A model generated the notes under the pieces. It searched no databases, was not told the origin of the DNA, and saw only the letters and a list, made by a program, of their open reading frames with translations. From positions 620,001-684,000 of the forward strand of contig NZ_CP058910.1 of NCBI RefSeq assembly GCF_013415885.1: DNA of 64,000 nt, read 5' to 3'. Shown piece after piece: positions 1-64,000 of this stretch (positions are counted from its first letter, which is position 1; every line of letters starts with the position of its first letter). The DNA is from Halosimplex rubrum. GTDB lineage: Archaea > Halobacteriota > Halobacteria > Halobacteriales > Haloarculaceae. The translations under genes and the position numbers were made by a program.

Positions 1-10
1 ACCCGCGACC

Positions 11-409
11 GTGAACGCGGACGCCGGAGCGGGCGCGACGGTGAACGTTCGTGAGGTCGCGGTCAGTGCCGTCTTCGCCGTCGTCACGGGTATCGTCCTC
101 TGGCCGCCCGGGGCCGTCTACTGGACCGCGGTGGCCGCGGCGGTCGGCGAAGCCGCGACGCTGGCGCTGGTCGTCGTCGCGGCGCTGGCGCTCGGCGCCG
201 CGTTCGGGGCGCTCACCGGCGTCCGAGTCCGCGAGTTCGCCGCAGGTGGCGCGGTCGCCTACGCGGTCGGTATGGCCGCCGTCGCAGTCGCCGTCTCGCC
301 GGACAGTCCCGCGCACCTCGTCCTCTACGGCGCCCTCGCCGTTTGCCTCGTCGTCGGCGTCGCCGCCGCGCGCGTTCGGGCCGTCCCGGCGCGACCGTCC
401 GATCATTAA
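11..409 (+). CDS. Small hydrophobic membrane protein, function unknown
   Basis: About 132 residues from a GTG codon, built almost wholly of alanine, valine and glycine-rich hydrophobic stretches that would form four membrane helices, ending in a short basic tail. I do not recognise a family. The reading frame stays open to the left edge of the window, so the true start may lie outside and the gene could be longer. It ends 25 bases before the ABC transporter pair on the same strand and may be co-transcribed with it. No catalytic motif is visible. Confidence 0.5.
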   Translation: MNADAGAGATVNVREVAVSAVFAVVTGIVLWPPGAVYWTAVAAAVGEAATLALVVVAALALGAAFGALTGVRVREFAAGGAVAYAVGMAAVAVAVSPDSPAHLVLYGALAVCLVVGVAAARVRAVPARPSDH

Positions 410-434
410 TCTCCGTGCGCCCCCTGGGACGGGT

Positions 435-1186
<752 letters not shown>

Positions 1187-1187
<1 letters not shown>

Positions 1188-2428
1188 TGGACCTGACCGA
1201 GACCCTGCGGATCAGCGTCCGCTCGCTGCGCTCGCACCGGTTGCGGGCGGCGCTGACGGTGGTCGGCATCGTCATCGGCATCGCCGCGGTCGTCACCTTC
1301 GCGACGTTCGGCGCGAGCCTGAAGGCCGACGTGGTCTCGGAGATCGAGGGGTCGAGCGCCAACGAGGTGTACCTCGTCGCCAGCGAAGCCGACGAGGGCG
1401 GCGGGTTCGGCGGCGCCGGTCAGCCGGTCTTCACCGAGTACGACCTCTCGCAGTTGCGCGAGATCGAAGGCGTCCAGCGGGTCGTCCCCCGCGGGATCGT
1501 CCCCGTCAGCGCCGTGAGCCACGACAACGAGACGATTGCCCAGCGGCAGGTCACGGCCACCAACGCCACCGCCTTCGACACCGCGACCTTCGAGTCCGGG
1601 CGAGCCTTCGAAAACGGCGCGAGCGAGGCGGTCGTCAACCGTCCGGCCGCGCGGCTGTTCCCGGGCAATCTCTCGACCGGCGACGACCTCTCGATCACCC
1701 GTTCGTCGGGCGAGGAGTTCGACGTCACCGTCGTCGGGATCGTCAACGGCACCGGCGGGCAGCTGCCGTTCAGCTCCTTCACCGACCAGCCGCGGGTGTT
1801 CGTCCCTGCCGACCCGTTCTACCAGTCGGTCGTCGAGAGCCCCAACGCGGTGAGCAACCAGCGAGTCTACTCGCAGGTGACCGTCGTCACCGACCCGGCC
1901 GACACCACCGCGACCCAGGAGCGCGTCCGCGAGTACTTCGCCAGCCCCCGCTCGGACGCCGCACAGCTTCTCCCCCAGGGCTACGAGGTGAGCGCTCGGA
2001 CCAACGCCGACCTCGTCGACAGCATCGAGCGCATCGTCACCAGGCTCACCCGTTTCGTGACGGGCATCGCCGTCATCGCGCTGATCGTCGGCGCCGTCGG
2101 CATCGCCAACATCATGCTCGTCAGCGTCACCGAGCGGACCCGCGAGATCGGGATCATGAAAGCCGTCGGCGCGCGCAGCCGCGACGTGATGGCGCTCTTT
2201 CTCGCCGAGGCGGTGCTGCTGGGCGCGCTGGGCGCCCTCGTCGGCGTCCCGCTGGGGGTCGCCGCCGGCTGGGCCGCGACGCGGTACGCCGAGATCCAGC
2301 TGACCCTGGCGCCCGGGTGGTTCGCCGCCGCCGTCGCCGTCGGCGTCCTCACCGGCGTCGTCGCCGGCCTCTACCCCGCCTGGCGGGCCGCCCGCGTCGA
2401 CCCCATCGACGCGCTCCGGTACGAGTGA
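1187..2428 (+). CDS. ABC transporter permease, MacB/FtsX-like
   Basis: 413 residues with the MacB architecture: one N-terminal membrane helix (about residues 20-45), a large extracytoplasmic domain (about 50-270), then three C-terminal helices forming the FtsX-like domain. The conserved segment with TERTREIGIMKAVGAR sits just after the second helix, and the end (YPAWRAARVDPIDALRYE) is the usual MacB C-terminus. The start overlaps the ATPase stop by one base. In this family the periplasmic-type domain couples ATP hydrolysis to movement of substrate outside the membrane rather than through it. Substrate not deducible. Confidence 0.9.
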
Positions 2429-2460
2429 ACGGGGGGCGGCGGTCGCCGCTCCGGCCGCGG

Positions 2461-3150
2461 TTACCCGCCGGCGGCCACCCTGTGGCGCTGGCCGCGGAGG
2501 ACGAGCCAGCCGCCGCCGATCCCGGCGACCCACTGGAGGCCGATCACGATATCGCGGCGTTCGCCCGTCGTCGTCCGGGACGCTACTTCGGTGACGACGT
2601 AGTAACTCCCGTCGTGGGCGACGAGTTCGTCGGCGTCGTCAAGCGGGTCGCTCGTCCGGTACTGTCCGGTCTCCAGCGCCCCGCGGACGCCGCGGGAGGC
2701 GTCGTCGCTCGACACCGCGACCGAGTCGAGCACTCGCGACTTGGGCACGGGTTCCAGCCCGTACTCGACGGAGCCGTTGGCCAGTTCCTCTGTCGCGGTC
2801 TCGAAGAAGCCCGCTCCCCAGACGTGGACGTACGGGTAGCGAACGTCGCGGACGACGAAACGCGGGTACTCGTCGTACGTGACTCCGCCGTTTGCGTGGA
2901 CCGCCCGTTCGAGCGCACACGACCTGCTCGGCAGGGTATCGAGACACGCGACCCCCGGGTCGATTTCGTCGACACCGATCGGCGCGTCGTAGGTCCCGTT
3001 GTCGTGGAACGTGATCTCCTTCGGCTCGTACGTGTAGCTGTCCGGGTCGCCGATGTCGAGCGCGCCGACGACGAACGGGTTCAACAGGAGGGCGAATCCG
3101 ACGAACACGTAGAGCCCCCCGCGCTGTCTCCGCGTCAGCGACCGGACCAT
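2461..3150 (-). CDS. Membrane-anchored hypothetical protein
   Basis: 229 residues from the ATG at 3150. An N-terminal hydrophobic helix (about residues 12-32, after a basic MVRSLTRRQR start) and a second near the C-terminus (about 200-220) flank an acidic exposed domain. Three cysteines lie in the first third, two of them in a short SRSCALE neighbourhood. I do not recognise the family. It is convergent with the ABC permease (32 bases between stops) and divergent from the KH protein. The open frame continues upstream across the KH gene, but that extension is an antisense shadow. Confidence 0.6.
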   Translation of the reverse strand: MVRSLTRRQRGGLYVFVGFALLLNPFVVGALDIGDPDSYTYEPKEITFHDNGTYDAPIGVDEIDPGVACLDTLPSRSCALERAVHANGGVTYDEYPRFVVRDVRYPYVHVWGAGFFETATEELANGSVEYGLEPVPKSRVLDSVAVSSDDASRGVRGALETGQYRTSDPLDDADELVAHDGSYYVVTEVASRTTTGERRDIVIGLQWVAGIGGGWLVLRGQRHRVAAGG

Positions 3151-3298
3151 GGACAGTTGTTCAGTCTCGCCGACAAAACGATGTCGGTTCCGCGGGCGGT
3201 CGACCGTCGCGGGCCCCCTCGCGGGTCGGCCCGGGTGCCCGTCACACGGTCGCGCGGCCAACAAAGGCTTAAACCGGCGGAGACTCCTACGGTCAGGT

Positions 3299-3847
3299 AT
3301 GCAACACGTGAAGATTCCGCAGGACCGGATCGGCGTGCTGATCGGCGAAGGGGGTGCGACGCTGCGGGAGATCGAGGACCGTTCGGAGGTGCGACTCGAT
3401 GTCGACAGCGAGACGGGACAGGTCAAGGTCGAACAGACCGGCGACCCGCTCACCGCGCTGAAAGGCCCGGACATCGTCAAGGCCATCGGCCGCGGGTTCG
3501 CCCCCGAGGAGGCCATGCGCCTGCTCGACGACGAGATGATGATGTTCGACATCATCGACATCGACGCCGCCGCGCGCAACCGCAACGACCTCCAGCGCCA
3601 CAAGAGCCGGCTCATCGGCGAGGACGGCCGCACCCGCGAACTCATGGAGGAACTGTCCGGCGCTTCCGTCGTCATCTACGGCTCCACGCTGGGCATCATC
3701 GGTGGTCCCGAACAGGTCGACACCGTCCGCGAAGCCGCCGAGATGATCATCGAGGGCGCCCCCCACGGCACCGTCTACTCCTTCCTCGAAGAGAAGCACA
3801 ACGAGATGAAACACAAGGGCCTCGACTACCACAAGTTCTCCGGCTAG
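3299..3847 (+). CDS. KH-domain RNA-binding protein, Dim2/Pno1-like
   Basis: 182 residues with two KH domains. The first carries the loop IGEGGATLREIE (about residues 14-25), the second IGEDGRTRELMEEL (about 106-119) and a closing helix near 145-160. Archaeal homologues of Pno1/Dim2 bind the 3' end of 16S rRNA during small-subunit maturation, usually with Rio1 kinase and Nob1. The start is the ATG at 3299; the upstream in-frame extension is rich in Arg, Gly and Pro and looks non-coding. Neither rio1 nor an eIF1A gene is adjacent here, so the usual neighbourhood is not kept. T-rich runs just after the stop (for example 3872-3896) may end transcription. Confidence 0.85.
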   Translation: MQHVKIPQDRIGVLIGEGGATLREIEDRSEVRLDVDSETGQVKVEQTGDPLTALKGPDIVKAIGRGFAPEEAMRLLDDEMMMFDIIDIDAAARNRNDLQRHKSRLIGEDGRTRELMEELSGASVVIYGSTLGIIGGPEQVDTVREAAEMIIEGAPHGTVYSFLEEKHNEMKHKGLDYHKFSG

Positions 3848-4073
3848 ACGTTCTCGTCGTTTTCGTCTCTTTTAGGCTGTTTTTGCACTACGATCCGCCC
3901 AGCGGTGCTGTCTGCCGTCGTAGTCGCGGAGGTTCGCGGGTCGTTCACAGCCCAGCGATCGGTACCGACAGTCGTCGCAGCGGTCCACTCGGTCACTACA
4001 TCGATCCACACGACACCGACTCGAACGGCTTCAGGTACGAGGGTATTTCACGGGCGCTGCCGATAGCCCGGGT

Positions 4074-5135
4074 ATGCGCGCAGCAGTCTTCACGGACTAC
4101 GGCGAACCGCTGGAGGTTCGGGAGGTCGACGACCCGGAACCGGAGCCACACGGTGCGGTCGTCGCGGTGGAGGCCTGCGGGGTCTGTCGCAGCGACTGGC
4201 ACGCCTGGCAGGGCGACTGGGAGTGGCGCGGCCTCGACCCGGTGCCGGGCCACATCCTCGGCCACGAACCCGCCGGCCACGTCGTCGCCGTCGGCGACGA
4301 AGTAGCGGGCGTCTCCGAGGGCGACCACGTCGCCGTCCCGTTCAACCTCGGCGACGGCTCCTGTCACCTCTGTCGGACCGGCCACTCCAACATCTGCGAG
4401 AACCGCGAGGCGCTGGGGCTCCAGCCGAGCGCCCCGGGCGCGTTCGCCGAGCAGGTGCCGGTCCCCCACGCCGACCACAACCTCGTCACGCTCCCCGAAG
4501 GCGTCTCCTCGGTCGACATGGCCGGGCTGGGCTGTCGGTTCATGACCGCCTTCCACGGGCTGGCCCACCGCGCCGACGTGGGCGCCGGCGACTGGTTCGT
4601 CGTCCACGGCTGCGGCGGCGTCGGCCTCTCGGCGGTCCAGATCGCCGACGCCATCGGCGCCAACGTCGTCGGCGTCGACCTGATGGACGAGAAACTCGAC
4701 TTCGCGGAGGAACAGGGCGCCGTCGAGACCGTCAACGCCGCGGAGGTCGAGGACCCCGCCGCCGAGGTGCGGGCGATCACCGACGGCGGCGCCGACGTGT
4801 CGATGGACGCGCTCGGCATCGAGACCACCTGCCGCAACGCCGTCGAGAGCCTCGGCAAGACCGGCCAGCACGTCCAGGTCGGGCTGACGACGAAGGAGGC
4901 CGGCGGGACCCTCCCGCTGCCGACCGACGAGATGGTCACCGCCGAGATCGACTTTCTGGGCGCGCTGGGGATGCCGCCCGAGCGCTACGACGAGATCTTC
5001 CGGATGGTCGCCACCGGGAAGCTCGATCCGGCCGCGATCATCACCGAGCGCATCGGCCTCGAAGATGTCTCGGGCGTCCTCGACGACATGACCGACTTCG
5101 AGACGGTCGGTATCCCCGTCATCGACGAGTTCTGA
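4074..5135 (+). CDS. Zinc-dependent alcohol dehydrogenase, MDR family
   Basis: 353 residues, the normal length. It would oxidise an alcohol with NAD(P). Catalytic zinc ligands are the Cys in EACGVCRSD (about residue 38) and the His in LGHEP (about 61). The lobe for structural zinc reads D-G-S-CHLCRTGHSNIC, so three Cys are present and an Asp stands where the fourth Cys is usual. The Rossmann loop is GCGGVG, and the acidic residue after the second strand (GVDLMD) suggests NAD rather than NADP. Substrate unknown. Its last 93 bases are repeated at 6572-6664 with three silent differences, so the 3' end has been involved in a duplication or insertion. Confidence 0.88.
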   Translation: MRAAVFTDYGEPLEVREVDDPEPEPHGAVVAVEACGVCRSDWHAWQGDWEWRGLDPVPGHILGHEPAGHVVAVGDEVAGVSEGDHVAVPFNLGDGSCHLCRTGHSNICENREALGLQPSAPGAFAEQVPVPHADHNLVTLPEGVSSVDMAGLGCRFMTAFHGLAHRADVGAGDWFVVHGCGGVGLSAVQIADAIGANVVGVDLMDEKLDFAEEQGAVETVNAAEVEDPAAEVRAITDGGADVSMDALGIETTCRNAVESLGKTGQHVQVGLTTKEAGGTLPLPTDEMVTAEIDFLGALGMPPERYDEIFRMVATGKLDPAAIITERIGLEDVSGVLDDMTDFETVGIPVIDEF

Positions 5136-5191
5136 GAGACTTGTGTGGATCGGGGGAAGCGAACTCTCGTGAGGCGCCCGGCCGCTGTGGG

Positions 5192-6334
5192 TCAGATTCG
5201 GTCGAGCAGTTCCCGCTTTTTCTCTTCGAACTCTTCGTCCGAGAGAACACCCGATTCGTGAAGATCTGTGATATTTTTCAACTGTTCAGTGGGATCCGGT
5301 TCCGAGCTTTCGGTCTGTACAACTGTTTTATCTGCTTCTTCGGCCATATCTCGGACGAACCGTAGCGCCGTCCGGAGCTCGTCTTTTCCGACGCCTTGTG
5401 CCTGAATGTGATAGGTCGGTCCTTTGGTCTGTAACGACACTCGCTTTGCGACGAGTCCGGTGTCGAGGTCGCACGAGACGATAGAGGAGTAGGGAATGTG
5501 GCGCTCGTCGTCCCCGAGGAACTGCGGGATATTGATCACCACTCGTTTGTCCGTTATCGCGGTGAAAATGCCTTTCAACGATGACTTCCGGTCGCGGTCG
5601 TTACCCCAGAGTGATTCGCCTGATGTCGACCCTTCGACATCGATTGTCCCTCCTTTGAACATGTAATGAACGTTCTCGTCCTCATCGAGCGTGTCCCCCA
5701 TCTTCTGTATTCGTTCCGGTGTGACCCAACCGCCTTGCGGATCGGCGTTCATGTGTTTTTCTGGGTCGGCGAGTTCGTCGAACCCCTCAGCACGTTGGGG
5801 CTCATTCTCACTCGAGATGTCGTTCCCCCATAACCGCTTCAGCCCTGTTCCGTCCGCGCTACTGTGCTGAACGAGCCACGAGTGAACCGCGTCGATCTCC
5901 TCGTCGTCGTACATGTTCCCGATTGGAACGACGACACCGAACTCCTCGGTGGTGAACGACACCTCGTGAGTCCCGAACCCGCCCGTCTCGACGGTGACAC
6001 CGTTGATAGATTCAATCGGGACGTCCATCGATTGGTCTCCGTCCTGATTGGCTGCGACAGTCAGCCAGCGCTGATCAGTCACCATATGCATGACCATTCC
6101 GGTGCCCTTCTGGACCGGTTTCGAAGGGGCACCCGGTCCCTCGAGTTCCACCGTCTTGTTCCTCGCCGCGAATATGAAATGTGGTTGCTCGTCGGGCCGC
6201 AGGTACTCAACCAGTGATTTCGAGTGTAAGTATCGAGTTGTCAGGCCCGGCTTGATCTCGGTGAGGCGTTGGATGGTGACCGATTCGTGGTCGGCATTTT
6301 CGACGAGCGTCGTGTCTTCAGAAGAGTTAGCCAT
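5192..6334 (-). CDS. PH-like/SHOCT domain protein of a low-GC islet
   Basis: 380 residues. Two similar segments (about residues 60-150 and 210-330) each contain a 'TDQRW' or 'TDKRV' strand followed by beta-rich sequence, the look of bacterial PH-like domains, and the last 28 residues (LKNITDLHESGVLSDEEF and onward) form a SHOCT domain. SHOCT is a short C-terminal helix pair common in secreted, membrane or phage-associated proteins; its role is unclear. Base composition is visibly less GC-rich than either neighbour, with more mixed third positions, which suggests recent acquisition. It points against the flanking genes and lies between the adh gene and the repeat of the adh 3' end. Confidence 0.7.
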   Translation of the reverse strand: MANSSEDTTLVENADHESVTIQRLTEIKPGLTTRYLHSKSLVEYLRPDEQPHFIFAARNKTVELEGPGAPSKPVQKGTGMVMHMVTDQRWLTVAANQDGDQSMDVPIESINGVTVETGGFGTHEVSFTTEEFGVVVPIGNMYDDEEIDAVHSWLVQHSSADGTGLKRLWGNDISSENEPQRAEGFDELADPEKHMNADPQGGWVTPERIQKMGDTLDEDENVHYMFKGGTIDVEGSTSGESLWGNDRDRKSSLKGIFTAITDKRVVINIPQFLGDDERHIPYSSIVSCDLDTGLVAKRVSLQTKGPTYHIQAQGVGKDELRTALRFVRDMAEEADKTVVQTESSEPDPTEQLKNITDLHESGVLSDEEFEEKKRELLDRI

Positions 6335-6571
6335 TCTAACGGTGCCTCACTCTCGAATCCGATCACTTAACGATTGCTTAAGAAATCATATCATTATGCC
6401 CGTCTTTTAACCGGTTCGTCTCTCGATCCGAGATTGTCGAAGGTGCCAGTACCCTCGATTCCCGTGCATGGCACGTGTAACGAACGCACCGATGCGCACC
6501 CGTGGAAACGTAAGATACACCTTAGAGAGCATCAGATACCCGTGGGTAACTGTCGCTATCTTGCCGTCAGA
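6335..6571. other. Low-GC intergenic DNA upstream of the SHOCT gene
   Basis: No convincing gene. The stretch is AT-richer than the rest of the window. It holds the probable promoter of the SHOCT gene on the minus strand (TTAAAAG around 6405-6411) and a small inverted repeat, CTTAA...TTAAG, at 6366-6382. A frame from 6374 runs into the repeated adh tail, but it starts in this AT-rich DNA, matches nothing recognisable and is best read as chance. Confidence 0.45.
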
Positions 6572-6664
6572 ACCGAACGCATCGGCCTCGAAGACGTCTC
6601 GGGCGTCCTCGACGACATGACCGACTTCGAGACGGTCGGCATCCCCGTCATCGACGAGTTCTGA
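6572..6664 (+). repeat. Second copy of the adh 3' end (93 bp direct repeat)
   Basis: Positions 6572-6664 repeat 5043-5135, the last 30 codons and stop of the alcohol dehydrogenase gene, with 3 differences in 93 bases. All three are silent third-position changes (GAG/GAA, GAT/GAC, GGT/GGC). The two copies bracket the low-GC SHOCT islet. This copy has no upstream adh sequence, so it is a gene remnant or the original end of the gene left after an insertion that carried its own replacement end. Confidence 0.85.
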
Positions 6665-6725
6665 CGGCGTTCCGACCCGCCGGACGACGACAAAGCACTT
6701 CCGCGCGACGGACACAGACGAGTGC

Positions 6726-7175
6726 ATGGACGACAGCTTCGAGCGGTGCGGTCCCGGCATCCGCGGCGTGGCGATGGCGATCGACGCCGTCGTCTGGTTC
6801 GCCCTCCTGTTCGTCGCGATCTACCCGATCGCGGCGGTGACGGGCGACATCACGACCACGAGTGAGGGCGTCGACGCGTCGCTCAGCGGGACGCCGGGGC
6901 TCGTCGCGTTCGGGCTCTGGTTCGCGCTGGCGCTGGGCTACCACACCGTCGCGGAGTGGCGATACGGGCGGACCATCGGGAAAGCACTCGTCAAGATCCG
7001 GGTGACTGACGGCGACGGCTCGCCGCCCTCGCTGCGCGCCGCGGCGGTGCGGAACGTCCTCCGGCTCGTCGACTGGCTGCCGGCGTTCTACGTCGTCGGG
7101 ATCGTCGCCGTGTTCGCCTCCGACGGGTCGCGACGGATCGGCGACCGGGTCGCGGACACCGCCGTCGTCAGGTGA
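6726..7175 (+). CDS. RDD family membrane protein
   Basis: 149 residues, three hydrophobic helices. The RDD signature is clear: R and D residues in the first helix region (GPGIRGVAMAIDAVV), then the conserved GRTIGKALVKIRVTD after helix 2, and RRIGDRVADTAVV at the C-terminus. RDD proteins are small integral membrane proteins; some are thought to act in ion or solute exchange, but no common biochemical role is settled. The start is the ATG at 6726, 61 bases after the adh-tail repeat. Confidence 0.82.
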   Translation: MDDSFERCGPGIRGVAMAIDAVVWFALLFVAIYPIAAVTGDITTTSEGVDASLSGTPGLVAFGLWFALALGYHTVAEWRYGRTIGKALVKIRVTDGDGSPPSLRAAAVRNVLRLVDWLPAFYVVGIVAVFASDGSRRIGDRVADTAVVR

Positions 7176-7281
7176 CGCTCCGGTCCGCCCCGCGGTCAAC
7201 ACCGCGGGCGCTCGCCGTCTCGCCCTCTCGAAAACAGTGTCGGTGACTGCGCGGCCGGCCGCGAGACCGCGCTACCGCCGA

Positions 7282-8139
7282 CTACCGGTCACCGCCGGCT
7301 CCGTTCCCGCCGTCGTTGCCGGCGTGGTCCGGCGGTCCGCCGGACTCGTCCTCGTCGTCTTCGTCCGCGTCGTCAGCATCGTCTTCCTCGTTCGCTTCGT
7401 CTTCGGCCTCGTCACCCGCTTCGTCGTCTTCTTCGTCCTCTTCGTCGTCGTTACCGGCGTGGTCCGGGGGTCCGCGAGTCTCGTTGCCGTCGTCGCCGGC
7501 GTGGTCCGGCGGTCCCCGCGTGTCGTTGGCCGTCTCGTTGCCGGGACCAGCGTGGTCCGGCGGCCCCCGGGTGTGGTTGCCGGTTTCGTTCCCGGTGGCG
7601 TTGCTCGGACCAGCCCACGCGGGCGGCCCGCCGCCGTTGCCGGGATTGTTGGCCGTCACCCACGACGCGATGGCCAGGCCGCGCGGCCCGTCCGTGTCGT
7701 CCATCCCCGACATGAAGCCGACGAGCTGCAGCCCGAACGGGGCCGTCTCGTTCGCATCGCCCGTCTCGTTGGACTCGCCGGCCGCCAGGTCCGCCGTGGT
7801 CGTCGCCGAGGCGTTGTCGAACGTCGCCGTCACCGACACCGTCAGCGACTGGTTCGGCGCCTGAAGCGTGACAGTCCCGTTCTCACCGGTAGTGTGCGTC
7901 CCCGCATCGGCGTACGTGACGTTCTCGGTGACCGTCGTCACGTTCACCGACGCGTTCGCGACCGTGTCGTCTCCCATCCCATTCCCGACCGTCTCGTTCG
8001 TAACCGTCACCGTGACGTCGTCGTCCTGTTCAACATCGACGCTCAGCGACTCCGCCGACGCTGTCGCCGCCATCGCCGGCGCCGCCACCGAGACGACCAT
8101 CAGTACCGCCACCAGCAACGCCCGTGTGCGCTGACTCAT
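7282..8139 (-). CDS. Secreted acidic protein with GPPDHAG repeats
   Basis: About 285 residues from the ATG at 8139; a second ATG 15 bases upstream is also possible. A signal peptide (MSQRTRALLVAVLMVVSV, cleavage near AMAATA) leads a Thr/Asn-rich domain with many N-x-T sequons. After residue 170 come at least four copies of a GPPDHAG motif spaced by Asn/Glu/Thr-rich linkers, then a run of Asp and Glu of about 45 residues, and a last GPPDHAG copy. No C-terminal anchor is visible, so it is probably released or loosely bound outside the cell. No enzymatic motif. Haloarchaeal secreted proteins often carry such acidic low-complexity regions. Confidence 0.7.
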   Translation of the reverse strand: MSQRTRALLVAVLMVVSVAAPAMAATASAESLSVDVEQDDDVTVTVTNETVGNGMGDDTVANASVNVTTVTENVTYADAGTHTTGENGTVTLQAPNQSLTVSVTATFDNASATTTADLAAGESNETGDANETAPFGLQLVGFMSGMDDTDGPRGLAIASWVTANNPGNGGGPPAWAGPSNATGNETGNHTRGPPDHAGPGNETANDTRGPPDHAGDDGNETRGPPDHAGNDDEEDEEDDEAGDEAEDEANEEDDADDADEDDEDESGGPPDHAGNDGGNGAGGDR

Positions 8140-8334
8140 ACGTCGATACTCCACGGCCTATTTCCACTTAGTCGTGGGTTACCCTCGTCCGGAATTTTGC
8201 CGAATTAACGCGAATTTTCGGCCGATAAACGGTCTACCCGTCGGTTATCCGTACTGAGAACGCCGCACAGAGACCGGCATGGGCCGACGCCAGCGGACGG
8301 GAAACGATTTCCGGACCGGTAGCGAGACATCGGT

Positions 8335-8499
8335 ATGAACTTCCGCGAGGTCACGACGGACTCGTACGCGCTGTGGCTGGTCGCCTTCCTCGTCCCGGCG
8401 CTGGTCGTCGGCGCGCTGACCGACGCCGTCGTCGAGGCGTCGGTCGCGGCGTGCGTGCTGGCCGGCGTCGGGTACCTCTACTTCAACTACCCGTTCTGA
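8335..8499 (+). CDS. 54-residue membrane protein
   Basis: A short frame starting MNFREVTTDSYALWL and ending YLYFNYPF, with two hydrophobic helices (about residues 13-30 and 35-52). Hydrophobic codon pattern and strong GC third-position bias agree with coding. Small two-helix proteins of this size are common in haloarchaeal genomes, usually without known function. It precedes a convergent small membrane gene. Confidence 0.6.
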   Translation: MNFREVTTDSYALWLVAFLVPALVVGALTDAVVEASVAACVLAGVGYLYFNYPF

Positions 8500-8524
8500 G
8501 CGGACGCCCGTCGTCGGGGCGTGC

Positions 8525-8713
8525 TCACCCGGATATCACGACGCACACGCCGTAGACCGCCACTGTCCCGTCCACGAGGCGCACGGCCGCGACGTCGGCG
8601 CCGAAACTGCCGCGCCCTTCCACAGCCGAACCGGCCCGCGCCGCGACCGCCGGCGCCACGTACGCGACGTAGAGTCCGATGCCGACGACGAACAACCCCG
8701 TCAACGCTACCAT
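8525..8713 (-). CDS. 62-residue membrane protein
   Basis: Starts MVALTGLFVVGIGLYVAYV; a hydrophobic N-terminal helix (about residues 3-25), a short polar middle, and a second hydrophobic stretch at the C-terminus (VAVYGVCVVISG). Convergent with the 54-residue protein and upstream of the amidohydrolase on the other side. No family recognised. Short length keeps confidence moderate. Confidence 0.5.
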   Translation of the reverse strand: MVALTGLFVVGIGLYVAYVAPAVAARAGSAVEGRGSFGADVAAVRLVDGTVAVYGVCVVISG

Positions 8714-8776
8714 GCTCGAAAAGCTTGATCCTGACTGACACGATTCTGCGATGCGACTCGGTGTCGACCGGCCGCG

Positions 8777-10081
8777 CTACGCGTCGCCCTCGGCCCGAGC
8801 GATCAGGTCGCGGGCGTGCTCGCTCGCCCGCTCGCGCACGGCGGCCTCGTCGAGGGGCAGCACCCCGCGGTCGCGCATCAGGACCTCGCCGTCGCAGACG
8901 GTGTGGCGCACGTCGCTGCCGCGGACGGCGTAGGCGAGGTGGCTCACCGGGTCGTGGGCGGGCGTCAGGTGCGCCGCTTCGAGGTCGACCACGGCGAGGT
9001 CGGCGTTGGCGCCCGCTTCGACGCGGCCGCCGTCGAGGTCGAGCAGGTCGGCGCTCCCCCGCGTGACCATCTCGACGACAGCCTCGGCGGGGACGGCGCC
9101 CGCGTCGTCGGCCACGAGCTTGCCGATCATCGCCGCGTCGCGCACCTCGTCGAAGGCGTCCAGGTCGTTGTTCGAGGCCGCGCCGTCGGTCCCGATACCG
9201 ACGGTGACGCCGGCGTCTCGGAGGCGCTGGACGGGCGCCATCCCGCTGGCGAGCTTCATGTTCGACGCCGGGCAGTGGGCGACGCCGGTCCCGGTGTCGG
9301 CCAGCAGGTCGATCTCCGCCTCGTCGACGTGGACGCCGTGGGCGACGTAGGTGTCCTCCCCGAGCAGGTCGAGGTCGTCGGCGTACTCCAGCGGGCGGGC
9401 GCCGTGTTCGTCGACGATGGGGTCGACCTCGTTCTCGGTCTCGTTGGCGTGAAAGTGGATCGGCAGGCCTGCCTCGCGGGCCTTCGGGACGAACTCCCGG
9501 AGATACGCCTCGCCGACGGTGGTCAGCGAGTGGGGCTGGAACGTCGTCGAGACCCGACCGTCGGCGGCGCCGTCCAGCTGCTTCGCCACGTCGATGCTCT
9601 GCTGGAGATCCGCGCGTGCGGCCTCGTCGTCCTTGCCGACCGTGACGGCCGTGTGGCCGAGGACGGCCCGCACACCGGCACGGTCGACCGCGTCGGCGAT
9701 CCGGTCGACGTGGAAGTACATGTCCGAGAACGCGGTGGTTCCCGACCTGATCATCTCCACGATACCGAGTTCCGCTCCCGCCTCGATGTCGTCGGCGGTG
9801 AGTTCCGCCTCGACCGGCCAGATGTCCTCCTGCAGCCACGCGTCGAGCGGTTTGTCGTCGGCGTACCCGCGCAGCAGCGTCATCGCGACGTGCGTGTGGG
9901 CGTTGCCCAGCCCGGGGATCACCAGCCCGTCGCTCGCGTCGAGGGTCTCGGCGGCGTCGACGGTGCCGGGGTCGACCACGTCGGCGATGTCGCCCGACTC
10001 CCGGTCGACCAGCACGTCCGCCCGCTCGACGGTGAGATCGGGTCGCAGTACCTGTCCGCCCGCGACGAGGAGGTCGCTCAT
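8777..10081 (-). CDS. Amidohydrolase, S-adenosylhomocysteine / methylthioadenosine deaminase type
   Basis: 434 residues, the normal length of the MtaD/DadD group of the amidohydrolase superfamily. Metal ligands are visible: HTH in GLGNAHTHVAMTLLRG (about residue 65), HFHANET (about 215), the His of AHGVH and the Asp of GTDGAASNNDLD (about 305). Family members deaminate S-adenosylhomocysteine, 5'-methylthioadenosine, 5'-deoxyadenosine or related nucleosides to inosine forms, recycling the by-products of SAM use. Which substrate dominates cannot be read from sequence. It stands alone, followed at a distance by the M48-like gene on the same strand. Confidence 0.85.
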   Translation of the reverse strand: MSDLLVAGGQVLRPDLTVERADVLVDRESGDIADVVDPGTVDAAETLDASDGLVIPGLGNAHTHVAMTLLRGYADDKPLDAWLQEDIWPVEAELTADDIEAGAELGIVEMIRSGTTAFSDMYFHVDRIADAVDRAGVRAVLGHTAVTVGKDDEAARADLQQSIDVAKQLDGAADGRVSTTFQPHSLTTVGEAYLREFVPKAREAGLPIHFHANETENEVDPIVDEHGARPLEYADDLDLLGEDTYVAHGVHVDEAEIDLLADTGTGVAHCPASNMKLASGMAPVQRLRDAGVTVGIGTDGAASNNDLDAFDEVRDAAMIGKLVADDAGAVPAEAVVEMVTRGSADLLDLDGGRVEAGANADLAVVDLEAAHLTPAHDPVSHLAYAVRGSDVRHTVCDGEVLMRDRGVLPLDEAAVRERASEHARDLIARAEGDA

Positions 10082-10144
10082 GGCGGCGAGTTCGGCCGGG
10101 GGGTGCCTGAATGTGCCCCTTCGCGACCGCGTCGGATCGCGGGG

Positions 10145-11341
10145 TCACTCCCGGGCCGCGCGGTCCCGGATCCGGTCGATCCGCTGGGTCAGCGACGGCT
10201 CCATCCGCCGGAGCGAGGCGAGGCGGCCCCACTCCATCGGCGCGTCGTTCAACTCGGCGTAGCGCTCGATGGCGGCCTCGACGGCCTCGCGACTCGTTCG
10301 CTCGACGGCCGCGATGTCGGCCCGATAGACCAGCCACTGCCCCGCCCACAGCCCGAGGAGCCCGGCCGACAGCGCGACCAGTGCGACCGCCCCGTCGGCG
10401 ACGCCCGGCACGGAGAGGACGCCGAGGAGCGGCCCCAGCGTGAACAGCACCGTCCCGACGGCCAGGGCTAACCGCGCTTCGAGGTGGTTCCTGTCCGTCC
10501 GTGCGGCCTGGAGGGCGAGGGACGCCCGAAGCGTCTCGTCGTCGAGCTCGTCGAGCAGGTAGTCGGTGACGAACAGCTGTCGACGGCGGGGCGGGCCGCG
10601 CACGAGCGCGAACGCCTGTTTCGCGTCGGTCGCTTCGAGGACGCGGACGCCGTAGGGGTCCAGCCCCGCCTCCTGGCACAGCCGAGCGAGCCGTTCGCGC
10701 TCGGCGTCGGTCGGCGACCGCGTCGAGCGGGTCAGCCGGACCAGCCACGGCGCGGTGACCCAGACGGCGAGGAGCAACAGGAAGAGGACGGCGACGAACG
10801 GGAGCGCGGTCGTCGAAGTCGTCGTCAGTGCGTTCTGTACGACGACGAGCACGGTGAAGTACAGTGCCGCACCGAGACCGAACCGGCCGAGGCGGAACGC
10901 GGCCGACACCGGCGACACGTCCGTCCCGCGGAGCGACTGGGCCGCGGGGAACGCACCGAAGTACGCGCCGATGGCGGCCGCGAACGGCGTCGAGACGCCG
11001 AGAAACAGCGTGGCAGCGCTCGCGAGTTCCGTGTCGATTCCGACCAGCGGTGCGGCCGCCGCGTCGACGACGCCGAACCAGCCGGCGTCCAGCAGCGCGA
11101 GGACCGTCCCCGCGTAGACGACCACCAGCACCGCGCGGACCGCGCGGCGAAGCCGAGCGAGCGCGGCCACGCGGTCGTCGGCGCCGCGAACCCGCAGACC
11201 GTACAGGTACAGGACGAGCGCGCCGATGGCCGCACCCGCGGCGAGCGCGCCCAGCGAGTCGCGGACCGCACCGCTGTCGACGCCCGACTGGAGGGCGACA
11301 CCGGCGTCGATCCCAGACTGGAGGAGATGGAGGGCGAGCAC
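10145..11341 (-). CDS. M48-like multi-helix membrane protein with degraded zinc motif
   Basis: 398 residues from a GTG. Five or six N-terminal helices (to about residue 215) precede a cytoplasmic segment with the strand-helix order of M48 peptidases, and another helix pair near 310-345. Where M48 enzymes have LxxxLAHExxH, this protein reads LRASLALQAARTDRNH, so both zinc-binding His and the catalytic Glu are replaced (LQAAR). It is therefore probably not an active zinc protease; a structural or regulatory role is an inference. Upstream on the same strand is a frameshifted small membrane gene. Confidence 0.62.
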   Translation of the reverse strand: MLALHLLQSGIDAGVALQSGVDSGAVRDSLGALAAGAAIGALVLYLYGLRVRGADDRVAALARLRRAVRAVLVVVYAGTVLALLDAGWFGVVDAAAAPLVGIDTELASAATLFLGVSTPFAAAIGAYFGAFPAAQSLRGTDVSPVSAAFRLGRFGLGAALYFTVLVVVQNALTTTSTTALPFVAVLFLLLLAVWVTAPWLVRLTRSTRSPTDAERERLARLCQEAGLDPYGVRVLEATDAKQAFALVRGPPRRRQLFVTDYLLDELDDETLRASLALQAARTDRNHLEARLALAVGTVLFTLGPLLGVLSVPGVADGAVALVALSAGLLGLWAGQWLVYRADIAAVERTSREAVEAAIERYAELNDAPMEWGRLASLRRMEPSLTQRIDRIRDRAARE

Positions 11342-11393
11342 GTCCGCCGATCCGACCGGCCGGTCGAAAACGTTTGCGTGTCGTCACGTTCGA

Positions 11394-11676
11394 TCAGACC
11401 GCGCGGCTGTTCCCCGGCGGACGCCGTCGGCGATCACCTTGTACAGTAGCCCCATCGATCCGGCGTACAGCGTCAGACCGCCCGCGAGCGACAGCGCCGC
11501 ACCGAGGAGGAATCGCCCCAGTCCATACCCCCTCCGTAGAGGCCGTACGTCCGGGCCGTCATCGCCATGTTTGTCCCGACGACGGTCAACACGGCGGCGA
11601 CGGTCAGGAGGATCCCGAACACCGCCACCATTCGAAGCCCGTACGCGAGTCCGTCGGTCACGCTGACTGTCGTCAT
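11394..11676 (-). pseudogene. Small membrane protein gene with a -1 frameshift
   Basis: From the ATG at 11676 a clean membrane protein begins (MTTVSVTDGLAYGLRMVAVF, helix 1 about residues 10-40). After the TYGLYGGG segment the frame falls into serine/arginine noise, but the next frame continues with an equally clean helix (GRFLLGAALSLAGGLTLYAG) and stops at 11394. Adding one base to the run of five C at 11528-11532 (G on the coding strand) restores a single two- or three-helix protein of about 94 residues. This is either a real inactivating slip or a sequencing error in a homopolymer. Confidence 0.6.
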
Positions 11677-11787
11677 GGAAGCCGGTGGTCGCGCTCTCGG
11701 GGATAAACCTACGGGCGGTAACCGTCTCGGGGACCCACGTCGCCCGGAGAGGGAAAGACAGTTGCCCGCGGCCCGCGCAGTAGGCGT

Positions 11788-12636
11788 ATGCGCATCGCCG
11801 TCCCCAACAAGGGTCGCCTACACGACCCGGCGATCGATCTGCTGGACCGGGCCGGCCTCCACGTCGTCGACGGGGCCGACCGGAAGCTCTACGCTCAGAC
11901 CGTCGACCCCGACGTGACCGTCCTCTACGCCCGCGCCGCCGACATCCCCGAGTACGTCGCCGACGGCGCCGCCGACGTGGGGATCACGGGGCTGGACCAG
12001 GCTCGGGAGTCGGACACCGACGAACTCGTCGACCTGCTCGACCTGGAGTTCGGCTCGTGCCGACTCGTCCTCGCGGCGCCCGAGGACGGCGACATCGAGG
12101 CCGTCGCGGATCTGGACGGCGGCACCGTCGCCACGGAGTTCCCGAACGTGACCCGCGAGTTCTTCGCCGAACGCGATATCGAGGTGGACATCGCCGAGGT
12201 GTCGGGTGCCACGGAGCTCACACCGCACGTCGACATCGCCGACGCCATCGTCGACATCACCTCGACGGGTACCACCCTGCGGATGAACCGCCTGGCGGAG
12301 ATCGCCGACGTGCTGGAGTCGTCCGTCCGCCTGTTCGCCCGCGACGACGTGGCCGACGACGAGAAGGTCCAGCAGATCCGCATGGCGCTCGAATCCGTGC
12401 TCTCCGCCGAGGGCAAGCGCTACCTGATGATGAACGTCCCCGAGGACCGACTGGAGGAGGTGAAGGACGTGCTGCCGGGGATGGGCGGGCCGACGGTGAT
12501 GGACATCGCCGGGAAGGAGGACGTGGCCGTCCACGCCGTCGTCGACGAGCGAGCCGTCTTCGAGACCATCAACGCGCTCAAAGAGGTGGGGGCGAGCGAC
12601 GTGCTCGTCACCGAGATCGAGCGGCTGGTGGAGTAG
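11788..12636 (+). CDS. hisG: ATP phosphoribosyltransferase, long form
   Basis: 282 residues. First step of histidine synthesis: joins ATP and PRPP to give phosphoribosyl-ATP. The start [11 protein letters not shown] is the family hallmark; the PRPP loop [12 protein letters not shown] lies near residues 152-163. The C-terminal 75 residues (from about 205) form the ACT-like regulatory domain with [20 protein letters not shown], so this is the long form, active without HisZ and expected to be inhibited by histidine. No other his genes are next to it, as is normal in haloarchaea where the pathway is scattered. Confidence 0.95.
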
Positions 12637-12656
12637 TCAATCGGCGGCGGGCGTCC

Positions 12657-13088
12657 TCAGAAGAAGCCGAAGATGTTGTTCAGCGCGAAGCCCAGCACGG
12701 CCGCGAAGGCGAGGTGCAGCGCCGTGAGCACCGCGGCGGGTCGCCAGGAGATCCGGTAGGAGACGCTGATAGCGATGGCGTCGGCAGCCAGGGTGGCCAG
12801 CAGGACGATGACGATCCCGAGGCCCGGGGAGACGAACCCGATGCTCTCGACGCCGTAGCGGCCCAGCAGGATGGAGACCAGCGCCGGGACCGGGCCGACG
12901 TAGGCGGCCCGCTGGCTGGGCACGTCGCCGATGAAGAAGGTCGCGGCGAGGTGCAGCGTCACGGCGTAGAAGACCGCGGTGAGCAGGAAGGTGACGACCA
13001 GCGCGAAGATACCGCCGCCGGTCGCGTCGGTCTGGAGCGGCGCGAGCGCGGTCGGCGTCTCGACCGAGAGCGGCGCTACGAGGTCCAT
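12657..13088 (-). CDS. Four-helix membrane protein, function unknown
   Basis: 143 residues: a polar 25-residue N-terminus followed by four hydrophobic helices (about 28-50, 62-78, 84-108, 115-140), ending FALNNIFGFF. Convergent with hisG, 20 bases between stop codons. No family name I can assign with certainty; similar short four-helix proteins are frequent in haloarchaea. No charged catalytic pattern is visible in the helices. Confidence 0.65.
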   Translation of the reverse strand: MDLVAPLSVETPTALAPLQTDATGGGIFALVVTFLLTAVFYAVTLHLAATFFIGDVPSQRAAYVGPVPALVSILLGRYGVESIGFVSPGLGIVIVLLATLAADAIAISVSYRISWRPAAVLTALHLAFAAVLGFALNNIFGFF

Positions 13089-13201
13089 GGCGGCGATAGG
13101 CAGGGCGGCGGTTTGTAGCCTGCTATCGCGGACGGCCGGGCGTCGCGAGCACAGGTGGTTCGGGCGCGGGACGTGTGGGGCCGAGCGCCGCAGTGTCGCG
13201 A

Positions 13202-13762
13202 CTACTCCAGCAGACCGAGGTCTTCCAGCCGGGAGACGATCTTGTCGACCGCTTCCTCGGCGTCCTCGGGCTGTTTGCCGCCGGTGATGACGAGCTTCCC
13301 GGAGCCAAAGAGCAGCGCGACCACGTCGGGGTCGTCCAGCCGGTAGACCAGCCCGGGGAACTGCTCGGGCTCGTACTCGATGTTCTCCAGGCCGAGACCG
13401 ATGGCGATCGCGTTGAGGTTCAGATTGCGGCCCAGGTCCGCGCTGGTGACGATGTTCTGGACGACGATCTCCGGGTCGTCGTCGACCTGGATGTTCAGGT
13501 CGCGCAGCTTGTCGAAGACGATGCGCAGGCTCTCGTGGACGTCGTCGGTGCTCTTGGCACCGGTGCAGACGATCTTGCCCGAGCGGAAGATCAGCGCCGC
13601 CGATTTGGGCTCCTGCGTGCGGTAGACGAGGCCGGGGAACTGCTCGGGGTCGTAGTCCGCCCCTTCCAGGTCCATCGCCACGCTCTGCAGGTCGAGCTCC
13701 TGCCCGATTCCAGTCGAGGCGACGACGTTTTCGATATTGATTGTCTCCTTGGGGTCAACCAT
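13202..13762 (-). CDS. tbp: TATA-box binding protein
   Basis: 186 residues in two direct repeats of about 90, each with the TBP core: QFPGLVYRTQEPKSA and QFPGLVYRLDDPDVV, followed by FRSGKIVCTGAK and FGSGKLVITGGK. It binds the TATA box and recruits TFB and RNA polymerase. The C-terminus is acidic as in other archaeal TBPs. Haloarchaea often have several tbp genes; whether this is the main one cannot be told here, but both half-repeats are undamaged. Its own promoter shows a good TATA box about 28 bases before the start codon. Confidence 0.97.
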   Translation of the reverse strand: MVDPKETINIENVVASTGIGQELDLQSVAMDLEGADYDPEQFPGLVYRTQEPKSAALIFRSGKIVCTGAKSTDDVHESLRIVFDKLRDLNIQVDDDPEIVVQNIVTSADLGRNLNLNAIAIGLGLENIEYEPEQFPGLVYRLDDPDVVALLFGSGKLVITGGKQPEDAEEAVDKIVSRLEDLGLLE

Positions 13763-13789
13763 GTCTCGACTTAAACGTTGTATTTAAGG

Positions 13790-13797
13790 CTTATAAA
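13790..13797 (-). promoter_or_regulatory. TATA box of the tbp gene
   Basis: On the minus strand TTTATAAG lies 28-35 bases before the tbp start, preceded by a purine-rich stretch (GAAAG) that suits a TFB recognition element. The spacing implies a transcript with almost no leader. A second AT-rich block (CTTAAATAC) lies between box and start. Confidence 0.6.
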
Positions 13798-14004
13798 CTT
13801 TCATACGGGACGTTGATACGTCACGAACGCGGACGGGTCACCTCGCTTAGGTTCTCGGCCCGGACGACGCCTAAAAACGCCTTTTAGTGGGGGTGAGGAG
13901 CGGTTTTATCAGGGGTCGGGGTCCGGCGAGCGGACGGTCGGGGTGGGGAACGGTCGCCGGCGAGCACCGGTGGGTTCTTGGCCGGCGGCGGGCGACTGTC
14001 GGGC

Positions 14005-15051
14005 GTGTACGTCCTCGAACTGGGCGGGCAAGACGACGATTTCGCGGCCTGTGAGGCGGCCAGCGCCGCCGCAGGGGTCGAGGTCGTCGGTGCCGGGCTG
14101 GCGACCGCGCGCGCGGTGACCGACCGCGTCCGCGACCTGGCGTTCGTCCACCGCGCGAGCGAGGTGGTCGGCCACTGCGACCCCGACGTGGCGAGCGCGC
14201 GGGCGCTGCTGGACGCCTCGACGGTCGACCGGGAGGGGAGCGTCGCCGTCCGCGCCGTCGACGTGCGCGCCACGACCGGCGTCGACACCCAGCGCGTCGA
14301 GCGCGAGCTGGGTCAGGTGCTCGTCGACCGCGGGTTCGCCGTCGACCTCGACGACCCCGACCACGAGCTGCGCGCGCTGTTCGCCGGGCCGCCGGGCGCC
14401 GAGAGCACGGCGGCGAACGGCGAGTCGGCGGACGCGGCCGACGGCTCCGACGCCGACGGCACGGGCGTCTGCGTCCTCGGCTGGCTCGAAGCCGAGAGCG
14501 AGCGCGGCTTCGGCGACCGCCGACCCACCGACCGCCCGTTCTTCCAGCCCGGGAGCATGGACCCGATGCTCGCCCGCGCGCTGGTGAACGTCGCCGGCGC
14601 GCGAGAGGGAACAACCGTCGTCGACCCGATGTGTGGCACCGGCGGCGTCCTTCTGGAGGCGGGACTCGTCGGCGCCCGCGCCGTCGGGAGCGACGCCCAG
14701 GCGAAGATGGCCCGGGGCACGCGGGCGAACCTGCGCGACGCGCTCGGCGCCGACGGCGATTTTGCGGTCTGTCGCGGCGACGTGACGCGGCTGCCGTTCG
14801 CCGACGGCGTCGCCGACGCCGCCGTCTTCGACGTGCCCTACGGCCGCCAGTCGAAGATCGAGGGCGACTCGCTGGCGGACCTCGTGGGGGACGCCCTGGC
14901 GGAAGCGCGTCGCCTGGCCGGCCGCGCGGTGGTCGTCGCCGACCGCTCGTGGGAAGCGCAAGCCGTCGACACTGGGTGGCGCGTCGAGGAACACTTCGAA
15001 CGGCGCGTTCACCGGTCGCTGGTGCGGCATATTCTGGTGCTGACGGAGTAA
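14005..15051 (+). CDS. tRNA (guanine-N2) methyltransferase, Trm11/TrmG10 type
   Basis: About 348 residues. Family members methylate G10 of tRNA using SAM. The N-terminal half is the THUMP-type RNA-binding region; the C-terminal half is a Rossmann methyltransferase with motif I VDPMCGTGGVLLEAG (about residues 210-224) and the amino-methylating motif DVPYGR (about 275-280), where DPPY is the more usual form. A low-complexity acidic insert lies near residues 130-155. I prefer the GTG at 14005 (giving VYVLELGG, as in homologues) to the TTG at 13978. It is transcribed away from tbp. Confidence 0.88.
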   Translation: MYVLELGGQDDDFAACEAASAAAGVEVVGAGLATARAVTDRVRDLAFVHRASEVVGHCDPDVASARALLDASTVDREGSVAVRAVDVRATTGVDTQRVERELGQVLVDRGFAVDLDDPDHELRALFAGPPGAESTAANGESADAADGSDADGTGVCVLGWLEAESERGFGDRRPTDRPFFQPGSMDPMLARALVNVAGAREGTTVVDPMCGTGGVLLEAGLVGARAVGSDAQAKMARGTRANLRDALGADGDFAVCRGDVTRLPFADGVADAAVFDVPYGRQSKIEGDSLADLVGDALAEARRLAGRAVVVADRSWEAQAVDTGWRVEEHFERRVHRSLVRHILVLTE

Positions 15052-15079
15052 GCCGACTGCGAATGGCCTCCGGGGTACA

Positions 15080-15095
15080 CGTTTAATACTAAACG
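15080..15095 (+). promoter_or_regulatory. Palindrome over the TATA box of the MNT-HEPN pair
   Basis: CGTTTA-ATAC-TAAACG is a perfect inverted repeat with 6-base arms. Its AT-rich centre (TTTAATAC, 15082-15089) sits 22-30 bases before the ATG at 15112, the position of a TATA box for a leaderless transcript. A protein bound here would block TBP. The product of the first gene has an N-terminal winged helix, so self-repression is a natural guess. Confidence 0.55.
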
Positions 15096-15111
15096 AACTG
15101 TCTTAGCATTC

Positions 15112-15804
15112 ATGACCACTGAGACGGTTCATTCGGACGACCCTCCGGAGGGGGCATACGTTCGACTTCCCGTCCCGCTCGGAGATACGGACGCGTTTCG
15201 TCACGGAGCGACCGGAGATGTCCTTCACGTGCTCGTCGACAACCCCGAGCGGACGTTTACGAACCGCGGATTACATCGAGTGACGGGGCGGGGCTTGGGC
15301 GGTGTGAACGCGGCGGTCGATACTCTCGAAGCGCTCGGGGTGGTCGATGTCGACCGTTCGGGCCGAGCGAACGCCGTCCGGGCCGACCCCGAGATGCTCG
15401 TCACGCCCGACGATCCCGTGACGGTCGTCCCGCAGTCGGAGTTCCACGCACCGATCAGAGCGGTTCTCTCGCGACTCGACGCGCGGATCGGGGAACCGAT
15501 CGGCGTCGTTCTCTTCGGAAGTGTCGCACGGGGCGACGCCGACCGAACGAGCGACATCGACCTGTTCGTCGTGGTCGAGGACGGACGGATGGACGCTCAA
15601 CGAGCCGCACACGACATCGAACGGGCGATGGCCGACGAGCGGATCGACGGCGAACGGTACGAACCACACATCGTCGTCGAGACTCGCGAGTCGGCACCAG
15701 GCCACGACCGGATCGACGATGTTCTCACCGAAGGGGTGACGCTCCGAGAGACGCCAGCGCTGGACGCGGTGAAGCGGGAGGTGTTCGACAGTGGGACTGA
15801 CTGA
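15112..15804 (+). CDS. Winged-helix protein with MNT nucleotidyltransferase domain (probable antitoxin)
   Basis: 230 residues. The first 90 look like a winged helix (a DVLHVLVDNPERTF helix, then a GGVNAAVDTLEALGVVDV recognition region). From about residue 125 comes a minimal nucleotidyltransferase domain with the signature LFGSVARGDADRTSDIDLF: the GS, the following R and the two Asp of DID are all present. In MNT-HEPN toxin-antitoxin pairs the MNT protein neutralises the HEPN toxin, in studied cases by adding AMP units. The gene overlaps the next by 14 bases. The extra N-terminal winged helix suggests that it also controls its own promoter. Confidence 0.78.
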   Translation: MTTETVHSDDPPEGAYVRLPVPLGDTDAFRHGATGDVLHVLVDNPERTFTNRGLHRVTGRGLGGVNAAVDTLEALGVVDVDRSGRANAVRADPEMLVTPDDPVTVVPQSEFHAPIRAVLSRLDARIGEPIGVVLFGSVARGDADRTSDIDLFVVVEDGRMDAQRAAHDIERAMADERIDGERYEPHIVVETRESAPGHDRIDDVLTEGVTLRETPALDAVKREVFDSGTD

Positions 15805-16306
15805 TGTCGTCGCCGCGCTCGAACGCGTCGAACAGTTGCTCGAAGACGACGAGACCGGACCGGTGCAGGATTCGCTGTCGTGGCAGCGGCCCGACGACGA
15901 CGCGGACATTCAACTGGGAAAGGCCTGCGCGATGCTGGGGACGTGTCGACAACTGCGGCAGGGCACCAACAACTACGTCAGTATCGTCGAGCTGTCGTTC
16001 AACGCGATCGAGCGGTCGCTTCAGTTCTACCTCGTCGAGATGACTGCGGCGGAGTCGGCGGATTATCGGAAACACGGGGAGGTGTTCGACGACATCGCGT
16101 CGCGAAACGTGTTCTCCGGCGAGGCCGTCGCCGACCGGATCGACGCCTTCCGTGCCGAGCACCGGTCGCGCTTCTACTACGACCTCGACAGGCCGGGTCG
16201 GGAGTTCGCCGGGGCGATGCACGACCTCGCAGAGGAAGTTCACCGATACGTTGTCGCGTTCGCCGATGCCCACTCGCGGTGCAACTGCGACCCCGGCGAC
16301 CGATGA
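15791..16306 (+). CDS. HEPN-like partner of the MNT protein (candidate toxin)
   Basis: 171 residues, all-helical, starting from a GTG inside the end of the MNT gene. Size, helix content and position fit a HEPN protein. The usual RNase motif R-x4-6-H is not clear: the equivalent place reads HRSRFYYDLDRPG, with Tyr where His is expected. So the protein may have lost RNase activity, use other residues, or belong to a HEPN-like haloarchaeal family without the toxin role. The C-terminus has a C-x-C pair (CNCDPGDR). Paired with the MNT gene by overlap; certain only as an operon, not as a toxin. Confidence 0.6.
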   Translation: MGLTDVVAALERVEQLLEDDETGPVQDSLSWQRPDDDADIQLGKACAMLGTCRQLRQGTNNYVSIVELSFNAIERSLQFYLVEMTAAESADYRKHGEVFDDIASRNVFSGEAVADRIDAFRAEHRSRFYYDLDRPGREFAGAMHDLAEEVHRYVVAFADAHSRCNCDPGDR

Positions 16307-16358
16307 CCGGACCCGAGTAGTCACCTTTTAGCGCTCCCGCACGGTGGTACGCCCAAAG

Positions 16359-17357
16359 ATGCAGCAGTACCTCGATCTCGTCCGGGAGGCCATCGCCGAC
16401 GGCACCTACAAGCCCAACCGGACGGGCGTGGACACCCTCTCGACGTTCGGCGCGCACTACGAGGTCGACCTCCAGGAGGGGTTCCCCCTCCTGACCACGA
16501 AGGATCTGTCGGGCTACCGCTGGAACTCCCTGATCCACGAGCTCCTCTGGTACTTCTCCGGCGAGGAGCACGTCCGCAACCTCCGCGAGGAGACGAAGAT
16601 CTGGGACGCCTGGGCCGACGAGGAGGGGCGTCTCGACACCGCGTACGGCCGCTTCTGGCGCCGCTATCCCATCCCCGAGGAAGGCCTGGAGGGCGAGTCC
16701 TGGCCCGACGACGCGGGCCGCTGGGTGAACGACGACGAGAACACCTTCGACCAGTTCCAGTACGTGCTGGACACGCTGCGGGAGAACCCCCGGTCGCGGC
16801 GCATCGTCGTCAACGCCTGGCACCCCGCCAACGCCGCCGTCAGCACCCTCCCGCCGTGTCACTACACCTTCGTCTTCAACGTCCAGGGCGACCGCCTGAA
16901 CCTCCACCTGACCCAGCGCTCGGGCGACATCGCGCTGGGCATCCCGTTCAACATCGCCGCCTACTCGCTGGTGACCCATATCGTCGCTCAGCGGACCGGC
17001 TTCGAGGTCGGGAGCTTCTCCCATTCGGTCGTCGACGCCCACGCCTACTGCGGCGAGGGGGCCCGCGGCGAGTGGTACGAGGCCAACCGCGAGGAGTTGC
17101 GCGAGCGGATGGCCGCCGTCGACGACCGCGCGGGCTACGCCGGCGTGCGCGACTGGATCCTGACGGACGCGCCCGCCGAACCCGGCGAGGAGAACGCCGA
17201 CCACGTCCCGAACCTGCTGGAGCAACTGACTCGCGAGCCCCGCGAACGGCCGACCATCGAGGTGGCCGACGAGCCGATCGACGACCTGACCTACGAGGAC
17301 ATCGCGGTGCGCGGCTACGACCCCGCGCCGGGGCTGGACTTCGCGGTCGCCGAGTGA
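16359..17357 (+). CDS. thyA: Thymidylate synthase
   Basis: 332 residues, longer than the bacterial form (about 264) through acidic inserts. It makes dTMP from dUMP using methylene-tetrahydrofolate. The catalytic Cys is C167 in LPPCHYTF; upstream RSRRIVVNAWHP gives the phosphate-binding arginines, and LTQRSGDIALGIPFNIA the dUMP site. The start is the ATG at 16359. The stop overlaps the start of dihydrofolate reductase by one base, so the two enzymes of the dTMP cycle are co-expressed; ThyA releases the dihydrofolate that the next enzyme reduces. Confidence 0.95.
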   Translation: MQQYLDLVREAIADGTYKPNRTGVDTLSTFGAHYEVDLQEGFPLLTTKDLSGYRWNSLIHELLWYFSGEEHVRNLREETKIWDAWADEEGRLDTAYGRFWRRYPIPEEGLEGESWPDDAGRWVNDDENTFDQFQYVLDTLRENPRSRRIVVNAWHPANAAVSTLPPCHYTFVFNVQGDRLNLHLTQRSGDIALGIPFNIAAYSLVTHIVAQRTGFEVGSFSHSVVDAHAYCGEGARGEWYEANREELRERMAAVDDRAGYAGVRDWILTDAPAEPGEENADHVPNLLEQLTREPRERPTIEVADEPIDDLTYEDIAVRGYDPAPGLDFAVAE

Positions 17358-17875
17358 TGGCGGGCGACTCGGCGTCGTCGATGGAGATTGCGCTGATCGC
17401 CGCCGTCGCGGAGAACCGCGTCATCGGCGACGACGGCGGGATGCCGTGGCACTACCCCGCCGACCTCGCTCACTTCAAGGAGACGACGATGGGCCACCCG
17501 GTTATCATGGGTCGAGTGACCTACGAGTCGATCGCCGGCCAGCTGGGCGGGCCGCTGCCCGGGCGGACCAACGTCGTGGTGACGCGCTCCGGTGTGGACG
17601 CGCCCGACGAGGTCGTGCAGGTCGGGAGCGTCGACGCGGCCGTCGAGGCCGCCGCGGAAGTCGCCGCCGAGACGGGCGCGGAGACGGCGTTCGTCGCCGG
17701 CGGCGCGACCGTCTACGAGGCGTTTCTGGACCGGGCCGACCGTCTGGTGCTGACGGAGGTCCCCGGCGAGCCCGAGGGCGACACCCGGTTCCCGGAGCGG
17801 GACCCGGCGGCGTGGACCGAGGTCGAGCGCGAGCGCGAGGGGGAGCTGTCGTTCGTGACCTACGAGCGGCGGTGA
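17357..17875 (+). CDS. folA: Dihydrofolate reductase
   Basis: 172 residues. It reduces dihydrofolate with NADPH to regenerate tetrahydrofolate. Family motifs are in order: IAAVAENRVIGDDGGMPWH, then DLAHFKETTMGHPVIMGRVTYES, and FVAGGATVYEAFL for the NADPH site. The active-site acid is the Asp of the PADLAHFK segment. The ATG at 17357 overlaps the thyA stop; an internal ATG at 17381 (MEIALIAAVAENR) gives the more usual length and could be the real start, in which case the first 8 residues would not be made. Confidence 0.93.
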   Translation: MAGDSASSMEIALIAAVAENRVIGDDGGMPWHYPADLAHFKETTMGHPVIMGRVTYESIAGQLGGPLPGRTNVVVTRSGVDAPDEVVQVGSVDAAVEAAAEVAAETGAETAFVAGGATVYEAFLDRADRLVLTEVPGEPEGDTRFPERDPAAWTEVEREREGELSFVTYERR

Positions 17876-17955
17876 CCGTCGCCCGCGTGGCTCGAGGGGC
17901 CGTGTTTGGCGAGCCCGATCAGTGAGCCTTACCGGTGGGAGTTCTAATCCCGGGT

Positions 17956-19593
17956 ATGGACGATTCAGCGGACGCGACGAAAGTCGAGTGGCGCGAGTGG
18001 GGCGACGAGGCGTTCGCGACCGCCGAGCGGGCGGGCAAACCCGTCCTCCTGTCGCTGTGGGCGCCCTGGAGCGAGGACTGCCGGGAGATGGACGAGACGA
18101 CCTACTCGGAGCCCCGCATCGCCGCCAACGTCAACGACGGTTTCGTCCCCGTGCGGGTGAACGTCGACCGCCGGCCGCGCGTCCGCGACCGCTACAACAT
18201 GGGCGGGTTCCCCTCGACGGTCTTCGCGACGCCCGACGGCGAGGTCATCACGGGCGCGACCTTCCTCGGGGTCGACGGCTTCCGCGAGATCTTAGACGCC
18301 GTCCGGCGCACCTGGGACGGGAAGGGCGCCGACGCGGGGTCGATCCCCAGACAGCTCGGCGACGCCGACCCGCCGGCGGGGGAGCTGTCGGCCCGCGTCG
18401 AGGAGCACATGGTCGAGCAACTGCTCGCGGCCTACGACGAGGAGTTCGGCGGCTGGGGGACGGACGTGAAGTTCCCGCTGCCCCGCACCATCGAGTTCGC
18501 ATTGGTGCGGGCCCGCGACCAGGCCACGCGGACGCTCGAAGCGGTGCGGACGCGACTGTTCGACACCTACGACGGCGGCTTCTACCGCTTCTCACACAAC
18601 CGCAACTGGGGGTCGCCCCAGCGGGAGAAGCTCGTCGACGAGAACGCGGCGCTCGTGCGGGCCTTCGCCCACGGCTACCGCTACACCGGCGAGGACGCCT
18701 ACCGGGAGACCGCCGAGGACACCGTCGAGTACCTGACGACGGACCTGTGGACCGGCGACGCCTTCGCGGCGAGCCAGGGCGGGAACGACGCCTACTACCG
18801 CCAGGAAGCGACCGAGCGCGAGGACTCGGCGGCGCCGCCGGTCGACGGGACGGTGTTCGCCGGCCACAACGGCGTCGCCGTCGACGGGTTGCTCACGCTG
18901 GCCGCCTACACCGACGACGAGCGCGCCCGCCGCTACGCCGAGCGCGCCCGCGACCACGTGCTGGCCGAACTCGTCGGCGAGGACGGGAGCGTCGTCCACT
19001 TCGGCGACCCCGAGACGGGCGAAGTGGGCGAAGCCGGGCTCCTGCCCTCGCAGGCCCGCGTCCTGTCGGGACTGACGACGAGCGCGTCGGTGCTGGGCGA
19101 ACCGGGGTCGATGACGGCGGTCGCCGACTACGCTCTCGACCACCTCCAGGGCGAAGCGGGGGCGTTCCGCGACGGACCGAGCGAGGGCGCGGGCCTGCTC
19201 GACCGCCCGCTGTACCCGCTGGACACGAACGTCGACGTGGCCGACGCGCTGGTCGAGACCTGGCTGCTGACCGACGACGACCGGTATCGGGAAGCCGCCG
19301 AGGCGGCGCTGTCGGCGTTCGCCGGCGCGACCGACCGGATGGGCGTCGAGGTGGCGACGTACGCCTCGGCGGTCGCCCGACTGCGCGACCCGCGGCTGGT
19401 CGCCGTCGGGACCGACGCCGGCAGCGACCTCCACCGCGCCGCGCTGCGGCTGGCCGACCACGAGACCGTCGTCGCGCCCGCCGACGACCGCGCCGACGAC
19501 GGCGAGGCGGTCGTCCTCGCCGACGGCGACGCCGACGAGCGCGCGAGCACCCCCGACGAACTCGAATCCGTCCTGACCGAATCGCGCCCGTAA
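17956..19593 (+). CDS. DUF255 thioredoxin-like / alpha-barrel protein
   Basis: 545 residues. The first 120 form the thioredoxin-like DUF255 domain (KPVLLSLWAPWSEDCREMDE, then GGFPSTVF with the cis-proline). The rest has the alternating helices of an (alpha/alpha)6 barrel, as in the YyaL/SPATA20 family. The usual two-cysteine active site is reduced to one Cys (WSEDC), so a classical disulfide exchange is unlikely. Family function is not settled; links to redox control and to sugar-epimerase-like barrels are known. The start is the ATG at 17956. Confidence 0.8.
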   Translation: MDDSADATKVEWREWGDEAFATAERAGKPVLLSLWAPWSEDCREMDETTYSEPRIAANVNDGFVPVRVNVDRRPRVRDRYNMGGFPSTVFATPDGEVITGATFLGVDGFREILDAVRRTWDGKGADAGSIPRQLGDADPPAGELSARVEEHMVEQLLAAYDEEFGGWGTDVKFPLPRTIEFALVRARDQATRTLEAVRTRLFDTYDGGFYRFSHNRNWGSPQREKLVDENAALVRAFAHGYRYTGEDAYRETAEDTVEYLTTDLWTGDAFAASQGGNDAYYRQEATEREDSAAPPVDGTVFAGHNGVAVDGLLTLAAYTDDERARRYAERARDHVLAELVGEDGSVVHFGDPETGEVGEAGLLPSQARVLSGLTTSASVLGEPGSMTAVADYALDHLQGEAGAFRDGPSEGAGLLDRPLYPLDTNVDVADALVETWLLTDDDRYREAAEAALSAFAGATDRMGVEVATYASAVARLRDPRLVAVGTDAGSDLHRAALRLADHETVVAPADDRADDGEAVVLADGDADERASTPDELESVLTESRP

Positions 19594-19636
19594 ATTCACC
19601 CGTTGTTTTTTGTTTGGCCGGCGCCAGGGTGGGATA

Positions 19637-20440
19637 ATGGCGAGTCTGAGAGATCTGGGCCTCTCGGAGTACGAGGCGCGGGCCTACCGCGCCCTGCTGG
19701 AGGCGGGGCCCACGACGGCGAAGGAGCTCTCGCGGGCGAGCGACGTGCCGATGGGCCGGATCTACGACGTGCTCAACAGCCTGGAGACCCAGAGCCTGGC
19801 GCGCAGTCAGACGGCGAGTCGGCCGAAGAAGTACGTCGCCGTCGAGTCCGACACGGCCTTGGACCGGCTGCTGGACGCGAAAAAGCGCGAGCTCGAACAG
19901 CAGGTCGAGCAGTACGAGGACATCGTCGACGACCTGACCGACGAACTCGACGGGACCGACCCCGTCGAGGAGCCGTTCTGGACGGCCAGCGTCGGCCCGG
20001 GCGAGGCGCTGGATCTGCTGGTCGAGCGGCTCACCGCGGCCGACGAGCGGATCGTCGTCGTCGCTTCCGCCCCGGTCCAGCAGTTCGACATGGACGACGT
20101 GGCCGCCCGCATCACCGCCGCGCTGGAGGACGCCCTGAATCGGGGCGTCTCGGTGTCGATCCTGCTGACGCCCGAGATGGTCGACGCGCTCCCCGAGGCC
20201 GTCGGCGAGCGCTACCGCGAGGCGCTCCAGCCCCACGAGAACTTCGAGACGCGGACGAGCGCGAACGTCACCGGCACCTTCGAGATCGTCGACGACACCG
20301 AGGTCTGCATCGAGGTCCCTCATCCGCTGACCGACGACGAGACCCTCGCGGTGATCGACCTCAAGGACCCCGAGTTCGCGGCCGACATCGCCGCCGAGTT
20401 CGCGCCCCGGTGGGACGAGGCCCGCCGGTTGCGGCTCTGA
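19637..20440 (+). CDS. TrmB-family transcription regulator
   Basis: 267 residues. The N-terminal winged helix reads SLRDLGLSEYEARAYRALLE, then AKELSRASDVPMGRIYDVLNSLE (recognition helix), followed by a coiled linker (about 80-110) and a C-terminal effector-sensing domain. TrmB proteins commonly bind sugars and control transport or central metabolism, but several haloarchaeal members have other roles. The ATG at 19637 gives the canonical start. Upstream of the Mre11-like pair with a gap of 89 bases, so it may or may not be linked to it. Confidence 0.88.
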   Translation: MASLRDLGLSEYEARAYRALLEAGPTTAKELSRASDVPMGRIYDVLNSLETQSLARSQTASRPKKYVAVESDTALDRLLDAKKRELEQQVEQYEDIVDDLTDELDGTDPVEEPFWTASVGPGEALDLLVERLTAADERIVVVASAPVQQFDMDDVAARITAALEDALNRGVSVSILLTPEMVDALPEAVGERYREALQPHENFETRTSANVTGTFEIVDDTEVCIEVPHPLTDDETLAVIDLKDPEFAADIAAEFAPRWDEARRLRL

Positions 20441-20529
20441 CCGGCGGTCGCGGCCGCGTTCGGCGCACGAGAGATCCTGTCGCGGCTGTAACCAATCCTT
20501 AAGTCGCTCGCCGCCGCGGGACGGGATAC

Positions 20530-21594
20530 ATGCGGCTACTGCACACCGCGGATCTGCACCTCGGGCGCGGCGGCGAGCGGTCGCTGGACGCGCTCGACGC
20601 CCTCCTGGCCGCGGCCGAACGCGAGGCGGTCGACGCCCTGACCGTCGGCGGCGACTGCTTCGACTCCGCGGCCGCCGCCGACGAACTCCGCCCCGAGTTG
20701 CGCGAGCGGTTCACCGACAACGACTTCGACGTGCTGGTCGTCCCCGGCAACCACGACGCCGCGGTCTTCGACGGCAACGTCGAGTTCGGTCCCGACTTCC
20801 GGGCGCTCTCGACCGACCCCGTCGAGGTGGCGACCGTCGGCGACGGCGAGGTCCTCGGCGTCGCCGACCGCGAGCGACTGGGCGAGGACCTGTTCTTCGA
20901 CGTGCGCGAGCGCGCCCACGAGGAGGCCGTCCTCCTGATGCACTGCACGCTCGACGCCGGGTTCGGCGCCGGCGCGACCGGCGACGAGGCCGAGCCCACG
21001 TACTGTCCCGTCCAGACGGAGACGCTGGGCGAACTCGGCTACGAGTTCGTCCTCGCGGGCCACGTCCACAGCGAGCTCTACCAGCGGAAGCTCCCCAACG
21101 GCGGCCTGTTCATCTACCCCGGCTCGCCCGTCTCCCACTCCTGGGCCGAACTCGGTCGCCGCCACGCCGTCGTCGTCGACACCGACGACGCCAACGTCCA
21201 GCCGGTCGCGCTCGACACCTTCTACCGCGACCGCTTCGCGGCGACGGTCGCCCCCGGCGACGGCTACGACGCCATCGAGCGCGTCGAGGGGTGGATCGAC
21301 GGCCAGGAGACCGACCGCAGCGACCTCGAAGTCCGCGTCGACGGCTTCACCGAACTCGACGAGTCGACCTTCGACGAGCGCCTGCACGCCGCCGCGGGCC
21401 CGGCGACGGTGGTCAACGAGACCCGCGGCGTCGCGGCCGTCCTCGACCACCCCATCTACGCCGACTTCGTCGACCGGCTCGACGACCGCGACCTCGACGA
21501 GTTCGACCGCGTCGACGACTCCGAGGTCGTCGAGGAGCGACTCGTCGAGACGCTCGCCGAACTGCTGGCCGCCGGCGAGGTGACCCACGCGTGA
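20530..21594 (+). CDS. Mre11/SbcD-like metallophosphoesterase (YhaO-like)
   Basis: 354 residues. Calcineurin-type metal motifs are complete: DLHLG (residues 8-12), GGDCFD (about 39-44), GNHD (about 73-76), MHCTLD and GHVHSELY (about 177-184). These coordinate two Mn ions for DNA end processing. The ATPase gene overlaps the stop by 4 bases. The partner is short and has a membrane-type segment, so the pair resembles bacterial YhaO-YhaN rather than the main Mre11-Rad50 complex, which haloarchaea encode elsewhere. Role in repair is inferred from family. Confidence 0.82.
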   Translation: MRLLHTADLHLGRGGERSLDALDALLAAAEREAVDALTVGGDCFDSAAAADELRPELRERFTDNDFDVLVVPGNHDAAVFDGNVEFGPDFRALSTDPVEVATVGDGEVLGVADRERLGEDLFFDVRERAHEEAVLLMHCTLDAGFGAGATGDEAEPTYCPVQTETLGELGYEFVLAGHVHSELYQRKLPNGGLFIYPGSPVSHSWAELGRRHAVVVDTDDANVQPVALDTFYRDRFAATVAPGDGYDAIERVEGWIDGQETDRSDLEVRVDGFTELDESTFDERLHAAAGPATVVNETRGVAAVLDHPIYADFVDRLDDRDLDEFDRVDDSEVVEERLVETLAELLAAGEVTHA

Positions 21595-23534
21595 AGCTGC
21601 GCGAGGTCCACGTCGACCGCTACGGGCCGCTCCGGGAGACGCTGCAGTTCGGCGACGCCCACGTCGTCTACGGTCCCAACGAGTCCGGGAAGACGCTGCT
21701 CGTCGAGTCGCTGCTGCGGTCGCTGACGGGCGACCGGCGCGTCGCCCAGCCGCGAGTCGACGAGCCCCCCGAGGGATACGTCGTCCTCGACGGCGACGAG
21801 GGCGAGCACAAACTCGCGAACGGCGAGACGCTGCTGGACCGCTACGCCGAGCGGTACAACTTCGAGCTGACGCCGGCGGAGTTCCGCAACGTGTTCGTCG
21901 TCCGCGACGGCGACCTGCGCGTGCTCGACGAGCAGGCCTTCTACCGCCGGGTGACCGACCGCGTCGTCGGCATCTGGACCGGCGATATCGAGACGGTCCG
22001 CGACCGCGTCGTCGAACGCGGCCGCCTGACGCCCGACGAACGGGACCTCTCCGGCCGGGACGACGCCGCCGACCAGCGCGACCTGGCGACGGACCTGCTC
22101 GCCGACGTGGAAGCGTACCTCGACCGGGCCGACGACGAGGGGCTCGACGCCGCCGAGCGGGCGTGCTACGAGGCCGCCCGCGAGCGGCGCGAGGCCGAGG
22201 CCGAGGTCGAGGCGCTGGAGGCCGCGAAGGCCCGCGAGGACTACGAGCAACTGGTCAAGGCGAAGGGGTCGCTGGAGCGCAGCCTCGACGAGCGGGCCGA
22301 GCTCCCCGACGAGCGCGACCTCGACGAGCTGTCCGAGCGCTTGGACGACCTGGCGACCGGGAGCGAGGACGAACTACGGCGGCGCAAGGCCTGGTACCGG
22401 CGAGCGACGCTCGCGGCGCTGCTGGCCGGCGTCGTCGCGGCCGCGGTGCCGCTGGGACTCGGGGTCGACGAGCCGCGACTGGTCGCTGCCGGCCCCGCTG
22501 CCTTCGGCGTCGTCACCCTCGTCGCGCTCGGGGCCTACCGGTCGGCGAGCAACGCGGTCGGCGGGCTGGAACGCGACCGCGAGGCGGTCGTCGAACGGGC
22601 CTCCGAGGTCGGCATCGACGCCTACGACCCGCCGGCGGTCCGCGGGGCCATCGCCGACTACCGCGAGGAACACGACAACCACGCGGAGGTCATCCAGGGT
22701 AACACGGAGGTCCTGCGGCAGTGGCTCGACATCGACGCCGAGGACCCCCGCGAGGTCGTCGCCGAGGCCGGGGACGCTCTCGACACCCGGCGGGCGGAGA
22801 TCGACTTCGACGCCGACCGCGAGTTCACCGAGGAGACGCTCGAAGACGCCCGCGAGCGCGCCCAAGCGGCCGACGAGCGCGAGCGCGAGCGACGGGAGAC
22901 GCTCCGCGACCACCGCCGACAGATCGAGCGGTTCGCCGAGCGCGCCGGCGGCGTCCGCTTCGAGGCGTTCACCGGTGACCCGCTCGATCTGACCGTCGCC
23001 AACCTCGGAGCACTGGCGGATCTAGCCGACCGCCTGCGGGCGGTCGTCGACGCCATCGAGACCGACGCCGACGTCTCGCGGGCCGCGGCGACGGTGCTCG
23101 ACCGGATGGCCGCCTCCGAGCACGAGAAGATGGCGACGCTGTTCGCCGACGGCGAGGCCGCCGACGTGTTCCGGCGAGTGACCGACGACCGCTACGTCGA
23201 CGTGGGCCTGGCCGACGACTCCCGGCTGGTGGTCGAGCTGGCGAGCGGCGAGCGGCTCTCGCCCGCGGAACTCTCCCGCGGGACGCGCGACCAGCTGTAT
23301 CTCGCCGTCCGCGTCGCGCTCGGCCGTCGCCTCATGGAGGGCCGCGACGGCTTCTTCCTCATGGACGACGCCTTCCTCTCGGCCGATCCCGAGCGGCTCC
23401 AGCGGCAGGCCGAGGTTCTCGGCGACCTCGTCGAGTCGGGCTGGCAGGTGGTGTATCTCACCTGCAAGCCCGACGCGAGAGACGCGCTGGCCGAGCGGGC
23501 CGGCGCGGACGTGACGGAACTGACGCCGCTGTGA
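21591..23534 (+). CDS. SMC-like AAA ATPase with central hydrophobic segment (YhaN-like)
   Basis: 647 residues, much shorter than Rad50 or SbcC. Walker A is GPNESGKT (residues 28-35), the ABC-like signature region is SPAELSRGTRDQLYL (about 556-570) and Walker B is FFLMDDAF (about 585-592), so a complete head is present. Coiled-coil arms (about 180-260 and 330-480) flank two hydrophobic helices (about 270-318), and no zinc-hook CxxC is visible. The hydrophobic hairpin at the tip, shared with YhaN, could place the complex at the membrane. Start GTG overlaps the nuclease stop. Confidence 0.8.
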   Translation: MKLREVHVDRYGPLRETLQFGDAHVVYGPNESGKTLLVESLLRSLTGDRRVAQPRVDEPPEGYVVLDGDEGEHKLANGETLLDRYAERYNFELTPAEFRNVFVVRDGDLRVLDEQAFYRRVTDRVVGIWTGDIETVRDRVVERGRLTPDERDLSGRDDAADQRDLATDLLADVEAYLDRADDEGLDAAERACYEAARERREAEAEVEALEAAKAREDYEQLVKAKGSLERSLDERAELPDERDLDELSERLDDLATGSEDELRRRKAWYRRATLAALLAGVVAAAVPLGLGVDEPRLVAAGPAAFGVVTLVALGAYRSASNAVGGLERDREAVVERASEVGIDAYDPPAVRGAIADYREEHDNHAEVIQGNTEVLRQWLDIDAEDPREVVAEAGDALDTRRAEIDFDADREFTEETLEDARERAQAADERERERRETLRDHRRQIERFAERAGGVRFEAFTGDPLDLTVANLGALADLADRLRAVVDAIETDADVSRAAATVLDRMAASEHEKMATLFADGEAADVFRRVTDDRYVDVGLADDSRLVVELASGERLSPAELSRGTRDQLYLAVRVALGRRLMEGRDGFFLMDDAFLSADPERLQRQAEVLGDLVESGWQVVYLTCKPDARDALAERAGADVTELTPL

Positions 23535-23683
23535 CGAGATCCAGTCCGCGGTGAACGTTTCTAACGGTGGTTCACAACCGAATTCGGACCGGAAAGTCGC
23601 CACTGCTCGACTCGATTAATCCGAAATGCAACGGAGACCGTACCCGTGTCCGATGAGCTAAAACCCGTGAGGAGAGGGACGAA

Positions 23684-23872
23684 TCAGTCGCTGGCCGACA
23701 GACGATCGTAGGAGTCAGTTCGGCCTTCGCCGAGTACGACATCGAGTTCGTCCCGCTCGAACCGGACGAAATCGTCTTCCCGGGATGCCCCGTCAAGTCT
23801 ATCTAAAACAGACTTGAATCCTTCCGTACCCCCCTCCAGCGATTGGAGGACACGGGCTTCACTCGGGTCCAT
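23684..23872 (-). CDS. 62-residue orphan protein in low-GC islet
   Basis: Starts MDPSEARVLQSLEGGTEGF and is acidic with no membrane segment. On the minus strand CTTTTATCTA lies about 25-35 bases before the ATG at 23872, a fitting TATA box for a leaderless message, which is the main reason for calling it. Base composition is less GC-rich than in the flanking genes. No family recognised. It could also be a fragment of a larger lost gene. Confidence 0.42.
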   Translation of the reverse strand: MDPSEARVLQSLEGGTEGFKSVLDRLDGASREDDFVRFERDELDVVLGEGRTDSYDRLSASD

Positions 23873-23978
23873 ACCCACACCAAGTAGCAACGTAGATAAA
23901 AGTCTGGTGGTCGGTTCAACTTTTCACGGCGTCGTGTACGTCCGGGGGCTGATGGTGAACTGAACAGGCGTCTCGATC

Positions 23979-24707
23979 TCAGGCAACGTCGTCTCGCAAC
24001 TCTCCGAGCCTCGTTCGCCGGCTTCGTAGTTCGTGGGCGTACCGTTCTTTGGCATCCTGAAACAACCACCCGTAGAACTCTTCGTTCGCGTTTCGATACT
24101 CGACGACCTCCGAATGGAGACAGATATACGCGTCGTCCCTGTCTTCCAGATATCCGATCGCGGCTTCCCTGTCCCGTGACCCGCGGACCCAGTCGAGAAG
24201 GAGTTGCCGGTCTATCACGACACCGTCGGACTCGTCGATGTCGAAAAAGTTGTATTTCGTATTTGTAAGCAGACTCGGGGTTCTGATCTTCTGGACGACC
24301 ACTCGCAGCGAGTTCATATACGCACCCATCTCAGTGAGGCCGCTCTCCCGAAGGTTCGAGAGGTACGGCTCGAACTCGTCACAGGAATCCGGAGAGCAAT
24401 TTTCGTTGGTGCAGTCGCAATAGAACCGTGACTGGAAGTCCTGTGCTTTCGAAAACACGCCATACGAGGCGGAGAAATAGTCGTGAAGACAGATGAGGAA
24501 TCGATCGTTCTCGTCTTCTGTGATAGCGCCTCTCCCGTCGGACTGAACGTCCGAGCGGAACTCGAGCAGCAGATCCTCCAGTCGGTCGGTGTGGTGGAAA
24601 TAGATTTGGAGGGCACGCTGGAGACTGTCACGCTGCCAGACGAGGCGCTGTCCCGGGTGATCGGAGAGTTCTTCGAGGAGTTCTCGGACTTCGTCATCAG
24701 CAGCCAT
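23979..24707 (-). CDS. Orphan helical protein with cysteine cluster, low-GC islet
   Basis: About 242 residues from the ATG at 24707. It is acidic and largely helical, with a compact cysteine group in the middle (FYCDCTNENCSPDSCDEFE, about residues 91-109) that could bind zinc. No transmembrane segment. The first part (LLEELSDHPGQRLVWQRD) and the C-terminal helices do not match a family I know. Its base composition is noticeably below that of the Mre11-like pair on one side and HerA on the other, pointing to acquisition. It is oriented with HerA, 102 bases downstream of its stop. Confidence 0.6.
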   Translation of the reverse strand: MAADDEVRELLEELSDHPGQRLVWQRDSLQRALQIYFHHTDRLEDLLLEFRSDVQSDGRGAITEDENDRFLICLHDYFSASYGVFSKAQDFQSRFYCDCTNENCSPDSCDEFEPYLSNLRESGLTEMGAYMNSLRVVVQKIRTPSLLTNTKYNFFDIDESDGVVIDRQLLLDWVRGSRDREAAIGYLEDRDDAYICLHSEVVEYRNANEEFYGWLFQDAKERYAHELRSRRTRLGELRDDVA

Positions 24708-24809
24708 CGATGGGAAAGTCAACAGGAAGCGATGATGTCGTCGGTAGTTACCGTGTCGGTTCGTCGGTGTACAGATCGCAGGCTCGTCTGACTGCCACAG
24801 ATCGCCCCC

Positions 24810-26675
24810 TCACTCGTGGTTGACGAGACACTTCGAGAGCCCGATCAGCTCCACGGGCTCGGAGTTGTCCGGCGAGTAGACGACTTTCTGGCCCTTCTCC
24901 ATGTAGGGGACCTTCTGTTCGAGGTTGGCGGGGATGTTCACCGCCGAGATGGCGTCGTCGTCGCCGAGGTTGAGGACGACCGTCGAGTTGATCTGCTTGA
25001 AGACGGGGTCGGCGATGTCCTGGGGGTCCTGCGTGATGAGAAAGAGGCCCAGCCGCTCTTTGCGGCCCTGTTTGGCGGCCTCGGTGAACTTGCCGATGAT
25101 CTGCTCGCCCTGGACGCTGTCGACCTCCGAGAGGAAGTTGTGGGCCTCGTCGAGCCCGAGGACGAGCGGTGTGTGCTTGATGCGCTCGTACTCGGGGTCG
25201 TTCGAGAGCTTCTGGTCGACGATCAGGGCGGCGAGCGCGAGGACCACCGTCACGGTCGTCCGGGAGTTGTTGATGTGGTAGGTCGGGACGACGGAGACCC
25301 CACCCGCGCGGACGAACTCGTGGACCCGCTCGGTGATCGGGCGGGCGTCCTGGTCGAAGATGCCGTCGAAGCCCAGCGCGCGCCGTTTGACCGCGTTGAA
25401 GGTGGCCTCGTGGACCCGTCCCGTCTCGTCGAGTTCCTCCCGGAGCGCCGGGTCGTCGAGGAACGTTTTAAACTGCTGATAGGTGCCGTCGGCCCCGTAG
25501 TCCCGGGAGAAGCGGTTGAGCAGCAACTGGAGGGCGTTGTACTGGTTCCCGTTCAAATTGGCGCCGGCGATGAGCCAGGGGTTGTCCTGGACCATCGAGA
25601 AGGGGATGGTGAACTCGACCTGCTCGGCGCGGTGGTCGCCGGTGGCGTAGGTCGCGCCCTGGACTTTCGGGACGAACGCGATGGTGTCGTCGACGCCGCC
25701 GTAGGCGATCCCCTCCCGCTCCAGGCGGCGGGCGAAGTCGCTGTCGAGGTCGGGGTTGTCGTCGTGCATCTGGGCGTACTCGTCTTGCGGGTCGAACATG
25801 ACGAGTCCGGGCGACACGTCCCGACTACCGTCCTCGACGGGGTAGGTGCGGTCCTCGGCGAGGTACTGCCGGAGGACGTTCTTGGCGCTGTGGGTCTTGC
25901 CCGACCCGGTGCCCCCGGCGACGAGCGTGTGGCGGAAGACGAGCGGGTCGCCGTCCTCGTAGTCGTCTTTCAGCCGGTAGTCGATGTGGGGCGGGTCGGC
26001 GGCGGTCTTCACCTTCTCGCCGCCCACCGAGAGGTGACCGAGGAAGACGCCGTCCTCGGGGATCTTCAGGCCGGTCTTGATCTCCGACTTGTCCGTGGCC
26101 TCGCGGACGACCGTCTCGGGTTTCGGGACGCGGTCGGTCATCCGCCGCTTGAGTTCGTCGCCCTCGGAGTACAGCACCGCGACGGGCTCCAGCGTCGCGA
26201 CGAACTTGAAGTCCTGCTCGTCGATGTCGCCCCTGCGCATCGCGCGGCGGGCGTGGATCTCGGTGGCGTCGTCGGCGCGGAACTCCTGGGCGTACTCCAG
26301 GGCGGTGATCCGGCAGAACAGCCGCTCTTCGTCTTGGTAGGGGACGAGCAGGTACTTCCCGATCCGCACGTCCGAGCGGTTCTCGACGGTGACGTACGCC
26401 CGCAGCTCCGTCTCCTCGCCGTCCTCGCTGATGCGCAGGCCCTCGGTCGCGGAGACGACGCCGACGCCGCGGTCCTCGCCGGCGGGCGTCACGTCCATCG
26501 CCTCGAAGTCGTCGTCGGCGTCGCCCGCGTCGAACGCGTCGGCGTCGGTCGAGTCGGACGCCGATCCGTCCGCGGCGGCCTCGGTATCGACCGCCGCCGC
26601 GTCCGCGCCGTCGGCCGCCCCGCCGTCGCCCTCGTCGCTGCCGTCGAAGTCGGTGAAATCCCCGAGATCGGACAT
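24810..26675 (-). CDS. HerA-family ATPase / DNA translocase
   Basis: 621 residues from the ATG at 26675. An acidic low-complexity N-terminus (to about residue 70) precedes a HAS-type beta-barrel, then the RecA-like core with Walker A GGTGSGKTHSAKNVLRQYL (about 243-261), Walker B VLGLDEAHNFL (about 520-530) and the arginine/sensor region ERLGLFLITQDPQDIAD. HerA hexamers move along double-stranded DNA and normally work with NurA and Mre11-Rad50 in end resection. No nurA gene is next to it. The C-terminal 60 residues (YMEKGQKVVYSPDN onward) match HerA closures. Confidence 0.88.
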   Translation of the reverse strand: MSDLGDFTDFDGSDEGDGGAADGADAAAVDTEAAADGSASDSTDADAFDAGDADDDFEAMDVTPAGEDRGVGVVSATEGLRISEDGEETELRAYVTVENRSDVRIGKYLLVPYQDEERLFCRITALEYAQEFRADDATEIHARRAMRRGDIDEQDFKFVATLEPVAVLYSEGDELKRRMTDRVPKPETVVREATDKSEIKTGLKIPEDGVFLGHLSVGGEKVKTAADPPHIDYRLKDDYEDGDPLVFRHTLVAGGTGSGKTHSAKNVLRQYLAEDRTYPVEDGSRDVSPGLVMFDPQDEYAQMHDDNPDLDSDFARRLEREGIAYGGVDDTIAFVPKVQGATYATGDHRAEQVEFTIPFSMVQDNPWLIAGANLNGNQYNALQLLLNRFSRDYGADGTYQQFKTFLDDPALREELDETGRVHEATFNAVKRRALGFDGIFDQDARPITERVHEFVRAGGVSVVPTYHINNSRTTVTVVLALAALIVDQKLSNDPEYERIKHTPLVLGLDEAHNFLSEVDSVQGEQIIGKFTEAAKQGRKERLGLFLITQDPQDIADPVFKQINSTVVLNLGDDDAISAVNIPANLEQKVPYMEKGQKVVYSPDNSEPVELIGLSKCLVNHE

Positions 26676-26941
26676 ACCCGCCACGTCGTACTGGGAGGGT
26701 ATGGGTCTTGCCCACCGCCCGTCTCGCGGAGAGCGGGCACACCGCACCCACCTCGCTGCCGGAGACGCGGGTCCGAAGGGCGGCCTCCGCGGTGCTCCGC
26801 CCCGATGCGGTGGACGAACCGCGCGCCGACGGCGCGCGGACGCCGACGATACGTGAGCACGCGTTCCGGATCGACGTCCCCGGGCGGTCGGGTCCTGCCG
26901 ACCGCGGTAGTCTCAAGACCCCCGGCGCCCGAGAGACCGGT

Positions 26942-27778
26942 ATGAACGGCGAGGCGGTCCGGGTACTCACGTACAACGTTCGCCGCGACACGGCGCGCGA
27001 CGGGGAGTTCGACTGGGCGGGTCGGCGCGACGCCGTCGCGGGCACCATCCGCTTTCACCGCCCGGACGTGGTGGGCCTGCAGGAACCGCTCGCCCACCAG
27101 TACGCGGATCTGCGCGAGACCGTCCCCGGCTTCGAGTGGGTCGGCGACTCGCGGGAGGCCGAGGAGGGCGACGGGGAGTTCTGTCCCGTCGGTTACCGCG
27201 GCGACCGCTTCGACCGGCTCGATTCGGGCACGTTCTGGCTCTCGCCGACGCCCGACGACCCCGGCAGCGTCGGCTGGGACGCCGCCTACCCCCGGATCGC
27301 CACGTGGGTTCGCCTGCGCGACCGCGCCGCCGGCGGGACAGTGCTGTACTGCAACACCCACCTCGACCACGAGGGCGCCCGCGCCCGCGTCGAGGGCGCT
27401 CGGGTGCTCCGCGAACGAGCGAGCGAGATCCGCGAGGACGACGAACCGGTCGTCGTCGGTGGGGACTTCAACTGCGTGGCCGGCGACGAACCGTACCGGG
27501 CACTCGCCGACGATAGCGGCGACGCCCCCGAAGCCAAACGGGGTGGACAAGGCGGGCTCCGGCTGGTCGACGCCCGCGAAGCGAGCCCGTACCCCGCACA
27601 CGGCCCGGACACCACCCGGACCGACTTCGAGTCGCTGTTGCCCGACCGGGGGATCGACCACGTCTTCGTCGCCGGCGCGGCGGTGGAGGGGTACGGCGTC
27701 GCCGCCGACGCGGTCGGCGACGGCTGGTTCCCCTCCGACCACCTCCCCGTCGTCGTCGACCTGGATCTGTGGACCTGA
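26942..27778 (+). CDS. Endonuclease/exonuclease/phosphatase family protein
   Basis: 278 residues. All EEP landmarks are visible: LTYNVRRD at the start, VVGLQEP (catalytic Glu, about residue 46), NTHLDHEG, GGDFNCV, RGIDHVFV and the closing FPSDHLPVVV. The fold hydrolyses phosphodiesters or phosphomonoesters; members range from AP endonucleases to sphingomyelinases and sugar-phosphate phosphatases, so the substrate is open. No signal peptide, so cytoplasmic. The upstream 266 bases before it hold no gene, only a GC-rich hairpin (GCGCGCC...GGCGCGC near 26820). Confidence 0.8.
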   Translation: MNGEAVRVLTYNVRRDTARDGEFDWAGRRDAVAGTIRFHRPDVVGLQEPLAHQYADLRETVPGFEWVGDSREAEEGDGEFCPVGYRGDRFDRLDSGTFWLSPTPDDPGSVGWDAAYPRIATWVRLRDRAAGGTVLYCNTHLDHEGARARVEGARVLRERASEIREDDEPVVVGGDFNCVAGDEPYRALADDSGDAPEAKRGGQGGLRLVDAREASPYPAHGPDTTRTDFESLLPDRGIDHVFVAGAAVEGYGVAADAVGDGWFPSDHLPVVVDLDLWT

Positions 27779-27796
27779 GCGGGCGGCCGACCGCCG

Positions 27797-28477
27797 TCAG
27801 CCGTCCGGGACCGCCGTCTCGGCCTCGAACCGGTCGAAAAAGTCCTGCATGAACGCCCAGCGGGACTCGCCGCGCCGGCGACCGGGCGGCGTGTACAGCG
27901 CGTCCAGTCGCTCGCGCGCCCACTCGCGGAGGAGCGTCAGGTCCGGCACGCCCGCGTCGTCCGCGCCGCTGGCGCCGACCGCCCCGGGAGCCGACCCGGT
28001 GTCGATCGCCGCGTACTTCTCGCCCGCTCGCCCCGAGCGCTCGCCGACGATACAGGCCAGGCGGACGAGACCGACCGCTCCGGCCGCGTCAAGCTTGTCG
28101 GCGTCGAAGAGCAGTTTCGCCGCCGTGGTCTCCGGTTCGGGGGAACTCGGCCGGATGCTGTGACTCCGCAGACAGTGGACGACCGCGTCGACGCGGTCGG
28201 CGGTCACTCCCTCAGAGGCCAGCAGGTCCGACGCCTCCACGGCCGCCCACTCGCCGTGGTCGTCGATCTCGCCGGTCCGTTCGAGCGGCCGGCCGACGTC
28301 GTGCAGCCAGGCCGCCGCGGCGAGGACGCCGCTGTCGACGGACCGGTCCCAGTCGCCGGCGAGCCGAAGCGACAGGTCGCGGACGCGCTTGGCGTGGAAC
28401 GCGTCGTGAGCGGGGAGGGCATCGTCGTAGTGCGGCACCGCCAGCCGGCGGGCCAGCGAGTCGAGGTCGGAGGGCAT
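27797..28477 (-). CDS. HD-domain phosphohydrolase
   Basis: 226 residues. Metal ligands in order: His of DAFHAKRV (about residue 27), WLHDVGR (HD pair, about 57-58), a His near HSIRPSS, and FDADKLDA (about 131-138). HD proteins of this size hydrolyse nucleotides or phosphodiesters; the pattern is that of the YedJ-like group. Residues 150-175 are a Gly/Ala/Asp-rich insert. Convergent with the EEP gene, 18 bases between stops. Confidence 0.82.
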   Translation of the reverse strand: MPSDLDSLARRLAVPHYDDALPAHDAFHAKRVRDLSLRLAGDWDRSVDSGVLAAAAWLHDVGRPLERTGEIDDHGEWAAVEASDLLASEGVTADRVDAVVHCLRSHSIRPSSPEPETTAAKLLFDADKLDAAGAVGLVRLACIVGERSGRAGEKYAAIDTGSAPGAVGASGADDAGVPDLTLLREWARERLDALYTPPGRRRGESRWAFMQDFFDRFEAETAVPDG

Positions 28478-28590
28478 TGCCGAGCGGTCCGCGCGCCGAC
28501 AGGATAGCCGTTCTGGAAGCGAACGCCGAGTCGTCGGTTCCCCGGAGCGCCCGGCGCGCTTTTGCCGTTCGGCCCCCTACCGTCGGGGAT

Positions 28591-28941
28591 ATGCTACTGG
28601 TACGCGGCCACGCGGGCGGGACGGCGCTGACGGGGACGCTCTACGAGCGGGGCGAGCGGCCGCCGACCTTCGAGGGCGCGCCGGACGAGGGCGCCCCCTA
28701 CGTCTGGATCTGCGACGAGTTCTACGAGGTGGAGTCGGGCGGACAGCTCCAGCGGATCGACGGCACGGAGCGGCGGGTCGCCTTCGAGGCGCCCACCACC
28801 CGCGGGTTCGACACGCGCGAGGCGGGGCTGGCCGCGGCGAAGGAACACGTCCGCACGCAGTTCGCCCGGCTCGGACTCCGGGGCGAGGACGTCGAGATCG
28901 AGATAATCGAGAACCCGGACAGGGAGGAGCCGGAGCTGTAG
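28591..28941 (+). CDS. Conserved small haloarchaeal protein, function unknown
   Basis: 116 residues from the ATG at 28591 (MLLVRGHAGGTALTGTLYER). Acidic, soluble, mixed strand/helix, with an aromatic-rich middle (YVWICDEFYEVESGG) and a helical end. I believe similar proteins occur throughout haloarchaea as a domain of unknown function, but cannot name it with certainty. The ATG at 28477 in the same frame belongs to the divergent gene's start region and yields a noisy extension, so it was not used. Confidence 0.6.
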   Translation: MLLVRGHAGGTALTGTLYERGERPPTFEGAPDEGAPYVWICDEFYEVESGGQLQRIDGTERRVAFEAPTTRGFDTREAGLAAAKEHVRTQFARLGLRGEDVEIEIIENPDREEPEL

Positions 28942-28948
28942 GAGTCGC

Positions 28949-29875
28949 CTACTGCACGTCCGACGACGACGCGCGGTTGAGCAGGTAGACGGCGATCCCG
29001 CCGAACAGCACGTCGAGCGCGAGCAGCACGGCGATCGCGGGGACGAGCGTGTTCCAGATCCCCGTGAAGCGAGTGACCTCGACGACGGTCATCACGTCCT
29101 GGTCGAGCATCAGCGCGCGAGCGGCGTCGACGCCGTAGGTGATGGGGTTGAAGGTAGCGACGGTCTGGATCCAGCCGGGCATCGCCGACAGCGGGAGAAA
29201 GGCCGTCGAGACGAACAGCAGGGGGAACTGCAGGAGGTTCGCGCCGATAATCGTCGACTCCTGGTCGCGCGTGACGACGGCGAAGATGTTCGAGAGCGCG
29301 ACGAACCACAGCGAGAAGAGGATCCCGACGAAGACGATCCCGACGGCGCCGACGAACCCGGTGGCGACGTTCGCGCCGAGGACGGTGCCGAGGCCGAGGA
29401 TGATGGCGATCTGGACGACGATGCGGAGGATCTCGGCGGCGGTCTTGCCGAGGAACATCGCCGAGCGACTCATCGGCATCACGAGCGTCTTCTCGAACAG
29501 CCCTTCCTCCATGTCGTTGACGAGGCCGATCCCCGACCCCGCGGCGGCCGCCAGCGACACCTGCATCGCGATGGCGGGCAACAGGAACGTCTCGTAGGTG
29601 ATGCCGCCGGTGGCGCCGCCGCTGATCGCGCCGGTGGCGATCTGGCCGAACACCTGCGTGAACAGGACGAGGAAGATGATCGGCTGGACGAGCGACCCGA
29701 CGACGACGAAGGGGTTGCGCACCGCCTTGAGGTTCCAGCGGACGAAGTTCACCCAGAAGTCGCCCAGGAAGGAGTTGCCCGACAGCCGCTCGTCCGTCGG
29801 ACGGGCGGTGCCGCCGTCGGTGCGAACGTCCCCGCCGTCGGTCTCCCGCGCGTCGTCGACCGACCGATCGCTCAT
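28949..29875 (-). CDS. ABC-2 type permease (drug/lipid exporter)
   Basis: 308 residues, six membrane helices with the ABC-2 pattern. After a polar N-terminus come helix 1 (PFVVVGSLVQPIIFLVLFTQ), a re-entrant segment with GISYETFLLP-like sequence (GGITYETFLLPAIAMQ), then the conserved helix block to PGWIQTVATFNPITYGVDAAR before the last helix. Its start overlaps the stop of the ATPase gene by 4 bases, so the two are coupled. Substrate class in this DrrB-like group is hydrophobic drugs or lipids. Confidence 0.88.
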   Translation of the reverse strand: MSDRSVDDARETDGGDVRTDGGTARPTDERLSGNSFLGDFWVNFVRWNLKAVRNPFVVVGSLVQPIIFLVLFTQVFGQIATGAISGGATGGITYETFLLPAIAMQVSLAAAAGSGIGLVNDMEEGLFEKTLVMPMSRSAMFLGKTAAEILRIVVQIAIILGLGTVLGANVATGFVGAVGIVFVGILFSLWFVALSNIFAVVTRDQESTIIGANLLQFPLLFVSTAFLPLSAMPGWIQTVATFNPITYGVDAARALMLDQDVMTVVEVTRFTGIWNTLVPAIAVLLALDVLFGGIAVYLLNRASSSDVQ

Positions 29876-30954
29876 TCGGCGGTCACCTCCCCGGTCACGT
29901 CGGCGGCGTCGGCCGCCCGGTCCTCCGAATCGAGCTCCTCGCCGGTGATCGCGAGGAACACGTCGTCCAGCGTCGGCGAGCGGATGTTGAAGCCGGTCAC
30001 CGTGATCCCGTCGTCCCGGAGCGCGACCAGCAGGTCGGTCCCGTGCTGGCGGGCCCGCTCGGCGGTGACGCTGATGCCGTCGTCGGTGACCGCCACGTCG
30101 GCGTCGGCGTCGAACACGTCGCCCGCGCGGGCGATCTCGGCGGCGCGCTCGCGGGCGGCGGCGCTCCCGTCCCCGGTCGCGTCGACCGCCTCGCCCTCGA
30201 TCTCCACGTCGAGGATCTCCCCGCCGACGCGGCGTTTCAGCTCCATCGGCGACCCTGTGGCGACGATCTCGCCGTCGAGGATGACCGAGAGGCGGTCGCA
30301 GAGCTGGTCGGCCTCCTCGAGGTACTGCGTGGTCAGAAAGAGGGTCGTCCCGCGCTCGTTGATGCGCTCGAAGTACTCCCAGAGGCGGTTTCGGGCTTTG
30401 GGGTCCAGTCCCGTCGTCGGTTCGTCGAGGAAGACGAGCGGGGGGCTGTGGACGAGCGCGGTCGCGGCGTCCAGCCGCTTTTTCATCCCGCCGGAGAACT
30501 CGCCGGCGCGCTTGTCGCCCACGTCGGCCAGGTCGACCAGGTCGAGCAGTTCGTCGATGCGGTCGGCGCGCTGGCTCTTGGGCACGCCGTAGGCCCGCGC
30601 GGCGAAGCGGATGTTCTCCCGGGCCGTGAGTTCCTCGTCGACGCTGGTCTCCTGGGCCATGTAGCCGATCGTCTCGCGGACGCGGCGCGCGTCGTCGCGC
30701 ACGTCGTAGCCGTTGACGGTGATCGAGCCGCCGGTCGGCGAGAGGAGGGTCGCGAAGGTCTTGATCGTCGTCGTCTTCCCGGCGCCGTTCGGGCCGAGGA
30801 AGCCGAAGAACTCCCCTTCCGGCACGGTCAAGTCGATCCCCTTGACCGCCTCGGTCCCGTCGGCGTAGGTCAGTTCCACACCGCTGGCTGCGATGGCGTT
30901 CCCGCGACCGTCCCCGGCGTCGCCGCCGTCCGGTCGTGGCTTCCGTTCTCTCAC
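29872..30954 (-). CDS. ABC-2 exporter ATP-binding protein, DrrA-like
   Basis: 360 residues from a GTG. Walker A GPNGAGKTTTIKTFATLL (about residues 54-71), signature EFSGGMKKRLDAA, Walker B VFLDEPTTGLD, and the switch region with LTTQYLEEADQL. The C-terminal 90 residues carry the DrrA-type extension ending SPTLDDVFLAITG. It energises the downstream permease. The preceding gene on the same strand, 37 bases upstream, is a Bat-type regulator, probably controlling or belonging to this operon. Confidence 0.9.
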   Translation of the reverse strand: MRERKPRPDGGDAGDGRGNAIAASGVELTYADGTEAVKGIDLTVPEGEFFGFLGPNGAGKTTTIKTFATLLSPTGGSITVNGYDVRDDARRVRETIGYMAQETSVDEELTARENIRFAARAYGVPKSQRADRIDELLDLVDLADVGDKRAGEFSGGMKKRLDAATALVHSPPLVFLDEPTTGLDPKARNRLWEYFERINERGTTLFLTTQYLEEADQLCDRLSVILDGEIVATGSPMELKRRVGGEILDVEIEGEAVDATGDGSAAARERAAEIARAGDVFDADADVAVTDDGISVTAERARQHGTDLLVALRDDGITVTGFNIRSPTLDDVFLAITGEELDSEDRAADAADVTGEVTAE

Positions 30955-30991
30955 GCGAGTGAGTTACGGCTACGCGCCCGTAGCCCTGGCC

Positions 30992-31714
30992 CTAATCCAT
31001 TCGGGGTTTTATGTGTGAGTCGGCGTTGCGGAACTGCGCGACGAGGTGGCTCTGGGCGCGGCGCAGTCGCTCGGAGCACGACGCGGGCGTGACGCCGAGT
31101 TCCTCGGCCACGTCGGCGGTCGACGCCGTCCGCGGCACGTCGAAGTAGCCCATCTCGTGGGCGAGCACGAGCGCTTCGCGCTGCGGTTCGGTCATCCCCG
31201 GCGGGCCCGGGGAGTCGCCGTCGAGAGCGCCGAAGGGGCCGGGTTCCTCGGCGTCGCGGGCGCCGTCGCCGTCGTCGACCTCGACGAGGCGGTCGAGGCG
31301 GAAGGTGTAGTCGTTGGTCCGACAGAAGTCGCGGAAGGCGTCGAACTCCTCGCGGTCGGCGAACCACCGTCGCTCGGTCCACCCCTCCGGCGTGACCGTC
31401 ACGCGGTCGGGGACCGACCTGTTGTTCGCGAGCGCCTCCAGCCCCTCCGGCGGCCCGCCGGTCGGACGACACTGATACCGGCGGGCGTCGCCGTCGGCGA
31501 CGACCAGCGAGTGGTCGGTCACCGAGTCGGCCGCGGCGAAGGCGGCCTCGACGGCCTCGCGACTCGCACCGACCGTCCGCACGACGAACTCCGGCGGCCC
31601 CGACGGCGCGGCCCCCACCGACTCGAACTCGACGGTCGCCTCGGGCACGCCGGCCGCCACGTCGACGAGCGCCAGGTCCTCGCCGGCCAGCCGAAACTCC
31701 GCGATCAGTCCCAT
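30992..31714 (-). CDS. Bacterio-opsin activator (HTH_10) family regulator
   Basis: 240 residues. The C-terminal 60 (EPQREALVLAHEMGYFDVP, then STADVAEELGVTPASCSERL) is the HTH_10 DNA-binding domain typical of Bat/BoxR-like haloarchaeal regulators. The N-terminal 160 residues resemble the sensor region found with this domain but lack a clear PAS or GAF signature. The start is the ATG at 31714. Because it is transcribed just before the exporter genes with only 37 bases between, it is a candidate regulator of that exporter. Confidence 0.82.
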   Translation of the reverse strand: MGLIAEFRLAGEDLALVDVAAGVPEATVEFESVGAAPSGPPEFVVRTVGASREAVEAAFAAADSVTDHSLVVADGDARRYQCRPTGGPPEGLEALANNRSVPDRVTVTPEGWTERRWFADREEFDAFRDFCRTNDYTFRLDRLVEVDDGDGARDAEEPGPFGALDGDSPGPPGMTEPQREALVLAHEMGYFDVPRTASTADVAEELGVTPASCSERLRRAQSHLVAQFRNADSHIKPRMD

Positions 31715-31869
31715 GGGACTCGGGAGGGCCCCGAGCGTGTTAATCGATCGGACGGCGCGGTGGCCGGTTCGGTCGACGGGGCGCCGATCCCGGGGAGCGA
31801 CCCGGGTTGCGGGTCCCGGGGTTCGCCGGCGCGCTCGTCGGACCCGGCGAACGGGTGCGGCCGATCGCC

Positions 31870-34032
31870 TCAGTCGTCGGCCGCCGACTCCGCGGGACCG
31901 CCGCCGACCGCGACCGCCTCGCCCTCCCGGACCTCGATCGCCTCGATCAGCAACTCCGCCACGTCGACGACCTCGATCTCGTCCTCGAAGCCGCCGGTCT
32001 TGCGGCCGTCCTCGAACATCGTGGTACACATCGGGCAGGCGACGACGAACTTCTCGACCGCGGGACCGACGGCGGTGTCCTCGACGGCCTCGCGCAGCCG
32101 TTCCTCGCTGGGTTTGGGCTCCTCGTCGAACTCCATCCAGAGGCCGCCGCCGCCGCCGCCACAGCAAAAGGAATCGCTCCGGTTGCGCGGCATCTCCGCC
32201 AGCTCGCAGCCCGTGGCGCGGACCAGCTCGCGGGGCGCCTCGTACTCGCCGTTGTACCGCCCGAGGTGACAGGGGTCGTGGTAGGTGACGGTGTCGTCGA
32301 GTTCGTCGCCGCGCAGGCCGAGCCGGCCCTCGCTCACGAGGTCCTCGACGACCTGGGTCCAGTGGAAGACCGGCGCGCCCGCCCAGTTCTCCTCGGGCAC
32401 CTCCATCATCGGGTCGTCGGCGTACGCCTCGAAGTCCACTTCGGGGTACTCGTTTTCGAAGGTGTTCATCGCGTGGGGGTCGGTGCAGACGATCCGTTCG
32501 AACTCACAGTCGTCGAACGTGTCGACGAGGGTCGCGGCCTGCTCGACGAAGAGGAACTCCTCGCCGACCCGGCGGGCGTCGTTGCCGTCGTACACCTCGT
32601 CATCGTAGAGAATCCCGTAGTCCACGTCCGCGCGCTCGAAGATGCGGGCGAGCGAGCGAGCGACCTTCCTGTTGCGGTCGTCGAAGCTCGGGTAGTCGCC
32701 GACGTACCAGAGGTACTCCACCGACTCCTCGCGGGCGTCGGTCGGCTCGGCGTCCAGTTCGTCGGCCCAGTCCGCGCGCTTGCGCTGTGACTCCCCGAAG
32801 GTGTTGCCCTGCTGCATCACGTTCTGGAAGACGTCCTGAACCGACCGGTCCAGGTCCCCCTGGTCGACGAGCTGGCGGTTCATCCGGGTAAAGGAGTCGA
32901 GGTGTTCGATCTCGACGGGGCAGGCGTCCATGCAGGCCATGCACGACATACAGGACTCCATCGTCGCGGCGTCGACGACGGAAGTACCCCCGTCGGCGAC
33001 GATGTCGACCGCCTCGCTGCCGGCGTCGCGACTCTCGCGGTAGCGCTTGAGGTCGAGGATCACGTCCCGCGGGTCGAGCGGGCGACCGGCGGCCTTGGCC
33101 GGGCAGGCGGTCGAACAGCGGCCGCACTTGGTGCAGGCGTCCTGGTCGAGCAGCTCCTTCCAGGTGAAGTCGTCGATGGACTCGGCGTTGGTGGCGTCCA
33201 GATCGGCCGGGACGCCGGGGAGCCGGCGACCGGCGTCCTCGTCGCGGGCGACGACGTTGGCCGCCGAGGCGAGCATGTGGAACGGTTTCCCGAGCGGGAG
33301 CGCGGCGATAAAGGCCAGCGCGAGGACCGAGTGGCTCCACCAGACGAGCGGGTACGCCGCCTCGGCCGCGGCGGCGCTCACGCCGGCGCCGTCGAGGGCG
33401 ACGGCGACCGCCCAGCCGACGAAGCTCACCGTCTCGAAGTCGGGGAAGTTCTGCCCGAGGATCCGGACCCCCTCGGTGAGGTAGCCGCCGACGCCCAGCA
33501 GGAACAGCGCCCAGACGAACAGGTCGTCCTCGGCGGAGGTGTGACGACCCCACAGGCGGTCGTCGCGGGCGGCATAGCGCCGGTAGAGGAGGACGCCGAG
33601 GCCGACGACGAACAGCAGCCCCATCGCGTCGACGACGAACGAATAGGAGAGGTAGAAGTCGCCGACGAAGAACGAATCGCCCGTGAGCGGGCCGTAGATG
33701 TCCATGTCGATGCCGAGGACGGTGGTCGCGATGAGAAGCGTGAGAAAGCCCCAGAGGACGAAGGCGTGAGCGAGGCCAGCGACGAGATCGCCGTCGCGCA
33801 GGGTCCGGTTCGACAGGACGGTCCCCGCCGCGCCGACGACCCGCTGGGGCAGGTCGTCGAGCCGGTTCAGCGGGTCCTCGCGACCCTCGGCGTAGCGGGC
33901 GACCCGGCGGTACGACCCCAGCAGGAAGACGGCGATGGCGACGGCAGCGAGGTAGTAGAACGCGGCCTTCCCGACCGGGCCGATCCCCCAGAACGTCGGG
34001 CGAGTCACCGCGTCGGCCTGGAGCAAGCGCAT
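31870..34032 (-). CDS. HdrD-like membrane-bound iron-sulfur oxidoreductase
   Basis: 720 residues. The first 260 hold about six helices resembling a NarI-like cytochrome b subunit, including a WWSHSVLALAFIAALPLGKP helix whose His could ligate haem. Two 4Fe4S motifs follow: CTKCGRCSTACP (about 297-308) and CMSCMACMDACP (about 358-369). The C-terminal third has the CCG-type element with HDPCH (about 584) and FCCGGGG (about 620), and then CPMC. Such fusions pass electrons between a soluble donor, often ETF, and membrane quinone. Haloarchaea lack methanogenic heterodisulfide, so the donor is unknown. Divergent from the next gene. Confidence 0.85.
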   Translation of the reverse strand: MRLLQADAVTRPTFWGIGPVGKAAFYYLAAVAIAVFLLGSYRRVARYAEGREDPLNRLDDLPQRVVGAAGTVLSNRTLRDGDLVAGLAHAFVLWGFLTLLIATTVLGIDMDIYGPLTGDSFFVGDFYLSYSFVVDAMGLLFVVGLGVLLYRRYAARDDRLWGRHTSAEDDLFVWALFLLGVGGYLTEGVRILGQNFPDFETVSFVGWAVAVALDGAGVSAAAAEAAYPLVWWSHSVLALAFIAALPLGKPFHMLASAANVVARDEDAGRRLPGVPADLDATNAESIDDFTWKELLDQDACTKCGRCSTACPAKAAGRPLDPRDVILDLKRYRESRDAGSEAVDIVADGGTSVVDAATMESCMSCMACMDACPVEIEHLDSFTRMNRQLVDQGDLDRSVQDVFQNVMQQGNTFGESQRKRADWADELDAEPTDAREESVEYLWYVGDYPSFDDRNRKVARSLARIFERADVDYGILYDDEVYDGNDARRVGEEFLFVEQAATLVDTFDDCEFERIVCTDPHAMNTFENEYPEVDFEAYADDPMMEVPEENWAGAPVFHWTQVVEDLVSEGRLGLRGDELDDTVTYHDPCHLGRYNGEYEAPRELVRATGCELAEMPRNRSDSFCCGGGGGGLWMEFDEEPKPSEERLREAVEDTAVGPAVEKFVVACPMCTTMFEDGRKTGGFEDEIEVVDVAELLIEAIEVREGEAVAVGGGPAESAADD

Positions 34033-34215
34033 ACTAGAACCCGGTCGGACGCCCCCTTAACGTTTGTCACGATCCCACACGGATTCGGTTCACAACCGTT
34101 GTGCCGTTTGTCGGTTTTCGGCGGTCGCGAGTCGAGCGCGACGGTGACGACGAGGCCGCTCGCCGCAGATGTCAACAATTATTTAGGTGTGCGTCCCCGC
34201 AATGCGGTTCGGGCA

Positions 34216-34815
34216 ATGGACGAAAAGACCGAGGAACTGCGGGACATCTTCATGGACGTTTCCGACGAGGAGACGGTCACGGAGACCCAGGAGGAGCCGC
34301 GGGGCTCCATCGCGGACCAGCCGGACGAGGCGACGATCCGCGAGCGCCTGCGGGGGGTAATCGAGGCGCTCGCCGACCGCTACGACTTCGACTCGGCGTT
34401 CGAGACGGAGACGTACGTCGACCTGGTCCGGGGGTTCTACGACGACGGGTCCGACGAGGCGATCGCCGACGACCTCGGCGTCTCGCCCGACGAAGTGTTC
34501 CGCGCACGCATGGATCTGCACCTGTTCCGGGGGGACGACACGGCGGCGCCGTTCGACATCTGCGAACTGCGCCGCCGCCGCGACGCCGACGACGCGGCGC
34601 TGGCCGCCGAGTTCGGCGTCGACGAGCCGACGCTGGCCCACTACCGCCGCGTCGTCGACGCTCAGGACGCCGCCCGGGCGGCGAACCACCGCTATCAGAC
34701 CGAGTTCGACGAGATACTCACCGACGCCGCCATCTCGGGGTCGCTCACCGAGTCCGTCACCGACGACGGCCTCGACGAGGCCGCCGAGGACATCGAGACT
34801 GACGTGTCGTTCTGA
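34216..34815 (+). CDS. Acidic haloarchaeal protein with HTH-like region
   Basis: 199 residues beginning MDEKTEELRDIFMDVSDEE. Very acidic. The middle (DEAIADDLGVSPDEVFRAR and then DAALAAEFGVDEPTLAHYRR) shows two helix-turn-helix-like units of the sigma-region or resolvase type. I recall this family being annotated as 'conditioned medium-induced protein 4' in haloarchaea, a name linked to cell-density response; I cannot check that here. An AT-rich box (AATTATTTA) lies about 40-48 bases upstream of the ATG. Divergent from the HdrD-like gene. Confidence 0.68.
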   Translation: MDEKTEELRDIFMDVSDEETVTETQEEPRGSIADQPDEATIRERLRGVIEALADRYDFDSAFETETYVDLVRGFYDDGSDEAIADDLGVSPDEVFRARMDLHLFRGDDTAAPFDICELRRRRDADDAALAAEFGVDEPTLAHYRRVVDAQDAARAANHRYQTEFDEILTDAAISGSLTESVTDDGLDEAAEDIETDVSF

Positions 34816-35162
34816 GCGGGGACTTCGATCCGATCTCCTCGGCACCGGGGTCTCCGTCCGCGTTCGATTCGTGCCGATCAGTTTCGCGTGCGAAACCATC
34901 CTTTTCCGCCTCGGGTTTCCTCGCTCACTCCGTTCGCTGCGGGAACCACTCGGCGCAAAAACATGGGTGAAAAAGGCCGCCTCCGCCGTCTTCGACGGCT
35001 CCGGCGGTGAACCGCTCGCTTCGCTCGCGGACGATCGACTAGGGATCGACCACTAACTGCACCGCCTGTACTGAACGTCGCGACTCGTGTCCCACCGTCG
35101 GTCCCGTCCCCGCCGAACGACCCCGCAACAACACTTAGGCCGGCGGCGGACGCCCGTCGGGT
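34816..35162. other. 347-bp intergenic region containing palindromic element A
   Basis: No gene is visible. The central part (34895-35030) is the first copy of a modular palindromic element described in its own entry. The last 120 bases carry nothing clear beyond the approach to the sulfatase start; several stop codons in all frames break any reading. Confidence 0.6.
34895..35030 (+). repeat. Palindromic intergenic element, copy A
   Basis: First arm 34895-34920 (ACCATCCTTTTCCGCC, then TCGGGTTTCC) pairs imperfectly with 34941-34968 (GGAACC, CTCGGCGCAAAAACATGGGT), leaving CGCTCACTCCGTTCGCTGCG at the apex. Downstream is a second hairpin at 34976-35008 (GCCGTC-TTC-GACGGC core, flanked by CCGCC and GGCGG with TCC bulges), then CGGTGAACCGCTCGC at 35005-35019. 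The same order of parts recurs at 41747-41941 and, inverted, at 57781-57919. Confidence 0.7.
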
Positions 35163-36824
35163 ATGCCCGGGGCCGACCGGCCGAACGTCCTCTGGATCGC
35201 GATGGAAGACACGACGCCGCGATTGGGGTGCTACGGCGACGAGCTGGCCCGAACCCCCGAGATCGACGGGCTCGCGGCCGACGGCCGGCGCTACCCGAAC
35301 GCCTTCTCGACCGCGCCGGTCTGTGCCCCCAGCCGCTCGGCGGTGATGACCGGCTGCCATGGGAACGCCATCGGTACCCACCACATGCGGACGACCCACA
35401 CCAACGACGACGCGCCCGAGCTGCCGACGCCCTACGACGCCGTCCCGCCCCATTACGTGACGGCGGTTCCCGAGTTGTTCCGGCGGGCGGGCTACTACTG
35501 CACGCTCGACTCGAAGGCCGACTACCAGTTCGGGACGCCCGCGACGATGTGGGACCACCACGGGTCGGACGCGGACTGGCGCGACGACGCCCGCGACGCC
35601 GACCAACCGTTCTTCGCGATGGTCACCAACGGCGTCACCCACGAGAGCGGCCAGTGGGACCCCACCGAACCGGGGACCGACGACCAGTTCGGCGGGGCCG
35701 TCGCGGACCCCGAAACCGACCCGTCGGCCGTCGAGGTCCCGCCGTATCTCCCCGACACGGAGACCACGCGGCTGGCAATCGCCCGGCAGTACGACAATGT
35801 CGCGCGCTCGGACGCGTGGGTCGGCGACGTGCTCGACCGCCTCGCCGCCGACGGGCTGGCCGAGGACACCATCGTCGTCCTGTGGAGCGACCACGGCGAG
35901 GGGCTCCCCCGCTCCAAGCGCTGGCCCTACGACGGGGGGATCCGCGTCCCCCTGATCGTTCGCTGGCCCGGCGCTATCGACCCCGGGAGCGTCGACGACC
36001 GACTCGTCAGCACGATGGATCTGGGGCCGACAATGTTGGCCGCCTGCGGCCTCGACGTACCGCAGTATATCGGCGGCCGGCAGTTCTTCGGCCCGGACGC
36101 CGACGAACGGGAGTACGTCTTCGCCACGCGGGACCGCTACGACGAGTCCTACGACATGGTCCGGGCCGTCCGCGACCACCGGTTCAAGTACGTCAGACAC
36201 TACCGGCCGGGGACCCCCTACCGACAGTGGATCCCCTACCGGAATCGCCACCCGGTGATGCGGGAGATCCTCGAACGCGCCCGCGAGGGGGAACTCGAGG
36301 GCGCCGAGCGGTGGTTCGACGCCGACCGGCCCGCCGAGGAGCTATACGACCTGCACAGCGACCCCTGGGAGGTCGACGACCTCGCCGGCGATCCCGAGTA
36401 CGCCGACACGCTGGACCGGATGCGCGGGGCACTCGACGACTGGCGCGACCGCGTGGGCGACGCCGGCGACACCGCCGAGAGCGAGATGGTCCGCGAGCGC
36501 TACGGCGGGACCGACCAGCCCGAGACCGCCGCGCCGCGGTTCCTCGTCAACAGCCCGAACCACGACGAGCGCACGGCCAGGACTGCCGGGCTGGAACTGG
36601 AAGGGCCGGCGACGCTGTCGCTGTACTGCGCCACCCAGGGCGCGTCGACGCGCTACGCGTTCGCCGACGAGCGCGTCGACGAGGACGGCACGGAACCCCG
36701 CTGGCGGCTGTACACCGGCCCGGTCGACCTGCCCGAGGGCGAGACCACCGTGCGGGCGAAGGCCGTCCGCTACGGCTTCGCCGAGAGCGACGAGCAGGTG
36801 GGGATCTTCACCGTGTCGGAGTGA
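35163..36824 (+). CDS. Sulfatase (alkaline phosphatase superfamily)
   Basis: 553 residues. Starts with RPNVLWIAMEDTTPRLGCYG, the sulfatase N-terminal strand with metal ligands. The sulfatase signature is PVCAPSRSAVMTG, with C54 followed by A-P-S-R: this Cys would be converted to formylglycine. The second metal site is VLWSDHGEGLPRSK. The C-terminal 120 residues, from about 440, form an added beta-rich domain. No signal peptide, so cytoplasmic. No sulfatase-maturation gene is nearby. Substrate unknown; sulfated polysaccharide or small sulfate ester are both possible. Confidence 0.88.
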   Translation: MPGADRPNVLWIAMEDTTPRLGCYGDELARTPEIDGLAADGRRYPNAFSTAPVCAPSRSAVMTGCHGNAIGTHHMRTTHTNDDAPELPTPYDAVPPHYVTAVPELFRRAGYYCTLDSKADYQFGTPATMWDHHGSDADWRDDARDADQPFFAMVTNGVTHESGQWDPTEPGTDDQFGGAVADPETDPSAVEVPPYLPDTETTRLAIARQYDNVARSDAWVGDVLDRLAADGLAEDTIVVLWSDHGEGLPRSKRWPYDGGIRVPLIVRWPGAIDPGSVDDRLVSTMDLGPTMLAACGLDVPQYIGGRQFFGPDADEREYVFATRDRYDESYDMVRAVRDHRFKYVRHYRPGTPYRQWIPYRNRHPVMREILERAREGELEGAERWFDADRPAEELYDLHSDPWEVDDLAGDPEYADTLDRMRGALDDWRDRVGDAGDTAESEMVRERYGGTDQPETAAPRFLVNSPNHDERTARTAGLELEGPATLSLYCATQGASTRYAFADERVDEDGTEPRWRLYTGPVDLPEGETTVRAKAVRYGFAESDEQVGIFTVSE

Positions 36825-36896
36825 GGTGTCCCGGAGTCGCCCGTCAGAAAAGCTATCCGGCTGGGCGGCCAATCACGCAGTAATCGGGCGAACAGC

Positions 36897-37946
36897 ATGA
36901 CAGACGACACCGACCAGCCGACGGCGGACGGGCGCTCGGGGGAGACCGAGACCGTCGGGAATCTGGTCGAGAAGATACGGGCACTGGACGACGACGAGGA
37001 GCGCGGGCAGGGGATCCTGCTGGACCAGCTCGCCGAGGTCGAGACCCGCCTCCTCTCGTTCGGCCGCGCGCTCGGGGGCGACCCCGACACGGTGGCGGAC
37101 CTGCCCTTTACCGAAGAGGCGGGCACCGACCGGATGCCCGAACCGCTGTACGTCCGCCACGACACCGAGATGCTCAACCAGGTGACCGGCTGGCTCCTCC
37201 AGGAGCAACACATCGGGCTCGTCAGCCACTACGGCACCGGCAAGACCGCCTTCCGGGAGATCGTCCGCCGCGACCTGGGCGAACACGACGACTTCGTCGT
37301 CGCCGTCCTCGACAACCCCCGCGAGACCACGCCCCGGAAGCTGTACGCGACGATCCAGACCACGGCAGAGGCCGCTGGCTACGAGGTCGAAGACCGGGAC
37401 TACTGGCAGACCCGCGACGGCGTCCCCTGGGCCACCGAGGACGCCAAGGAGGCCGCCCGCGAACTCGTCGAGGACGTGCGCGCCGACGGCAAGACCATCC
37501 TGCTGGTCGTCGACGAGATCGAGGTGTTGCCCCCGGAGATCCTCTCGACGCTGCAGGTCGCCGGGGACATGGGCGTCCGCCTGTTCCTGATGGGCACCCC
37601 CGAAGGCAAGGAGCGCGTCGCGGATCTCAGGGGAACGCTCGACTCGCGGCTGCGCTACTACGAGGGGATCGAGCCGTTCGGTCCCGAAGACATCGCCGAG
37701 TACATCGCCCGCTCCTTTGCCTACTTCCGCGACGAACCCTACGAGGACCAGCCCGTCGAACTGTTCACCGAGGCCGCGGTCCGCGACATCCACGAGCGCA
37801 GCGAGGGGGTCCCCCGAGAAGTTCGTATCGAGTGTCGGGAACTCTTCACCCGGGCCGCGTTCGTCTGGTACCGCACCGGCCAGGAGATCGACCGCATCCA
37901 GATCACCCCCGAACTCCGGCATCGCCGCTTCGGGATGGGACGGTAG
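36897..37946 (+). CDS. AAA+ ATPase, ExeA/TniB/ORC-like
   Basis: 349 residues. After an acidic helical N-terminus comes an AAA+ module: Walker A SHYGTGKTAFREIV (about residues 107-120), Walker B TILLVVDEIEVLPP (about 199-212), sensor 1 RLFLMGTPEGKE, and a lid domain with the GVPREVRIECRELF helix. No C-terminal winged helix is visible, so it is not a full Orc1/Cdc6. The arrangement resembles ExeA and TniB ATPases, which serve secretion or transposition; here no transposase is nearby. Cytoplasmic. Role unknown. Confidence 0.72.
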   Translation: MTDDTDQPTADGRSGETETVGNLVEKIRALDDDEERGQGILLDQLAEVETRLLSFGRALGGDPDTVADLPFTEEAGTDRMPEPLYVRHDTEMLNQVTGWLLQEQHIGLVSHYGTGKTAFREIVRRDLGEHDDFVVAVLDNPRETTPRKLYATIQTTAEAAGYEVEDRDYWQTRDGVPWATEDAKEAARELVEDVRADGKTILLVVDEIEVLPPEILSTLQVAGDMGVRLFLMGTPEGKERVADLRGTLDSRLRYYEGIEPFGPEDIAEYIARSFAYFRDEPYEDQPVELFTEAAVRDIHERSEGVPREVRIECRELFTRAAFVWYRTGQEIDRIQITPELRHRRFGMGR

Positions 37947-37991
37947 TTCTCTCTCGCCGACGGAATCTCACCGTTCTCGACGGTCATCGGT

Positions 37992-38147
37992 TCACGACGG
38001 GTGCTGGTGTTTGATCCGCTCGGCGTGGACGCTGGGGACCTCGCTGCGACACTCCCGGCACTTCCAGGTCGGATACACCTCGCCCTGCTCTTTGCGGAGG
38101 TCCTGTTTGTACTCCAGGGTCGCCCCGCACTGGCAGGTGTAGGCCAT
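37992..38147 (-). CDS. 51-residue zinc-ribbon protein
   Basis: Starts MAYTCQCGATLEYKQD and continues with WKCRECRSEVPSVHAERIK. The two pairs, C-x-C (residues 5 and 7) and C-x2-C (about 30 and 33), form a complete zinc-ribbon knuckle. Small zinc proteins like this are numerous in haloarchaea and are often essential for transcription, translation or stress, but each has to be assigned separately. Convergent with the AAA+ gene; 45 bases between stops. Confidence 0.75.
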   Translation of the reverse strand: MAYTCQCGATLEYKQDLRKEQGEVYPTWKCRECRSEVPSVHAERIKHQHPS

Positions 38148-38245
38148 ACCCGACGCACGCGGCGAGCGACAATAAATCGCCCGCCGGTCCGCCGACCAGT
38201 CAGCTAACCGGAACTTACAGGGGGCTGTCGGGCGGACTGTCGCGT

Positions 38246-39145
38246 ATGACCGCGACCGACGCGAGCCTGCTCGACCTGCCCTCTGCCGAGTCGACGCGTC
38301 ACACCGTCAACGGCGTCGACCTGCACGTCGTCCGCGCGGGCGACCCTGACGACGAACTGGTCGTCCTCCTGCACGGGTTCCCGGACTTCTGGTACGGCTG
38401 GCGCCACCAGATCCCCGCGCTGGTCGACGCCGGCTACTACGTCGTCGTCCCCGACCAGCGGGGCTACAACCGCAGCGAGAAACCCCGTGCCCTCGACGCC
38501 TACCGGATGCGCGAACTCTCGGGCGACGTCGCCGCACTGATCGACGCCGAGGGACGCGACGACGCCCACGTGGTCGGCCACGACTGGGGCGCAGCGGTCG
38601 CGTGGGATCTGGCGCTGCGCCACCCCGACACCGTCGACCATCTGGGGATCATCAACGTGCCACACCCGTCGGTGATGCGCCGGACGCTGAAGTCCAGTCC
38701 CCGCCAGCTCGCCCGCAGCTGGTACATGTTCTTCTTCCAGTTGCCGGTCGTCCCCGAGATGGTGCTGGGGCGCGGCGACGCCCGGGGCGTCCTCGACGTG
38801 CTGGAGGGCAGCGCCAACCCCGGCGCGTTCACCGACGACGAACTCGCCCACTACCGCGACGCCTGGCGCCGGCAGGGCGCGATCCGCGGCGCCGTCAACT
38901 GGTACCGCGCGCTGCTCCGCCGCCGCGACGACGCGCCCCGCGAGACCGTCGACGCGCCGACGCTGGTCGTCTGGGGCGACGAGGACGCGGCGCTGCTCCC
39001 GTCGATGGCCGCCGAGAGCGTCGGCTACTGCACCGACGGCCACCTCAAGCGGATCCCGTGGGCCTCCCACTGGGTCCACGACGAGGAACCCGAGCGGGTC
39101 AACGACGCCTTGGTCGGACACCTGCGGGACGGAAACGGGTCCTGA
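38246..39145 (+). CDS. Alpha/beta hydrolase, epoxide-hydrolase-like
   Basis: 299 residues. The oxyanion motif is LLHGFPDFWYGWRHQ (about residues 43-57), the nucleophile elbow VGHDWGAAVAW (Asp at about 113) and the catalytic His lies in WASHWVHDEEP (about 280). Asp as nucleophile and the HGFP motif are the marks of epoxide hydrolases and haloalkane dehalogenases; the WRHQ segment favours epoxide hydrolase. The acid partner would be the Asp in WGDEDAAL. Cytoplasmic, stands alone. Natural substrate unknown. Confidence 0.85.
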   Translation: MTATDASLLDLPSAESTRHTVNGVDLHVVRAGDPDDELVVLLHGFPDFWYGWRHQIPALVDAGYYVVVPDQRGYNRSEKPRALDAYRMRELSGDVAALIDAEGRDDAHVVGHDWGAAVAWDLALRHPDTVDHLGIINVPHPSVMRRTLKSSPRQLARSWYMFFFQLPVVPEMVLGRGDARGVLDVLEGSANPGAFTDDELAHYRDAWRRQGAIRGAVNWYRALLRRRDDAPRETVDAPTLVVWGDEDAALLPSMAAESVGYCTDGHLKRIPWASHWVHDEEPERVNDALVGHLRDGNGS

Positions 39146-39169
39146 CCCACCGCGGGCTCGATTCCGCCC

Positions 39170-39709
39170 TCAGTTCAGCGCCAGGAACCGGTAGTTCAAC
39201 ACCGCGGCGAAGGTCACCCAGGCGAGATACGGGACCAGCAGCGCGGCCGCGCGACGGTCGACGCGGTCGAAGGCCCAGATCGTCGCGAGCACCGCAGGCC
39301 ACAGCGCGACGATGACGACCAGTCCGGCGAGCAGGTTCTCCGCGGCGAAGAAGGCGGGCGTCCACGCGACGTTGAGGACCATCTGGCCGGCGAACGCCGC
39401 GAGCGCCACCCGTCGAGCGGTCCAGCCGCTACCGTCCGCACTCGTCCCGACGCCGCCGCGACCGTCGGCCAGCCACACGAGCGCGACGGCGACGCCCAGC
39501 AGGGTAAAGAGGAGCGTCCAGACGACGCCGAACAGCCACGGCGGCGGGTAGATCGTCGGCTTCGCGAGCGCCTGGAACCACGGCGACCCCGGCCCGGACA
39601 GCACCGCCGGCGCGGCGCCGACGAGGTTGACGAGCAGGACCCCCGCGACCACCGTCAGCACGCGCTCGCGTCCCCATCCGCCGGATCCGATCGTCGATGT
39701 CTCGGCCAT
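39170..39709 (-). CDS. TspO/MBR family protein
   Basis: 179 residues, five transmembrane helices. Hallmarks are PTIYPPPWLFGVVWTLLF (helix 1-2 loop, with the conserved W-x-F/W pair), the LNVAWTPAFFA segment of helix 3 and LPYLAWVTFAAVLNY-type sequence near the end. TspO binds porphyrins and sterol-like ligands and in bacteria modulates responses to oxygen or stress. The start is the ATG at 39709; the ORF upstream of it is noise. Convergent with the hydrolase. Confidence 0.9.
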   Translation of the reverse strand: MAETSTIGSGGWGRERVLTVVAGVLLVNLVGAAPAVLSGPGSPWFQALAKPTIYPPPWLFGVVWTLLFTLLGVAVALVWLADGRGGVGTSADGSGWTARRVALAAFAGQMVLNVAWTPAFFAAENLLAGLVVIVALWPAVLATIWAFDRVDRRAAALLVPYLAWVTFAAVLNYRFLALN

Positions 39710-39821
39710 GCGTCCGATACGGCCCGGACGGGCAAGTGTGATCCGCCCGACCGGTTGGCGGGCCGAACTGCCCCGTTCACCCCGGTCGAACACCCGCTGG
39801 CGCCCGTGCTCACCCGAGGAC

Positions 39822-39911
39822 CGTATATAAATACGTCTTTGAGATCGCTTCACACACTATCCTCGGGCGCCCAGCGACACCAACGACGCGATCCTCCGTT
39901 ACTTTTATATA
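39822..39911 (+). promoter_or_regulatory. Thermosome promoter region with two TATA-like boxes
   Basis: The nearer box TTTATATA (39904-39911) is 28-35 bases before the thermosome ATG at 39939, right for a short leader. A second AT-rich element at 39822-39835, CGTATATAAATACG, is a perfect inverted repeat with 5-base arms about 75 bases further up. It could be a second promoter or a binding site for a heat-shock regulator; thermosome genes are heat-inducible in haloarchaea. Confidence 0.55.
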
Positions 39912-39938
39912 GAATCGCAATCAACCTTTCTCTTGACT

Positions 39939-41630
39939 ATGGCTCAGCAGATGGGTAACCAGCCCCTCATCATCATGTCCGAGGACTCTCAGCGCACCTC
40001 GGGCAAGGACGCACAGTCCATGAACATCACGGCCGGGAAGGCCGTGGCGGAGTCCGTACGGACCACACTCGGTCCGAAGGGGATGGACAAGATGCTCGTC
40101 GACGACTCCGGCGGGGTCGTCGTCACCAACGACGGCGTCACCATCCTCGAGGAGATGGACATCGAGCACCCCGCGGCCAACATGATCGTCGAGGTCGCCC
40201 AGACCCAGGAGGACGAGGTCGGCGACGGCACGACGACCGCGGTCGTCATCTCCGGCGAGCTGCTCGGCAAGGCCGAGGACCTGCTCGACCAGGACATCCA
40301 CGCCACCATCCTCGCGCAGGGCTACCGCCAGGCCGCCGAGAAGGCCAAGGAGGCCCTCGAGGACATCGCCATCGACGTCGACGCCGACGACACCGAGATT
40401 CTGGAGTCCATCGCCGCCACCGCCATGACCGGCAAGGGCGCCGAGAACGCCAAGGACACCCTCTCCTCGCTCGTCGTCGACGCCGTCCAGTCCGTCGCGG
40501 ACGACGAGGGCGTCGACACCGACAACATCCAGCTCGAGACCGTCGTCGGCGGCTCCATCGACGAGTCCGAACTCGTCGAGGGCGTCATGATCGACAAGGA
40601 GCGCGTCCACGAGAACATGCCCTACGCCGTCGAGGACGCCGACGTGGCGCTGCTCGACACCGCCATCGAGGTGCCCGAGACCGAGCTCGACACCGAGGTC
40701 AACGTCACCGACCCCGACCAGCTCCAGCAGTTCCTCGACCAGGAAGAGGAGCAGCTCAAGGAGTACGTCGACGAGCTGGCCGACGCCGGCGCCGACGTCG
40801 TCATCTGCCAGAAGGGCATCGACGACATGGCCCAGCACTACCTCGCCCAGGAGGGCATCCTCGCGGTCCGCCGCGCGAAGAAGTCCGACATGAAGGCCCT
40901 CTCCCGGTCGACGGGCGCCCGCATCGTCTCCAACATCGACGACATCACCGCCGACGATCTGGGCTTCGCGGGCAGCGTCGCCCAGAAGGACGTCGCCGGC
41001 GACGAGCGCATCTTCGTCGAGGACGTCGAGGACGCCAAAGCCGTCACGATGATCCTCCGCGGCGGCACCGAGCACGTCGCCGACGAGGTCGAGCGCGCCA
41101 TCGAGGACTCCCTCGGTGTCGTCTCGGTCACGCTCGAAGACGGGCAGGTCCTCCCGGGCGGCGGCGCCCCGGAGGCCCACCTCGCGCTCGAACTCCGCGA
41201 CTTCGCCGACTCCGTCGGCGGCCGCGAGCAGCTCGCCGTCGAGGCGTTCGCCGACGCCATCGACGTCGTCCCGCGCACGCTCGCCGAGAACGCCGGCCTC
41301 GACCCGATCGACTCGCTGGTCGACCTCCGCAGTCAGCACGACTCCGGGAACCATCAGGTCGGCCTCGACGCCTACACCGGCGACACCGTCGACATGGTCG
41401 AGGAGGGCGTCGTCGAGCCCCTCCGCGTCAAGACCCAGGCGGTCGAGTCCGCCACCGAGGCGGCCGTCATGATCCTCCGCATCGACGACGTGATCGCCGC
41501 GGGCGACCTGAAGGGCGGCGGCACGGACAACGACGACGACGGCGGCGCGCCCGGCGGCCCCGGTGGCGCGCCCGGCGGCATGGGCGGCGGCATGGGCGGC
41601 ATGGGCGGCGGCATGGGCGGCATGATGTAA
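39939..41630 (+). CDS. Thermosome subunit (group II chaperonin)
   Basis: 563 residues. Family markers are in order: [43 protein letters not shown] with the catalytic Asp, then the nucleotide-binding LPGGGAPE near residue 410 and the C-terminal region [12 protein letters not shown]. The tail is a Gly-Met repeat ([16 protein letters not shown]), as in haloarchaeal Ths/CCT proteins. It folds proteins in an ATP-driven two-ring cage. I used the ATG at 39939 rather than the TTG six bases before. Haloarchaea have two or three thermosome genes; which paralogue this is cannot be told. Confidence 0.95.
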
Positions 41631-42004
41631 GAGCGGGCTCGAACGAAGTGAGAGACCGCTGAAAGCCGACCGGGGAACGCGCGGCGCGAAGCGCCGCGAA
41701 GTCGAGGCGGCTCCGCCGCCTCGCACGCAGTGACCCGCGAGGCAAGCCCACTTTTCCTGAAGGGGTTTCCTCGCTCGGCCTTCGGCCTCGCTGCGGGGAA
41801 CCTCTCCAGAAAAAACGTGGGGGAAAATCCGGAACCGCGTGGTTCGAGAGAGCGACGCTCTCTCGTCATCACGAAAGACGGCTGTGCCGTCTTTCGAACG
41901 ACTTCGCTCGGTTCCGGTGAATCGCGCGCCTTCGGCGCGCGAATGCCTACCCGTCGACCGCCGTACCGTCCGCTGATTATCTCTCTCCGTTTTCGCACCG
42001 CCAG
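41631..42004. other. 374-bp intergenic region with six strong hairpins
   Basis: No gene. After the thermosome stop there are perfect hairpins at 41681-41697 (7-bp stem, GAA loop), 41703-41723 (9 bp, TCC loop), the arms of element B (41747-41821), 41845-41865 (9 bp, GAC loop), 41872-41896 (11 bp, TGT loop) and 41922-41942 (9 bp, TTC loop). The last 60 bases before the Usp stop are plain. Any of the first could stop transcription of the thermosome gene. Confidence 0.7.
41747..41941 (+). repeat. Palindromic intergenic element, copy B
   Basis: Arm CCCACTTTTCCTGAAGGGG (41747-41765) followed by TTTCC pairs imperfectly with GGAACCTCTCCAG (41797-41809) and AAAAAACGTGGG (41810-41821). The apex CTCGGCC-TTC-GGCCTCG differs from copy A, while the flanks GGTTTCCTCGC (A-matching) and GCTGCGGGGAACC are shared. 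Hairpins at 41845-41865 and 41872-41896 fill the place of copy A's second hairpin, and GGTTCCGGTGAATCGCG (41910-41926) matches the third shared block. Confidence 0.7.
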
Positions 42005-42553
42005 CTACGCCGTCGGCGCCGGTTCCTCCGACTGTTCGCCGACGCGCTCGACCTTCGTGCCGCCGCAGTTGCGACACGAGGGGATCGTCATGTCGTCGTC
42101 GGTGTAGTACTCCTCGCCGCAGCTCCCACAGCGGTGGCTCGGGATGTGCTGTTGCTCGCGGTCGCCGGTGACGACCACCGGCCGCTCGGCGTCGAGCGTG
42201 ACCTCCTGGCTGACGCTGCCGAACAGCACCGAGCCGAGCGGCGACCGCTTGCGCCCGCCCAGCAGGATCATGTCGGCGCCGTAGTCGTCGGCCGCTTCGA
42301 GGATGCCTGACGCCGGGTCGCCGTACCGGGTGACCGGCTCGACCGAGAGACCCGCCTCGTCCAGTCGGTCGTACGCGTGCTCGCCCGCCCTGAGCTGGAG
42401 CGGCGACGCCTCCTCGGCCCGGTCGGCCTCACGGAACACGTGCAGGAGCTTCACCTCGACGTCTTCGCCCGCGTTCGGGAGCCCGATCGCCGTCTCTACC
42501 TGCGCCGTCGCCCGCGACTCCGCCATGTCGACCGGCAGCAGGACTGTGTACAT
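42005..42553 (-). CDS. Universal stress protein fused to a zinc ribbon
   Basis: 182 residues from the ATG at 42553. Residues 1-135 are a Usp domain: MYTVLLPVDMAESRA start, and the ATP-binding glycine motif GGRKRSPLGSVLFGSVSQEV near 98-117. The last 40 residues are a zinc ribbon with CGSC and CRNC (about 145-148 and 163-166). Usp proteins respond to stress and bind ATP; the added ribbon could bind RNA, DNA or protein. The fusion is unusual compared with the many stand-alone Usp proteins in haloarchaea. An ATG further upstream is preceded by noise and was not used. Confidence 0.78.
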   Translation of the reverse strand: MYTVLLPVDMAESRATAQVETAIGLPNAGEDVEVKLLHVFREADRAEEASPLQLRAGEHAYDRLDEAGLSVEPVTRYGDPASGILEAADDYGADMILLGGRKRSPLGSVLFGSVSQEVTLDAERPVVVTGDREQQHIPSHRCGSCGEEYYTDDDMTIPSCRNCGGTKVERVGEQSEEPAPTA

Positions 42554-42674
42554 GGGTATATCACCCGTGTTAACGTACGGCAAGTGGCGACAAAACGGTT
42601 CCGCCACCATCTTTTTCCCGCCCGGGTGTCCTCGGCGCGCGGATGTTCAGTGCGGGATACCTCAGGTCCGCCCT

Positions 42675-43025
42675 CTAATCGAGAACGATCGGCCCTTTCG
42701 GAGATTCCGTCTTGATCGGTATTCCGTCAATTTCAGACGGCACTTTGTCGACGTGCTCGTCTTCGACGTAGACGACCGGTTGAGAGAGCGTGTACCCTTC
42801 GACTTCTTCCTCCCCGGTCGTCGTCGCGACCCCGGTCACCCCTTCGACATCGAAGAACTCTTCGGTCAGATATGAGTTGATCTCCCTGACGCGCTGGCTG
42901 TTCTCGTACCACGCTTTGGGAACGCGCTGCGTCACCGATTTCTCACCGGCTTTTTCGGTTACGATCTCCACCCACTCGGTCATGAGCCGTGTTTCGGCTC
43001 GCTTCGATTTCAATTCTTCCCGCAT
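42675..43025 (-). CDS. Small orphan protein, lower GC
   Basis: 116 residues from the ATG at 43025, or 102 from the ATG at 42983 (MTEWVEIVTEKAGEKS). The last half has a run (SQPVVYVEDEHVDKVPSEID then GIPIKTE) reminiscent of the N-terminal domain of some trypsin-like proteins, where a 'VPxEIDGVPV' strand precedes the protease, but no protease follows here. Base composition is less GC-rich than in the neighbours, so the gene may be acquired or a remnant. Weakly characterised. Confidence 0.5.
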   Translation of the reverse strand: MREELKSKRAETRLMTEWVEIVTEKAGEKSVTQRVPKAWYENSQRVREINSYLTEEFFDVEGVTGVATTTGEEEVEGYTLSQPVVYVEDEHVDKVPSEIDGIPIKTESPKGPIVLD

Positions 43026-43088
43026 TCAGTACGCACACCGCCTCGAAACCGGTCGAACTTCTAAGTGTGCGGCCGGGGAACATCCGGT

Positions 43089-44078
43089 ATGCAGACGCTC
43101 CTTCTGGATCCCGACGCGGTCGAGGAAGCCGCGGAGATGTCGGCGGTCGTCTCGGCGGTCGAAGACGCCTTCGTCGCCGACGCGCGCGGCGACACGCAGA
43201 TGCCCGCCAAGTCCTACGTCGACCTGCCCCAGTACAACGGCGACTTCCGGTCGATGCCGGCCTATCTGGACGCCGGCGAGTGGGACGCCGCGGCGGTCAA
43301 GTGGGTCAACGTCCACCCCGACAACCCCGAGGACCACGACCTCCCGACGGTGATGGGCACCGTCGTCTACTCCGACCCCGAGACCGCGTTCCCGCTCGCG
43401 CTGCTCGACGGGACGACGATCACCCGCAAGCGCACCGGTGCCGCCGCGGCCGTCGCCACGAATCACCTCGCCGTCGAGAACGCCCGGACGATGGGCATCG
43501 TCGGCGCCGGCGTCCAGTCATACACGCAACTCGAAGCGATCGCGACCGTCCGACCGATCGAAGCGGTCGTCGTCGCCGACCGCGACCAGGAGCGAGTCGA
43601 CGAGTTCGTCGAGGCCTTCGGCGACCGCTTCGAGGTGCGGGGCGGCACCATCGAGGAGGCCGCCCAGTGTGACGTGCTCTCGACGGTGACGCCGGTCGAG
43701 GAGCCCATCGTCGACAGCGTCGGCGACCACACCCACGTCAACGCGGTCGGCGCCGACGCCGCCGGCAAACACGAGATCGACGACAAGATCCTGCTGGATT
43801 CGCTGCTGGTCATCGACGACTACGAGCAGTGTACACACTCCGGAGAGATCAACGTCCCCTGGAGCGAGGGCGTCCTCTCCGACGAGGACATTCACGGCGA
43901 ACTCGGCGAGGTGATCGTCGGCGAGAAGCCCGGACGCACCCCCGAGACCGGGGTGTCCGTCTTCGACTCGACGGGGCTTGCCATCCAGGACGTGGCCGCC
44001 AGCCACGTCGTCTACGAGTACGCCGCCGACCGCGACGTGGGCGAGCGCGTCTCGCTGGTCGACACCGACGTGCTCTGA
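43089..44078 (+). CDS. Ornithine cyclodeaminase / alanine dehydrogenase family enzyme
   Basis: 329 residues. NAD-binding Rossmann motif GIVGAGVQSYTQLEA (about residues 138-152) follows a substrate lobe with PAKSYVDLP (Lys near 40) and GTTITRKRTGAAAAVAT. These are the marks of the OCD/mu-crystallin family, which includes archaeal alanine dehydrogenase, ornithine cyclodeaminase and imine reductases. The residues that separate these activities cannot be judged by eye. The start is the ATG at 43089. Convergent with the MobA-like gene by 4 bases. Confidence 0.82.
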   Translation: MQTLLLDPDAVEEAAEMSAVVSAVEDAFVADARGDTQMPAKSYVDLPQYNGDFRSMPAYLDAGEWDAAAVKWVNVHPDNPEDHDLPTVMGTVVYSDPETAFPLALLDGTTITRKRTGAAAAVATNHLAVENARTMGIVGAGVQSYTQLEAIATVRPIEAVVVADRDQERVDEFVEAFGDRFEVRGGTIEEAAQCDVLSTVTPVEEPIVDSVGDHTHVNAVGADAAGKHEIDDKILLDSLLVIDDYEQCTHSGEINVPWSEGVLSDEDIHGELGEVIVGEKPGRTPETGVSVFDSTGLAIQDVAASHVVYEYAADRDVGERVSLVDTDVL

Positions 44079-44082
44079 GCGG

Positions 44083-44676
44083 TCAGTCCCGGAGCCGGCC
44101 CAGGTCCGCGACCGTGTCCACGTCGACGTGGACGCCCGGGTCACCCGTCTCGACGACCGCGGCGTCGTCGGCTCGTTCGAAGACCGCGCGTCCGCCGGTG
44201 TCGCCCTCGACGGCGGCGAGCGCGTCGAAGTGCCGCCCGTCGAAGAGGACGGGATTGCCGCGTCGACCGTCGTAGCCCGCGGCGAGCGCGGACCCGCGGC
44301 CCTCGCGGTAGGCCCCGACGAGTCGATCCACGGTTTCGGGGTCGACTCGCGGCATGTCCCCGAGCGCGAACGCGACCGCGTCGGCCCGCTCGCGCGCCCA
44401 CGCGACGCCGCGGCGGACGGACGCGGCCTGGCCGGCGGCCGCGCCCGGATTCTCGACGGTGGTGACGTCGAGGCCGGCGAGTGCGTCGCGGACACCCGAC
44501 GACTCGGGGTCGACGACCGCCGCGACCGGACCGACCTCGGCCTCGGTGATCGTTCGCGCGGCGTGGCGGACCAGCGGTTCACCGTCGAGCGTCGCGAGCA
44601 GTTTGTTCGGCTCGCCGAAGCGGTCGCTGCTGCCCGCGGCCAGCAGCACGCCCGCGACGGTCCGGTCGGCGGTCAC
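44083..44676 (-). CDS. MobA/MocA-like nucleotidyltransferase
   Basis: 197 residues from the GTG at 44676. Nucleotide-binding loop LLAAGSSDRFGEPNKLL (about residues 10-26) and the metal motif ALGDMPRVDPE (about 95-105) define the MobA/MocA group, which attaches GMP or CMP to the molybdenum cofactor or activates related small molecules. The consensus LAAGxSxRxGxxK is slightly changed (GEPNK). No molybdoenzyme gene is close by. Earlier in-frame codons back to 44958 overlap the divergent promoter area and are probably not translated. Confidence 0.75.
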   Translation of the reverse strand: MTADRTVAGVLLAAGSSDRFGEPNKLLATLDGEPLVRHAARTITEAEVGPVAAVVDPESSGVRDALAGLDVTTVENPGAAAGQAASVRRGVAWARERADAVAFALGDMPRVDPETVDRLVGAYREGRGSALAAGYDGRRGNPVLFDGRHFDALAAVEGDTGGRAVFERADDAAVVETGDPGVHVDVDTVADLGRLRD

Positions 44677-44864
44677 GCCGCCGTCTACGGGGCGGGACCG
44701 GAAGTGCGTGGCGTCGCGAGGGGTGACGGTCCCGTCTCCGGCGTCCCCCGAGTAGTCGGAGACGCGTCTGCGTTGTCTTACACTGTATCCGCCGCCCGCC
44801 GGTCGTTCAAACGGCCGCTGTACCCTCCTGAAGGCCCTTATCCGGGACGCCCGACCGTTCGGGT

Positions 44865-45350
44865 GTGGACCGACGCGACCTCCTGGCCGGCCTCGCCGCG
44901 GGCGCCGTCGCCGTCCCGGGCTGTCTGGGCGCTTCGAGCGGCGGGGACGACGGGTCACCGTCCGGGGCGCCCACCGAGACGCCGACGGGGACGGCCCCGT
45001 CCGGAACTCCGGTGGACACCGACCCGGGGACCGACGCGGGGCGAGCGGCGACTTCGTCGAGGAGGCGTTCGCCGTCCCGGAACTCGCCGCGCCGAACTCG
45101 CCGGACTCGCTGGGCGTCTACGGCGACCGCGACGAGCAGTTCGTCGTCGCGATGCTGGCCGGCGGCCCGGAGACGGCGCCGCCCGTCGAGGAGGTCGAAC
45201 TCCGCGTCGGCGCGGGTCTCCGAACACCACTTCGCCGACGACGGCTACCGCCCGGAGACGATGCCCGCCCTCGGCGCGCTCGCCGCCGCCACCGACGACG
45301 TGGCGATCGGCACCTGCATCGCCCTCGCGCCGCTGTACGACGCGTCGCGC
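44865..45350 (+). pseudogene. Mosaic remnant: lipoprotein start joined to a luciferase-like monooxygenase fragment
   Basis: From a GTG at 44865 a Tat/lipoprotein leader begins (MDRRDLLAGLAAGAVAVPGC) with a Thr/Pro-rich linker. A one-base loss in the G run at 45038-45041 moves the sense to the next frame (DFVEEAFAVPELAAPNSPD through VEEVELRVGAG). Near 45205 sense switches to an unrelated piece, VSEHHFADDGYRPETMPALG then ATDDVAIGTCIALAPLYD, which is a core segment of flavin-dependent luciferase-like monooxygenases. It then runs out. So two unrelated genes have been joined by deletion and both are broken. Confidence 0.6.
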
Positions 45351-45422
45351 CGCCCGTTCAAAGCGGGATTTAACCTTCGGATAGGGCTATATGGGGAGCG
45401 GCGAAACGATCGGGACGGACAG

Positions 45423-46031
45423 ATGTCGGGACTCATCGACCGGATCCAGGACCGGACGGCGACGAGCGACGAGCGGCTGCGAGTCCTCGACGTCGAGGGC
45501 GAGGAGACCGACGACGTACTCGACGCGCTCGCGACGGACACGCGCCGGGCGGTGTACCGGGCGCTGTTCGAGCGCCCGCGGACCGCCTCGGAGATCGCCG
45601 ACGCCGTCGACACGTCCGTCCAGAACGTCCACTACCACGTCTCGAACCTCGAAGCCGCCGGCCTGGTCGAGCCGGTCGACTCGCGGTACTCCGAGAAGGG
45701 CAACGAGATGACCGTCTACGGACCGGCGAGCGACCCGCTGGTGATCGTCGGGAACAGCGAGATGCGTCCGCGCGTCCAGCGGACGCTGACCGACGTGGTG
45801 GGCGGGATCGGCCTGCTCGGGGTCGCCGCCCTGCTCGTCCAGTGGGGGGCCGAACGGGTCGCCCGTCCCTCCATCGGCGGCTCGGGCGCCGGTCCCGCGA
45901 GCCCCAACGCGACCGTCGGCGAGCCCGGGTCGCTCGCCTGGGTCGTCTTCGACGTGGTCGAGCCCGGCGTCCTCTTCTTCTTCGTCTGCCTCGCGGTGGC
46001 CGCGCTCGCGGCCCTCGCGCTCGACCGGTAG
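45423..46031 (+). CDS. Membrane-anchored ArsR-like HTH regulator
   Basis: 202 residues. The winged helix spans about 30-110: LDALATDTRRAVYRALFERP, then ASEIADAVDTSVQNVHYHVS with the recognition helix and NLEAAGLVEPVDSRYSEKG. Two hydrophobic helices follow (about 125-145 and 178-200), so it sits in the membrane with the DNA-binding part in the cytoplasm. The ATG at 45423 is preceded at about 30 bases by a TATA-like box (CTATATGG, 45388-45395). Signal unknown. It directly follows the mosaic pseudogene. Confidence 0.8.
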   Translation: MSGLIDRIQDRTATSDERLRVLDVEGEETDDVLDALATDTRRAVYRALFERPRTASEIADAVDTSVQNVHYHVSNLEAAGLVEPVDSRYSEKGNEMTVYGPASDPLVIVGNSEMRPRVQRTLTDVVGGIGLLGVAALLVQWGAERVARPSIGGSGAGPASPNATVGEPGSLAWVVFDVVEPGVLFFFVCLAVAALAALALDR

Positions 46032-46227
46032 CCCGGACGGTCGCTCCGTCGGCACGTCCCGCGTTCGATCGGCGACAGCGCGCGAGCGGCGCGACCGCCG
46101 CCGCTCCGACGATCTGCGGCGGCGTGGATCGGCCGGTGGGCGCGCCGTAACATCGAGAAGATCGAACGACGACCGCGCCAACGGCGAGGCGCCGTGAGGT
46201 GCGGGGAAGTGACGACGCGCGGGAATC
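46032..46227. other. Intergenic sequence without recognisable content
   Basis: Part of the 346-base gap between the HTH regulator and the surface-protein gene. It is GC-rich, has stop codons in most frames and shows no hairpin as strong as those near 41.7 kb. The following 129 bases are the 43-bp tandem repeat. Confidence 0.5.
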
Positions 46228-46356
46228 GGAGAAGGGGAACGGAGGAGAGCGGAGACGGTGAGGAGAGAGCGGGGAAGGGGAACAGAGGAGAGCGGAGACG
46301 GTGAGGAGAGAGCGGGGAAGGGGAACAGAGGAGAGCGGAGACGGTGAGGAGAGAGC
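46228..46356 (+). repeat. Three tandem copies of a 43-bp purine-rich unit
   Basis: The unit begins GGGGAAGGGGAACAGAGGAG and starts at 46228, 46271 and 46314. Copies 2 and 3 are identical except at the very end of copy 3; copy 1 differs at two positions. The top strand is almost all G and A. 43 is not a multiple of 3, so it is not coding. It lies just after the stop of the surface protein (minus strand). Confidence 0.9.
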
Positions 46357-46377
46357 GGAGACGGCGACCGGACGGCG

Positions 46378-47898
46378 TCAGTTCCGGACGAAGCCGAGGA
46401 ACACGGCGACGCCGCCGAAGGCGATCAGGCCGCCGACCGCGAGCGCGGCGAGGCCGGTGAGCGCGGATCCGGACCCGCCATCGGCGGCGACCGTCGCGCC
46501 GTTGGGGCCGGCGGGGTTGGCGGGCGGGTCGTCGGCGGTGGCCGTCGCGCCGTCGCCGCCCGCGCTCCCGTCGTCGGCGGCGACGACGAGCGTCCCGATC
46601 GCGTCGGGTTCACCGCCCGCGGGGGTCGCCCCCGCAGACACCGAGATGTCGTACTCGAAGGGGTCGAGCGACCCGTCGAGCGTCGTCTCGCTCGTGACGT
46701 TCGCCGGCCGCGTCTCGCCCGCCTCGGCGACGGCGAGGACGGGCCGGTCGGCGTCGTCGGCCGCACCCGTCCTGACGACGACGACCGCGCGGCCGTCGCC
46801 GTTCGTGTCGCGGATCACGGCGCTCGTCTCGTAGTTGACGGCCGCCTCGTCGCCGAGCGTGACCGTCAGCGCGTCGGCGTCGCCGAAGGTGACGGGGACC
46901 CGCGCCACGTCGTCCTGGGCGACCTGGACGACGCTCCGAACGTTGATCTCACCGGCGTCGAGCGGCGTCGCGGTCGACTCCTCGCCGTCCGAACCGGACC
47001 CGGCCGTCGCGGTCGGACACTCGCCCTCGCAGTCGGCGACCCGACCGTAGGCCTCGGCGAGCGTCTCGTCGTCGCCCCGGACGGTCACCTCGAAGGCGGT
47101 GCCGACCGGCACGCTGCTGAAGTCGGCCGGCGCGGAGAACGCGCCGTCGTCGTCGACGGCCGTCTCGACCTGCATGAGGAACGGCGACTTCGACGACCGG
47201 GAGGTCACCCGGATCGACAGCGCCGTCCCGGGGTCGAGCGTCGTCTCGCCGGTGATCGACTGCTGGGCGGCCGCGTCGACGACGACCCGACCGTCGCCGT
47301 TCGTGTCGATAGTCGTCCCGTCGTGCAGCGGGCGCGGCGTCGCCGTCCCGTCGCTCCCGTCGCCGTCGCCCCCGTTCGAGCGCTCGTCGGCACGCATCAG
47401 CGCCAGCGTCCCGATCGCGGTCGGATCCGCGGGGTCGCCCAGCGTGAGGTCGTAGGCCGTCGGCGCGAGCGGGTCGTCGGTGCCCGCGCGTTCGGTCCGA
47501 TTCTCGATCGCGTCGTCGCCGGCGACGGTGAGGTACGACTCGGGGCCGCCCTCGTCGACGGCGGCGGTGTCGAAGCGGACGAGAACGGTTCCGTCGCCGT
47601 CGGCGTCGGTGACCGTCCCGCGCGCCTCGAAGTTCTGGTCCTCGGCCTCGGCGTCGCCGATCACGAACTGGACGCCGTCGCCGGCGGAACCGGTCGTGCT
47701 GATGGCGATCTCGGCCGTCTCGCCCTGGCGGACCGTGGTGAGCGACTCCTCGAAGGAGGGGTCGGGGCCGTCCGCCCCACCGGCAGCGACGACGCCGGCC
47801 AGCGGACCCGTGACCAGCGTCGCGACGAGGAGCGCGACGAGAGCGGGCCGCGCACTGCGGCGCACTCGCGCGGAGAGTCGGCCGTCGAGGCGGGTCAT
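46378..47898 (-). CDS. Secreted surface protein with C-terminal anchor (BGTF-like)
   Basis: 506 residues. Signal peptide: basic start (MTRLDGRLSARVRRSARP), hydrophobic core to about residue 38, cleavage near VVAAGG. The exported part has Thr/Asp-rich beta domains with repeated DTNGDGR- and DADGDGTVLVRF-type strands, consistent with haloarchaeal surface-glycoprotein modules. Before the end a Pro/Gly/Asn linker leads to a helix (ALTGLAALAVGGLIAFGGVA, about 480-500) and a short basic tail. No PGF-type sorting motif is seen. Likely part of the cell envelope. The start overlaps the stop of a 37-residue frame upstream. Confidence 0.75.
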   Translation of the reverse strand: MTRLDGRLSARVRRSARPALVALLVATLVTGPLAGVVAAGGADGPDPSFEESLTTVRQGETAEIAISTTGSAGDGVQFVIGDAEAEDQNFEARGTVTDADGDGTVLVRFDTAAVDEGGPESYLTVAGDDAIENRTERAGTDDPLAPTAYDLTLGDPADPTAIGTLALMRADERSNGGDGDGSDGTATPRPLHDGTTIDTNGDGRVVVDAAAQQSITGETTLDPGTALSIRVTSRSSKSPFLMQVETAVDDDGAFSAPADFSSVPVGTAFEVTVRGDDETLAEAYGRVADCEGECPTATAGSGSDGEESTATPLDAGEINVRSVVQVAQDDVARVPVTFGDADALTVTLGDEAAVNYETSAVIRDTNGDGRAVVVVRTGAADDADRPVLAVAEAGETRPANVTSETTLDGSLDPFEYDISVSAGATPAGGEPDAIGTLVVAADDGSAGGDGATATADDPPANPAGPNGATVAADGGSGSALTGLAALAVGGLIAFGGVAVFLGFVRN

Positions 47899-48008
47899 TC
47901 GACCGCCTCCGCGGGGCGGGCGCGGGCGTCACGGGGCTGTCTGCGGGCGATACGTCCGTCGTGGAGGCCGGTCGCGGGCGACCGGTCAGGGTGGCGGTCG
48001 TCTGTCAT
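47895..48008 (-). CDS. Possible 37-residue leader peptide gene
   Basis: ATG at 48008 gives MTDDRHPDRSPATGLHDGRI and stops so that TGA and the surface-protein ATG overlap (ATGA). On the minus strand a TATA-like GTATTTGTG lies about 25-33 bases before this ATG, so the transcript would begin at or just before it. That placement, more than the sequence, argues for translation. It is basic and without known domains. Confidence 0.35.
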   Translation of the reverse strand: MTDDRHPDRSPATGLHDGRIARRQPRDARARPAEAVE

Positions 48009-48174
48009 CGCACTCGGATCGTCGGTCGGTACACAAATACCACTCCCGTAAGCTTCAACCTGGCTTTGAGCGGCGTCGGGCCGCTCCGTCGACGGTCCGT
48101 CGCCACGGTCCGTTCCTGCGTCGCGGGTACACACGACCGTTGGCCCTTTTACCGTGGATCCCCAAGTCGGACCG

Positions 48175-48423
48175 ATGGCAAACCTCGAACTGTACGAACT
48201 CGAAGGCTGTCCCTACTGCGCGAAGGTCACGAGCAAGCTCGACGAACTCGATCTGGACTACGAGTCGCACATGGTCCCCCGGTCCCATTCCGAGCGGATC
48301 GAGGTCGAAGACGTGAGCGGCCAGACGGGCGTCCCCGTCCTCGTCGACCCCGAAAACGACGTCGAGGGCATGCCCGAGAGCGACGACATCGTCGAGTATC
48401 TCGAAGAAGAGTACGGCAGTTAG
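48175..48423 (+). CDS. Glutaredoxin
   Basis: 82 residues. Active site EGCPYCAKVTSKL (CPYC at about residues 11-14), followed by the cis-proline motif TGVPVLVDPE (about 54-63). It reduces disulfides or mixed disulfides; haloarchaea use gamma-glutamylcysteine rather than glutathione, so the physiological partner is probably that thiol. I took the ATG at 48175 over 48154 because it gives the normal glutaredoxin start (MANLELYELEGC). Confidence 0.9.
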   Translation: MANLELYELEGCPYCAKVTSKLDELDLDYESHMVPRSHSERIEVEDVSGQTGVPVLVDPENDVEGMPESDDIVEYLEEEYGS

Positions 48424-48456
48424 AATCTCTATCGGCCGTTTTCGGTCCGTTCGCCG

Positions 48457-49854
48457 CTACAGATAGTCGACCGACTGCCCGGCGAGGTCGTCGAAGCCGT
48501 TGCGTTCGTGTGACCACTCGAAGACGTCGGCGTCGCGGCGCTCGGCGAGGAAGTCGACGATGCGCTCGCCGACCGACTCGCCGTAGAGGTCGGGACCGGA
48601 CTGCAGGCGCTCGCGCACGGCGTCGGTCTCCAGGGCGTGAGTCACCGTCTCGTGGACGAACTCGCCGGAGACCGGCGGGACGAGCAGGTTCGTCTCGGCG
48701 TCGAAGACGGTCTCGGGCCGGTCGGTGTTGAACCGGACGGTGAGACAACAGGCCTCGTCGATGTAGTTCAGTTCCTCCTGCATGCTGCCCGAATCGGTCA
48801 GTTCGGCGAGACACTGCCCGGAGCGGAGGAACTCGTAGACGTGGGCGTGTTTCTTCCAGAGACCGGTGAACAGGAAGTTGTCGCGCTCGTCGGCCAGCCG
48901 CTGGAGCCGGTCGCGGTAGCCGTGGCGTTCCAGCGCGTGGCGCGTGGCGTTCAACTCGACGAAGTTGACGTTGTAGCCGTCCTCGACGAGGGCGACCACG
49001 CCCTCGACGAGCGCCGTGAACCGTCCGGGCAGGAGGTTCGCGCGGCGGTGGATGTCGACGCGGATCCAGTCGTCCCGTTCTTCGAGGACGGGGTAGACGT
49101 CGAAGACGCTCTCGCCGTCGTGGTCGGCCTTCATCTCGATGGCGTCGACCACGGAGTTGCCAACAACGGGGACGCGCTCGTCGCCGTTGACTTCCTGCGG
49201 GTAGCCCTCGGATTCGAGGTGGTCGCGGTTGAGTTCGACCGGCGCGAACTGGTAGCGGGCGGCCGCCGAGCCGACGAAGGTGTCGTACTGCTCGGGGAAC
49301 GGCTCGGTGCGGTCGACCGACCACTCGCCGTCCCACTGGGCGTCGACGAGGGCGGCCGGGTCGGGGTAGTTGCCCTCGTGAGCATCGGGAACGGCGCCGT
49401 AGTCTGGAGCCATCGCGCGCAGGCCGGCCTCGTTGTGAGCCACTTGCTGGTTGGTGGCGAACAGCCAGGCCTGGGGGAAGATAGCGGCGGCGTGGGTGTC
49501 GCCGTGGACCAGCGGGAGGACGGTGGTATCGGGCCACTCGTCGAGGCGCTCGGCCAGCTGGCGAACGGCGAGCATGGTCTGGGCGGTCTTCTCGCTCAGG
49601 TCGCCGCGGATGCCCAGGTCGGCGGCGATGGCCGGTTCGAGGTCGTACTCCTCGAGACCGTGGCCGAGCAGGTCGTCGTAGTGCTGGCCGGTGTGGACCA
49701 CGAAACAGGGCAGCCCGCGCTCGCGGGCGGCGGCGACGACCGGCGCCTGCTTGTAGAAGTCGGGTTTGGTCGCGGTGACGACCGCGAGGACGAACTCGCC
49801 CCGATCCATCTCGGCGGCGAGGCGGTCGTCGTAGATCGTCGGGTCGGCATCCAT
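48457..49854 (-). CDS. UDP-GlcNAc 2-epimerase-like protein
   Basis: 465 residues, about 90 longer than WecB-type epimerases. The N-terminal lobe reads VVTATKPDFYKQAPVVAAAR then VHTGQHYDDLLG, corresponding to the usual GTRPE...HTGQHYD; the second lobe has VDIHRRANL (usually HRREN) and LTDSGSMQEEL (usually DSGGIQEE). HGDTHAA replaces HGDTxST and NEAGLRA replaces VEAGLRS. The fold is therefore clear but several active-site positions differ, so the exact reaction is uncertain: epimerase, hydrolysing form, or a related nucleotide-sugar enzyme. It may supply sugars for surface glycans. Confidence 0.72.
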   Translation of the reverse strand: MDADPTIYDDRLAAEMDRGEFVLAVVTATKPDFYKQAPVVAAARERGLPCFVVHTGQHYDDLLGHGLEEYDLEPAIAADLGIRGDLSEKTAQTMLAVRQLAERLDEWPDTTVLPLVHGDTHAAAIFPQAWLFATNQQVAHNEAGLRAMAPDYGAVPDAHEGNYPDPAALVDAQWDGEWSVDRTEPFPEQYDTFVGSAAARYQFAPVELNRDHLESEGYPQEVNGDERVPVVGNSVVDAIEMKADHDGESVFDVYPVLEERDDWIRVDIHRRANLLPGRFTALVEGVVALVEDGYNVNFVELNATRHALERHGYRDRLQRLADERDNFLFTGLWKKHAHVYEFLRSGQCLAELTDSGSMQEELNYIDEACCLTVRFNTDRPETVFDAETNLLVPPVSGEFVHETVTHALETDAVRERLQSGPDLYGESVGERIVDFLAERRDADVFEWSHERNGFDDLAGQSVDYL

Positions 49855-49981
49855 ACCCGTCCTCCAGTCGGGGACCGCTTGTCGGTTTCCATGTCTGTCC
49901 GGCGGCCCGTCCGCGGGGAGCCGTCCACGGAGGCCCGTCCGCGGCGGTCGTCGGCCCCGTCGTGGCGCCGGCGACGGCCGG

Positions 49982-51067
49982 TCAGGCGTCGGGGTCCGGG
50001 TCGAATATCTCGGGGTTCTCCTCGCCCTCGACGCCGACGACGGCCATCGCGCCCTTGCGGGCGACCCGCGAGAGGGCGTGGTCGACCAGCTTGATCGGGC
50101 CGGGAACGGGGAACTGCATCGTGGCGATGGCGGTGCTGCCGGGCTGGACCGGCGTGGTCTGGATGTTCCGCTGTGGTCGGCCGCCCAGGCCACCTTGGGG
50201 GTACACCTCGTCCCAGACGCTCCCGATAGGGTGGAAGGAGCTGGCGAGGTTCGGACCGCCGACGCAGTAGTACACCCGAGCGGTCTCGCCCGTCTCGGCG
50301 GCCATCGCGCCGTAGTTGTCCGGCGTGACGGCGTACTTCTCGCCGTTGATCAGCACGTAGGTGGGCTCCTCGCGGGCCATCGCGCCCATGTCGAAGGTGT
50401 GGTGGCCCTCCTGGCCGGTCTCGCCGTCGGTGTACACCTCGTGCTGGCCGAGGTAGAACTCGCGGTCCACCTCGGGGAGGCCCTCCTCGGGTTCGACGAG
50501 GACGATGCCGAACATCCCCGAGGAGATGTGGTAGTCCATGTTGGCGACGGCGCAGTGATAGATGAAGGCGCCGGGGTAGGTGACCTTGAAGCGGACCCGC
50601 TCGGTCTCGCCGGGAGCGACGTTGGTCGCCTCGGCGCCGCCGCCCGGGCCCCGCACCGCGTGCAGGTCGACGTTGTGGGGCATGCGGTTGTCCTCGGCGC
50701 TGCGGACGGTGAGATCGACGGTGTCGCCGACGCGGGCGCGGATCATCGGCCCCGGGATCTGCCCGTCGAAGGTCATGTACTCGAAGGTGACGCCCGGTTC
50801 GATCTCGGCGGTCACCTCCCGCGTGGTGAGTTCGGCCTCGACCGTGGCCGGTTCCGACCGGTCGACGGGGTCGGGGATCGCCGTCGGGTCGGCGGCGACC
50901 CGGTCGACCGTCGGCTCCTTCGGGGCGTCGAGCGACCGCGGGGCGCTGTCGACCTCGGTGACGGTGACCCTGTCGTCGGGGATCTCGCCGGCACAGCCGG
51001 CGACGGCCGCAGCGCCCGCCGCGGCGCCGGTCTTCAGGAACGTTCGACGGGTGGATTTTCGGGTCAT
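49982..51067 (-). CDS. nirK: Copper-containing nitrite reductase
   Basis: 361 residues. Tat signal (RRTFLK) with a lipobox AVAGC, so exported folded and lipid-anchored. Type 1 copper ligands: first His in MPHNVDLH, then Cys, His and Met in FIYHCAVANMDYHISSGM. Type 2 copper uses His of the HNVDLH, YHCAV and the SSFHPIG segments. NirK reduces nitrite to nitric oxide outside the membrane during denitrification. The gene is divergent from a double halocyanin that can donate electrons, with a shared 162-base promoter region. An upstream in-frame extension overlaps the halocyanin and is not real. Confidence 0.9.
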   Translation of the reverse strand: MTRKSTRRTFLKTGAAAGAAAVAGCAGEIPDDRVTVTEVDSAPRSLDAPKEPTVDRVAADPTAIPDPVDRSEPATVEAELTTREVTAEIEPGVTFEYMTFDGQIPGPMIRARVGDTVDLTVRSAEDNRMPHNVDLHAVRGPGGGAEATNVAPGETERVRFKVTYPGAFIYHCAVANMDYHISSGMFGIVLVEPEEGLPEVDREFYLGQHEVYTDGETGQEGHHTFDMGAMAREEPTYVLINGEKYAVTPDNYGAMAAETGETARVYYCVGGPNLASSFHPIGSVWDEVYPQGGLGGRPQRNIQTTPVQPGSTAIATMQFPVPGPIKLVDHALSRVARKGAMAVVGVEGEENPEIFDPDPDA

Positions 51068-51142
51068 GGCCGGTTCACATCCGGACGTGAGTTGACCGCA
51101 CGGATAAGGGGGACGCGGGTTCTCGCCCCGAGAGCGGCGGGC

Positions 51143-51154
51143 CGAACACGTTCG
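51143..51154 (+). promoter_or_regulatory. CGAA-N4-TTCG palindrome between nirK and halocyanin
   Basis: CGAACACGTTCG is a perfect inverted repeat at the midpoint of the divergent promoter, about 76 bases from the nirK start on one side and the same from the halocyanin start on the other. As I recall, CGAA-N4-TTCG is the motif proposed for the NarO regulator of denitrification in Haloferax. TATA-like boxes lie outward: CCTTATCC (minus, about 51103-51110) and GGTTATTTG (plus, 51198-51206). Confidence 0.6.
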
Positions 51155-51229
51155 CCGCCGGGCGGCGGCGTTCCCAGCCTCCGGGAACGCCCGAGGGAGG
51201 TTATTTGCAGAAGGCGGCAACGGACGTGT

Positions 51230-52312
51230 ATGAGCACGGACGACGGTATCGACGAGGGGCGGCGGAGCGCTATGAAGACCCTCGCTATCGGGGCGACGGT
51301 CGGCGGGCTGGCCGCGGCGGGCGCGCGGCCGGCGGCCGCCCAGTCGACGGACCTGACCGACTGGTTCTCGAACGTGGGCAACGCCGACGGCGTCGTCGAC
51401 GAGACCGGGAGCGACGAGGTGACCGTCGAGGTCGGCGTCCAGGCCAACAACGGCGCGTTCGGGTTCGGGCCCGCCGCCGTCCGGGTCGACCCCGGGACGA
51501 CGGTCGTCTGGGAGTGGACCGGCGAGGGCACGCCCCACAACGTCGTCGCCGAGGACGGCAGCTACGAGAGCGACATGATCAGCGAGGCCGGCGCCACGTT
51601 CACCCACACCTTCGAGTCGGCGGGCGTCTCGAAGTACTACTGTGGTCCCCACCGGACGATGGGGATGAAAGGCGCCGTCGTCGTCGGCGACGCCGACGTG
51701 ACGGTCTCCGCCGGGAGTTCGACGGCGACGCCGGCCGGCGGGAGCGCCACCGGGAACGAGACCAGCGGGAGCGGTTCCGGCGGCGACTTCGTCGAACCCG
51801 ACTACGAGGGCTGGTTCGACGGCGTCGGCAACTACGACGGCACCGTCGACATGACCGGCCAGGACGAGGTCACCATCGAAGTAGGCACCGAGGGCAACGG
51901 CGGCCCGTTCGCGTTCGGGCCCGCGGCGGTGCGGGTCGACCCCGGGACGACGGTCGTCTGGGAGTGGACCGGACGGGGCGGCTCACACAACGTCGTCGGC
52001 GAGAGCCACGACTTCGAGAGCCCGATGCAGGGGTCGGAGGGCGACAGCTACGCCCTCGAACTCGACGGCGAGGGCGTCGTCACGTACGCCTGCACGCCCC
52101 ACGAGGCCGCCGGGATGAAAGGCGCCGTCGTCGTCGGCAACCCCGCCGCGGCGAGCGGCGGCGACGCGGGGATCGACCTCTTCGAGACCTCGCTGTGGGG
52201 CCTGGCCGGCGCCATCGTCGCCGCGCCGTTCGTCGCCAGCCAGATCGTCGCCAGTCGACGGGCGAGCGACGACGACGAGCGTCGCCGCGGGCCGCACCAG
52301 CCCGCGGACTGA
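51230..52312 (+). CDS. Double-domain halocyanin (blue copper protein)
   Basis: 360 residues. Tat-like leader with GRRSAMKTLAIG and cleavage near AAAQST, then two halocyanin domains. Each holds a full copper set: domain 1 His of TPHNVVAE with YYCGPHRTMGMKG (Cys, His, Met); domain 2 His of GSHNVVGE with YACTPHEAAGMKG. A helix near residues 320-345 anchors it to the membrane with the domains outside. Both domains share GPAAVRVDPGTTVVWEWTG and GMKGAVVVG, even at base level, indicating recent duplication or conversion. As a small electron carrier it is the likely donor to NirK. Confidence 0.9.
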   Translation: MSTDDGIDEGRRSAMKTLAIGATVGGLAAAGARPAAAQSTDLTDWFSNVGNADGVVDETGSDEVTVEVGVQANNGAFGFGPAAVRVDPGTTVVWEWTGEGTPHNVVAEDGSYESDMISEAGATFTHTFESAGVSKYYCGPHRTMGMKGAVVVGDADVTVSAGSSTATPAGGSATGNETSGSGSGGDFVEPDYEGWFDGVGNYDGTVDMTGQDEVTIEVGTEGNGGPFAFGPAAVRVDPGTTVVWEWTGRGGSHNVVGESHDFESPMQGSEGDSYALELDGEGVVTYACTPHEAAGMKGAVVVGNPAAASGGDAGIDLFETSLWGLAGAIVAAPFVASQIVASRRASDDDERRRGPHQPAD

Positions 52313-52364
52313 GCGCCGCTGGGCGGCGCGGTGCGGTACCGGACGGACTCGAAAAACGGACGGC

Positions 52365-53333
52365 CTACGCCGAACTGCCTTCGATGTCGGCCCGTTCGCG
52401 GATGATGTCCCGGAGTTCGTCGGCCTCCCGGATGTCCTCCATCTCGCTTTCCTCGACGATTGCGGTGCCCTCGACTGACTTCCTGGTCGCGCGCTCGACG
52501 ACGTACACCGACCGCGTCCGGGTGACCCTGCCAACAGAGGACATGATACGGGCGCGCTTCTCCGCGGTCTTGGTGAGTTCGGAGTGGCCGGTCAGCATCT
52601 CCTCCTCGCGGCGCTCGTTCTCGCTGACCGTCTTGAACGGGGCCCTGTCGGTGGGGTGGACGTCGAAGCCGACCCGTGTGAGGACGGCGACGATGGGTTC
52701 GTCTTCGGGGTCGACCTCGGGGTCCTCGGGCGTCTCCTCGTCTTCCCGTACTTCGTCGGCGCCGTCGAGGACCTCGACGGGAGAGGTGAGCGGTGCGTCG
52801 AAGAGTTCCTGCAGCTGGCTGGCGACCTCGACGGAGGCGTCCATGCCGTCCTCGTACTTCGAGACCGTCCGTCTGGAGACGCCGAGTTCGTTGGCGAGCC
52901 GGCCGAGCGACCAGTCCCGGTCCTCGCGGGCGTCGGCGAGCACTTCGCTCTCGATGTTGACGTAGAGGCCGCCCGGCGCCGCGTAGATGAGCGGCGGGAC
53001 CTCCTCGACGAACAGATCCATGGCGGTGTCGGGCGAGAGCACCGGGACGCCGTGGCGGAAGTAGGTGACGCCCGGTTTGAGTTCCTCGTCTCTGGTTCGC
53101 AGGCCGATGACCATCGGCGTGGCGCCGAGGTAGGTTCCCAGCCGGCGCATCTCGGCGCCGGTGTGACCGTCGAAGGCGTCGATGTTGCCGAGGATCTTCA
53201 CGAGGAGGACCTCCTCCCCGCGGCGGGCCGCGACGTCGAAGCTCTTGGGCCGGATGGCACAGCGTTCGCTCACCACGAAGCCCGCGTCCTCCAACATCGC
53301 GGTGACGTTGCCGACCAGTGCCGACCGTGACAT
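52365..53333 (-). CDS. COG1395-type archaeal HTH regulator
   Basis: 322 residues. A central HTH ([21 protein letters not shown], about 150-170) is flanked by an N-terminal domain with [19 protein letters not shown] and a C-terminal domain ending in a helix. This is the conserved archaeal family of predicted transcription regulators. Target unknown. Upstream on the minus strand is a perfect palindrome GCATATATGC over a probable TATA box, which suggests autoregulation. It is next to but not obviously part of the nirK unit. Divergent from TiaS. Confidence 0.8.
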
Positions 53334-53355
53334 GGTGAGAGGTAAGTAGGTCTTG

Positions 53356-53365
53356 GCATATATGC
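53356..53365 (-). promoter_or_regulatory. TATA-like palindrome of the COG1395 regulator
   Basis: GCATATATGC, a 10-base perfect palindrome, lies 23-32 bases before the regulator start at 53333. TATA spacing is right for a leaderless transcript; the symmetric form may also be a binding site for the regulator itself. Confidence 0.5.
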
Positions 53366-53466
53366 GTTGTGCCCCCGCAGACTCCGCGTGCGCCCCGTTT
53401 TTTCACGCCGACCGATAGATTGATATAGAATTTCTCGGTCGAAACCCGTTTGCCCGCGGTCGCGTA

Positions 53467-54747
53467 ATGGCCGCTGTGACCGTCATCGGGCTCGACGACA
53501 CGGATTCCCGCGAGCGCGGGATGTGTACCACCTTCGTCGCCGCAACCCTCGCCGAGCGCGTCGAGGCGGCGGGGGCGAGCGTCGACCGGCGCGTCCTCGC
53601 GCGACTCAACCCCGGCGTCGAGCACAAGACTCGCGGCAACGCCGCGCTCGCCGTCCACACCGACCTCGACCCCAAGCGCGCGCGCGAACTCGCCGTCGAA
53701 CACCTCGACCTGGCGGAGACGGCGGACCCGCGGACCAACCCCGGCGTCGTCGTCGCGCCGGGGGAGCCGAGCGCGGTCCCCGACGCGGTGGCCGCGTTCG
53801 CCCGCGACGCCGTCCGCGACTACCACGACATCGACGACGCCGTGGCGCTGGCCGACCGGGCGGGCTACGAGCACGCCCACGCCGGCAACGGTCGCGGCCG
53901 CATCGGCGCGCTGGCCGCCGTCGGGGCCTGGCGCGCGTTCGACGACTGGACCTGCGAGTGCATCTCCTACCGCGAACGCGACCGCTGGGGGACCGACCGG
54001 GAGGTCGACCGCGAGAGCGTCTTCGCCGCCGCCGACGCGGCCTCCCCCGACGCCTGGGACACCGTGGACCGGGGCGAGGGCTACCCCGTCTGCGTCCCGC
54101 GGACGCCGTGTCCGATCCTCCACGGTATCCGCGGCGACGACTCCAGTACTGTGCGCGGCGTCGCCGAAGCGATCGACGGCGAACCGGTCGCGAGCCGCGC
54201 GCTGTTCGTCACCAACCAGGGCACGGACGCCCACCTCCGCCGCGTCGACGGGTTCGCGGACGCCTCGGAGGGGCGAGCCTACCGGGTCGACGGGAAGGTC
54301 GTCGCCGAGCCCGAGACGCGCGAGGGCGGCCACGTGTTCGCCGCCCTGCGGAGCGCCGACGGCGAAACCGCCGAGGTCGCCGCGTTCGAACCCACCAAGC
54401 GGTTCCGCGACCGCGTGCGGGCGCTCCGCGTCGGCGACCGGCTGACCGTCTGCGGCGAGGTGAGCGACGGGACGCTGAAACTGGAGAAGTTCGCCGTCCG
54501 GGAGCTGGTGCGAACCGAACCGGCCAATCCGGAGTGTCCCGACTGTGGCCGCTCGATGGGCTCGGCGGGCGCCGGTCAGGGCTACCGCTGTCGGGACTGC
54601 GGGACGAGCGCCGACGGGAAGGTCGCGGTCCCCGTCGAGCGCGACATCGAGCGCGGCTGGTACGAGGTGCCGCCCTGCGCCCGGCGACACGTCGCGAAAC
54701 CGCTCGTCCGCGGCGGCTTCGACGCGCCCGTCCACCCCGAGCGGTAG
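53467..54747 (+). CDS. tiaS: tRNA(Ile2) 2-agmatinylcytidine synthetase TiaS
   Basis: 426 residues. TiaS joins agmatine to C34 of the CAU-anticodon tRNA-Ile, using ATP, so that the tRNA reads AUA codons; this is essential and archaea-specific. The N-terminal domain starts VIGLDDTDSRERGMCTTF; then the RNA-handling middle region, an OB-like domain (about residues 280-350) and a zinc ribbon CPDCGRSMG...CRDCG (about 357-380) close the protein. The start is the ATG at 53467, giving the usual length. Confidence 0.93.
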   Translation: MAAVTVIGLDDTDSRERGMCTTFVAATLAERVEAAGASVDRRVLARLNPGVEHKTRGNAALAVHTDLDPKRARELAVEHLDLAETADPRTNPGVVVAPGEPSAVPDAVAAFARDAVRDYHDIDDAVALADRAGYEHAHAGNGRGRIGALAAVGAWRAFDDWTCECISYRERDRWGTDREVDRESVFAAADAASPDAWDTVDRGEGYPVCVPRTPCPILHGIRGDDSSTVRGVAEAIDGEPVASRALFVTNQGTDAHLRRVDGFADASEGRAYRVDGKVVAEPETREGGHVFAALRSADGETAEVAAFEPTKRFRDRVRALRVGDRLTVCGEVSDGTLKLEKFAVRELVRTEPANPECPDCGRSMGSAGAGQGYRCRDCGTSADGKVAVPVERDIERGWYEVPPCARRHVAKPLVRGGFDAPVHPER

Positions 54748-54783
54748 GCTCCGTTCGCGACCCGGCGGCGTCGGCGACCGGAG

Positions 54784-55197
54784 CTACCCCGCGAACTCCG
54801 ACTCCAGCCAGTCGAACTGCGATTCGAGTTCGTGGCGGCGCTGTCGCTTGATCACGGTGGCGTCGAGGATCTGCCCGACGAGCGCTACGTCGAGTTCGAA
54901 GTCGGTGGTCGCCGTTATCTCCGAGCCGCCGTCGACGGGCTCGACGCGGTAGGCGGTGTCCATGGTCTCGAAGAAGCCGTCGGCCTGCTCGTAGGCCAGG
55001 TCGGCCCCCGTGTCGACGAGTCGCAGGTCGAGCGTCACGGTCGCGAGCCCGACCTGGTTCTCCAGGTGCATGTCGTCGCCGTCGACGGTCACCTCGGTGA
55101 ACCCCGCGGCGAGCATGAACACCTCCAGATCGTCCATCGCGGCGCGCACCTGTTCGGGCGGGGCGTCGACCCGTCGCGAGACCGTGACCGTCTGCAT
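54784..55197 (-). CDS. SRPBCC-fold small-molecule binding protein
   Basis: 137 residues from the ATG at 55197. Starts MQTVTVSRRVDAPPEQVRAA, the typical first strand and helix of the START/SRPBCC helix-grip fold; later strands (DGGSEITATTDFELDV) and the long C-terminal helix (RRHELESQFDWLES) complete it. Such proteins bind hydrophobic ligands or act as cyclases and ketone-handling factors. The ligand is unknown. Convergent with tiaS. Confidence 0.78.
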   Translation of the reverse strand: MQTVTVSRRVDAPPEQVRAAMDDLEVFMLAAGFTEVTVDGDDMHLENQVGLATVTLDLRLVDTGADLAYEQADGFFETMDTAYRVEPVDGGSEITATTDFELDVALVGQILDATVIKRQRRHELESQFDWLESEFAG

Positions 55198-55364
55198 ACG
55201 CGCCCGGACTCGCCCCAGCCCCGTCAGTGTCACGCCGCACCGGTTCGGCGCGACCGAGAGCCGCGACGGCGGTGACCGGCCGCCCGCCGAGACTCCCGCA
55301 CGGCGACGAGCCACCCGAACGTCTTCGGGGCAACGCGCTCGCCCGCGGACCCGCAAGTACGGGT

Positions 55365-55604
55365 ATGGCCAGCGACGTACCGAGGGAGGCGACGCGAACG
55401 CTCGACGCCCGGGAGATCGACGGCGAACCGTTCGGCGACATCGTGGCCGCGCTGGAGGACCTCCCCGCGGAGGGCACGCTCGAACTCGTCAACAGCTTCG
55501 AGCCGGAGCCGCTGTACGGCGTGCTCGACGACCGCGGGTTCGCCCACGAGACCGAGCGCGTCGCCGACGACGAGGTCCGCGTCTACATCAGCCGCGCCGA
55601 TTGA
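55365..55604 (+). CDS. DUF2249 protein
   Basis: 79 residues. The pattern LDAREIDGEPFGDIVAALED, then GTLELVNSFEPEPLYGVLDD and RGFAHETER, is that of the DUF2249 family (TusA-like fold). These short proteins are often found beside nitrite, nitric oxide or hemerythrin genes in archaea and bacteria, which suits the neighbouring nirK; the function is not settled. The ATG at 55365 was chosen over upstream noise. Confidence 0.78.
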   Translation: MASDVPREATRTLDAREIDGEPFGDIVAALEDLPAEGTLELVNSFEPEPLYGVLDDRGFAHETERVADDEVRVYISRAD

Positions 55605-55674
55605 CATCCTCCCCGCGACCGCGCCCGAACCAGTTCGGGGCGACTCATAGCCCGACGGCGACCCAAGCCGGGGT

Positions 55675-56328
55675 ATGGTCAACGTTCCGTCGCCGTTCGG
55701 CGGGAGCGACGACACCTTCGACGCCTACGACGAGTTCGTCCCGGGACACGCGCCGGCGCCCGGGCAGTTCCTCGACGGCCACGACGTGCTCGACGGGCGA
55801 CGCCACCTCGCCGTCCACCGGCTGGCCCGCGAGCTGTTCGAGGCGCGGGCGGTGTACGACATGACCTTCGGCTACAACCTCGCGCGGCTCAACAACGACC
55901 GGCGCCACCCCGACGCGGGGTATCGCTACGCCGTCGAACGGGCCGAGGCGGTCGACGACGACCTGCCGGCGCCCGACGGTGCGGCCGAGGGGGCAGACGG
56001 CGACGCGGTGCGCGTCCTGCGCGCGGAGTTCACGCCGACGACCGCCTTCTGCCCGCAGAGCGACACGCTCACCAGAGGGTCGCTGCGCGCGTGGAACGGC
56101 CTGGCCGACCGCCACGAGTTCGACCTCGTGCGCGTCCGCGTCGCGCCGATGCACCAGCGCGCGACCGAGATCGACGCCGCGCTCCGCGAGGCGGAGACGG
56201 CGCTCGTCGAGACCGGAGAGTTGCCCGAACCGGAGGGCGGCGGCGACACCTCGCCGACCGGGGACGGGTTCGACGACGACGCCGTCCCGGGGTCGGCCGG
56301 TCGAGACGGGTCCCGCGCGCCGTTCTGA
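55675..56328 (+). CDS. Haloarchaeal conserved protein with FCPQSDTL motif
   Basis: 217 residues. The middle section (FTPTTAFCPQSDTLTRGSLR, then AWNGLADRHEFDLVRVRVAP) has a single Cys in a conserved-looking setting and resembles, by eye, the DUF59/MIP18 type of iron-sulfur assembly protein, although the match is weak. The last 40 residues are acidic and low in complexity. Preceded by DUF2249 (70 bases), followed by an MFS gene, all on the plus strand. I do not assign a function. Confidence 0.6.
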   Translation: MVNVPSPFGGSDDTFDAYDEFVPGHAPAPGQFLDGHDVLDGRRHLAVHRLARELFEARAVYDMTFGYNLARLNNDRRHPDAGYRYAVERAEAVDDDLPAPDGAAEGADGDAVRVLRAEFTPTTAFCPQSDTLTRGSLRAWNGLADRHEFDLVRVRVAPMHQRATEIDAALREAETALVETGELPEPEGGGDTSPTGDGFDDDAVPGSAGRDGSRAPF

Positions 56329-56419
56329 ACGCTCGGCGCCGCTCGCCGCTTCCGCCCCCGCCCCGGCGCCGCGTCGCTTCCGACAGTCGGATATCCCAGT
56401 GGTCCCTTCGAGACGGTAG

Positions 56420-57610
56420 ATGACGAACTCGCGGGACCGGGCGTGGCTGGCGGCGATGGTGTTCGCCGTCCTGCTCGCACAGGTGCTGCTGTACCCGGGC
56501 GTCGACCGGCTGGTCGGCGCGCTCGGCGCGACGACGGATCTGGACGCGAGCATGTGGTTCCTCGCGGCGGAGTTCGCGGCGTTCGTCGCCTTCGCCGGCC
56601 TCTGGGGCGCCGCCAGCGACCGCGCCGGTCGACGGACACCGTTCATCGCCGCGGGCGCGCTGGGCGGCAGCGTCGGGTATCTCGCGCTCGCGCTGATCCC
56701 CGGATTCACCGCGCTCTCCTTCGAGGGCGTGCTCGCCGTCCGCGCGGCCCAGGGCGCCGCCACGATCGGCGCCTTCTCGCTCGCGATGACGATGCTGATG
56801 GACCTCGACGGGGGCCACGGACGCAACATGGCCGCCGCCGGTGCAGCTATCGGCGGCGGGACGGCGCTGGGCGCGCCCCTTGGCGGCCAGCTCTACGAGG
56901 TCGGCCCGTTCGTCCCCCTCTACCTCGCGAGCGCCCTGCTCGCAGCCGTCGCGGTCCTCGCGCTGGCGGTCGACGACCGCGCGCCCGCCGGCGGCCGCGA
57001 CTCGCTGGCTCGCGCCGTCGCGAACCTCCGCGGGACGCCGACGCTCGCCGTCCCCTACGCCTTCGGCTTCCTCGACCGGCTCACCGCCGGCTTCTTCGCG
57101 CTCGTCGGAACGCTGTATTTCAGGTCCGCCTTCGAACTCGGCCCCGGCGCCACCGGCCTGATGCTCGCCCTGTTTTTCGCCCCGTTCGCGCTCCTGCAGT
57201 ACCCGATGGGCATCCTCTCGGACAGGGTCGGACGCACCGCCCCCATCGTCGCCGGGTCGGCCTGTTACGGCCTGGTCGTGATCGGCGTCGGCCGCGCGCC
57301 GACGGTCGCGCTCGCCGGCGCGGGGATGCTCGCGGTCGGGATCCTCGGCGCGCTGATGTCGCCGGCGACGATGGCGCTCGTGAGCGACCTGGCCGACGAC
57401 ACCGAACGCGGTGTCGCGATGGCCGGCTTCAACGTTTTCGGCAGTCTGGGCTTCCTGGCCGGCGTCGTCGTCGGCGGCGGCGTCGCGAGCGCCTACGGCT
57501 ACCCCGAGGCGTTCCTCGTCGCCGGCGGCCTGGAGATCCTCGTCGCCGGCGCGACCCTGCCCGTGTTCCTGCGGCTGGACATCGGCCGGACCGCGACGTT
57601 CGCGGAGTGA
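56420..57610 (+). CDS. Major facilitator superfamily transporter
   Basis: 396 residues, twelve hydrophobic helices. The MFS loop motif is GLWGAASDRAGRRTPF (about residues 68-83) after helix 2, with a related loop ILSDRVGRTAPIV after helix 8. It would move a small molecule using the proton or sodium gradient; helix signature does not identify it as a nitrate/nitrite (NarK) carrier. The stop is followed within 4 bases by the 26-bp tandem repeat. Confidence 0.85.
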   Translation: MTNSRDRAWLAAMVFAVLLAQVLLYPGVDRLVGALGATTDLDASMWFLAAEFAAFVAFAGLWGAASDRAGRRTPFIAAGALGGSVGYLALALIPGFTALSFEGVLAVRAAQGAATIGAFSLAMTMLMDLDGGHGRNMAAAGAAIGGGTALGAPLGGQLYEVGPFVPLYLASALLAAVAVLALAVDDRAPAGGRDSLARAVANLRGTPTLAVPYAFGFLDRLTAGFFALVGTLYFRSAFELGPGATGLMLALFFAPFALLQYPMGILSDRVGRTAPIVAGSACYGLVVIGVGRAPTVALAGAGMLAVGILGALMSPATMALVSDLADDTERGVAMAGFNVFGSLGFLAGVVVGGGVASAYGYPEAFLVAGGLEILVAGATLPVFLRLDIGRTATFAE

Positions 57611-57613
57611 ACG

Positions 57614-57757
57614 GCGGCTGGGCGGTGCGGTGTGGAGCGGCGGCTGGGCGGTGCGGTGTGGAGCGGCGGCTGTGCGGTGCGGTGTGGAGCGGCGGCTGTG
57701 CGGTGCGGTGTGGAGCGGCGGCTGTGCGGTGCGGTGTGGAGCGGCGGCTGTGCGGGA
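57614..57757 (+). repeat. 26-bp minisatellite, five full copies plus part
   Basis: Unit GCGGCTGTGCGGTGCGGTGT followed by GGAGCG, starting at 57614, 57640, 57666, 57692 and 57718, with a partial copy from 57744. The first two copies have GGG where the others have TGT. 26 is not a multiple of 3, so the reading frame cycles and no repeat protein is made. It is directly after the MFS stop. Confidence 0.9.
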
Positions 57758-57780
57758 CAGTGAACGTACCGTGCGAAGCG

Positions 57781-57919
57781 CCGTGAGCGGAGCGAGCGCG
57801 GTTTCACCGGTCGCGACCGATGGGAGCGACCGGCTTTTTTGCCCCATCTTTTTCGAGGAGTCCTCCCGCAGCGCAGCCGTCAGGCTGCGCGAGGAAGGGC
57901 GACGACGAAAAAGGTGGTA
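57781..57919 (-). repeat. Palindromic intergenic element, copy C (inverted)
   Basis: On the minus strand the arms are TACCACCTTTTTCGTC (from 57919) and GAAAAAGATGGGG (to about 57842), around CTTCCTCGC, the apex GCAGCC-TGAC-GGCTGC and GCTGCGGGAGG. The next block is GCCGGTCGC...GCGACCGG (8-bp arms) and then CCGGTGAAACCGCGCTCGC, as in copies A and B. This copy sits next to the tRNA-Ser locus. Confidence 0.65.
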
Positions 57920-58056
57920 CGCCAGGACTGGGAGTGAGCGAACGCGCCGCGTTCGCTCACCTCGCGGGACGCAGAGCGTCCCGCGGTGTTTGAACCCGAT
58001 GCCAGACGGTCGCTCACTCCGTTCGTGCTGCGTCTGCCGTGATTCAAATCCCAGTC
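57920..58056. repeat. tRNA-Ser 3'-end fragments around two perfect hairpins
   Basis: 57920-57933 equals the 3' end of the tRNA-Ser gene (CGCCAGGACTGGGA). It is followed by two perfect hairpins, 57934-57960 (13-bp arms, 1-base loop) and 57963-57985 (10-bp arms, AGA loop), then TTTGAACCC (57989-57997), which is the next part of the tRNA T-arm. At 58043-58056 TTCAAATCCCAGTC is the same tRNA 3' part in the opposite direction. The two ends form a long imperfect inverted repeat. Confidence 0.7.
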
Positions 58057-58121
58057 GGCGACGATTCGGCGCTCACGATGGCGAGCACACGAGGTGCTCG
58101 CCGGGGTGTTCGCGACAGAAG

Positions 58122-58202
58122 CGCCAGGACTGGGATTTGAACCCAGAATCCCAAAGGGAACACGCTTTCCAGGCGTGCGCCTTACCGTTCGGCCATCCTG
58201 GC
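58122..58202 (-). tRNA. tRNA-Ser (anticodon GGA)
   Basis: 81 bases. Acceptor GCCAGGA pairs fully with TCCTGGC, discriminator G; D-arm GCC-GAACGGTAA-GGC; anticodon arm CACGC-CTGGAAA-GCGTG with GGA anticodon (reads UCC/UCU); long variable arm TCCC-TTT-GGGA typical of serine tRNA; T-arm CTGGG-TTCAAAT-CCCAG. All stems are intact and there is no intron. The CCA end is not encoded. AT-rich promoter core GCCCTTAACC lies about 30-40 bases upstream. Confidence 0.95.
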
Positions 58203-58276
58203 ACGCGTCTGCGTATCCGCAATCGGTCGGTTAAGGGCTTTCGTTCTGAGCCGGCAGTCGAGGTGGACGGCCGAAC

Positions 58277-58416
58277 CGTCAGGACTGGGAGTGAGCAAAC
58301 GCGAAGCGTTTGCGAACGCCGAGAGACGAACGGAGTGAGTCTCTCGGAATTTGAACCCAGAATCCCAAAGGGAACACGCTTTCCAGGCGTGCGCCTTACC
58401 GTTCGGCCATCCTGGC
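58277..58416 (-). pseudogene. Second tRNA-Ser(GGA) copy interrupted in the T-arm
   Basis: The first 67 bases (acceptor 5' strand to T-loop) are identical to the intact tRNA. Between T-loop and the 3' T-stem strand lie 59 extra bases (58290-58348) that form two hairpins: GCAAACGC-GAA-GCGTTTGC (58295-58313) and CCGAGAGAC...GTCTCTCGG (58319-58347). The 3' end then resumes (CCCAGTCCTGAC) with a C2-A71 mismatch. A promoter core GGTTAAGGGCTTTCGTTCT (58442-58460) equals that of the intact gene (58229-58247). Probably not functional unless the insert is removed. Confidence 0.75.
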
Positions 58417-58481
58417 TCAGGTGGAAATACCGCGGTCGGGTGGTTAAGGGCTTTCGTTCTCGGTCGGCAGTCGACGACCGG

Positions 58482-58787
58482 TCATCGGCCGCCGCTGGCT
58501 GGCAGCCGACCCCGGGCGAGGTACGTCGCGACGGCCGCGAGCCCGGCGACGACCATCGCCACCGCGACCTTCGCGCCGAATCCGACGCCCAGGTCGCCGA
58601 GCAGTTCGTAGCCCTGGGCGAGCACGAGGAAGGCCAGCCCGCCGACGACGCCCCACAGCAGGCTCGCCTTCGTCGCGGGGGCGAGTAGCGGTTCCCGCGG
58701 GGCAGCGTCGTCCGAGCCAGGGCTGCTGCCGGACGTGCGGTCGGCGGGGGAGCCGGCGTCGGTGGGCCCCTCGGCGGAGTCGGCCAT
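58482..58787 (-). CDS. 101-residue two-helix membrane protein
   Basis: Ser/Pro/Asp-rich N-terminus of about 40 residues, then two membrane helices (about 42-62 and 70-92) and a short basic end. The start shares one base with the stop of the RidA gene (TGATGG), so it is translationally coupled to it. No family recognised. Confidence 0.7.
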   Translation of the reverse strand: MADSAEGPTDAGSPADRTSGSSPGSDDAAPREPLLAPATKASLLWGVVGGLAFLVLAQGYELLGDLGVGFGAKVAVAMVVAGLAAVATYLARGRLPASGGR

Positions 58788-59164
58788 CACTTCGCCGCGA
58801 TGGCCTCGATCTCGACGCCGACGCCCTTGGGGAGGTCCTCGACGCCGACGGCGCTGCGGGCGGGCGGCTCGTCGTCGAAGAACGTCCCGTAGGTGTCGTT
58901 CATCTCGTCGAAGTCGTCGATGTCGTCGAGGTAGACGGTGACTTTCAGCACGTCGTCCATGCCCGCGCCGGCCTCCTCCAGAACCGCTTCGACGTTCTCC
59001 AGAGCCTGCTGGGTCTGGACGTCGATCGCGGCGTTGTCCAGGAGTTCCCCGTCGGGGGTCAGGGGGATCTGGCCGGCGGTGAAGACCAGATCGTCGGTCT
59101 CGGTCGCCTGGCTGTACGCGCCCACTGCCTCGGGTGCCGCGTCGGTGCTGACGATGCGCTTCAT
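58787..59164 (-). CDS. RidA family protein
   Basis: 125 residues. RidA removes reactive enamine/imine intermediates made by PLP enzymes such as threonine dehydratase. Markers: MKRIVSTDAAPEAVGAYSQA start, VFTAGQIPLTPDG, QALENVEAVLEEAG, KVTVYLDDIDDFDEMND, and the catalytic Arg in PPARSAVGV (about residue 105). Trimer-forming ends VEIEAIAA are present. A threonine synthase-like gene lies a few kb away but not in the same operon. Confidence 0.93.
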   Translation of the reverse strand: MKRIVSTDAAPEAVGAYSQATETDDLVFTAGQIPLTPDGELLDNAAIDVQTQQALENVEAVLEEAGAGMDDVLKVTVYLDDIDDFDEMNDTYGTFFDDEPPARSAVGVEDLPKGVGVEIEAIAAK

Positions 59165-59224
59165 ACCGGATGGGCGGTCGCGACGGGCTTAAACTCCGTG
59201 ACGGCCGGACGGGTCGAACCGGGC

Positions 59225-59566
59225 TCAGGCGGTCAGCTTCGGTTCGAGGTCGCCGCGCTCGTCGAGCTGTTTGAGGATGTCGCTGCCGCCGACGAACTCG
59301 CCGTCGACGAAGGTCTGGGGGACGGTCTCGCGGCCGCTGTGGCGTTCGAGCGCGGCGCGGAACTCGTCGAGCGATTCGAGTGTGTCGACGACCTCGACGT
59401 CCTCGCGGTACTGCTTGAGCAGTGTCAGCGCGCGGTCGGAGTAGCCACACTGGGGCATGATCTCCGTCCCCTTCATGAACAGCACTACCTCGTTGGCCTC
59501 GATGGCCTCGTCGACGCGTTCGTCGACCTCCTCCTGCGGGAGGCTCTCGTTGGGTTCGAACGTCAT
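59225..59566 (-). CDS. Monothiol glutaredoxin (Grx4/Grx5-like)
   Basis: 113 residues. Family markers: VVLFMKGTEIMPQCGYSDRA (CGYS in place of CGFS, about residues 40-43), then TVPQTFVDGEFVGGSDIL (about 81-98). These proteins carry and hand over 2Fe2S clusters, using a low-molecular thiol as co-ligand; in haloarchaea that would be gamma-glutamylcysteine. Tyr in CGYS is a conservative change. Alone in its transcription unit. Confidence 0.9.
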   Translation of the reverse strand: MTFEPNESLPQEEVDERVDEAIEANEVVLFMKGTEIMPQCGYSDRALTLLKQYREDVEVVDTLESLDEFRAALERHSGRETVPQTFVDGEFVGGSDILKQLDERGDLEPKLTA

Positions 59567-59653
59567 ACCCGTGGTCTGGGTCCCCTCGTGGATACCTCTT
59601 GCGACGGCGCGGGTCCGCGTCCGCAGTTCGGGTCGGGAGCGCGGGCCGAAGCC

Positions 59654-60070
59654 CTACGCGTCGAGGACTTCGATCAGGTTGCCCTCGGGGTCGCGGACGA
59701 AGAGGATCGTGGTGCCGGTGCTGGAGGTCTGCGGTTCGCTGACCGTCTCCACGTCGTCGGGCAGGTCCTCGTAGAAGGCCTCGACGTCGTCGACGCCGAA
59801 GCCGAGGTGTTTGGCGCCGCGGTCGTTGACGCTCTCGGCGACCGCCTCGCCGCCCTCGGGCTCGTACTCGACGAGTTCGACGCGAGTCCCGTCGCCGTCG
59901 AGGTGGGCGAAGCGGCCGGTGGCGTTCTCGACGCCGACGCCCCGGGAGAAGTTCTCCCCCGACGATTCGAACTCCGCGAGCACGTCGAGGTCGAAGACCT
60001 CGGTGTAGAACTCGACGGCGCGATCCAGGTCGGCGACGGTCGTCCCGGTGTGGTGGACGCTTCCGGACAT
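59654..60070 (-). CDS. VOC (glyoxalase/bleomycin-resistance fold) protein
   Basis: 138 residues from the ATG at 60070. Two beta-alpha-beta-beta-beta repeats: SVHHTGTTVADLDRAVEFYT with the metal His, then KHLGFGVDDVEAFYED and ILFVRDPEGNLIEVLD with the closing Glu. Metal ligands typical for VOC enzymes (His, Glu, His, Glu) look present. Closest group by look is methylmalonyl-CoA epimerase or lactoylglutathione lyase, but the reaction cannot be fixed. Upstream extension is noise. Confidence 0.8.
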   Translation of the reverse strand: MSGSVHHTGTTVADLDRAVEFYTEVFDLDVLAEFESSGENFSRGVGVENATGRFAHLDGDGTRVELVEYEPEGGEAVAESVNDRGAKHLGFGVDDVEAFYEDLPDDVETVSEPQTSSTGTTILFVRDPEGNLIEVLDA

Positions 60071-60235
60071 GGGCGAGTGGGGGCGGGCCAGCGCCGAAAC
60101 GGTGTCGGTCGAAGGGCGGCCGAGCAGTCGCGAGGCGTCGGACGGCGGGACCGGTCGGACGGCCCGAGGTGGGCCGGTAGGGACCGTCCAATCCGCGGTT
60201 ATACGGCCCCGATCGCGGGTAACTGACCGGTAACA

Positions 60236-60487
60236 ATGCTCGGTGTCGGCGTAAGCCGAGCCATGCGAGAGGAACACTCGGACCCACCCGAAGGGCGGGT
60301 CGTCGTCGGGCCGCCGCCGCCACCGACCGCCGCGCCGGAGGACGTGCTCCCGGCGGTCGTTCGGACCCGCAGCGACGACAGCGAGCGGTACATCTGCTAC
60401 TCCGCGGCCCCGGAGTACGACGGCGTCGCCGAGACGCGGCTGTCGGTCGACACCGACGCCGTCGTCGAGCGGGAGCTGTGGCGGTAG
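60236..60487 (+). CDS. Small acidic protein, function unknown
   Basis: 83 residues. The ATG at 60236 lies about 30 bases after GGTTATACGG, a fair TATA box for a leaderless transcript; the ATG at 60263 (MREEHSDPPEGRVVVG) is an alternative. A proline run (GPPPPPTAAPED) is followed by a strand-rich half (ERYICYSAAPEYDGVAETRL). No family recognised. Convergent with the NUDIX gene (stop codons 1 base apart). Confidence 0.5.
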   Translation: MLGVGVSRAMREEHSDPPEGRVVVGPPPPPTAAPEDVLPAVVRTRSDDSERYICYSAAPEYDGVAETRLSVDTDAVVERELWR

Positions 60488-60488
60488 T

Positions 60489-61085
60489 TCAGTCGAAGCG
60501 CACGCCGCCCTCGTTCCGGAGTCGTTCGACGGCCGCCGCGACCCGCCGCCGATCGATCGGCCGAATCCAGGCGTCGGCCGCCGACAGCTCCGCGATGGGC
60601 CACCAGCGCGCGTCGGCGCACTCCGGACCGGGGTCAAGCGACCCCGTCGTGTCGGCCCGCCCGATGGCGAAACAGACCGAGAGGTAGGAACCCTCGTCGG
60701 GGTCGTCGATATCGAATCCGGTGCGGACGAGTTCGAGCGCGTCGGGGTCGACCGCGAGCCCGGTCTCCTCTTCGAGTTCGCGGGCGGCGCCGACGCGGGC
60801 GGGTTCATCGACTTCGAGGATACCGCCGGGGACCGCCCACGCGCCCAGGTCCGGTTCGATGGCGCGTTCGATCAGCAGGACGGAGTCGCCGTCGTGCGGC
60901 TTCGCCGCACCGCCCGGGGGATTCCGTCCGCCGCCGTCGAGGACGACGACGTGCGCGCCGGGAAACGGGTTCTGGAAGACGATGTCGTCGCAGTCGGGAC
61001 AGTACCGGCGGTCCCGATCCTCGAAGCGTTTCGTCTCCAGCGCGGCCCCGCAGTACGGGCAGTAGTCGGGTCGACGCTTGGTCAT
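60489..61085 (-). CDS. NUDIX hydrolase with N-terminal zinc ribbon
   Basis: 198 residues. Zinc ribbon CPYCGAAL...YCPDCDDI (about residues 9-33), then the NUDIX domain with box GGILEVDEPARVGAAR then ELEEETGL (about 93-115): G-x5-E-x7-REUxEExGU is complete, including the metal-binding Glu pair. It is the type related to NADH pyrophosphatases and ADP-ribose hydrolases, but the substrate is unknown. Its ATG overlaps the stop of vapC by one base, so a NUDIX enzyme is tied to a toxin-antitoxin pair. Confidence 0.88.
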   Translation of the reverse strand: MTKRRPDYCPYCGAALETKRFEDRDRRYCPDCDDIVFQNPFPGAHVVVLDGGGRNPPGGAAKPHDGDSVLLIERAIEPDLGAWAVPGGILEVDEPARVGAARELEEETGLAVDPDALELVRTGFDIDDPDEGSYLSVCFAIGRADTTGSLDPGPECADARWWPIAELSAADAWIRPIDRRRVAAAVERLRNEGGVRFD

Positions 61086-61492
61086 CAGTAAGACGCCACC
61101 GGGACGCCGAGCGTCTCGAAGTCGTCGGCGTTCTCGGTGACGACCGTCGCGCCACGGTTCTCGGCGACGCCGGCGATCAACACGTCGCCCGCCAGCGCGT
61201 TGATCCTGTCCTGAGCGACGGTATCGTCCGTGTAGAGATCCGCCTCGATCCCGGCGGCAGCGAACGCGTCCGCCGGTTCGAACGACAGGATCGTGAGCCA
61301 GCCCAGTTCGACGAAGATCGACTCAAGCGACGGATCGTCTTCGACGGTGTGGACGCCGACGGCGATCTCCTCGACGTTGATCGCCGAGGTGACCAGATCC
61401 TCTTCTCCGTCGTCGTGGGCGTCGAGAAACGACTCGACGCGGTCGTCGCCGCGGTAGTAGTGGGCCAGAAACGTCGTGTCGAGGAGCTTCAC
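61085..61492 (-). CDS. vapC: PIN-domain toxin, VapC
   Basis: 135 residues. PIN-domain acids in place: Asp 5 in MKLLDTTFLAHYY, Glu in NVEEIAVGV (about 41), Asp in ALAGDVLIAG (about 103) and Asp in TENADDFE (about 123). VapC cleaves tRNA or rRNA and is held by its antitoxin. The start overlaps the vapB stop by 4 bases. The partner precedes it as expected. Confidence 0.88.
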   Translation of the reverse strand: MKLLDTTFLAHYYRGDDRVESFLDAHDDGEEDLVTSAINVEEIAVGVHTVEDDPSLESIFVELGWLTILSFEPADAFAAAGIEADLYTDDTVAQDRINALAGDVLIAGVAENRGATVVTENADDFETLGVPVASY

Positions 61493-61782
61493 GCGTCGTC
61501 CTCGTGGCTCGGATCGCCGGCGTCGCCGTCACCCGTCAGCGCGTCGAGCACCTCGGACTGCCTGTCCGCCAGCCCCGCTCCACGGCGCTCCCGACTCTCT
61601 CGGGCTGCCCGCTCAAAGCGCTCACCGTCGGCGTCCTCGTACTTCCCGAACCCGCGTCGCCAGTCGGTCCGGACCGCCTCGGTCACCCGCTTGACCACGT
61701 CACTGAAGCTCTCCCCCTCCCGTTTCTCGGCGCTGAGGCGCTCGTAGGCCTCGTCGTCGAGTCCGATCGTCTTCGTTCCCAT
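61489..61782 (-). CDS. vapB: Antitoxin, VapB/DUF217 type
   Basis: 97 residues from the ATG at 61782. Starts MGTKTIGLDDEAYERLSAEK, a ribbon-helix-helix or swapped-hairpin start with SFSDVVKRVTEAV, then a long charged helical tail that would wrap the toxin. It represses its own operon. A perfect 12-base palindrome lies just before the start. Earlier in-frame codons (MCLCAQTQL) run through the palindrome and were not used. Confidence 0.82.
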   Translation of the reverse strand: MGTKTIGLDDEAYERLSAEKREGESFSDVVKRVTEAVRTDWRRGFGKYEDADGERFERAARESRERRGAGLADRQSEVLDALTGDGDAGDPSHEDDA

Positions 61783-61791
61783 GAGTTGTGT

Positions 61792-61803
61792 TTGTGCGCA
61801 CAA
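61792..61803 (-). promoter_or_regulatory. Candidate VapB operator
   Basis: TTGTGCGCACAA is a perfect 12-base palindrome ending 10 bases before the vapB ATG. A TATA-like GATTTTG lies directly upstream (about 61806-61813). Position between promoter and start is right for repression by the VapBC complex. Confidence 0.6.
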
Positions 61804-61824
61804 GCACAAAATCGTTCGGTCGAG

Positions 61825-62916
61825 CTACCCCTTCAATCCTGTCCCGGTGAGCGCGACGACCGCGTCGTCGTCGGGTGCGACGACGCCCCTGTCGCGATAC
61901 TCGGCGAGCGCCGCCGTCGCGGTCGCACAGGTCGGCTCGACGTGAAACCCCGCGCGAGCGAGACGCTCGTGTTCGCGCTCGGTCGCGTCGGGCCCGACCG
62001 CGAGTGCATCGCCGTCGGTCGCTTCGATAGCGTCGAGAATCTGGCTGGACCGGGCGGGTTCGCGGATCTGGATGCCGTCGGCGGCGTCGTTGGTCGGCGA
62101 GTCCATCGCGACCCCCTCGCCGTGTAGTTCGTCCGCGACCGGCGCGGCGCCGGTGGCCTGCACGCCGAGCAGTCGCGGCATGCCGTCGGTCCAGCCGGCG
62201 TCGCGGAGCGACCGGAAGCCGCGATAGGCGCCGAGAAAGAGAGTGCCGTGGCCCAGCGGCGTGACGACGGCGTCCGGGACGTCCCAGCCCCGTTGTGCGG
62301 CGAGTTCGAACGCGAACGTCGCCGTCCCGCGGAAGAAGGCGGGGTTCCAGGCGTGGCTGGCGTACCAGCCGCTCTCGCTGCTCGCTACTGCTTCGACGCA
62401 GGCGTCGGTCACGTCGCCCCGGGCGCCCTCGACGCGAACCACGTCGGCGCCCGTCCGCTCGATGGCCCGGAGCTTGCCGGGGTTGGCGTCGGCGGGAACG
62501 TAGATCTCGGCGTCGATACCCGCACGGGCGGCGTAGGTGGCGATCGCGAGCCCGGCGTTGCCCGATGAGTCTTCGAGGACGCGTTCGACGCCGAGTTCGA
62601 CCGCTCGCGAGATCGTGAGGGCGGCGCCGCGGTCCTTGAAACTCCCCGTCGGAAAGATCGATTCGAGCTTGAACTGCGCGTCCCACTCGGGCGCGTCGAC
62701 GACCGGCGTCCACCCTTCGCCCAGCGTGACCGCGCGTTCGGTATCGAGGAACGGATCGAACGCCCACAGCCCGCGGTCGCGGTCGAGGTGTGCCGGGGGG
62801 TGGTCGGTGTCCGGCAGCGGGGTGTCGGCGTAGTCGAACGCGCCCCCGCAGTCGCAGCGCCACGGAGCGTCGGCGTCGTCGGGGTAGGTGCGGCCGCAGT
62901 CGCCGCAGGTGAGCAT
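61825..62916 (-). CDS. Threonine synthase-like PLP enzyme
   Basis: 363 residues. Two N-terminal Cys pairs (CGDCGRTY and CDCGG) form a small zinc ribbon; the PLP Lys is in PTGSFKDRG (about residue 94); DSSGNAGLAIATYAAR binds the phosphate. The order is that of threonine synthase, which makes threonine from phosphohomoserine. Haloarchaea often have more than one such gene, and some act on other substrates, so I do not give thrC as certain. 42 bases upstream of vapB on the same strand. Confidence 0.78.
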   Translation of the reverse strand: MLTCGDCGRTYPDDADAPWRCDCGGAFDYADTPLPDTDHPPAHLDRDRGLWAFDPFLDTERAVTLGEGWTPVVDAPEWDAQFKLESIFPTGSFKDRGAALTISRAVELGVERVLEDSSGNAGLAIATYAARAGIDAEIYVPADANPGKLRAIERTGADVVRVEGARGDVTDACVEAVASSESGWYASHAWNPAFFRGTATFAFELAAQRGWDVPDAVVTPLGHGTLFLGAYRGFRSLRDAGWTDGMPRLLGVQATGAAPVADELHGEGVAMDSPTNDAADGIQIREPARSSQILDAIEATDGDALAVGPDATEREHERLARAGFHVEPTCATATAALAEYRDRGVVAPDDDAVVALTGTGLKG

Positions 62917-63066
62917 AGCGGCCGTTCGGTCCGGCCCGACCAGTAGGTGACGGTCCCGCCCGGCGCCCTCGACCCAACGGCCGCTCGTTGGCCCCCGCGG
63001 ACGGACCGTTCACTTTCACTCCGGCCGGCGGAGGTTCATGACGGACCCGTCCGTGGGTCCGGCGAC

Positions 63067-64000
63067 ATGGACGACCGCGTCAGACGACACGCCGAGATCC
63101 TCGTCGACCACTGTACAGATGTCTCCGCCGACGACAACGTGCTCGTCCGGGCCCCGACCGCCGCGGCGGACCTCGTGGAGGCGCTGTACGAGCGCCTCGG
63201 CGAGCGCGGTGCCCGCCCGACGACCGAGTGGCGCCACCGCCGTGCCGCCCGGGCCTATCGCCGGGCGCTCGACGCCGGAGACGTACGGACCGCCGACCAC
63301 CGGCTGGCGGCGATGGCGGAGACCGACGTGGTCATCCTGATCAAGGGCGGGGAGAACGCCGCCGAGGGGAGCGACGTCGACCCCGAGAAGAGCGCCGCGG
63401 CGAGCCGCGCGAAACGGCCGATACTCGAGGAGCGCCTCGACACCCGCTGGGTGATCACCCAGCACCCGACGCCGGCCGACGCCCAGCGGGCCGAACTGTC
63501 CACGCGGGCGTGGGAGGAGTTCGTCTACGACGCCGTCGACTGCGACTGGGACGCCCAGCGGCGGTTTCAGGAGCGACTCGTCGACGTGTTGGAGCCCGCC
63601 GCGTCGGTCCGCGTCGTCTCGGGCGACGACACCGACCTCCGCCTCTCGGTCGACGGGATGGGGACGTTCAACGACGCCGGCGAGGACAACATGCCCGGCG
63701 GCGAAGTGGCGACCGTCCCGGTCGTCGACTCCGCCGACGGACGGATCGCCTTCGACCTGCCGGTCACCCGCAACGGCCGGGAGATCCGCGGCGCTCGGCT
63801 CACCTTCGAGGACGGCGAGGTCGTCGACCACGCCGCCGAGCGCAACGAGGCGGTCCTGACGGCCCTGCTGGAGACCGACGACGGCGCCCGCCGGCTCGGC
63901 GAACTCGGGATCGGGATGAACCGCGGTATCGACGAGTTCACGGACAACCTCCTGTTCGACGAGAAGATGGGCGACACCGTCCACGTCGCCCTAGGCGACG
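63067..64000 (+). CDS. Aminopeptidase, M29 family (runs off the window)
   Basis: 311 residues are visible, starting MDDRVRRHAEILVDHCTDVS; the frame is open at the right edge. M29 enzymes remove N-terminal amino acids with two metal ions. Regions seen: NVLVRAPTAAADLVEALYER, RWVITQHPTPADAQRAELST, and the first metal-site block AGEDNMPGGEVATVP (Glu, about residues 208-222). The next blocks ERNEAVLTALLETDDGARRL and GIGMNRGI are present; the final His/Asp metal ligands lie beyond the window. Cytoplasmic by lack of a signal peptide. Confidence 0.85.
   Translation, partial: MDDRVRRHAEILVDHCTDVSADDNVLVRAPTAAADLVEALYERLGERGARPTTEWRHRRAARAYRRALDAGDVRTADHRLAAMAETDVVILIKGGENAAEGSDVDPEKSAAASRAKRPILEERLDTRWVITQHPTPADAQRAELSTRAWEEFVYDAVDCDWDAQRRFQERLVDVLEPAASVRVVSGDDTDLRLSVDGMGTFNDAGEDNMPGGEVATVPVVDSADGRIAFDLPVTRNGREIRGARLTFEDGEVVDHAAERNEAVLTALLETDDGARRLGELGIGMNRGIDEFTDNLLFDEKMGDTVHVALGD

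Follow-up and report, generated by a model that had tools for sequence, protein, structure and literature searches.

The question raised by this locus is whether a tRNA gene copy whose T-arm is interrupted by two hairpins is an intron-containing gene or a broken one, and where such an insert comes from. The sequence analysed (hereinafter referred to as the window) is a 64,000-nt stretch of a complete haloarchaeal genome of 4.48 Mb. The initial annotation had described the interrupted copy as carrying either a recent insertion or an atypical intron-like element. The features of the locus are as follows, in the order in which they are read on the minus strand; R1 is a covariance model built from 19 double-hairpin (DH) examples, and R2 is the covariance model of the E1 unit.

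58417..58470, minus strand: promoter region of the split copy; last 52 nt 100% identical to the tRNA-Ser promoter of sister genomes G003 and G004
58277..58416, minus strand: split tRNA-Ser(GGA) copy (copy 2, pseudogene); its 5' part and promoter represent the ancestral locus
58291..58349, minus strand: 59-nt DH in the gap between T-loop and T-stem 3' strand; R1 model, 81.2 bits
58319..58347, minus strand: hairpin h1 of the DH, CCGAGAGAC...GTCTCTCGG; covariation in A1, the seeds having been selected for stems
58295..58313, minus strand: hairpin h2 of the DH, GCAAACGC-TTC-GCGTTTGC; covariation in A1
58203..58276, minus strand: region with the promoter of the intact tRNA; its last 52 nt are closest to the intact tRNA-Ser of another genus (G300, 88%; G285, 85%)
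58121..58202, minus strand: intact tRNA-Ser(GGA) gene
58057..58120, minus strand: spacer from the tRNA to the E1 hairpin, with hairpin GGCGAGCACC...GTGTGCTCGCC
57984..58056, minus strand: E1-type hairpin, made up of an inverted T-arm copy, a structured core, and a copy of the T-loop; R2 match at 57984-58053, 60.6 bits
58041..58056, minus strand: inverted copy of T-loop and T-stem 3' strand, GACTGGGATTTGAATC
57934..57988, minus strand: second DH, 55 nt, at the same T-loop position; 84.9 bits
57920..57933, minus strand: 14-nt direct repeat of the tRNA-Ser 3' end, TCCCAGTCCTGGCG
57907..57919, minus strand: original tRNA trailer, terminator-like TACCACCTTTTT; in G004, where the site is empty, it directly adjoins the tRNA

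The split tRNA-Ser(GGA) copy and its origin

Copy 2 was identical to the intact gene as far as the T-loop (TTCAAA, 58350-58355), which was followed by the 59-nt double hairpin and then by TCCCAGTCCTGACG, with the TCCC of the T-stem 3' strand at 58287-58290. Coordinates and fold agreed with the initial description of a T-arm split by 59 bases forming two hairpins (fold z-score of -2.97, 200 shuffles). Two further features named there were also present, namely an acceptor-stem C-A mismatch (C2-A71, TCCTGAC vs GCCAGGA) and a promoter core common to both copies (5' flanks 84% over 45 nt). The tRNA score of copy 2 was 27.2 bits and did not reach the Rfam cut-off of 29. A kink-turn candidate on the plus strand (GTGAGC/GCGA) was dropped by inspection, as it had no closing C-stem.

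Positions 59/60 are used by introns in some Crenarchaea. The insertion at this position and the ability of the T-stem to pair around the insert would suit an atypical archaeal tRNA intron, whose removal by the splicing endonuclease would yield a functional second tRNA-Ser. However, no bulge-helix-bulge restoring the T-arm was found in the three split copies searched, which bears out the earlier remark that a clear one was absent. The rest of the tRNA was not intact either, considering the acceptor mismatch in copy 2 and the homologous split copies of G300 and G285, which lack parts of the tRNA, and most double hairpins lie outside any full tRNA. The intron was accordingly rejected as extremely improbable, and of the two options given in the initial annotation the insertion was nearer the truth. 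The split copy is a dead pseudogene, broken by one member of a large, tRNA-linked family of small hairpin units. Archaeal tRNA introns, as well as the disruption of tRNA genes by mobile DNA, have been reported (PMC3293823). The split copy resembles the disrupted genes, in which mobile DNA breaks a tRNA gene and a second copy lies nearby, and differs from the introns in that it has no splicing site and the broken copy decays. For annotation, haloarchaeal tRNA copies with a T-arm split of the DH type are best regarded as likely pseudogenes rather than intron-containing genes.

The intact tRNA-Ser genes of G300 and G285 are also located behind split copies; the split copy of G300 lacks 7 nt in the region of the anticodon stem and variable arm, and the split copy of G285 lacks the whole 5' part of the tRNA. 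Because the split copy has the ancestral promoter and the intact gene a foreign one, the resident gene would have become the split copy, and an incoming segment would have supplied the working 5' half. This promoter pattern points to a recombination event that involved an incoming tRNA-Ser segment, and "recent insertion" did not hold in the sense of a lone insertion into a spare gene. Most likely, the incoming segment brought a promoter of its own together with a tRNA-Ser that a double hairpin had already broken, and it recombined with the resident gene. Of the latter, the 5' half would have stayed attached to the hairpins, giving copy 2, while the incoming 5' half would have joined the resident 3' end, giving the intact gene. 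As the 5' parts of the two tRNAs are identical, a crossover at any point within them would suffice, and this step would not require a site-specific enzyme.

The initial annotation had overlooked a third tRNA-Ser 3' end just 3' of the intact tRNA (about 57920-57997), which carries the second double hairpin, different in sequence from the first. The trailer TACCACCTTTTT appears to have been pushed away from tRNA-Ser by the unit. The window also contains a 26-bp repeat in tandem (57609-57762), in the interval that separates this unit from the end of an MFS-like gene. The layout of tRNA-Ser recurred at tRNA-Leu(TAA) (G000:C1:3912370-3912830, minus strand; L036), where the intact tRNA-Leu is preceded by a split copy whose T-arm contains a double hairpin and which has another hairpin insertion on its anticodon side.

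Two kinds of hairpin units linked to tRNA genes

Units of two related kinds, E1 and the double hairpin, were found linked to tRNA genes; both are small (about 55-200 nt), encode no protein, and are rich in hairpins. An E1 unit consists of a spacer hairpin, an inverted copy of T-loop and T-stem, a structured core (..AGTCGCAGC..GACCGTCT..), and a further copy of the T-loop and 3' end. Helix 2 of the core, which had no role in seed choice, covaries: six of its seven pairs were changed on both sides, and 95% of the cells pair. G-U pairs were rare in this helix, and a U.U mismatch in the core was kept in 51 of 65. The repeat of E1 starts at the T-loop and that of the double hairpin at TCCC. In the genome of the window, 21 of the 46 tRNAs examined were followed within 600 nt by a direct repeat of their 3' end, mostly at approximately +93 to +136, and none (0/46) had an inverted repeat of the 3' end downstream. 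Such downstream repeats form the end of E1 units. Upstream, there were four repeats of the 3' end, two of them being the split copies.

Genome-wide unit counts were obtained from model searches. Matches to R2 were present in 235 of 242 haloarchaeal genomes and in 70 of 74 genera. Of the 118 E1 matches in four complete genomes, which represent three families, 108 were located 29-421 nt 3' of a same-strand tRNA and none (0/118) was close on the 5' side; R2 contains T-arm sequence, which fails to account for this one-sided placement. Between 17 and 27 of the 44-57 tRNAs in each of these genomes carried at least one E1, about half being without a unit. The ten remaining matches included seven on the same strand 2-20 kb downstream of a tRNA, and several of the ten were approximately 115-355 bp from a gene for an SNJ2-like integrase. 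In 20 further genomes from nine other families, the strong matches considered (one each) were all downstream of a same-strand tRNA (20/20).

For the double hairpin, a class-wide search with a strict pattern yielded ten tRNA-linked examples in 9 of 391 genomes, with different stems in the same frame. R1 matched in 124 of 146 genomes of the family, with up to 30 matches per genome, and seven strong sites were found in the genome of the window. Covariation of the DH stems is partly circular, since the seeds were picked for having stems. The tail after the hairpins had two or fewer mismatches to the 3'-terminal 14 nt of its own tRNA in 39 of 48 cases, vs 15 of 1930 comparisons with other tRNAs under the same criterion. 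No short target duplication was found at the double hairpin.

In an Rfam search, the unit sequences had no family match above the cut-off, and only the tRNA itself was matched. No description of such tRNA-tail units was found in a literature search that had most subscription journals outside its reach. Nine loci (L110, L122, L067, L102, L095, L082, L079, L048, and L049) showed a third unit form, in which the 3' end of a working tRNA is followed by an inverted copy of that end, the h2 hairpin, and a direct repeat; in this arrangement, pairing of the tRNA tail with the downstream copy could replace pairing with its own 5' end.

Empty and filled sites and the possible movement of the units

At the tRNA-Ser locus, empty and filled sites were found within one genus, and the 3' end of the tRNA recurs as a direct repeat flanking the insert, both being features of tRNA-targeting integrative elements. 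In G004, the tRNA is directly followed by GTACCACCTTTTT, an empty site with its native T-run terminator. One E1 unit lies between the tRNA and GTACCACCTTTTT in G002 and G003, and in G006 and G000 the E1 has a double hairpin in its T-loop copy. Empty sites could equally result from precise deletion between the repeats. The core of a tRNA-Leu unit in G002 was 98% identical to that of a tRNA-Asp unit in G000, and the core of a tRNA-Arg unit in G130, a member of another family, was 92% identical to that of a tRNA-Lys unit in G000; because cores are near-identical on different tRNAs, they do not follow tRNA type. E1 and the tRNA have different bases at position 52 and the same sequence from position 57, so that the junction is within GTTC at positions 53-56.

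The units might be functional RNA elements, serving as a terminator or as a processing or regulatory trailer of tRNA transcripts. Their location almost always downstream on the same strand, their conserved covarying structure with the kept U.U mismatch, and their near-universal presence in the class would accord with such a role, which is nevertheless unlikely considering the tRNAs that have no unit, the sister genome with an empty site and native terminator, and the cores common to different tRNAs. Base pairing also speaks against it. RNA under selection usually shows many more G-U pairs; in the double-hairpin helices, G-U cells (13) were no commoner than A-C cells (18) among 1429, in line with their rarity in helix 2 of E1. 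This is modest evidence favouring DNA-level folding or hairpin-templated correction, and the kept U.U mismatch argues against correction as the full explanation.

We consider it somewhat probable that these are small non-autonomous units that have the T-loop/3' end of haloarchaeal tRNA genes as their target, with a tyrosine-recombinase-type system as the probable mover. Insertion would leave the tRNA intact and place the unit behind it, followed by a second copy of that tRNA 3' end which resembles the attachment-site repeats of integrative elements. The units may move by site-specific recombination with a crossover near the T-loop, acting as folded single-stranded or cruciform DNA and not as RNA, and the enzyme may come from an SNJ2-type tyrosine recombinase of tRNA-integrating elements. 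A circle of approximately 105-200 bp is implausible as ordinary double-stranded DNA. If a unit carried the 3' half of a foreign tRNA, a tRNA of another type would be damaged by simple crossover with it, and movement between tRNA types would therefore need a duplication-type mechanism or later correction of the arms. Pattern, model, and BLAST searches of viral contigs, phages, and plasmids found no unit carriers; the viral contigs gave at least 120 pattern matches, of which the 80 checked by model were all chance matches.

If correct, approximately 30% to 60% of the tRNA genes in the four genomes counted bear a structured passenger that duplicates their own 3' end, and nearly every genome of the haloarchaeal class has some units. 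This would bear on how tRNA genes stay intact as a favourite docking site of viruses and plasmids and on the swapping of tRNA genes and promoters between species, and it would provide a direct route to search for an unknown recombination system.

Comparison with known elements and integrases

Small, hairpin-bearing, gene-less repeats, including PATEs, are known from Haloquadratum (PMC3119063), and no description of a tRNA linkage was found for them there. The units share these properties and, with two hairpins and no short target duplication at the double hairpin, could be IS200/IS605-derived two-palindrome elements placed beside TTCRAA by a Y1 transposase. This origin is very doubtful, since Y1_Tnp had no match in G079, G229, and G058 despite their 11, 7, and 19 E1 units, whereas the unit-free G066 had 10 Y1_Tnp matches, and E1 units have a direct repeat of the target. 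The Y1 transposase was accordingly rejected as the mover, as it is not required for the units. Casposons insert near tRNA 3' ends with a duplication of 14-15 bp, and the casposase of A. boonei recognises TCAAATC in the T-loop (PMC6614799). The casposon duplication starts 8 bp after this motif, unlike the E1 and DH repeats, which start at the T-loop and at TCCC.

SNJ2-type integrative elements, with the tyrosine integrases of haloarchaeal pleolipoviruses and plasmids, differ from the units in that the latter carry no gene, are about 55-200 nt long, and have conserved hairpins and an inverted T-arm copy. An SNJ2-like integrase was detected in 15 of the 16 genomes tested, which included every unit-positive genome among those tested but most unit-negative ones too; it was too widespread to serve as a discriminator of unit-bearing genomes. 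Larger integrase-bearing elements (integrases identified by Pfam) occur at tRNAs that also carry E1. Two integrated elements at tRNA genes, of approximately 12.5 kb (L152, G000:C1:1563348-1576006) and 9 kb (L154, G000:C1:4054812-4064059), each carried a tyrosine integrase of SNJ2-like type at the far end, together with ORFs resembling those of pleolipoviruses or plasmids by eye. Both elements, which were the loci with E1 near an integrase gene that were read at their flanks, end at their own repeat without an E1-like hairpin end, with E1 lying beyond the repeat, a layout as expected for an element entering a tRNA already bearing E1.

Transfer RNA 3' ends are the usual attB, and SNJ2-type integrases use 13-14 bp at this end (PMC8371274). 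Together with the larger elements at E1-carrying tRNAs, this would be consistent with the units being scars, that is, repeats that remained at tRNA genes after integrated viruses or plasmids had decayed, the hairpins being mutational debris. Such an origin is quite improbable, given the ends of L152 and L154 and the same structured, covarying core on many tRNAs.

The units are also similar to integron cassettes and CALINs (attC clusters without integrase) as protein-less arrays of folded sites, and to attC in having inverted core arms, a variable structured tip, and a junction near GTT. They differ in their core, which is GTTCRAAT and not the GTTRRRY of attC despite the inverted arms, and in being anchored at tRNA genes without cassette genes. 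No mention of haloarchaea was found in the archaeal integron paper (PMC9668308). The attC-like reading of E1 would thus be a functional analogy only. That the units constitute a class-wide system of gene-less folded-DNA recombination units, with the tRNA T-loop as an attI-like dock, tandem accumulation behind tRNA genes, and transfer from one tRNA type to another, is put forward as a tentative possibility; such a system would be distinct from integrons, casposons, and IS605. In addition, at least 11 tRNA-like matches were clustered within 4.4 kb at G000:C1:2778898-2783297 (L135), with single scattered tRNAs elsewhere, and this cluster is possibly a virus- or element-borne tRNA array.
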